Made by a program: the position numbers and the translations under genes
Part shown: positions 1-32,337 of the stretch, piece by piece
Numbering within the stretch: the stretch's first letter is position 1
How the letters are laid out: every line of letters begins with the position of its first letter
DNA from: Nitrospirae bacterium CG1_02_44_142
GTDB taxonomy: Bacteria; Nitrospirota; Thermodesulfovibrionia; Thermodesulfovibrionales; UBA1546
Assembly (NCBI GenBank): GCA_001871685.1
Contig: MNVK01000044.1
Span: 1-32,337, forward strand
Length of the DNA stretch: 32,337 bases
Reading direction: 5' to 3'
Notes under the pieces: generated by a model
Databases searched by the model: none
Told to the model about the DNA's origin: nothing
Seen by the model: only the letters and a program-made list of their open reading frames with translations

Positions 1-31
1 AATAACTATTCACTTATCACTGTCTTTAAAC

Positions 32-108
32 GGCGGTGTAGCTCAGTCGGTTAGAGCATGCGGCTCATATCCGCAGTGTCCGGGGTTCGATTCCCTGCAC
101 CGCCACCA
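32..108 (+). tRNA. tRNA with CAT anticodon (elongator Met, or Ile2 if lysidine-modified)
   Basis: Cloverleaf: GGCGGTG ... CACCGCC acceptor, anticodon loop CTCATAT, GGTTCGATTCC T-arm, encoded CCA at 106-108. Confidence 0.95.
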
Positions 109-426
109 AAATTCTGTTAATTTAAGCATAAATTGGCTGTTTGGTCAGTTTATGCTTCCATTTCACCTTGACCAATTTATGCTTCCATAATATAAACACA
201 CTGGGGCAGAGAGGATTTCTCACAGAAGTTCGCATTTTTAAGAAGACGGTATGTCTGATTGTTTCGAGTGGGAATTAATTTAGAACTCAGCGATGGCGAT
301 GCTTATTACAGGGACACTTCCCGTATTATACGAACTATCTATAAATAAAATGTAAAGCTGCCTGCCTCTCTCTCCTCTCCCTCAATCCGCCGGAAAAATC
401 TGTTAGTGCTAAAATTATTAAGAATC

Positions 427-792
427 TCAGCCTATCGGCAGCGTTCTGATTCTAATTCTGTTATCCTCAAAAACAATAATACTTCCGGCAATCAATGCAT
501 CCTTTATTTCTGAAATATGAGTTAGGAGCAAAGAGAGCTGTGATTGAGGTCGTTTATCAGATGTCCTGAAAAGGATTACTGACGGCTTAGAATATTTCCA
601 GAGAGCAAGCAATGTTCCAAAGTCAGTATCAGCGGATACGATTATCTGGTCATTTTGTTTTGCATATTCAAAAATAACGGGATCAGAAGATGCACTCATG
701 CCTACATCTCTGACATGCATAGATTCAAAACCGGCTTCTTTTAGACCTTTTGCAATTATAGGGGAAAGGGCATTGTCTATAAGAAAATTCAT
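427..792 (-). CDS. DUF5615-family PIN-like protein (putative toxin of a TA pair)
   Basis: MNFLIDNALSPIIAKGLKEAGFESMHVRDVGMSASSDPVIFEYAKQNDQIIVSADTDFG: acidic PIN-like motifs; ATGA overlap with the upstream DUF433 gene. Confidence 0.85.
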   Translation of the reverse strand: MNFLIDNALSPIIAKGLKEAGFESMHVRDVGMSASSDPVIFEYAKQNDQIIVSADTDFGTLLALWKYSKPSVILFRTSDKRPQSQLSLLLTHISEIKDALIAGSIIVFEDNRIRIRTLPIG

Positions 793-1016
793 GCGGTGAC
801 AAGAGGTATCTGACGTTCTTTTACAGCATCGGCGGCATAAAGTAAAGCCTCACGTATATCTTCGTGTTCCAAATCAGGATAGTCATCAAGGATTTCTTTT
901 TCAGTCATACCATTAGCTACCATACCAACAATTGTTGCAATAGGTATGCGCAAACCTCTTATGCAGGGAACTCCGCCCATCTTGTCAGTATCAATTGTAA
1001 TGCGTGTGAACCTCAT
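789..1016 (-). CDS. DUF433-domain protein (putative antitoxin)
   Basis: RITIDTDKMGGVPCIRGLRIPIATIVGMVANGMTEKEILDDYPDLEHEDIREAL is a DUF433 signature; start set to MRFTRI after an AGGAGG-like gggaggtaac RBS. Confidence 0.85.
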   Translation of the reverse strand: MRFTRITIDTDKMGGVPCIRGLRIPIATIVGMVANGMTEKEILDDYPDLEHEDIREALLYAADAVKERQIPLVTA

Positions 1017-1081
1017 AATGTTACCTCCCAAACTGCTTAATTTCATTATACCAAAGATTTCCAATTTTGAATCACAAAAAT

Positions 1082-1633
1082 TTAGTTGAATTTATTCATC
1101 GCCTTTGCAGCGCCGCCTGAGACAATAGCAGTGACTGCGTCAACCGCGCGCTGAATGGCGTCTTTGATTATCGGGAGTTCGTCTTTCCGGAATTTTTTGA
1201 GGACATAGGTTTCAGGAGATATTCCGGGCTCCCTCCCTATCCCTATCTTGACCCTGATAAATTCTTTTGTGCCGATGCTCTGAATTATTGACTCAACGCC
1301 TCTGTGCCCGCCTGATGAACCATTTTTTCTTATTTTTAGTTTTCCGGCACCCATATCCAGGTCGTCATGGATTACTATCAGGTTTTCAGAAGTGACATTA
1401 AATTTTCTGAGAACATCTTTAACGGCATTGCCGCTCAGGTTCATAAAAGTCAAAGGCTCTATGAGCAGGACATTATGTCCGCCGACAGAGCCTTTGCCAA
1501 TCAGATAATCTTTTTTCTCGTGAAAGTCTATATCAAAATTCCCTGCAATAACCTCAATGACCATGAACCCGAGGTTATGCCGCGTCTTTGAATATTTACC
1601 GCCATAATTGCCGAGTCCGATTATAGCCCACAA
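1082..1633 (-). CDS. pth: Peptidyl-tRNA hydrolase
   Basis: IIGLGNYGGKYSKTRHNLGFMVIE, FMNLSGNAV, HDDLDMGAGKLKIRKNGSSGGHRGVESII. Confidence 0.97.
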   Translation of the reverse strand: MWAIIGLGNYGGKYSKTRHNLGFMVIEVIAGNFDIDFHEKKDYLIGKGSVGGHNVLLIEPLTFMNLSGNAVKDVLRKFNVTSENLIVIHDDLDMGAGKLKIRKNGSSGGHRGVESIIQSIGTKEFIRVKIGIGREPGISPETYVLKKFRKDELPIIKDAIQRAVDAVTAIVSGGAAKAMNKFN

Positions 1634-2323
1634 TTATTTTTTCTCTGCCTTCCCTTCCGCCTCTTCCTTTTCTTCTTTCTTGCCTTTCTTTATTACTTCC
1701 GGCTCCGCCGTCTCGGGCTCGGCAGCAGCAACAATGCCCTCAACCGGCGCTTCAGGCTCTTTCTCAACAGCAGGAGCAACCACATTCACAATAATTTCAT
1801 CAGGTGTGGTAATAACCTCTATCCCCTCTCCCACCTGTATATCTTTAACATGAATGGACTGGCCTATCTCAAGCTTTGATATGTCAATCTCAAGATGTCC
1901 TGGTATCTTATCAGGCAGGCACTTTATCTCAATTTCTCTCAGCACATGCTGCAGGATGCCGCCGTCCCGCTTCACGCCTATCGGCTCGCCATGGGTCACA
2001 ATTCGGACATTCACATGCACCTTTTCCGTAAGAGATATCTCAAAGAAATCAGTATGCAGGATATCTCCGTCTAAGGGGTCTGCCTGATATTCCTTGAGAA
2101 TAGCCAGTTTGCTGCCGCCGTCTGAAAACTTAAGATTAACGACTGTATGCTCCCCTACATTAGAGGCAATAAATTCAGCCATAGCCTTTTTTGAGATTGA
2201 TATTGGCAGTGAGCCGCCGCCTCTGTAAATAACGGCAGGTATCATACCCTGCCTTCTAAGCGTTCTCGCAATGCCTTTCCCTGCCTTATCCCTTTTTTCT
2301 ACATTTAGTGTTGCCCTTTCCAT
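1634..2323 (-). CDS. rplY: 50S ribosomal protein L25/general stress protein Ctc
   Basis: L25 N-terminal domain (KAGKGIARTLRRQGMIPAVIYRGG) plus TL5/CTC C-terminal domain and acidic/Lys-rich tail; adjacent to pth and prs. Confidence 0.95.
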   Translation of the reverse strand: MERATLNVEKRDKAGKGIARTLRRQGMIPAVIYRGGGSLPISISKKAMAEFIASNVGEHTVVNLKFSDGGSKLAILKEYQADPLDGDILHTDFFEISLTEKVHVNVRIVTHGEPIGVKRDGGILQHVLREIEIKCLPDKIPGHLEIDISKLEIGQSIHVKDIQVGEGIEVITTPDEIIVNVVAPAVEKEPEAPVEGIVAAAEPETAEPEVIKKGKKEEKEEAEGKAEKK

Positions 2324-2359
2324 TTTATCCTGTTCCTCCTTTATGAGTCCGACGCCCGC

Positions 2360-3301
2360 TCAGACAAAAAGCGAACTTATTGAAGATTCTTCATGAATCC
2401 TTTTTATTGCCTCGGCAAGCAGAGGCGCTATACTCAGAACTGTGAGTTTTTTGCATTTTTTCTGCTTGCTGTCAAGCTGTATTGTATTTGTTACAATCAG
2501 TTCTTCTATGACTGAGTTATTAATCCTGTCTATCGCAGGGCCCGAAAGGACAGCGTGTGTGCATGCTGCCAGCACTCTTTTGGCCCCTTTCTCCTTCAGC
2601 GCTAAGGCCGCCTGAGTGATTGTGCCTGCTGTATCTATCATATCATCAAGTATAATTGTATTTCCCCCTTTTACATCGCCTATTACATTCATTACCTGCG
2701 ACTCGTTGGCCCTCTCGCGCCTCTTGTCTATAATCGCCAGTGATGCGCTGAGCCTTTTTGCAAAGGCCCTGGCCCTCTCCACGCCTCCTGCGTCAGGCGA
2801 AACTATAACAATGTCCTTAATATTGCTTTTTTTAATGTAATCAAGGAGAACAGGCGAGGCATAAAGATGGTCCACAGGTATATTGAAGAATCCCTGTATC
2901 TGGCCTGCATGGAGGTCCACTGTCAGCACTCTGTTGGCGCCTGCCACTGTTATAAGGTCAGCCACAAGTTTTGAGGATATAGGGACTCTCGGCTGAACCT
3001 TCCTGTCCTGTCTTGCATACCCGTAGTAAGGGATAACCGCGGTTATCCTTCCTGCCGAAGCTCTTTTTAATGCGTCAATGAGAAGCAGGAGTTCTAAAAT
3101 ATTATCATTTACAGGCGTACATGTTGACTGAAGCGCAAATATATCAGAGCCTCTTACATTCTCGTTTATCTGAACCATGATCTCACCGTCGCTGAATGTG
3201 GTTATCAGCGTATCGCAGACAGAAATCCCGAGATATTCCGCAACCTCTCCTGCGAGCTTCCTGTTAGAATTTCCTGTTAAAAGCCTTATGCCGTTTGGCA
3301 T
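2360..3301 (-). CDS. prs: Ribose-phosphate pyrophosphokinase
   Basis: [73 protein letters not shown]. Confidence 0.98.
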
Positions 3302-3315
3302 TGTCCCTCCATTTT

Positions 3316-3380
3316 CAGGTGTCAGTATTCAGCTGTCAGGTTTTAGTCAACTGACAACTAATACCTGAAACCTAAAACCT
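3316..3380. repeat. 7-nt-period short-word array
   Basis: CAGGTGT CAGTATT CAGCTGT CAGGTTT TAGTCAA CTGACAA CTAATAC CTGAAAC CTAAAAC in constant phase; AGGTTTTAG 3338-3346 pairs with CTAAAACCT 3372-3380. Confidence 0.8.
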
Positions 3381-3405
3381 TTCGATTTTGCAGAGCAAAA
3401 TCGAG

Positions 3406-3477
3406 CTGGGGCGGGAGGATTCGAACCTCCACATGGGAGATCCAAAATCTCCTGACTTGCCGTTTGTCTACGCCCCA
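3406..3477 (-). tRNA. tRNA-Gln (TTG)
   Basis: Reverse complement TGGGGCGTAGACAAACGGCAAGTCAGGAGATTTTGGATCTCC...GGTTCGAATCCTCCCGCCCCAG; anticodon TTG; between ispE and prs. Confidence 0.95.
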
Positions 3478-3503
3478 TATTTTCAGTGAACAGCAGCAAA
3501 AAA

Positions 3504-4406
3504 CTACTGCCCTGCTGCGCCTCTGCTCTGTTGCACTGTAGTAATGGTTTCAACAACCCTGCTCCATCCGCCCAAGACGGACGGCTGCATTGCCTTCGCA
3601 GCATCCTTGGCTTTTCCCCTGCTGCCGAATACGCCGAAGACAGCAGGCCCGCTTCCGCTCATAAGTGAAGCCTCTGCCCCCATGTCAAGCAGCCTGTCCT
3701 TAATTTCCCCTATAACCTGAAACTCCCTTATCACAGGAAGCTCAAGGTCGTTTCTCATCATTAAGGCTATTGATTTAAAATCCTGCGTCTCAAGGGCTTG
3801 ACAGAAAAGTTTAATATTATTATCTCTCTTTGTCAACTCCGGCAGCAGCTTGCTCATCTCTGAATATGCCCACTTTGATGATATGCCGAGAGCAGGTTTC
3901 ACAACAACAATAATATGTCTGCTGACGGCTTTAAGTCTCGCGGCTATCTCACCTCTGCCTCTAACCACAGCGATAGGGGCTTTAAAAAAGAAGGGGACAT
4001 CGGAACCGAGCATTCCGCCGAATTTTATCAATTCTTCATCCTTCAATCCAAGCTCCCACAGCCTGTTCAGCCCTGAAAGGGCGCATGCCGCATCGCTGCT
4101 TCCTCCTCCCAAACCTGCGGATACAGGTATCTCTTTCCTCAATGTTATGACGGCCCCTTTATTGACCGATAATTTTTCTTTAAGAAGAACAGCAGCCCTA
4201 TAAACAAGGTTTTCCTCAAGAGGGATATTCGTTTCTGTTTTTACCTCAATCCTGTCAGAATATCCAAAAGTGAGATGGTCATAGAGTGAGATGCTCTGCA
4301 TGAGGCTTAATATCTCATGATAGCCGTCTTCTCTCTTTCCCAGAACTGACAGGAACCAGTTTATCTTTGCAGGCGTTTTAAGCGTGAACATAACTTGAAA
4401 ATCCAA
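3504..4406 (-). CDS. ispE: 4-diphosphocytidyl-2-C-methyl-D-erythritol kinase
   Basis: TPAKINWFLSVLGKREDGYHEI, VSAGLGGGSSDAACAL, GSDVPFF, MSGSGPAVFG; an internal start at MFTLKTPAKIN is possible. Confidence 0.96.
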   Translation of the reverse strand: MDFQVMFTLKTPAKINWFLSVLGKREDGYHEILSLMQSISLYDHLTFGYSDRIEVKTETNIPLEENLVYRAAVLLKEKLSVNKGAVITLRKEIPVSAGLGGGSSDAACALSGLNRLWELGLKDEELIKFGGMLGSDVPFFFKAPIAVVRGRGEIAARLKAVSRHIIVVVKPALGISSKWAYSEMSKLLPELTKRDNNIKLFCQALETQDFKSIALMMRNDLELPVIREFQVIGEIKDRLLDMGAEASLMSGSGPAVFGVFGSRGKAKDAAKAMQPSVLGGWSRVVETITTVQQSRGAAGQ

Positions 4407-4412
4407 ATACTA

Positions 4413-4452
4413 ATGGTGAATGGGTGAATAGGTGAATGGGAAAATGGGTTCT
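4413..4452. repeat. 8-nt-period short-word array
   Basis: ATGGTGAA TGGGTGAA TAGGTGAA TGGGAAAA TGGGTTCT; ATGGTGAAT 4413-4421 pairs with ATTCACCAT 4457-4465. Confidence 0.75.
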
Positions 4453-4464
4453 TGCGATTCACCA

Positions 4465-6210
4465 TCAAGGTTTTTTAATTTTTAATTTTAAATCTTGAAT
4501 TTTCTTTTCTACTCTTCCCTTAAGCCCTTCTTCTTTTTCGTGGAACTTCAGCGCATTCTCCCATGCATCCAGCGCCTCTTTATTCAGGCCCTGAGAGAGG
4601 TAAATATCTCCAAGGTGTTCATAGATTACAGGGTCGTTGTTTACTATGCTCTGGGCTTTCTGCAATGCCTTTACAGCATCCTCATGCCTGCCCATCTTGA
4701 AATACACCCAGCCAAGGCTGTCAACTATATATCCGTTGTCGGGTTTTAACTTAAGCGCCTTCTGTATAAGCGAAAGGGCTTCTTCAAGGTTTATGCCTTT
4801 ATCAGCGTAACTATATCCAAGATAATTCAAGGCGTCGGCATGTTCGGGGTTTATCTCAATAGTGCGCCTGAGATATTTCACCATCTCTTCAAATCTGCCT
4901 GCCTTTTCATGCATCACTGCCATATTGAAATTGAGTTCAGTATCGTTCGGAAAAAGGCGCAGCCCCTCCGAGAATATCCCCTCTGCTTTTTTGTAATCTT
5001 TTAACTGTATATAACTGACGCCGAGATATACATACACTTCAGGCTTGCCTTTCTCAAAGCTCAGTATCTCTTCATACATCTTTACCGCATCAATATGCCG
5101 CCCTTCTTTTGAAAAGATAAAGCCGAGATGCAGGAAGGCCCCTATGTTTTTTGGGTCCACGGCAATAATCTTTTTCAGTTCCTCTGCCGCCTCTTTATAT
5201 CTGTCCGCTTCTTCAAGAGTAACAGCTAAATAGTATCTAATCTGCGCATCCGACGGCTTGGCTGTAAGAACAAGCCTGAATTCCTCTATGGCCCTGTCAT
5301 ACTGCTTGGTTTCTATATAGAGGAGTCCGAGTCTTCTATGTATATCAAGATTTGCCGGCTCCTGAATGGTCATGTCCCTGAGCTGCTCTATGGCCTTGTC
5401 AACTGTTTTATCTTTCAGATAAATCTGAGTAAGCCGTTCCTGCGCAAGCGTGTTCTGCGGATTAAGCTCCACGCTTTTTTTATAATGTTTTTCAGCCTGT
5501 TTCAAATCTCCCTTTATTTCGCTTATCACCCCGAGGTTAAGGTATGCGGCGTCGAAATTAGGCCTTATCTCTGCGACCTTGCTGAAATATTCCGCCGCCT
5601 TATCATAATCTTTCAAATCCATATTTACGAGGCCAAGATAATATATCCCCATAAAATTATCGGGGTCTGTTTTGAGAAAAGACTCAAGAATTCCCTTTGC
5701 CTCGGAATAGCGCTTTCCCGCAGCATACAAAACCCCCAGAAAAAGGTATGCGTCTGCCTGTGTGTTATCAAGTTCAAGCGCCTTCTCAAAAATCTTTATT
5801 GCTTTATCAGTATCTTTCCGGCTGTTATAAAGTTCGCCGAGCAGCATAAGCGCAGGGACATAATCAGGATTTGCCTTTACGGTTTCCTCTGTCATAGCGA
5901 TAGCATCAGGAATCTTGCCTGTCCTCAGAAGCACATAACTTATCTGGGTTCTGATGTAAGGAGATGCAGTATCTATCTTAAGCGCCTCTGAATAATGATT
6001 CAGCGCATCTTCCCATTTGCCTGAAAGTTCCGCCTCATAGCCGAGGATATAGTGATAATAAGCCTCTTTTGGAATATCGGGAGATTCTGGAGGCTCTGTG
6101 CGAAATGCCGGAGCACATGAAAAAATAAAAAGCGCCGACAGAATTAACAGGATTTTTTTAGACATGCGGATATTATGACACATAAGATATAGGCGGTCAA
6201 CGTTTTGCAA
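4465..6210 (-). CDS. Tetratricopeptide-repeat (TPR) protein, probable lipoprotein/secreted
   Basis: Many 34-aa TPR units (e.g. ADAYLFLGVLYAAGKRYSEAKGILESFLKTDPDN); lipobox-like LFIFSC near the N-terminus. Confidence 0.93.
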   Translation of the reverse strand: MQNVDRLYLMCHNIRMSKKILLILSALFIFSCAPAFRTEPPESPDIPKEAYYHYILGYEAELSGKWEDALNHYSEALKIDTASPYIRTQISYVLLRTGKIPDAIAMTEETVKANPDYVPALMLLGELYNSRKDTDKAIKIFEKALELDNTQADAYLFLGVLYAAGKRYSEAKGILESFLKTDPDNFMGIYYLGLVNMDLKDYDKAAEYFSKVAEIRPNFDAAYLNLGVISEIKGDLKQAEKHYKKSVELNPQNTLAQERLTQIYLKDKTVDKAIEQLRDMTIQEPANLDIHRRLGLLYIETKQYDRAIEEFRLVLTAKPSDAQIRYYLAVTLEEADRYKEAAEELKKIIAVDPKNIGAFLHLGFIFSKEGRHIDAVKMYEEILSFEKGKPEVYVYLGVSYIQLKDYKKAEGIFSEGLRLFPNDTELNFNMAVMHEKAGRFEEMVKYLRRTIEINPEHADALNYLGYSYADKGINLEEALSLIQKALKLKPDNGYIVDSLGWVYFKMGRHEDAVKALQKAQSIVNNDPVIYEHLGDIYLSQGLNKEALDAWENALKFHEKEEGLKGRVEKKIQDLKLKIKKP

Positions 6211-6259
6211 GCAATTTCATTCTTGTTGAAACCTATCAATTCGTGATATATTCATTTGC

Positions 6260-7489
6260 ATGCGAAAAAATATGCCATATCACTTTTTTATAGCGTTCCG
6301 CTATCTTAAATCAAAAAAAAGACGTAAGGGTATTTCTCTTAACACAGCTATTTCTGCCGGCGGCGTGGCAGTCGGCGTCATGGCGCTCCTTGTTGTGCTC
6401 TCAGTCATGAGCGGCTTCCACGAGGACCTGCAGAGAAAAATACTCGGCGTAAATGCGCATATTGTAGCGCTCAGTTACAGAGGGGCTATAATTGATTACA
6501 AAGAGGTGTTAGATAATATCAGAGGAGAAAAAGATGTTGTCTCGGCCTCGCCCTTTGTTCTCGGACAGGTCATGTCTTCATCAGGCAAAATGGCGCACGG
6601 CGTATTCTTAAGAGGAATAGACCCTTCCCTTGAGGCAAATACCACAGAGATAGGCAAATACATAAAAGACGGAAGGCTTGACGACCTGAAATCAAAAGAC
6701 GGTATTCCGGGTATTGCGATAGGGAAAGAACTTGCAAACAGCCTCGGCGTTTTCAGGAATGACATAATAAATATAATATCGGCTGTCGGAGAAATAGGGC
6801 CTATGGGAATGCTGCCAAAGGTTAGGCAGTTCAGGGTAGCTGCGATATTTGAAGTCGGGATGTTTGAGTATGATTCAAACCTGGTCCTCACGGAGCTTTC
6901 TCACGCCCAGAATTTTTTCGGAATGGGCAACAGCATAACAGGCATAGAAATCAAGGTTAAAGATGTGTACAAGGCAAAGGAGGTAAGGGAACAACTCCAG
7001 AAGAAACTTGCCTTCCCTTATTACGGGAGGGACTGGATGCAGATGCATAAAAATCTTTTTTCAGCTCTGAAACTTGAAAAGCTTGCGATGTTTGTCATAC
7101 TTGTTTTGATAATTCTTGTCGCCTCATTTAATATAATCGGGACACTTATGATGAATGTCGTAGAAAAAAGCCGTGAGATTGCAATACTTAAGGCAATGGG
7201 AGCCACGAACAAAGGCATTATGACCATATTCATGCTCCAGGGAATTTTCATAGGACTTGCAGGCACATTGCTCGGGATTGCCGGCGGATACATACTCGGC
7301 TATATGTTTAACAATGTCATCAGACTGCCGGCGGATGTATATTATCTCAGCCGCCTGCCTATAAAAATGAAGCTCCTTGACTTCATAGCCGTATCTCTAT
7401 CTGCATTGACAATAAGTTTTCTTGCAACAATATATCCTGCATGGCAGGCGGCAAAACTGAACCCCATAGAACCGCTGCGGTATGAATAA
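6260..7489 (+). CDS. Lipoprotein-releasing ABC transporter permease (LolC/LolE family)
   Basis: FIAFRYLKSKKRRKGISLNTAISAGGVAVGVMALLVVLSVMSGF; FtsX-like C-terminal membrane domain with EKSREIAILKAMGAT and PAWQAAKLNPIEPLRYE; alternative start at 6272 (MPYHFF). Confidence 0.94.
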   Translation: MRKNMPYHFFIAFRYLKSKKRRKGISLNTAISAGGVAVGVMALLVVLSVMSGFHEDLQRKILGVNAHIVALSYRGAIIDYKEVLDNIRGEKDVVSASPFVLGQVMSSSGKMAHGVFLRGIDPSLEANTTEIGKYIKDGRLDDLKSKDGIPGIAIGKELANSLGVFRNDIINIISAVGEIGPMGMLPKVRQFRVAAIFEVGMFEYDSNLVLTELSHAQNFFGMGNSITGIEIKVKDVYKAKEVREQLQKKLAFPYYGRDWMQMHKNLFSALKLEKLAMFVILVLIILVASFNIIGTLMMNVVEKSREIAILKAMGATNKGIMTIFMLQGIFIGLAGTLLGIAGGYILGYMFNNVIRLPADVYYLSRLPIKMKLLDFIAVSLSALTISFLATIYPAWQAAKLNPIEPLRYE

Positions 7490-7501
7490 GAAAAAACTAA
7501 A

Positions 7502-7536
7502 AGCTATCAGCTATGAGCTATCAGCTAAAGGCTATT
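7502..7536. repeat. 7-nt-period short-word array between lolC/E and lolD
   Basis: AGCTATC AGCTATG AGCTATC AGCTAAA GGCTATT, five heptads ending 1 nt before the lolD ATG. Confidence 0.85.
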
Positions 7537-7537
7537 A

Positions 7538-8203
7538 ATGATTGAAGTAAAGGGATTAAAAAAGTCTTTTTTCCTGCCTGCGGGCGAAGTCCAGGTTCTG
7601 CACGGCATAGACCTCTGCATAAGCGCAGGAGAAATGGCTGCAATAATCGGCGCATCGGGCGTAGGGAAAAGCACCCTTCTTCATATCCTTGGCACGCTGG
7701 ATAAACCAACATCAGGAAATGTCCTCTATGAAAACAGGGACGTATTTTCCCTGGACGATTATTCCCTTGCCGCTTTCAGAAATAAAGCAATAGGCTTTGT
7801 ATTTCAATTTCATCACCTTCTGCCTGAATTTACAGCATACGAAAACGTATTAATGCCGGGGCTGATAAGCATGGGGGCAGACTGCAAAGAAATTAAGGAA
7901 AGGGCGGAAATGCTGTTAGACGAGATGGGGTTATATGAAAGAAAGAACCATCGCCCGGGAGAACTCTCGGGCGGAGAGCAGCAGCGCGTTGCTGTTGCGC
8001 GGGCATTGATAAATGAGCCTAAAGTCGTATTCGCAGACGAACCCACAGGGAATCTTGACGCCCGTACAGGCGAAGAACTCTTCCGCATCCTGCTGCAGCT
8101 CAATGAAAAGAAGGGAATCACTTTTGTAATAGTAACGCATAACGAATCGCTCTCAAGACAGTGCCACAGGGTTCTTGAGATGGTTGACGGGAAATTCAGA
8201 TAA
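7538..8203 (+). CDS. lolD: Lipoprotein-releasing ABC transporter ATP-binding protein
   Basis: Walker A GASGVGKSTLLH, signature LSGGEQQRVAVARAL, Walker B VVFADEPTGNLD; follows the LolC/E permease. Confidence 0.95.
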   Translation: MIEVKGLKKSFFLPAGEVQVLHGIDLCISAGEMAAIIGASGVGKSTLLHILGTLDKPTSGNVLYENRDVFSLDDYSLAAFRNKAIGFVFQFHHLLPEFTAYENVLMPGLISMGADCKEIKERAEMLLDEMGLYERKNHRPGELSGGEQQRVAVARALINEPKVVFADEPTGNLDARTGEELFRILLQLNEKKGITFVIVTHNESLSRQCHRVLEMVDGKFR

Positions 8204-8222
8204 AATTTTATTGAAAAACTTA

Positions 8223-8251
8223 TTGACAATATGTGTTGCGTCTGGTAGGAT
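8223..8251 (+). promoter_or_regulatory. Sigma70-like promoter upstream of the SWIB protein gene
   Basis: TTGACA (8223-8228), 17-nt spacer, TAGGAT (8246-8251); hairpin CCCGATATTATCGGG (8279-8293) in the predicted leader. Confidence 0.6.
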
Positions 8252-8317
8252 TTTGATAGTTATTGATAGGTATCAATCCCGATATTATCGGGAAGAGTTA
8301 TAACAAGGAGGTAAGGT

Positions 8318-8662
8318 ATGGTTAAGAAAAAGGCAGCGAAAAAGAAAGCAGCAAAGAAAGTTGTAAAGAAGGTCGCAAAGAAAAAGGTTGTAAAAAAGGC
8401 TAAGACAAAGAGGAAACCCAATGCTGCGTTCATGAAACCCATGAATATCAGCGATGCACTGGCAGCAGTAGTCGGAAGCAAACCGCTTCCAAGAACAGAG
8501 GTTACCAAAAAACTGTGGCAGTACATCAAGAAGAACGGGCTTCAGGACAAAATCAACAGAAGGATGATAAATGCCGACGCAAATCTGAAGGCAGTATTCG
8601 GAGGCAAGGGCAAGGTTTCAATGTTTGAGATGACCAAGCTGGTCAATAAACATATGAGCTAA
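8318..8662 (+). CDS. Histone H1-like Lys/Ala-rich tail fused to a SWIB/MDM2 domain
   Basis: N-terminus KKKAAKKKAAKKVVKKVAKKKVVKKAKTKRK; C-terminus KPMNISDALAAVVGSKPLPRTEVTKKLWQYIKKNGLQDKINRRMINADANLKAVFG is the SWIB signature; RBS aaggaggtaag. Confidence 0.92.
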   Translation: MVKKKAAKKKAAKKVVKKVAKKKVVKKAKTKRKPNAAFMKPMNISDALAAVVGSKPLPRTEVTKKLWQYIKKNGLQDKINRRMINADANLKAVFGGKGKVSMFEMTKLVNKHMS

Positions 8663-8682
8663 GAAAGATTTATTTTTTAAGT

Positions 8683-8796
8683 GAGGCTCTTGCAAAAGTA
8701 CGGATTTAGCATTCTGAGCTTGTCTAAGGGTTCTGTTATTCTTCTACAAGCTCAGAATGACAGAAGGGTTTTTCCCAATACTTTTGCAAGAGCCTC
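8683..8796. repeat. Nested inverted-repeat (MITE/REP-like) element
   Basis: Perfect 18-bp outer arms gaggctcttgcaaaagta (8683-8700) / tacttttgcaagagcctc (8779-8796) and perfect 14-bp inner arms cattctgagcttgt (8710-8723) / acaagctcagaatg (8746-8759). Confidence 0.9.
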
Positions 8797-8887
8797 AAAT
8801 TTTAATTCCGGTAAAAATCCTCTTCTCCGCAAGTCGGACGGGGCTGCGGCAATTGCCTTCCCTAATCAAGAAATGCTAAAATGATAA

Positions 8888-10378
<1,491 letters not shown>

Positions 10379-11464
10379 TCACACGTTAAATCTGAAATTG
10401 ATTATATCCCCGTCTTTTACTGCGTAAGTTTTGCCCTCAAGCCTCAGCAGCCCCTTTTCACGCGCGGCAGACATGCTGCCGTTTGATATGAAAGCATCAA
10501 ATGATACAACCTCTGCCCTTATGAATCCGCGCTCAATGTCAGAATGAATCTTTCCAGCCGCCTTCTGGGCGTCTGTGCCTTTCTTTATTGTCCAGGCCCT
10601 GACCTCATCCTCTCCTGCGGTAAGAAATGAGATAAGTCCGAGGAGGTCGTACGAGACATGGATTAATCTGTTCAATGCAGGCTCCTGAATGCCGAGGTCC
10701 TTAAGAAATGCCTCCGCCTCTTCCGGAGATAACTGCGCAATCTCCATCTCAATCTTGCCGCAGAGGTTTAATACTTTTACCTGCCTGCCTTTGAAGAACT
10801 TCTGAAGTCCGGAAGTTGTTCCGGCAGTCTCTTCGGAATTCAAATCTTTTTCCGAAACATTTAAAACAATAACCACAGGCTTTATTGACATGAACTGGAG
10901 GTTTCTCATAGTCTTTTGCTCTTCCTCTGAGAATTCAATATCTCTGAGAGGCGTCTCCTTTTCAAGAACCTCTTTGCACTTTAAAAGAATCTTCTTTTCT
11001 GTCTCATCAGGCTTCTTGCCTCTCTTTTTCCCCTGCTCCATCCTTTCAAGCCGTTTTTCAACAAGTTCCAAATCTCCGAAAATCATCTCAAGCTCTACGG
11101 TCTCCGCATCGCGGGCGGGGTTTATATTTTCCAGCGGATGGACTATGGATTCATCCTCAAAACCTCTGACAACATGGACTACAGCGTCAACGTCTTTTAT
11201 CAGGTCAAAGACCTTTCTGTTCTGCTCAATATCGCCTTTTGTAATGCCGATATAATCAACATATTCTACTGTTGCATATGTAGTTTTCTTCGGCTTATAA
11301 ATCTCTGCCAGTTTTTCAATCCTTGAATCAGGGACTTTCACGACGCCGAGATGAGGCTCTGCCGTGAGAGTCGGATATACCGTTGTCTCAAGGTTTAGGC
11401 AGGTCAGGGCATTAAAGATTGTTGTCTTTCCTGAATTTGCAAGTCCTATAACAGCTATCTTCAT
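10379..11464 (-). CDS. ychF: Redox-regulated ATPase/GTPase YchF (Obg family, TGS domain)
   Basis: IAVIGLANSGKTTIFNALT, VVHVVRGFEDESIVHPLENINPARD, C-terminal IERGFIRAEVVSFD...KDGDIINFRFNV. Confidence 0.96.
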   Translation of the reverse strand: MKIAVIGLANSGKTTIFNALTCLNLETTVYPTLTAEPHLGVVKVPDSRIEKLAEIYKPKKTTYATVEYVDYIGITKGDIEQNRKVFDLIKDVDAVVHVVRGFEDESIVHPLENINPARDAETVELEMIFGDLELVEKRLERMEQGKKRGKKPDETEKKILLKCKEVLEKETPLRDIEFSEEEQKTMRNLQFMSIKPVVIVLNVSEKDLNSEETAGTTSGLQKFFKGRQVKVLNLCGKIEMEIAQLSPEEAEAFLKDLGIQEPALNRLIHVSYDLLGLISFLTAGEDEVRAWTIKKGTDAQKAAGKIHSDIERGFIRAEVVSFDAFISNGSMSAAREKGLLRLEGKTYAVKDGDIINFRFNV

Positions 11465-11468
11465 TATT

Positions 11469-12494
11469 TTAGAACAGCCCCTTAGGTATGCTTATACCAA
11501 GATGCTGATATGCATGTTTTGTGGCAAATCTGCCTCTCGGAGTTCTTTCAAGGAAACCCTCCTGCAGGAGATAAGGCTCATAGACGTCTTCTATTGTTTC
11601 TTTATCCTCTCTCAATGCCGCCGAAAGAGTATCCACACCAACAGGACCTCCTCCGAATTTCTCTATTATTATTGACAGAAGTTTCCTGTCTACATCGTCA
11701 AGCCCCTTTTCATCAACGTCAAGGGCCAGAAGAGAGTCCTTTGTTATCTTCAGGTCAATCGCCCCGTCTCCTTTCACCTGCGCAAAATCCCTTATCCTTC
11801 TGAGAAGCCTGTTTACAATCCTCGGCGTCCCCCGCGAGCGCAGTGCAATCTCAAGAGCTGCGTCATCCTTAATTTCTATACCCATAATCCCCGCAGACCT
11901 CAGCGCTATTTTTTTAAGCTCAGAGCGCCCATAAAATCCAAGCCTGTTTATTACGCCGAATCTGTCTCTTAAAGGCGAGGTAAGAAGTCCCGTCCTGGTT
12001 GTTGCGCCTATCAAGGTAAACTTTGGCAGGCTCAGTTTCAGGGTCCTGGCATTAGGCCCTTGCCCTATGATTATGTCAAGCTGATAATCCTCCATTGCGG
12101 GATAAAGAACCTCCTCCACTATCCTCGGGAGGCGGTGTATCTCGTCTATGAAGAGGATGTCAAAGTCTGACAGGTTTGTAAGTATTGCGGCGAGGTCTCC
12201 CGGCCTCTCAAGCACAGGCCCTGATGTGGACCTTATATTTACCTTAAGCTCGTTTGCGATTATTGTCGCAAGCGTTGTCTTGCCAAGCCCCGGAGGCCCG
12301 CAGAAAAGGACATGGTCTAAAGGCTCATTCCTCTGCCTGGCAGCAGTGATAAATACTCCGAGATTTTCTCTTATCTTTTCCTGCCCAATAAAATCGCTGA
12401 ATATCTTTGGCCGCAGATTAAGTTCATAGGTCAAGTCTTCTTCTTTAACAACAGGATTTACTGTCCTTTCAGGATTGTCGTCTTTACGAATCAT
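11469..12494 (-). CDS. ruvB: Holliday junction branch migration helicase RuvB
   Basis: [80 protein letters not shown]. Confidence 0.98.
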
Positions 12495-12515
12495 CGTTAC
12501 CTTTAATTTGCCTTT

Positions 12516-12601
12516 TTGTCATTGCGAGCGAAGCGTGGCAATCTTGTTGTTTGAGATTGCTTCGTCATCCCGAAAGCTTTCGGGATTCCTCGCAATGACA
12601 A
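12516..12601. repeat. Intergenic palindromic repeat between ruvA and ruvB
   Basis: Outer 13-bp arms ttgtcattgcgag (12516-12528) / ctcgcaatgacaa (12589-12601); internal gcaatct/agattgc pair and perfect palindrome cccgaaagctttcggg. Confidence 0.88.
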
Positions 12602-12602
12602 T

Positions 12603-13190
12603 TTAATATTCTTCTTCACTATTGTTTCCTGTCAGATATTTTAAAGATTCTTTTAGCAAAGTTTCTATATCCTTATATCCTTTTTTATAAGCCGCCTCCA
12701 GCGACTCCATCGCCTCTGATTTTTTATAGCCGAGATTAACGAGCGCTGAAAGCGTATCTTCAAAAAGCCTGTCTCTAAATTGCTCTGCCCGGGGGAGCTT
12801 TTCCCTTAGTTCAAGTATTAACCTCTGCGCTGTTTTCTTGCCAAGCCCGGGTATCCGGCATAAGAGCGCAACATCCTCTTTTTCAATTGCATTTATGAAA
12901 TCATCATGCGCTATGCCTGAGAGAATGTTTAAGGCCATCTTCGGGCCTATGCCTGTTACGCCGAGAAGGGTTGTGAATATCCTTTTTTCATCCTCAGTGG
13001 TAAAGCCGTATAGATGGAGAGCGTCTTCACGGACATGAGTATAGATATGCAGGAAAACACTGCTGCCTTCTTCCGGAAAATTTGCGAGTACGCTTAAAGG
13101 GACATTTACCTGATAACCCACGCCGCCGACTTCCACGATAACATTATCCGGTCTCCTTGAAATGAGTTTTCCTCTTAATGAACCAATCAT
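12603..13190 (-). CDS. ruvA: Holliday junction DNA helicase RuvA
   Basis: MIGSLRGKLISRRPDNVIVEVGGVGYQVNVPLS, LLGVTGIGPKMALNILSG, CRIPGLGKKTAQRLILELREK. Confidence 0.97.
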   Translation of the reverse strand: MIGSLRGKLISRRPDNVIVEVGGVGYQVNVPLSVLANFPEEGSSVFLHIYTHVREDALHLYGFTTEDEKRIFTTLLGVTGIGPKMALNILSGIAHDDFINAIEKEDVALLCRIPGLGKKTAQRLILELREKLPRAEQFRDRLFEDTLSALVNLGYKKSEAMESLEAAYKKGYKDIETLLKESLKYLTGNNSEEEY

Positions 13191-13370
13191 AGCTTTGATT
13201 TTAACAGATAGCGCATTGTTTTATCCTTCCAACCCCGCCTGAAGCTCTGATTGAAAATCCTATTAGTTCTTTCCTCTCAAAGCCTTTAAAATAAAAAATT
13301 GGCGGTGCCTTTTGGTTAAAATCCGAACTTTTTTTGACGAAAATCCGGACTTTGAATTTTGATAATTTTT

Positions 13371-13440
13371 GCCCGCCCTCGCTTTCGCCGCTTCTTTTTT
13401 CGCCACCGCAATTTTTCGTGCCAGCAAAGCTGGCGCGCCG
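13371..13440. repeat. Left GC-rich hairpin-bearing inverted repeat flanking the R-M island
   Basis: cgccctcgct...ttttcgccaccgcaatttttcgt, then the hairpin gccagc-aaa-gctggc; matches the reverse complement of 15968-16003. Confidence 0.75.
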
Positions 13441-13441
13441 C

Positions 13442-13833
13442 CTATTTCTTTTCGGGTTTTCTCATTATAAACAAATACTTAAAACCTCTCAAGTAAAAAT
13501 TATATTGCCTTGCTCTATTGTGCCAAACTCCCGTGTTTGATGTTTGATTATGTCTCGTTAGACAAATAATGTCCATTGGCTCAAAATATTTTTCCAATCT
13601 CTGCCACATTAAAAATCCAACTGCTGTAAATTTCTTTTTAATCCATTGGTCGGCAATAACCCAACCCATTACTTTGCCGGGCTTCAAAATTCTTGCAATT
13701 TCAGAAGCGGTTTTTTCTAATTCGTCGTAAAATTCTGCTTTCTCGCAAGAAATTTTGCCTATACATTTTTCATCATCTGAATACTTGATATTATCCGAGT
13801 ATGGCGAATCAATAAAAACAAAATCAACAGAAA
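13442..13833 (-). pseudogene. 5'-truncated DNA methyltransferase remnant (DPPY-like half)
   Basis: Minus-strand frame, open after a TAG near 13836: ISVDFVFIDSPYSDNIKYSDDEK...EIARILKPGKVMGWVIADQWIKKKFTAVGFLMWQRLEKYFEPMDIICLTRHNQTSNTGVWHNRARQYNFYLRGFKYLFIMRKPEKK; no N-terminal SAM-binding FxGxG half. Confidence 0.65.
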
Positions 13834-14126
13834 TCTAATCGCTGGACATCTTCGTTGGTCAATCCATATTTCTTTAACATTTGTTCATTCCTCAAAAACG
13901 CTCCCCGTTCCTGATGATCATTTTCTGGGTGAAAATCAATAATTGAATCTGCATAACTGGATAATAATGCTTTCCAATCCTCTTTACTAATTTTTTCAAC
14001 CTTAATGCGCAACTCCCATTCTTTAATAAATTCCAATAATCTTTCTGTTGCCTCCACGTTGTCTAAAGAAAAAATGGCGTCGCTTGGATTTAATCCTACA
14101 GATTTTAATATTTTTGTTGCGTTCAT
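13824..14126 (-). CDS. Hypothetical protein, 100 aa, downstream of the HNH nuclease in the R-M island
   Basis: Open frame MNATKILKSVGLNPSDAIFSLDNVEATERLLEFIKEW...; same strand and tight spacing with the R-M genes; no family recognised. Confidence 0.65.
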   Translation of the reverse strand: MNATKILKSVGLNPSDAIFSLDNVEATERLLEFIKEWELRIKVEKISKEDWKALLSSYADSIIDFHPENDHQERGAFLRNEQMLKKYGLTNEDVQRLDFC

Positions 14127-14132
14127 AGTTTT

Positions 14133-14720
14133 TTATTTCTCCCAAATTATATGACAGTTAATATTGTGTTTTTCATAGTCTTTCAACACATCAGCGCAAA
14201 AATCTATCAATTCCTTATTTTTTTCACTTTTGGCCAATTCATATAATCGAATAAACATCTTCTTTCCTGTTTCAGTTTGCTTGAGATGTTTTTTTACAAA
14301 ATTGTGTTGTGCACATAAGGTTTGTCCGTTTTCAACTACTGCTTTTCCACCTTCATATCTTGATTTAATGTGATCAACTTGTAATTCAATCCCGTCCTCT
14401 CTGCCTCGTCCGCACTGGACACATTTATAGCCGTCTCGTTTTAAAATAAATTCTTTTTGTTCAGGCGTAAAATCCTCCAGTTCTCGTTGATTAACCGCTT
14501 CCGGGTCATAGCGATAAATTCCTTTTTTAACTTTTATCAAAAACCCCACTTCGTGCAAGTTTCTAATTGACCGCCAAGTGTCTCGCGGCTTTTTATTGTA
14601 AAGTCTTTTATATTTTGCCTCAACCCAATCTACAACTGGGCCGTGTGTCATATCCTGTTTTGGATGTGCCTTAAAATATTCAATAAGTAAATCTCGTATT
14701 GATTTGTTTTTCTTTTTCAT
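14133..14720 (-). CDS. HNH endonuclease, probable restriction endonuclease
   Basis: YKCVQCGRGREDGIELQVDHIKSRYEGGKAVVENGQTLCAQHN HNH motif; winged-helix-like N-terminus; start set to MKKKNKSIRDLL after the MTase stop. Confidence 0.85.
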   Translation of the reverse strand: MKKKNKSIRDLLIEYFKAHPKQDMTHGPVVDWVEAKYKRLYNKKPRDTWRSIRNLHEVGFLIKVKKGIYRYDPEAVNQRELEDFTPEQKEFILKRDGYKCVQCGRGREDGIELQVDHIKSRYEGGKAVVENGQTLCAQHNFVKKHLKQTETGKKMFIRLYELAKSEKNKELIDFCADVLKDYEKHNINCHIIWEK

Positions 14721-14728
14721 AGTTGTTA

Positions 14729-15565
14729 TTAAGTTAATAAATTTGTTTGATCTATTTTTGCCTCTGTCCGTAATCGTTTGATTGCTATATCGCAATAATC
14801 TTTATCAATATCAACACCGATTCCTTTTCTATTGTGTAAATATGAAGCGATAAGCGTTGAACCGCTTCCCAAAAATGGATCTAAAACCGTATCGCCGATA
14901 TAACTAAATAATTTTATACAGCGTTTTGGTAATTCAATCGGGAATGGCGCAGGGTGTCCGCCCGCCCCTTTTTTACTTTGGCCGTTGAAAGTCCAAATTC
15001 CATTTGTCCAGTCCATAAATTCTTGTTTTGTAATATCGTTTTTTCTGCTTCCACTAGTTTTTTTCCAGCTATCTTTATACAAAACCAAAATCAATTCAAC
15101 CGGAGCAATAACATAAGGGGCAGAAGCGGACATAAACGAACCCCAGGCGGTGCGGCGAGAAATATTTCCCTCGTTCCAAATAATTGTTGAGTGATATTTC
15201 CAGCCAATATCTTTTGCGATTTTTGTAATATCCGCTCCAACTGATTTTTGGCCGCCTTTGTTTTTATCAAGTGGGATATTTAGTAAAAATCGCCCCTCCT
15301 TTTTTGCTAAGTCAAAACATTTTTTGATCCATTTTTGAGTAAATTCTAAATAATCCTCGTAAGTTAAATTGTCGGCATGTGAATTGTAATGAATATCAAC
15401 ATTGTAAGGCGGAGAAGTAACAATCAAATCAACGGAGCTTTCCGGGATAGCAGTAATTTTCAAAAAATCTTCATTGAAAATTGAAATTTTGTCATTTTCA
15501 AAATATGGCTTTTTTACTTCGCCAACTGGTTTTATATTCTGTTTTGCGGACATTGTGTTTTGCAT
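14729..15565 (-). CDS. Site-specific DNA methyltransferase (N4/N6, beta-class motif order)
   Basis: VDLIVTSPPYNVDIHYN before DTVLDPFLGSGSTLIASYLHNRKGIGVDID. Confidence 0.93.
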   Translation of the reverse strand: MQNTMSAKQNIKPVGEVKKPYFENDKISIFNEDFLKITAIPESSVDLIVTSPPYNVDIHYNSHADNLTYEDYLEFTQKWIKKCFDLAKKEGRFLLNIPLDKNKGGQKSVGADITKIAKDIGWKYHSTIIWNEGNISRRTAWGSFMSASAPYVIAPVELILVLYKDSWKKTSGSRKNDITKQEFMDWTNGIWTFNGQSKKGAGGHPAPFPIELPKRCIKLFSYIGDTVLDPFLGSGSTLIASYLHNRKGIGVDIDKDYCDIAIKRLRTEAKIDQTNLLT

Positions 15566-15570
15566 AAAGA

Positions 15571-15789
15571 TTATTTGATTAAATCATCTACCTTAACACC
15601 TAACGCGTTGGCGATTTTTGATAAGGTATCAATTGTTGGATTTTTAATTGTTCCCGATTCAATTTTAATAACAGTGTTATAGGCGACATCTGCCATTTTT
15701 GACAACCTATCCTGCGAAACACCCTTTTTATTTCGGGCTTTTTTTATGTTTTCCGATATTGTTGATATTTCGTTTGACTTGCTTGCCAT
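15571..15789 (-). CDS. XRE-family HTH regulator (probable R-M controller protein)
   Basis: ISENIKKARNKKGVSQDRLSKMADVAYNTVIKIESGTIKNPTIDTLSKIANALGVKVDDLIK; first gene of the C-M-R run. Confidence 0.92.
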   Translation of the reverse strand: MASKSNEISTISENIKKARNKKGVSQDRLSKMADVAYNTVIKIESGTIKNPTIDTLSKIANALGVKVDDLIK

Positions 15790-15820
15790 AAAATACTATT
15801 ATAATTATAAGGTTATGTTG

Positions 15821-15835
15821 TGGGATTAAGTCCCA
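15821..15835 (-). promoter_or_regulatory. Candidate controller operator overlapping the XRE/R-M promoter
   Basis: tgggattaagtccca palindrome upstream of TATAATTATAAT-like -10 sequence and the XRE start. Confidence 0.45.
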
Positions 15836-15950
15836 ATCCTTACTATAATGATACTAAATTATTATAAACTTGGCAAGCAAAATAAAGGGAGTAAATCTGT
15901 TGTGTGCGCACGGGTGGGCGGGGCAAACACAACCTCCTTTCTGGCAGCGC

Positions 15951-16003
15951 ATTTTGCGAAGCAAAATACGAAAAATTGCGGCGGCGAAAAAGCGAGGGCG
16001 AGG
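15951..16003. repeat. Right GC-rich hairpin-bearing inverted repeat flanking the R-M island
   Basis: attttgc-gaa-gcaaaat hairpin, then acgaaaaattgcggcggcgaaaaagcgagggcgagg; reverse complement aligns with 13371-13419 with one ~12-nt gap and few mismatches. Confidence 0.75.
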
Positions 16004-16035
16004 CAACAACCCTCAAAAACGCTGAAATTGTAAAA

Positions 16036-16126
16036 TGGCGGAGGGGGTGAGATTCGAACTCACGTCCCGATATAATCGGGAAACGATTTTCAAGACCGTC
16101 GCCTTCAACCGCTCGGCCACCCCTCC
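16036..16126 (-). tRNA. tRNA-Ser (TGA)
   Basis: Reverse complement GGAGGGGTGGCCGAGCGGTTGAAGGCGACGGTCTTGAAAATCGTTTCCCGATTATATCGGGACGTGAGTTCGAATCTCACCCCCTCCGCCA; long variable arm, encoded CCA. Confidence 0.96.
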
Positions 16127-16131
16127 AAAAA

Positions 16132-16159
16132 AGCTATCAGCTCTCAGCGTTCAGCTAAC
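16132..16159. repeat. 7-nt-period short-word array
   Basis: AGCTATC AGCTCTC AGCGTTC AGCTAAC. Confidence 0.75.
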
Positions 16160-16224
16160 AGCAAAAGCAGTAATTATTATAGCAAATACAGGTCATCATG
16201 GCACAGTTTTGCTGGGTCTAAAAT

Positions 16225-16249
16225 AAAAAGCCCTCAAAAAGGGCTTTTT
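16225..16249 (-). terminator. Intrinsic terminator downstream of rnfB
   Basis: AAAAAGCCC-TCAAAAA-GGGCTTTTT hairpin, T-rich on both strands. Confidence 0.85.
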
Positions 16250-16255
16250 ATTTTA

Positions 16256-16286
16256 CTGAAAGCTGACTGCTGAAAGCTGATTACTG
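16256..16286. repeat. 7-nt-period short-word array
   Basis: CTGAAAG CTGACTG CTGAAAG CTGATTA CTG; inverted relative to the 16132-16159 word. Confidence 0.75.
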
Positions 16287-16292
16287 TTTTTC

Positions 16293-17474
16293 TTATGCTG
16301 CCTCAGCTTTTTTCTTTTTCTTTTCCGCCGAGGCCGCAAAGACCTCTGATGCGTTGAATGTCCCGTCTATTGCCTGAACAGGACACCTTGCCGTGCAGAT
16401 TCCGCAGCCTATACATTTATCTTTATCAATTGAGTGCTTTTTCTTCAACTCGCCTAAGGGCGCATTAACAGGACACACCTTTGCACATATCTGGCATCCA
16501 ATACATTTATCCAGCACAAATGCCTTTGACCTGTGAGGTATGAAATCAGTGATTGCCTTTGTCGGGCACTTTGGAACGCATAAGCCGCATACCTTGCACT
16601 TGTTTATGTCAATCCTTGAAAGATTATTCTCAACAGAAGGGGCATCAAACGGGCAGACCTTAACGCAGATGCCGCATGCAATGCATCCGACCTGACAGTT
16701 CTTTCTTGTGTCTCCGCCTTTATCCTTTGAATGGCATGTAACCAAGACCTGCTTTGATGCAGGAAGGACTTCTATGACCTTCACAGGACATGCCTTTTCG
16801 CATTTCCTGCAGCCTGTGCATTTCACTATATCAACAACAGGAAGATGGTCCTCGCTCATAGTTATTGCGCCAAAAGGACATACCCTTGAGCATGTGCCGT
16901 AACCAAGGCATCCGTATCTGCAAGACTTATCCCCGCCCCCTGCAAGTATCGCAGCCCTGCAGTCCTGCACGCCTTCGTATCTGAATTTTTTAACTGACTT
17001 AGACCAGCCTCCCTGACACATAATCCTTGCAAAGTTAGGCTCTAACGCAGATGCCGTCTTGCCTGTTATCCTTGCAACTGCCTCAGCGCTCTTTGCGCCT
17101 CCGGGGATACATAAATTAGACGCAACATCGGGCTCTTTGACCACAGCCTCTGCATACTGTTCGCACCCTGCAAATCCGCATGCGCCGCAGTTTGCGCCCG
17201 CAAGAACATCCCTTACCTGCTCAACCTTAGGGTCGGTCCGGACGGCAAATCTTTTTGCTGCCAGGGCCAATACGACGCCGAAAAAAGCGCCTACACCGGC
17301 AAGGAAGACAAGTGTCCATTTAATCAGGGGAATAATGTCTATCTTTTCCTTTGCCTCAACCCCGCCGCCAACACCGGCAAAAACAGAAGTAGAGCAGAAG
17401 AGCAGAAGAACAATAGAGCAGTAGAATGAAAAAGCAATAATAGTTATCTTTTTTATTTTGGAATCATTAAACAT
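16293..17474 (-). CDS. rnfB: Rnf complex subunit RnfB (polyferredoxin)
   Basis: TM segment, ANCGACGFAGCEQYAEAV Fe-S domain, then about six 4Fe-4S cysteine clusters; last gene of the rnf operon. Confidence 0.95.
   Translation of the reverse strand: MFNDSKIKKITIIAFSFYCSIVLLLFCSTSVFAGVGGGVEAKEKIDIIPLIKWTLVFLAGVGAFFGVVLALAAKRFAVRTDPKVEQVRDVLAGANCGACGFAGCEQYAEAVVKEPDVASNLCIPGGAKSAEAVARITGKTASALEPNFARIMCQGGWSKSVKKFRYEGVQDCRAAILAGGGDKSCRYGCLGYGTCSRVCPFGAITMSEDHLPVVDIVKCTGCRKCEKACPVKVIEVLPASKQVLVTCHSKDKGGDTRKNCQVGCIACGICVKVCPFDAPSVENNLSRIDINKCKVCGLCVPKCPTKAITDFIPHRSKAFVLDKCIGCQICAKVCPVNAPLGELKKKHSIDKDKCIGCGICTARCPVQAIDGTFNASEVFAASAEKKKKKAEAA
17385..17424. repeat. 8-nt-period array inside the rnfB 5' coding region
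   Basis: AGAAGTAG AGCAGAAG AGCAGAAG AACAATAG AGCAGTAG. Confidence 0.75.
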
Positions 17475-17532
17475 AAGTCACTCCTCTAACTTTTATTACA
17501 AACAGTAGCAACAGAAAATAAAAACGGTTGCA

Positions 17533-17558
17533 CTACTGCTCTTCTGTTCTACTGCTCT
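17533..17558. repeat. 8-nt-period array in the rnfA-rnfB spacer, inverted relative to 17385-17424
   Basis: CTACTGCT CTTCTGTT CTACTGCT CT. Confidence 0.7.
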
Positions 17559-17560
17559 GG

Positions 17561-18154
17561 CTATAGCGTAATCAGTCCTGAAAAACCTGTAAAAGCCAGC
17601 GCTACCAAACCTGCTACAATAAAGGCTATCGGCAGTCCCCTGAAAGGAATAGGTACATCGGCAAGCTCAAGTTTTTCGCGGATGCTTGCCATTATTACAA
17701 GCGCAAGCGCAAACCCGAGTCCTGAACCAAATGCGAAAGCAAGGCTCTGGATAAAACTATACTTCTCGCCTGCATTTATCAATGGAACTGCAAGTATGAT
17801 ACAGTTGGTAGAGATAAGGGCAAGGTAGATGCCGAGTTTGTAATAAAGCCCCGGCGATACCTTTCTCATTATAGTGTCTGCGGCCTGAACAAATCCTGCA
17901 ACAACGCCGATAAACACGATAATCTTCAGAAAAGTGATATCAAGAGGAATCATTATTCCATTAAAAACAACCCAACTGATGGCAGCGCTTATCATCATAA
18001 CAGCAGTAAACGTAATGCTCATTCCCACTGCAGTCTCCATTTTTTTGGAGACGCCGAAGAATATGCAAAGTCCGAGAAACCTCGTGAAGACAAAATTATT
18101 TATCAGCGAAGCTGATATAATTAATTCAAAAAGTTTTGTAAATTCACTTCCCAT
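17561..18154 (-). CDS. rnfA: Rnf complex membrane subunit RnfA
   Basis: LFELIISASLINNFVFTRFLGLCIFFGVSKKMETAVGM; operon context. Confidence 0.96.
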   Translation of the reverse strand: MGSEFTKLFELIISASLINNFVFTRFLGLCIFFGVSKKMETAVGMSITFTAVMMISAAISWVVFNGIMIPLDITFLKIIVFIGVVAGFVQAADTIMRKVSPGLYYKLGIYLALISTNCIILAVPLINAGEKYSFIQSLAFAFGSGLGFALALVIMASIREKLELADVPIPFRGLPIAFIVAGLVALAFTGFSGLITL

Positions 18155-18176
18155 AGCTTCCTCCTGTCTCTATCCA

Positions 18177-18815
18177 TTAATGCGAATAATGCGAAGCGCG
18201 CGCGCCTTTTCCCAGATATTTTGCATCAAACCAGTTGAATGCCGCCATCAATATCCCGACTGCAAAGAAGCCGCCAGCCGGCATAATCATTATCAAAAGC
18301 GGTTTTGCATGTATTATCGGCATCCCCCACAGAGAACCCCTGCCAAGAAGTTCCCTGAAGAAACTTATAACTGTAAGAGCAAACAGGAACCCGGCCCCGA
18401 ACCCTATGCCGTCAGCCATTGAAGGGGCAAATTTATTTTTGCTTGCGAACATCTCCGCCCTGGCAAGGATGGATGCGAACGCAACTATAAGCTGTATGTA
18501 AAGCCCCATCTGTTTATATACGTCGGGGACTGCAGCTGCCATTGTCATATCAGTAATCGTAACCCAGCCTGATATGACAAGCATGAAAATGGGCAGTCTT
18601 ATCTTTGGGTGGATTACCTTTCTCATCAAAGAAATTGTAATGTTGACCATAACCTGAACAAACAAAACAGCGCTTCCCATCAAAACACCGTTCTTGAGGT
18701 TGTTTGTAACAGCAATGGAAGGGCAGAGGCTGAGGGCAAGCCTGAATATGGTATTTTCCTTTACGATTCCGTTTGTTATAAGTTTCCAGTAATTAACTTT
18801 GTTTGTGTCCGGCAT
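18177..18815 (-). CDS. rnfE: Rnf complex membrane subunit RnfE
   Basis: NGIVKENTIFRLALSLCPSIAVTNNLKNG; start set to MPDTNKVNYWKL after a GGAGGAG RBS. Confidence 0.95.
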   Translation of the reverse strand: MPDTNKVNYWKLITNGIVKENTIFRLALSLCPSIAVTNNLKNGVLMGSAVLFVQVMVNITISLMRKVIHPKIRLPIFMLVISGWVTITDMTMAAAVPDVYKQMGLYIQLIVAFASILARAEMFASKNKFAPSMADGIGFGAGFLFALTVISFFRELLGRGSLWGMPIIHAKPLLIMIMPAGGFFAVGILMAAFNWFDAKYLGKGARASHYSH

Positions 18816-19386
18816 TCCCTGCTCCTCCTTCCTTGATGGTTTTGATGAGGAATTCAACACCTTTCTTTACCGCATCCTCGGTGACAGCCCTGCTGGAGAT
18901 GGTCGCGCCTGAGATTGCCTGTATGAATTCTGTTGTATCTGTTTTTAAAACCTTTAAATGTTCTATGTCTTTATCTTTAAACTGCCCCTTAAACGAAACA
19001 GTCTCAATCTCATCGCCAAGTCCGGGGGTTTCCGCATGATGGAGGATGTTTATCTTCTGCACCTTAAAGCCCTTGTCAACTGCAATGAGGATATCAATGT
19101 AGCTTGAATATCCTTTGCCGAATGACTGAACAACATAACCGATAACCTCATCCCCTTTTTTGGCGGCAAAATATTCAGCAGGCTTTTCGTGTATTGTCCA
19201 GTCTCCTGCTTTTTCTATCTTGTCTGCTTCGGGCATTAGTTCTTTAAGCGCCTTCTCTTTTGCTATTTTATTATTCTGAAACATTATTGGCGACGTCTTG
19301 GCGTATACAAATGCAAGGATGAGCCCGCCGATGAGATATACGATTACAAGATTAAGCGTTATCTTTAGGATATCCTTGCCTGTCAT
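18793..19386 (-). CDS. rnfG: Rnf complex FMN-binding subunit RnfG
   Basis: Single TM; FMN attachment motif region FIQAISGATISSRAVTEDAVKKG; operon context. Confidence 0.95.
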   Translation of the reverse strand: MTGKDILKITLNLVIVYLIGGLILAFVYAKTSPIMFQNNKIAKEKALKELMPEADKIEKAGDWTIHEKPAEYFAAKKGDEVIGYVVQSFGKGYSSYIDILIAVDKGFKVQKINILHHAETPGLGDEIETVSFKGQFKDKDIEHLKVLKTDTTEFIQAISGATISSRAVTEDAVKKGVEFLIKTIKEGGAGNAGHKQS

Positions 19387-20426
19387 TTCTTAATCTCCCT
19401 TGCTTTTGTTTTTTCCAGCGCGCCAAAGACCTTTGATTTAAAACCGCGGTCTATGAGCGGCGCAAAACAGTTCATAAGAAGGATTGCAAACATGACGCCT
19501 TCAGGGTATCCGCCTTTTAGCCTTATGAGCATTGTAAGAAAGCCGCAGCCTATACCGAAAACTATCTGCCCTTTTCTTGCAGAAGGGCATGTCACATAGT
19601 CGGTTGCCATAAAGAATGCGCCGAGCATGAGGCCGCCGCTCAAAAGGTGTATCAGGGGGTCGCCTGCGAAAAGGAGCATTTTCCCTGTCTCGGGGCTTTT
19701 GCCTCCGAATATCCATGCAAGGACTGCGACTGTTCCGAGGAATGAGGCAGGGACGTGCCATGTGATGTATCTTTTGTAAAGCAGGAATCCTGCGCCAATT
19801 AATAACGCCAGCGCTGACGTCTCGCCGATAGAGCCAGCCCTGTGTCCGTTAAAAAGTTCTGCGTAGAGATTAATCTTATCACCGAAGACCTCAATTAATT
19901 TTGAAAGACCTTCCTCTTTCAGGATACCGAGTGGGGTAGCAGTGGTCGTTGCGTCAAGCATGACAAAGGCAGCATCCGGTTTGGTCCAGATTGTCATGAG
20001 CCTCGGAAATGATATAAGCAGGAACGCCCGTCCAATCAGCGCCGGGTTGAATACATTATAACCAAGCCCTCCGAATAACTGTTTTGCGATGATGACGGCG
20101 ATAAAAGAGCCAATGATAGGGATGTAAAAAGGCACTGACGCCGGAAGGTTCATGCCGAGCAAAAGGCCTGTGAGAAAGGCGCTTCCGTCATTAACGGCAA
20201 TTTTCTTTTTAAGCGCTTTCTGGAAAAGATATTCGGATAACAAAGCAGAGATTATTGCAAGCGCTACTGTAAACACTGCCCTCGGACCAAAGAAATATGC
20301 TCCCATTACCACGGCAGGCAGCAGCGATATGCTAACGCTCCACATTATCCTGCTCGTGGTCTCTTCATCCCTGACATGAGGGCTTACAGTAACTATAAGT
20401 TCGTGTTCTTTTTTTACATCAGCCAT
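19383..20426 (-). CDS. rnfD: Rnf complex subunit RnfD
   Basis: RnfD/NqrB-like membrane protein: GLGYNVFNPALIGRAFLL, DATTTATPLG, FFMATDYVTCPS. Confidence 0.95.
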   Translation of the reverse strand: MADVKKEHELIVTVSPHVRDEETTSRIMWSVSISLLPAVVMGAYFFGPRAVFTVALAIISALLSEYLFQKALKKKIAVNDGSAFLTGLLLGMNLPASVPFYIPIIGSFIAVIIAKQLFGGLGYNVFNPALIGRAFLLISFPRLMTIWTKPDAAFVMLDATTTATPLGILKEEGLSKLIEVFGDKINLYAELFNGHRAGSIGETSALALLIGAGFLLYKRYITWHVPASFLGTVAVLAWIFGGKSPETGKMLLFAGDPLIHLLSGGLMLGAFFMATDYVTCPSARKGQIVFGIGCGFLTMLIRLKGGYPEGVMFAILLMNCFAPLIDRGFKSKVFGALEKTKAREIKK

Positions 20427-20444
20427 CTAACCTCCAAGCAAAAA

Positions 20445-20514
20445 ATTCAAGATTCAAGATTGAAGATTCAATTAAATACAGGTTCAAAATATTGAATATT
20501 GAATGTTGAATTTG
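20445..20514. repeat. 7-nt-period short-word array in the rnfC-rnfD spacer
   Basis: ATTCAAG ATTCAAG ATTGAAG ATTCAAT TAAATAC AGGTTCA AAATATT GAATATT GAATGTT GAATTTG. Confidence 0.85.
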
Positions 20515-20516
20515 TT

Positions 20517-21857
20517 TCATGGTTTCGTCTGCGACTTTGCCAGTCTTACAAGCTGGACTATCGGCCTTTTTGAAGGGCATACAAATGCGCATGAGCCGCA
20601 TTCAAAACAGTCAAAAAGGTTGTATTCCTTTGCATCCTCGTAATGTCCCTTCTCGGAAAGTATGCTCAGCATTGACGGCATAAGGCCCATAGGGCATATA
20701 TCAATGCACCTTCCGCACCTTATGCACGGCCCATATTCCTCAGTGTGTACAACGCCTTCCTCCGGGATAACAAGTATTCCTGAAGTCCCTTTTGTCACAG
20801 GAACATCAAGCGTTGAAAGGGCAAAGCCCATCATCGGGCCGCCTGACACCACCTTGCCTGCGCTGTTTTTAAAGCCGCCGCACTCATCAACAATATCAGA
20901 GATAAGCGTGCCTATCTTTACCATTAAATTCGCAGGATTCTTTATGCCCTCTCCCGTTACAGTAACGACTCTTTCTATCAAAGGCTTGCCGTATCTCGCT
21001 GCCTCATACACGGCAAGCGCAGTACCTACATTCTGCACCACAACCCTGACATCCATCGGAAGCCCTCTCGGAGGAACTTTTCTTCCGGTTAGAGCGCTTA
21101 TAAGCATCTTTTCAGCGCCCTGCGGATACTTAACCTCAAGTCCGCAGACTTCAATAATCCCCCCTTGCCCCCCTTTAGTAAAGGTGGGGAGGGGGGATTT
21201 ATTTACAGCCTGTTTCATTGCTTCAATCGCATCGGGCTTGTTGTTCTCAATCCCGATAAATCCTTTATTCACTCCGAGGATGCGCATGAGTATCTTCAAC
21301 CCTTCAACTATATCGCTGGATTTTTCCAACATCAGCCTGTAATCTGCGGTAAGATACGGCTCGCACTCAGTGCCGTTAATAATTATTGTATCAATCGGCT
21401 TTTCTTTTGGAGGAGAGAGCTTAACAAGCGTCGGAAAAGCTGCGCCGCCCATGCCGACAATTCCGGCAGCCTTTACTTTTTCCTTCAGTTCATCGGCAGA
21501 CAGTTTGATGTAATCTGGATTATCTTTAAGAGAAGTCCATTCTTCTTTCCCATCATTCTCTATCACTACGGAATTTACCATCCTGCCCATTGCATTCGGA
21601 AACTCCGCTATTGCAATCACCTTCCCTGACACGGATGAATGGACAGGCGCTGATACAAAACCTCCGGGTTCTCCAATGACCTCGCCTTTTTTGACTTCCT
21701 TTCCGATGCTGACTATGGGTTTGCAAGGCGCTCCGATGTGCTGGCTTAAAGGAATGACGACTCTCTGCGGGGACTTTGCTTCTTTGATGGCACTGCCTTT
21801 TGCAATGTCTTTTTTGTCAGGCGGATGTATGCCGCCTTTGAATGTTGCAAGAGCCAT
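20517..21857 (-). CDS. rnfC: Rnf complex subunit RnfC
   Basis: TFKGGIHPPDKKD, LSQHIGAPCKPIVSIGKEVKKGEVIG, KYPQGAEKMLISALTGRKVP, CIRCGRCIDICPMGLMP, CFECGSCAFVCPSKRPIV. Confidence 0.96.
   Translation of the reverse strand: MALATFKGGIHPPDKKDIAKGSAIKEAKSPQRVVIPLSQHIGAPCKPIVSIGKEVKKGEVIGEPGGFVSAPVHSSVSGKVIAIAEFPNAMGRMVNSVVIENDGKEEWTSLKDNPDYIKLSADELKEKVKAAGIVGMGGAAFPTLVKLSPPKEKPIDTIIINGTECEPYLTADYRLMLEKSSDIVEGLKILMRILGVNKGFIGIENNKPDAIEAMKQAVNKSPLPTFTKGGQGGIIEVCGLEVKYPQGAEKMLISALTGRKVPPRGLPMDVRVVVQNVGTALAVYEAARYGKPLIERVVTVTGEGIKNPANLMVKIGTLISDIVDECGGFKNSAGKVVSGGPMMGFALSTLDVPVTKGTSGILVIPEEGVVHTEEYGPCIRCGRCIDICPMGLMPSMLSILSEKGHYEDAKEYNLFDCFECGSCAFVCPSKRPIVQLVRLAKSQTKP
21156..21199. repeat. Palindromic repeat element inside the rnfC coding sequence
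   Basis: aatcccccc...cccccctttagtaaaggtgggg...ggggggatt; terminal 9-bp perfect arms (21156-21164 / 21191-21199). Confidence 0.85.
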
Positions 21858-21999
21858 TTAATCTTTCTCCTCAAAAGGAAGTTACCGGCAAAAAGCCTAC
21901 AATTAATAACATTAAAAATAGAAATATGTCAAGAGTTGTGATAAAATGGGCTATGAAATTGATTGATTTTATAAACCCAAAGATGGAAGGAGGTGCTAA

Positions 22000-23037
22000 A
22001 TGAATAGAAGTAAGACTGTTGCGGTATGTTTGTTTGTCTTTTTAACCTGTTTCCCCCTTCTATCATATGCTGGGACTTTGAAAGCAAATAAACAGGGGAA
22101 AGTCTCCAAAGAGATTTTGAAATTAAAAAATCTAAGACGGTCACAAATAAATATCTTCAAAAATAGAGAGGGAATAAAAGTATTCCTATTTGCTGAAGAT
22201 GAAAAAGTAGAGATTCTGGAAGGGTCTTATTGTGGAGGCGAAGAGGGTGACAAGCAATATACCGGCAACTACCAACTTATAAGCACAAAAGACAATAAAA
22301 TCGTATCAAAAATAGATTTAGGTAAAGACTACGAGTTTGTAGAAAATACTCTACATAGCGGTCTTAATCTTTTTGTCATGCCACAGACATACGAACAACT
22401 TATCATGATTTATCAATACCGAAGCTGCAATACCGAGGCGGTAGAGTTTTATCGTGTTGATGTTGAAGGGCGTATTTATAAAGTTAATTTCATTGATAAA
22501 GATGGAACGGTAGCGACGGGACAGACAACTGGTCCTGATGGTGGCATTTCCGGAACCGAAGGAGATATAACTTTTTGTAGCTATAATAATGGCGTGGGAT
22601 ACACGTTTTGCGATTCGTATAATTATAATGCGAAAGATTTTATCCAAACTGCAATTTCTATGACACAGGGGGAAACAATTGATGGTGAACCAAGACGGAT
22701 ACTTTTTGAATATATATCAGCATTATCTCAAGAAGATTATAAAAGGGCTGTCTATTACTATGGCGGGTCTTATGACCTTTTAATTAAATTAAATCCTGAT
22801 ATAAATCCAAATGATAAGCCGAAATTATTTGAGCGATATTGCATAAAGAATGGAGGGAAATGCCTTATATCCGAATATCCAGATTTTATAGATATTAAAT
22901 CGTCTATGCAGTTAAAATCCGGGGAATTGGAAGTGACTTTTAAACCGGACAATAAGCCGGATTTTGAATTCAGAGTAAAACGTATGAATGGAGAGTTTAA
23001 GGTAATGGATTTGCCTCCTCGTAACTCTCACAAATGA
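22000..23037 (+). CDS. Hypothetical secreted protein
   Basis: Signal peptide MNRSKTVAVCLFVFLTCFPLLSYAG; RBS ggaggtgctaaatg; no family recognised. Confidence 0.8.
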   Translation: MNRSKTVAVCLFVFLTCFPLLSYAGTLKANKQGKVSKEILKLKNLRRSQINIFKNREGIKVFLFAEDEKVEILEGSYCGGEEGDKQYTGNYQLISTKDNKIVSKIDLGKDYEFVENTLHSGLNLFVMPQTYEQLIMIYQYRSCNTEAVEFYRVDVEGRIYKVNFIDKDGTVATGQTTGPDGGISGTEGDITFCSYNNGVGYTFCDSYNYNAKDFIQTAISMTQGETIDGEPRRILFEYISALSQEDYKRAVYYYGGSYDLLIKLNPDINPNDKPKLFERYCIKNGGKCLISEYPDFIDIKSSMQLKSGELEVTFKPDNKPDFEFRVKRMNGEFKVMDLPPRNSHK

Positions 23038-23099
23038 TTATGAACAAATGAGGAATCGAGTTGTTTTATAAATTTATATTTTCTCATCGGAGGTGTTTT

Positions 23100-24293
23100 A
23101 TGAATAGGAAGATTTTATTAACAGGTTTACTTACTTTTTTTACCTTGGCTTTCATTCCTCTTGCCTATAGCGCGACTACAGTTTTTGGTCCAGAGGTTTA
23201 TACCCGCAGCACAGGAAAGCCGCAGAAGATAGTAAAGAGTTTTTCTGTAAATAAAGGTCAAGTCCCATTCGCCGTATCTATTAAGAATGGAGAAAGCAAA
23301 AGAGGGAAGGTTACAAGTGCTGTAATAGAGATAAACGGAGTTCAGGTGCTTGGACCTGAGGAATTTGATAAGCAGATTGATGAGATTAAACTGCCTATCA
23401 AACTGGATGAACAGAATAAAATTGCAGTAGAGGTAAGAGGTGAGCCAGGGACATATATTACCGTTACTATATTGGGGTCATCTATACCAGAGATATTAAC
23501 CTCTGCTGACCCTGATTATGTTAATCTAAACCAACCAACCACTGTTACAATCTCTGCCTTAATAGAGTCTAATTTAATTCCTTCCAGTATCAATCTGATA
23601 CAGTATGATGAGAAGTATAGGTTTGTTGCCAATTTGGGAATACTCTATGATGACGGGACACATGGGGATAGACAGGCAGGGGATAAAGACTTTGCCACAC
23701 AGACTATAATAAGTGAATCCTACCAGAAAATGCTTCATTACAGGGTATCGGCATTTTATAGCGAGACTTCTAAAAAGGTGCTGTCAGATTTTTTTAGTAT
23801 AAATGCAGCAAAGATACCTTCTATAACACAGACAATCTCTCCTCAAGGTGGCACAATAACCCTTGATGGATATGCATCTGTAACCTTTCCTGCTGGAGCA
23901 TTTAGTTCTAATACTACCGTCAAAGTGCAACTAACATCTTCCCCTCAAACACAGGCTGAATTTGCAGAGATACCAGGGGTATCTCATCTTCCTTATGAAA
24001 TCAGAATAAATTCAGGACTAATCCAACCTGCAACCTCATTTGAGGTAGTTTTTAATGTTCCCGACTCTTTTATTGGATCACTTCCTCAGAATCATGAGGT
24101 TCGTATATATGCCCAAATTCATGAACCACCCGATGCTCCGGAAATTTATGACCACTTCAGCGATGATTTCGTTTCTACATTTGATTCTATAACCAAAACT
24201 GTCCGTGCCACATTACCAGATGAGGCTTTTACAGACTTACGCCATCTGGATGGTACCTATGAAGCCATTATAATTGTTGGTACCTTTTATTAA
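23100..24293 (+). CDS. Hypothetical secreted protein with beta-sandwich/cell-surface-like regions
   Basis: Start reset to MNRKILLTGLLTFFTLAFIPLAYSA after cggaggtgtttt; signal peptide; VFGPEVYTRSTGKPQKIVKSFSV ... ITVTILG region. Confidence 0.8.
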   Translation: MNRKILLTGLLTFFTLAFIPLAYSATTVFGPEVYTRSTGKPQKIVKSFSVNKGQVPFAVSIKNGESKRGKVTSAVIEINGVQVLGPEEFDKQIDEIKLPIKLDEQNKIAVEVRGEPGTYITVTILGSSIPEILTSADPDYVNLNQPTTVTISALIESNLIPSSINLIQYDEKYRFVANLGILYDDGTHGDRQAGDKDFATQTIISESYQKMLHYRVSAFYSETSKKVLSDFFSINAAKIPSITQTISPQGGTITLDGYASVTFPAGAFSSNTTVKVQLTSSPQTQAEFAEIPGVSHLPYEIRINSGLIQPATSFEVVFNVPDSFIGSLPQNHEVRIYAQIHEPPDAPEIYDHFSDDFVSTFDSITKTVRATLPDEAFTDLRHLDGTYEAIIIVGTFY

Positions 24294-24306
24294 GGGAGGA
24301 TAAATC

Positions 24307-25332
24307 ATGAACTACAATAAATTGACTGTGTACCTATTTATTCTCCTACTAGCATTTGTCCATGGATTTGTTGGTTTTGCTTATGGTCAATCAGGATGCG
24401 AACAAGCCGATTGGGATTCACCTCTTGAAGTTGATTTAAATGTTCGTTCTTCGTTTAGTAATATCGAAAAACCAAAGCACTATGGTACAGATTATAGAGC
24501 AGCGGATGGATCCAATGTGCGTACAGTTGCAGATGGGACAATTATTGAGGTTGGTTTTGATTTTAAGCAAGGAATTAATCGTCTCGGACAAATGGGAAAG
24601 GGGTGGGGTAGATATGTAGTAATAAAACACGTAGATGGTTCGACCACACTCTATGCCCATCTTGTAACGAAGAGTACAGACCATCTCAGCATTGGGATGC
24701 CAATAACAAAAGGCGCTAAAATAGGAGAAGCAGACTCTACAGGCGGAGTGACAGGCCCCCATCTTCACCTTGAATATGCTCCAAATGGCAAGTGGAAGCA
24801 TAAATCATCACTCAGAGACCCCCACCCCTGTTTAGTCGGCTGCCCCGAACCCCCAGTTCCTCTCACCATCGCTGGTTCTGAAATAATAACAAGAAATAAT
24901 ACAGCGCAATATACTGCAAGTGGTTGTCCGAGTAATATTATATGGAGCGTGTCAGGTTCAGGCGCGACAATTAGTTCAACTGGATTGCTTACCGTTGGTT
25001 CTACAGCTTGCGGTTCGCTCACAATCACGGCAACTTGTCCAGCATGTGGAACTTCTGCTACACAATATGTGAGGGTTACGGATGCGGGGAAGTGGGGACC
25101 GCAAACCTTCTTCTATGTATATGACTATGCAACTTACTGGCAACATTTTTCTGACTGCACAACTTGCACGTTCATTCGAGGGGATACCAGTTATATATGG
25201 TGGTATTGTGCTTGTGATTTAGGATGTCCCTCATCGTGTTTTGGTTCTCCACTACCAACTGAGCCTGAGTGTCTTCATATATCCTGCAAGTATCATGTAG
25301 CAGCAAATACTTCCCAGTGGGTGTGTCCTTAA
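24307..25332 (+). CDS. Secreted M23/LytM-like peptidase with Ig-like region and Cys-rich C-terminus
   Basis: HYGTDYRAADGSNVRTVADGTI...GRYVVIKHVDGSTTLYAHL...GPHLHLEY (HxxxD and HxH motifs); signal peptide; C-terminal CTTCTF...CACDLGCPSSCFG. Confidence 0.9.
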   Translation: MNYNKLTVYLFILLLAFVHGFVGFAYGQSGCEQADWDSPLEVDLNVRSSFSNIEKPKHYGTDYRAADGSNVRTVADGTIIEVGFDFKQGINRLGQMGKGWGRYVVIKHVDGSTTLYAHLVTKSTDHLSIGMPITKGAKIGEADSTGGVTGPHLHLEYAPNGKWKHKSSLRDPHPCLVGCPEPPVPLTIAGSEIITRNNTAQYTASGCPSNIIWSVSGSGATISSTGLLTVGSTACGSLTITATCPACGTSATQYVRVTDAGKWGPQTFFYVYDYATYWQHFSDCTTCTFIRGDTSYIWWYCACDLGCPSSCFGSPLPTEPECLHISCKYHVAANTSQWVCP

Positions 25333-25526
25333 TGGCTAAACTTAAGCAAATACAACAGATAACTCAATTTCTCTCAGCCTATCCCAAAGATGTAGTTGGA
25401 CTTGGCATAGAGGCATGGCGGACAGGTGAGATGCCAGTCAAGGAAGATTCAAGATTCAAGATTCAAGATTTAAGATTCAATAGAGGGAATGGTGTCAAAT
25501 GTCCCTCTTGCTCAAAATTACAATGA
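25332..25526 (+). CDS. Short hypothetical ORF overlapping the peptidase stop; possibly a gene remnant
   Basis: MAKLKQIQQITQFLSAYPKDVVGLGIEAWRTGEMPVKEDSRFKIQDLRFNRGNGVKCPSCSKLQ; the C-terminal third is read from a heptad repeat. Confidence 0.3.
   Translation: MAKLKQIQQITQFLSAYPKDVVGLGIEAWRTGEMPVKEDSRFKIQDLRFNRGNGVKCPSCSKLQ
25446..25480. repeat. 7-nt-period short-word array
   Basis: GATTCAA x3, GATTTAA, GATTCAA. Confidence 0.85.
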
Positions 25527-25568
25527 ACTTACAGAAGAAGCAGGAATATAGAGAATACAAAATGCTGG

Positions 25569-25589
25569 ATTCCGCATCAAGTGCGGAAT
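25569..25589. repeat. Short palindromic repeat upstream of trpD
   Basis: attccgca-tcaag-tgcggaat. Confidence 0.7.
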
Positions 25590-25620
25590 GACAGAAAAGA
25601 GAAGGAGATTTTAAAGCACC

Positions 25621-26631
25621 ATGATAAAAGAGGCGATTAATATCATTGTAAGCAGCATTAACCTCTCCGAGGCTGAGATGGCGGAGTGCATGAGAGAAAT
25701 CATGGAGGGGAAGGCAACAGACGCCCAGATAGGCGCATTCCTCACTGCCCTGCGCATCAAGGGCGAGACAGTTGATGAGATAACGGGCGCAGCGCGCATA
25801 ATGCGCGAAAAGGCAGCGACGATTAAAGCTCCCGAAGGCGTGCTTGACACCTGCGGCACAGGCGGCGATATGGCGCATACATTTAATATCTCAACAACAA
25901 CTGCAATAGTCGTTTCAGCGTGCGGAGCGCCTGTTGCAAAACACGGAAACCGCTCGGTCTCAAGCCAGTCCGGAAGCGCGGATGTCCTTGAGGCGCTCGG
26001 CGTTAAGATAGACCTTCCGCCGGAAAATGTTGAAAAATGCCTCTTTGAGACAGGATTCGGATTTCTGTTTGCGCCGCTGTTTCATCCTGCAATGAAATAT
26101 GCAATAGGCCCGAGGAGAGAAATGGGGTTAAGAACGATATTTAATATACTCGGCCCGCTGACAAATCCTGCCGGCGCAAAGAGACAGGTGCTTGGCGTGT
26201 TTGCGGGCAAACTTACAGAGCCGCTGGCCAGTGTTCTCGGAAATCTCGGCGCGCATGATGCAATGGTTGTGCACGGAGAAGACGGGCTTGATGAAATAAC
26301 CATTACTGACGGGACGCGGGTTTCAAGATACGCAAATAATGCAGTTGAGAACTTCTTTGTTTCGCCTGAGGATTTTGGCGTCAAAAGGGGCAAGCTCACA
26401 GACCTTGTCGGAGCTGACAAGGATGCTAATGCCCGCATAACAATTTCCATCCTCAACGGAGAAAATGGCCCCAAACGCGATGTGGTCCTCATGAATTCCT
26501 CTGCTGCGCTTGTTGTTGCAGGAAAGGCTAAAGATTTCAGAAGCGGAGCGGAAATAGCGGCAGAGGCACTTGATTCAGGAAAGGCTATGAAGAAGCTAAA
26601 AGAGATTAAAAAGGTTACGAATTTGTTGTAA
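25621..26631 (+). CDS. trpD: Anthranilate phosphoribosyltransferase
   Basis: DTCGTGGDMAHTFNISTTTAIVVSACGAPVAKHGNRSVSSQSGSADVLEALG, GIFNILGPLTNPA-like region. Confidence 0.97.
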   Translation: MIKEAINIIVSSINLSEAEMAECMREIMEGKATDAQIGAFLTALRIKGETVDEITGAARIMREKAATIKAPEGVLDTCGTGGDMAHTFNISTTTAIVVSACGAPVAKHGNRSVSSQSGSADVLEALGVKIDLPPENVEKCLFETGFGFLFAPLFHPAMKYAIGPRREMGLRTIFNILGPLTNPAGAKRQVLGVFAGKLTEPLASVLGNLGAHDAMVVHGEDGLDEITITDGTRVSRYANNAVENFFVSPEDFGVKRGKLTDLVGADKDANARITISILNGENGPKRDVVLMNSSAALVVAGKAKDFRSGAEIAAEALDSGKAMKKLKEIKKVTNLL

Positions 26632-26649
26632 GTGATTCAAAGGTTGCGG

Positions 26650-27171
26650 TTAGTGATAAGCCTGTTCCGGTTTTATGCCGATTGATTCAAGCCATTCTGC
26701 TATTGTCTTTTTCATTGCGCCTGCATTCAGCGCAAACCATTTCTTTCTGTGCTCCGGAAAATTGGAAAGCGCCTTCTTGAACTCGCTGAATGAGCTGGGG
26801 CTGTTGAGAGCGGCTGAGAGTTCATCGTGCGGCTTAAGTTCGTCAATCCCCTCCGTAAACCTTTTCATGAGAGCATATACCTCCTGCGACCCGCGCTCCG
26901 GGATTCTGACATATCTTTGTTTTTCAGAGAATATTCTTATTGCAAACTCCACTTCATCTTCAATCCACTCAGGCATGTCATACGCTTCAAGTAAGGATTC
27001 ATCAATAAGTTCATCGCCTTTGTAAAGACTGCTCTTTGCGCCTTCAAGCGCATCAACGGAGATTGTTTTAATCTCTCCTGTCTCAAGGTCCAGAAAGTAG
27101 TCAAATGCATCCCTTGACACGTCTTCCATTGCCTTCTGAATTTCATTGAAATCTATTTTTAAAAGTTTCAC
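26650..27171 (-). CDS. UPF0158-family protein
   Basis: DYFLDLETGEIKTI ... RYVRIPERGSQEVYALMKRFTEGI. Confidence 0.8.
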   Translation of the reverse strand: MKLLKIDFNEIQKAMEDVSRDAFDYFLDLETGEIKTISVDALEGAKSSLYKGDELIDESLLEAYDMPEWIEDEVEFAIRIFSEKQRYVRIPERGSQEVYALMKRFTEGIDELKPHDELSAALNSPSSFSEFKKALSNFPEHRKKWFALNAGAMKKTIAEWLESIGIKPEQAYH

Positions 27172-28428
27172 CTACTCCCTAATCTGCCCGTCCCCAAGCA
27201 CTATAAACTTAGTGCATGTGAGTTCTTCAAGCCCCATCGGCCCCCTTGCATGAATCTTGTCAGTTGATATTCCTATCTCAGCGCCGAGGCCGAACTGATA
27301 CCCGTCATTCAATCTCGTTGACGCATTAACGAAAACAGCGGATGAATCAACCTCACGCAGGAAGCGCATCGCCTTCTCATAATTCTCTGTAACAATAGCG
27401 TCAGAATGCGCTGAGCTGTATTTTGCGATGTGCTCTATTGCTTCATCCATATCCTTGACAACCTTCACATTCAGAATAAGGTCCAGATACTCCATATAGA
27501 AATCATCTTCTCTTACGGCAGCGATGGATTTATCTATCTTTCTTGTCTCAGGACATCCCTTAAGGCTGACCTTTGCCGCTTTGAACCTCTTAATCATTGA
27601 TGGGAGAAATGCCTTTGCAACCTTCTTGTCAACAAGCATTGTCTCCATTGCATTGCAAGTGCCGGGCCTCTGGACTTTTGCATTAAAGCATATATCCTCA
27701 GCCATTTTAAGGTCAGCGGCCCTGTCAACAAAAATATGGCACACACCCTTATAATGTTTAAGCACCGGGATTCTTGAATTTGCCGTGACTGTTCTTATCA
27801 GCCCTTCGCCCCCCCGCGGGATTATGAGGTCAATAATCCCCTCAAGTTTAAGCATCTCCATCACTGCTTCTCTTTCAGGTATATCAATAAATGTTATTGC
27901 GTCTTCATCAAGCCCCGCTGTCTTTGCGGCATCTCTCAATATCTTTACAATCGCCTTGTTTGAATTTATCGCCTCAGAGCCTCCGCGCAGAATGACCGCA
28001 TTTCCTGCCTTTAAGCATAGGCTTGATGCATCTGCCGTTACATTAGGCCTTGATTCATATATGATTCCGATAACTCCGATAGGCACGCGCATCTTTCCGA
28101 CAACCATCCCATTGGGCCTCTCCCACATCCTTATCACTTCTCCAACAGGGTCTGGAAGCGCGGCAACCTCAATCAATCCCTGCGCCATCTCATTTATGCG
28201 CTCGTCATTCAGGGCCAGCCTGTCTATCATCGCCTTTGAAAGCCCTTTCTTCTCTGCAAAGGCAATGTCTTTTTTGTTTTCTTTTATAAGTTCTGCTTTG
28301 CGTTTTTTAAGCGCAGCCGCCATCTTTAAAAGCGCATTGTTCTTTTCTTTAGAAGACGCCTTTGCAAGCAGCCTGGCGCCCTCTTTGGCTGCCTTCGCCT
28401 TTTTCAGAACATAAGCCTTAATATCCAT
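27172..28428 (-). CDS. proA: Glutamate-5-semialdehyde dehydrogenase
   Basis: IYESRPNVTADASSLCLKAGNAVILRGGSEAINSN, FNAKVQRPGTCNAMETMLV, GLGAEIGISTDKIHARGPMGLEELTC. Confidence 0.97.
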   Translation of the reverse strand: MDIKAYVLKKAKAAKEGARLLAKASSKEKNNALLKMAAALKKRKAELIKENKKDIAFAEKKGLSKAMIDRLALNDERINEMAQGLIEVAALPDPVGEVIRMWERPNGMVVGKMRVPIGVIGIIYESRPNVTADASSLCLKAGNAVILRGGSEAINSNKAIVKILRDAAKTAGLDEDAITFIDIPEREAVMEMLKLEGIIDLIIPRGGEGLIRTVTANSRIPVLKHYKGVCHIFVDRAADLKMAEDICFNAKVQRPGTCNAMETMLVDKKVAKAFLPSMIKRFKAAKVSLKGCPETRKIDKSIAAVREDDFYMEYLDLILNVKVVKDMDEAIEHIAKYSSAHSDAIVTENYEKAMRFLREVDSSAVFVNASTRLNDGYQFGLGAEIGISTDKIHARGPMGLEELTCTKFIVLGDGQIRE

Positions 28429-28442
28429 CTTTCCTCCGGATT

Positions 28443-29012
28443 TTATATTCGCAATTTCAGGAAGTTTTTAAGAAGTGTTTTCCCGACTTTTGTAAGTATT
28501 GACTCAGGATGAAACTGCACGCCTTCAACAATAAACTCTTTATGCCTCACTCCCATTATTTCATCCTGCTCAGTCCATGCGGTAATCTCAAGGCAGTCAG
28601 GCAGGGTCTCTTTTTTAATTATCAGCGAATGATATCTTGTTGCCTCAAATGGATTCGGAAGCCCTTCATATATTGTCTTTCCGTCGTGATATATCATAGA
28701 CGTCTTGCCGTGCATGAGCCTCGGCGCCCTTATTATGTCTCCGCCGAATGCAGCGCCGATTGCCTGATGCCCAAGACATACGCCAAGAATAGGAATCTTG
28801 CCTGCAAAATGTTTTATGACATCAACAGAAACTCCTGCTTCTTTAGGAGTGCACGGCCCCGGAGAAATAACAATCCTTTCAGGTTTTAATTCTTCAATAT
28901 CTTTTATCGTAACCCTGTCATTCCTAAACACCTTTATATCCTCTCCAAGCTCTCCAAGATGCTGGACGAGGTTGTAGGTAAAGGAATCATAATTATCTAT
29001 CATCAATAGCAT
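28443..29012 (-). CDS. trpG: Anthranilate/aminodeoxychorismate synthase glutamine amidotransferase component
   Basis: [44 protein letters not shown]. Confidence 0.95.
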
Positions 29013-29015
29013 ACC

Positions 29016-30515
29016 TTAACCCAGCCCCTTCTCTGCCATCTCCACCGCCTTCATCATCCCCATAGCCTTATTCACTGTTTCAGTGTATTCCCTCTCTGGC
29101 ACTGAATCAGCTACTATCCCTGCGCCTGCCTGAACATAAACCTTCCCGTCTTTTATTATAAGCGTTCTTATCGTAATGCACGTATCCATATTCCCTGAAT
29201 AGCTGAAATATCCCACAGAGCCGGCATAAGGCCCTCTTTTAATCGGCTCAAGTTCATCTATAATCTCCATTGCCCGAACCTTTGGAGCGCCGCTCACAGT
29301 GCCTGCCGGAAAACAGGCCCGAAGCACATCAAAGGCATCAAGATTTTTCTCCAGCTTTCCTTCAACATTAGAAACCATATGCATCACATGGCTGTATCTT
29401 TCAACACCCATCAACTCTGTCACATTAACAGAACCTTTCTCGGAAACCCTGCCGACATCATTCCTTCCGAGGTCCACAAGCATTATATGCTCTGCCATCT
29501 CCTTCGGGTCTTTTTTAAGTTCCTCTTCCAGAGCCTTATCCTCTGCCTCTGTTTCACCCCTTTTCCTGGTGCCTGCGATTGGCCTGAGGACAACTTTTTC
29601 TCCTTCAAGCCGCACAAGTATCTCTGGAGATGAGCCGACAATCTCCGCGTCTCCCGTGTCAATGTAATACATGTAAGGTGAAGGATTAATCACACGAAGC
29701 GCACGGTAAACATCAAAAGGCTCAACATCAGATTTGCGCTCAAATCTCTGCGAGAGCACAACCTGAAATATGTCTCCGGCCGCAATATATTCTTTTGACT
29801 TAAGCACAGCCTCCTCAAAAGCCTCTTTCGTCTTAAAACTTGATGCGAATTTCTGTTGCTTAGTGTTTTTTGTTTTAACTTTTAACTTTAAACTTTTAAC
29901 TTTAAACTTTCTTAGCCTTTCTACTATGTCCTCTATCTTCTCCACTGCCTCTTTATACGCCTTTGCAGGGCTTTTTCCGTCTACATGGACATTAGAGACT
30001 ATCTTTATCTTCTGCTTAAGGCTGTCAAATATGAGCATTGTGTCAGCAAGCATAAAGAACATATCAGGCATATCAATGCCGGGTTTTTTGCTGTCTGGGA
30101 CACGCTCAAAGAACCTGACCATGTCATAGCCCATATATCCGACAAGCCCCCCTGAAAATCTCGGAAGCCCCGGGACAGCGACAGGCATGTAAAGAGCTAT
30201 CTCTTTTTTTAGCGCATCCACAGGGTCCTCTGCCTCAAATACAACCGGCTTCCTGCCTCTTTCTCTTATCTCTATCTTCTTCCCCTGCCCCTTTATAATC
30301 TTTGACGGATTAGTTCCGAGAAAGGAATATCTGGCCCATTTTTCTCCTCCGACAACACTCTCAAGCAGGAAGGAAGGGCTTTTGCCAATCTTCAAAAATG
30401 CAGAGACGGGAGTGTCAAAATCAGCGAGGACTTCCCTATAGACAGGGATGAGATTTCCCTTTCTGCATAGAGACTTAAACTCTTTAAGGTCAGGATACAG
30501 CATATTGACAAACAA
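29016..30515 (-). CDS. trpE: Anthranilate synthase component I
   Basis: YIAAGDIFQVVLSQRFER, IAGTRKRGETEAEDKALEEEL, DLGRNDVGRVSEKGSV, FPAGTVSGAPKVRAMEIIDELE. Confidence 0.97.
   Translation of the reverse strand: MFVNMLYPDLKEFKSLCRKGNLIPVYREVLADFDTPVSAFLKIGKSPSFLLESVVGGEKWARYSFLGTNPSKIIKGQGKKIEIRERGRKPVVFEAEDPVDALKKEIALYMPVAVPGLPRFSGGLVGYMGYDMVRFFERVPDSKKPGIDMPDMFFMLADTMLIFDSLKQKIKIVSNVHVDGKSPAKAYKEAVEKIEDIVERLRKFKVKSLKLKVKTKNTKQQKFASSFKTKEAFEEAVLKSKEYIAAGDIFQVVLSQRFERKSDVEPFDVYRALRVINPSPYMYYIDTGDAEIVGSSPEILVRLEGEKVVLRPIAGTRKRGETEAEDKALEEELKKDPKEMAEHIMLVDLGRNDVGRVSEKGSVNVTELMGVERYSHVMHMVSNVEGKLEKNLDAFDVLRACFPAGTVSGAPKVRAMEIIDELEPIKRGPYAGSVGYFSYSGNMDTCITIRTLIIKDGKVYVQAGAGIVADSVPEREYTETVNKAMGMMKAVEMAEKGLG
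29873..29914. repeat. 7-nt-period array inside the trpE coding sequence
   Basis: TTTTAAC TTTTAAC TTTAAAC TTTTAAC TTTAAAC TTTCTTA; encodes KFKVKSLKLKVKTK on the minus strand. Confidence 0.85.
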
Positions 30516-30556
30516 GTCCTTTTTTCATTATTCTTGATAGTATACATTAGGAATCA

Positions 30557-30663
30557 GTTAGAAGTTAAGAGTTGGAAGTTAGAAGTTACAAGTTAAGAGT
30601 TCTTTAAATCTTTAATTTTTAGTTTCCAATTTTTAACTTTAAACTTATAATTCTTAACTTTTC
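30557..30663. repeat. 7-nt-period array, about 15 units, word switches to its reverse complement midway
   Basis: GTTAGAA GTTAAGA GTTGGAA GTTAGAA GTTACAA GTTAAGA GTTCTTT AAATCTT TAATTTT TAGTTTC CAATTTT TAACTTT AAACTTA TAATTCT TAACTTT. Confidence 0.9.
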
Positions 30664-30670
30664 TTTTTAT

Positions 30671-30745
<75 letters not shown>

Positions 30746-30754
30746 TAAAAAGAC

Positions 30755-30824
30755 CGTAATGCGTAATGCGTTAAGCGTAGTGAGTAAAAAATACTCGTCA
30801 CGCATTACGGATTACGCATTACGT
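30755..30824. repeat. 7-nt-period array forming a 32-bp-armed inverted repeat between two tRNAs
   Basis: Arms 30755-30786 and 30792-30823, 26/32 positions complementary; ten in-phase heptads CGTAATG CGTAATG CGTTAAG CGTAGTG AGTAAAA AATACTC GTCACGC ATTACGG ATTACGC ATTACGT. Confidence 0.92.
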
Positions 30825-30828
30825 TATC

Positions 30829-30904
30829 GGCGGCGTACCCAAGTGGCTAAGGGGGAGGTCTGCAAAACCTTTATGCAGCGGTTCAAATCCGCTCGCCGCC
30901 TCCA
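30829..30904 (+). tRNA. tRNA-Cys (GCA)
   Basis: GGCGGCG acceptor, GGTCTGCAAAACC anticodon arm, AGCGGTTCAAATCCGCT T-arm, CGCCGCCTCCA. Confidence 0.95.
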
Positions 30905-30974
30905 GTTCTTTGCATTGCTCCCCTTAAATTATCACTTGAAATTTCTGGCTGAAGAAGGAAATAATACAAATACC

Positions 30975-31376
30975 ATGCGGGCTAAGATAACGCCATTTTG
31001 TCTGCTTCTGTGCATTGCGCTTTTATCTTCAGGCTGTGCAAGCATCCTGTTGGCAGGCGCAAGCGGCGGAGCCGCATACACATTAACAAATGTCGCATAT
31101 AAGACTATTAGTTTCCCAATTGAGCAGGTAGAAAATGCAGCGCATAGAGCTCTGAAAAAGATGGGGATAAAAGAGTCGGGGAAGAAAAAAATAGAAAACG
31201 GCGTAGAGATTTCAGCAACAACTGCTGAATTGAAGATTTATATAGAGCTTGAAAGGATTACAGCCAAGTCAACAAAGATTAGCGTAGATGCAAAAAAGGG
31301 GACATTTATTAAAGACAGGGCAACAGCGACAGAGATAATAGAGCAGACCGAAAGGATTCTGGAAGGAAGAAAGTGA
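30975..31376 (+). CDS. Small lipoprotein, DUF3568-like
   Basis: MRAKITPFCLLLCIALLSSGCASILLAGASGGAAYTLTNVAYKTISFPIEQVENAAHRALKKMGI; lipobox LSSGC. Confidence 0.8.
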   Translation: MRAKITPFCLLLCIALLSSGCASILLAGASGGAAYTLTNVAYKTISFPIEQVENAAHRALKKMGIKESGKKKIENGVEISATTAELKIYIELERITAKSTKISVDAKKGTFIKDRATATEIIEQTERILEGRK

Positions 31377-31561
31377 GATTCAGCGAGTTGGTGAGACTGT
31401 TAGGAGAGCATGGTTTTAGAATCGTTAAAGAAAAAGGGTCAATAAGATATTACGGGAAATCTGGATGGGATAAGTTGGTCAGGGTGGATTTTCACGGCTC
31501 AAAAGAGGTTCCTACAGGGACTTGCTATGCTATACTAAAAGCAGCAGGCATAAAGAAGTAG
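31373..31561 (+). CDS. hicA: HicA-family mRNA interferase toxin
   Basis: RFSELVRLLGEHGFRIVKEKGSIRYYGKSGWDKLVRVDFHGSKEVPTGTCYAILKAAGIKK; GTG start overlaps the lipoprotein TGA stop. Confidence 0.88.
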   Translation: MRFSELVRLLGEHGFRIVKEKGSIRYYGKSGWDKLVRVDFHGSKEVPTGTCYAILKAAGIKK

Positions 31562-31579
31562 AAGCATCGGGGGTGTAAA

Positions 31580-31825
31580 ATGATTGAATTAGAATATTCA
31601 TTGGTGATTGAGGCCACAGATGAGCCTGATTATTTTGGATTTTATTCTCCGGATTTAGAGGGTTTCACGGGCATAGGGCATTCTATCGAGGACTGCCTTT
31701 ATAAGGCAAAATGGGGAATGGGAGAACACATTAATCTATTAAAAGAGAAGGGACTGCCCGTTCCTTCCAAAAATCTAAATCCGAAAATCATTATCCAGAA
31801 CCAGCAAGAATTGGTAAACGCTTAA
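31580..31825 (+). CDS. hicB: HicB-family antitoxin
   Basis: YSLVIEATDEPDYFGFYSPDLEGFTGIGHSIEDCLYKAKWGMGEHINLLKEKGLPVP; directly follows hicA. Confidence 0.88.
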   Translation: MIELEYSLVIEATDEPDYFGFYSPDLEGFTGIGHSIEDCLYKAKWGMGEHINLLKEKGLPVPSKNLNPKIIIQNQQELVNA

Positions 31826-31913
31826 CGTTTGTCGACTCCAAAACTCTCAGATTTATTTCTTAACTCTTAGCATTACTTAGAAAGAGTTGCTATAATTTGC
31901 AGAATACACGCAA

Positions 31914-32030
31914 ATGGAAGAACAAAAAATAATTAGCCCCCCAAAACCCTTTTGGAATATAACATCCCAAATATTTCTTTATCTAATGTTCTGTTTTATG
32001 TTGGCTGGATTTAAAGTGCATTTCTGGTAA
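31914..32030 (+). CDS. Possible 38-aa single-TM small protein
   Basis: MEEQKIISPPKPFWNITSQIFLYLMFCFMLAGFKVHFW; TATAAT at 31891-31896 upstream; no clear Shine-Dalgarno. Confidence 0.3.
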   Translation: MEEQKIISPPKPFWNITSQIFLYLMFCFMLAGFKVHFW

Positions 32031-32080
32031 TTAATGCTTCCTTGGGCCTTGAGAGCAATTAGATAATAATTCGAATAAAT

Positions 32081-32337
<257 letters not shown>

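What the first reader, a model, noticed from the sequence alone, without database searches (positions are those of the whole stretch)
30557..30663. A family of 7-nt-phased repeat arrays in which the word differs per locus and can flip to its reverse complement
This spacer reads as about 15 consecutive 7-mers. The first half uses GTTARAA-type words and the second half their reverse complement (TAACTTT), with no loss of 7-nt phase. The same architecture recurs at about 14 places in 32 kb with different words: 3316, 3504 (8-nt), 4413 (8-nt), 4471, 7502, 16132, 16256, 17385 (8-nt), 17533 (8-nt), 20445, 25446, 29873 and 30755. Precedent from memory: heptanucleotide STRR repeats in heterocystous cyanobacteria. 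Constant phase across the inversion and locus-specific words suggest a templated or fold-back synthesis process rather than ordinary slippage (inference).
Basis: partly seen in the sequence, partly recalled or inferred. Interest (0 to 1): 0.78.

Follow-up and report, generated by a model that had tools for sequence, protein, structure and literature searches.

The report
Convergent 7/8-nt repeat-array hairpins
This bacterium's genome is peppered with short hairpins whose two arms are runs of a 7- or 8-letter DNA word, and related species often carry a different word at the same spot, so some process keeps inserting or rewriting these arrays in gaps, beside tRNA genes and even inside proteins.

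Summary
The spacer at 30556-30663 is strongly 7-nt periodic (p=0.0005), and 13 of the 14 listed places pass a shuffle test (3504 is borderline). In 0.47 Mb of the same genome, periods 7 and 8 occur at 15.5 and 5.5 per 100 kb against about 0.5 in shuffles; no other period from 4 to 13 exceeds 1.1. A single-contig genome of another family has them too, so an assembly artefact is unlikely.

Most are hairpins: 134 of 301 arrays have an inverted partner, 8 a direct one. The purine-rich word runs towards the centre in 78 of 84. Word families have fixed and free positions. The two arms vary independently and loop length ignores the 7-nt phase, so 'constant phase' and fold-back templating are not supported. 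Loops and unit order differ between same-word hairpins, against simple copy-paste. Relatives show empty sites and different words at the same site; 32 own arrays lie inside conserved coding sequence.

Closest precedents are the convergent GGGANTN heptamers of Xanthomonas and paired 7/8-mers of Geobacter. Best model: recurrent insertion or rewriting of convergent arrays by an unidentified repeat-adding process (0.4).

The parts
30556..30601 (+). AGTTARA 7-nt array, 5' arm of the hairpin between trpE and tRNA-Gly
   Evidence: lag-7 score 16.5; inverted repeat I2; fold z=-5.8; an AGTTAAA-type hairpin sits at this spacer in all relatives whose spacer could be read
30604..30660 (-). complementary 7-nt array (TTAACTT), 3' arm of the same hairpin
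30755..30786 (+). CGTAATG array, 5' arm, between tRNA-Gly and tRNA-Cys; other words or none at this spacer in relatives
   Evidence: inverted repeat I1, 32-nt arms, 81%; fold z=-6.6; alleles
30792..30823 (-). complementary arm of the CGTAATG hairpin
29864..29910 (-). AGTTAAA array inside the trpE coding sequence (Lys-rich linker); 8-nt GTTCAAGG arrays or 7-nt AAAATTC arrays at the same place in relatives
25444..25480 (+). AGATTCA single array without partner
   Evidence: lag-7 score 25
20442..20471 (+). AAGATTC array, 5' arm, in the rnfD-rnfC spacer (gene names read from sequence); spacer is 10-21 nt and empty in several relatives
20488..20511 (-). complementary arm (AATATTG)
17385..17425 (+). 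8-nt GAGCAGWA array, 5' arm, at the start of rnfB
   Evidence: lag-8 score 15.5; inverted repeats I3, I4
17528..17558 (-). complementary 8-nt arm (CTACTGCTCTT)
16132..16162 (.). AGCTATC array next to tRNA-Ser
16256..16280 (.). CTGAAAG array, complementary partner of 16132, the two flanking a perfect 16-bp hairpin at 16219-16255
7492..7527 (.). AGCTATC array in the lolC-lolD spacer (names read from sequence); different insertions in relatives
4415..4448 (+). GGTGAATN 8-nt array with a short GATTCACC partner at about 4456
   Evidence: lag-8 score 16
4472..4503 (.). TTTTTAA array (A+T-rich, weakest word identity)
3312..3370 (.). AGGTGTC / CACCTGA hairpin beside tRNA-Gln
   Evidence: p=0.007
3504..3530 (.). 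weak 8-nt CTGCNCTN array, borderline
   Evidence: p=0.05

Best explanation
The arrays are recurrent insertional products rather than dedicated functional sites. At a spacer, tRNA flank or protein loop, a process lays down a short run (mostly 4-5 units, about 32 nt) of one degenerate 7- or 8-nt word, usually on both sides of a small core. On both strands the purine-rich form runs 5' to 3' towards the centre, giving a convergent hairpin. Each arm is laid down, or later re-shuffled unit by unit, independently of the other. New arrays insert at, nest within or replace older insertions, so sister species have an empty site, the same word or another word at one location. Selection then filters: hairpins survive in spacers, and only in-frame, stop-free single arrays survive in proteins. 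Shown: periodicity, convergence, polarity, fixed/free positions, arm independence, empty and replaced sites, presence in coding sequence. Inferred: that a repeat-adding (3'-end extension or slippage-like) activity at breaks or gaps is the writer; its enzyme is unknown.
For: Only lags 7 and 8 enriched; 134 inverted against 8 direct partners and 78:6 purine polarity; fixed and free unit positions that persist in coding arrays; arms independent; loops and unit order not shared within word families; empty sites and word replacement against G001; nested and composite hairpins; 32 arrays in conserved coding sequence, 31 unpaired; in G011 an array directly abuts a tRNA-Gly gene lacking its first 56 nt, as expected of an event at a break.
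Against: No writer enzyme identified: reverse transcriptase, Ku and Y1 transposase are each missing from array-rich genomes. Shared, degenerate words are not explained by a generic polymerase. Arrays occupy the same spacers in sister species more often than chance, which selection would also produce. A few same-word hairpins share loop fragments, as copying would.
Confidence: 0.4

Rival explanations
1. Maintained binding or structural sites: a protein or RNA mechanism reads the fixed positions of each word, and convergent pairs in operon spacers regulate transcription, translation or mRNA stability.
For: Fixed and free positions look like recognition motifs; arrays recur in the same orthologous spacers; an AGTTAAA hairpin lies upstream of trpE in all relatives readable there; strong RNA folds; singles in tandem spacers are purine-rich on the sense strand 11:1.
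Against: Word and unit length change at the same site between sister species; 32 arrays inside proteins; no covariation between arms and no G-U excess; no enrichment between convergent genes; many empty sites.
Confidence: 0.22
2. Old palindromic mobile elements (MITE/REP/RPE-like) whose arms have since been scrambled by unit gain, loss and exchange.
For: Word families dispersed and amplified by lineage (GATRCAN: G008 292, G001 148, own 40); presence/absence with empty sites; in-frame gene insertions; nesting; some shared loop pieces.
Against: Loops and unit order within a family are near random although fixed positions deviate only about 5%; no target duplication visible in the alignments; Y1 transposase absent in G001 and G002.
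Confidence: 0.18
3. Ordinary slippage expansion of chance short repeats, 7-8 nt being favoured by the polymerase footprint (idea attributed to earlier SSR work in PMC4679880 and PMC4692102).
For: Heptamers are the commonest long repeat class in many bacteria; 14- and 16-nt higher-order repeats, e.g. L042:1940-2015.
Against: Does not give convergence, purine polarity, recurrent words, fixed/free positions, or a peak at 4-5 units.
Confidence: 0.12
4. Fold-back (hairpin-templated) synthesis copies one arm from the other.
For: Arms are reverse complements in consensus.
Against: Variants are not mirrored between arms and arm lengths are uncorrelated; loop length has no 7-nt phase.
Confidence: 0.05
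5. A telomerase-like reverse transcriptase adds templated repeats to broken 3' ends.
For: Would give convergent purine-rich arms written independently; DRT10 makes tandem repeats from a short RNA template (PMC12632851).
Against: No RVT_1 match in G000, G001 (100% complete), G005 or G007; two free positions per unit do not fit one fixed template.
Confidence: 0.03

Closest known systems
GGGAATC / (GGGANTN)n heptamer repeats of Xanthomonas (PMC4692102)
   Same: 7-nt units with free positions, preference for four units, convergent inverted pairs (70 cases among 186 arrays in Xcc), mostly between aligned genes, length and sequence variation at the same site between species
   Different: One G-rich word and a G-quadruplex interpretation there; here about ten words of two unit lengths, most unable to form G-quadruplexes, and word replacement at one site
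Paired 7/8-nt repeat sites of Geobacter metallireducens, classes 1-3 (PMC2700814)
   Same: Tandem hepta- or octanucleotides in pairs on opposite strands at variable distance, several words in one genome
   Different: Interpreted as regulator-binding sites, some with IS elements at fixed distance; no arm, loop or ortholog analysis in the text read
TAACTGA repeats of Beggiatoaceae (PMC4679880)
   Same: Intergenic tandem heptamers, patchily distributed across phyla
   Different: One word, almost all direct, oriented to start codons; only one inverted case
STRR heptanucleotide repeats of heterocystous cyanobacteria
   Different: Not tested here; convergent pairing reported as rare in Nostoc
Rickettsia palindromic elements, REP and MITE families
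   Same: Short hairpins in spacers and, for RPE, in frame inside genes (general knowledge)
   Different: Those families share a conserved body; here only the unit word is shared

Membership tests
Bacterial long simple sequence repeats (heptanucleotide LSSR) | Tandem unit of fixed short length above chance | tested here: met
Bacterial long simple sequence repeats (heptanucleotide LSSR) | Origin by slippage, differences spread over all unit positions | tested here: not met
   Differences concentrate at one to three positions
Xanthomonas-type convergent heptamer repeats | 7-nt units with free positions in convergent pairs between aligned genes | tested here: met
   feature list from PMC4692102
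Xanthomonas-type convergent heptamer repeats | G-rich unit able to form a G-quadruplex | tested here: not met
   Most words (AGTTAAA, GATRCAN, CGTRATG, AATTCAA) have no run of three G; read from sequence
MITE / REP / RPE mobile palindromes | Copies share a conserved body including the loop | tested here: not met
   Loops and unit order near random within word families
MITE / REP / RPE mobile palindromes | Target-site duplication | tested here: inconclusive
   None seen, but compared sites are only about 83-90% identical
MITE / REP / RPE mobile palindromes | Presence/absence at orthologous sites | tested here: met
REP/RAYT system | Y1 transposase encoded in the genome | tested here: not met
   None in G001 or G002, which carry arrays; three in G000
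Telomerase-like repeat synthesis (DRT10) | Encoded reverse transcriptase | tested here: not met

The most novel reading that the evidence does not exclude
An undescribed, reverse-transcriptase-independent activity in bacteria writes short runs of degenerate 7/8-nt words onto both 3' ends of a break or gap, a bacterial analogue of telomeric repeat insertion at double-strand breaks, leaving convergent arrays.
Probability: 0.15. Interest if true: 0.9.

Novelty: new variant of a known kind. Interest (0 to 1): 0.6.

Why it matters
Heptanucleotide excess in bacteria has been attributed to slippage, G-quadruplexes or regulators. Here one genome holds about ten word families that obey the same rules (period 7/8, mostly 4-5 units, convergent, purine-rich towards the centre, fixed and free positions), yet arms, loops and unit order are not copied, and sister species carry different words at the same site. 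That is hard for each standard account, and it makes the origin testable with close strains. Such arrays also add in-frame low-complexity peptides to conserved proteins and, in one relative, border a truncated tRNA gene.

Tried and rejected
Y1/RAYT mobilisation (absent in G001 and G002); telomerase-like reverse transcriptase; Ku-dependent end joining (absent in all array-rich genomes tested except G046); terminators (no enrichment at convergent genes); RNA-level pairing selection (no G-U excess, no arm covariation); stop-codon cassettes as the reason for the polarity (more stops in the 5' arm in 37 hairpins, in the 3' arm in 23); phase-locked inversion; a shared vocabulary across phyla beyond GGTGAATN (no clear excess over a shuffled-word null once that word is set aside); known RNA family (only tRNAs matched).

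Full report
WHAT WAS CHECKED. The window is a whole 32,337-base contig of a 1.79 Mb draft genome. Its order is Thermodesulfovibrionales (Nitrospirota): genome G003 of the same genus has GGTGAATN matches at the same contig positions as records titled 'Thermodesulfovibrionales bacterium isolate Yes70-26' (inference from matching coordinates). The trpE/tRNA-Gly spacer at 30556-30663 has 64% identity at lag 7 against 33% expected, p=0.0005. Thirteen of the 14 listed places hold up; 3504 is borderline. In 471 kb of the genome fetched without regard to arrays, lags 7 and 8 stand out (15.5 and 5.5 per 100 kb; lags 4-6 and 9-13 at most 1.1; shuffles about 0.5). Congener G001 has 8.0 and 3.6, and G026 of another family, held as one contig, 8.0 and 2.0. 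G035 of a further family has 0.5 and 0.5.

ANATOMY. In 1.56 Mb (own genome plus G001) there are 301 arrays; 134 have an inverted partner within 160 nt and 8 a direct one. Length peaks at 4-5 units: 226 of 301. In 84 non-redundant hairpins the 5' arm is the purine-richer one in 78, on whichever strand is read, since a hairpin reads the same way on both. The loop median is 17 nt and loop length modulo 7 is flat. Ten word families cover 218 of the 301 arrays. Within a family some positions are fixed and others free: GGTGAATN position 8 differs between adjacent units 53% of the time, position 4 34%, the rest at most 8%; GATRCAN positions 4 and 7 differ 60% and 52%, the rest at most 10%. Generic mutation of a slipped array would spread differences over all positions.

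WHAT THE ARMS SAY. If one arm were copied from the other, variants would mirror. They do not: matching in register equals that of unit-permuted arms (14.24 against 14.04, p=0.23), and arm lengths are uncorrelated (rho 0.04). If hairpins were pasted copies, loops and unit order would be shared within a word family. On the whole they are not, although a few GGTGAATN hairpins share part of a loop by eye. Hairpins nest: L092:6255-6411 has outer 7-mer arms around inner 8-mer arms. Arrays lie within 70 nt of a C-rich palindrome word (CCCCCCTT) in 20 of 185 own cases against about 4 expected.

EVOLUTION. Against G001 (median 83% DNA identity over the longer matches) 186 orthologous spacers were aligned: arrays in both 12, own only 16, G001 only 6, neither 152. 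Fisher p=1.3e-7 for all, 1.1e-6 when zero-length and overlapping spacers are left out, 2e-5 for spacers over 30 nt. Seven or eight of the 12 shared sites carry different words, sometimes 8 nt against 7 nt, with similar spacer length, such as 97 and 98 or 82 and 85 nt. Clean empty sites exist (L116:7649, L054:2634, L089:14658, window 20426). The tRNA-Gly/tRNA-Cys spacer is CGTAATG in the window, AGTTAAA-type in G005 and G002, AGTTCGG-type in G001 and G007, and array-free in G010. Shared sites may reflect conserved function or tolerant hot spots; the data do not separate these.

IN GENES AND NEAR tRNAs. 32 single arrays and one hairpin arm of the own genome lie inside coding sequence conserved in G001, giving peptides such as SPIHPFTHSPIHPFT or KFKIQNSKFKIQ. 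The fixed/free pattern persists there although the reading frame rotates through the word, so it is more likely a property of how arrays are made than of later selection (inference, 11 arrays). Arrays lie within 100 nt of 14 of 48 tRNA genes against 1.6 at random positions; the baseline for spacers between protein genes is 15%. In G011 an array directly abuts a tRNA-Gly gene lacking its first 56 nt.

DISTRIBUTION. GGTGAATN x3 occurs in 21 of 296 Nitrospirota genomes (54 matches in the own genome, 616 in G094), the reversed-word control in none. It also turns up in Acidobacteria, Bacteroidales, Chloroflexi, Syntrophobacteraceae and other records, whose flanks again show lags 7 and 8 well above the rest (14.3 and 8.0 per 100 kb against at most 2). 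Those loci were chosen by one such array, so they are not a random sample. Word sharing across phyla beyond GGTGAATN is not established. GATRCAN is amplified by lineage within the order: 292 matches in G008, 148 in G001, 40 in the own genome, reversed control 0.

MECHANISM. No standard account fits all of this. Slippage does not predict convergence, polarity, shared words or fixed/free positions. Fold-back is contradicted by the arms. Copy-paste is contradicted by loops and unit order. Regulatory sites sit badly with word replacement and gene insertions. I favour recurrent insertion or rewriting of convergent arrays by an unidentified repeat-adding process at breaks or gaps, followed by selection (0.4). 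Reverse transcriptase, Ku and Y1 transposase are not consistently present. DRT10, a telomerase-like bacterial reverse transcriptase that makes tandem repeats (PMC12632851), shows that bacteria can make such DNA, but no reverse transcriptase was found in this genus.

KNOWN KIND. Xanthomonas (GGGANTN)n already shows 7-nt units with free positions, a preference for four units, convergent pairs and placement between aligned genes (PMC4692102), and Geobacter has paired 7/8-mers of several words (PMC2700814). The kind is therefore known. What I did not find in the papers read is the many-word version with independent arms, same-site word replacement and in-frame gene insertions. The literature search covered open-licence papers only.

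LIMITS. Genes were called as open reading frames supported by similarity; gene names in the window are read from sequence and were not tested; 783 kb of the own genome was available; partner searches were ungapped; all comparisons are between species, so no single event was caught.

Noticed in passing
L051:3243-3345, L112:6724-6821, L098:8824-8925, L118:15091: A C-rich palindrome (CCCCCCTTTAATTCCCCCCTTAGTAAGGGGGG) sits between or beside the array arms and also inside genes, where it encodes NPPLPPF-type peptides; near arrays about five times more often than expected.
   Followed up: partly
L118:15050-15180 against G001 (L125): An in-gene array plus C-rich palindrome is almost identical in two species whose flanks differ by about 10-15%, suggesting recent transfer or strong constraint.
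   Followed up: no
L064 (G011) and L065 (G008), tRNA-Gly locus: tRNA-Gly(GCC) is truncated next to trpE in both: in G011 the array abuts the remnant (nt 57-75); in G008 only nt 1-16 remain and foreign sequence follows.
   Followed up: partly
L070, L071, L010 (lolC-lolD and rnfD-rnfC spacers of relatives): Other hairpin repeats (GTCATTGCGAGGAGG..., GTCATTCCGCACTTGATGCGGAAT...) occupy the spacers that hold arrays in the window's genome.
   Followed up: no
L084:1-105 and L108:1-144: Contigs C46 and C104 of the draft genome share an identical end containing an array hairpin; the assembly seems to break there.
   Followed up: no
G094, G103, G085: One genus elsewhere in the phylum holds hundreds of GGTGAATN matches (616, 363, 141), an extreme amplification worth studying.
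   Followed up: no
window 8682-8700 / 8779-8797: A perfect 19-nt inverted repeat 78 nt apart (TGAGGCTCTTGCAAAAGTA), enclosing a second inverted repeat at 8710-8759, not built of 7/8-mers.
   Followed up: no
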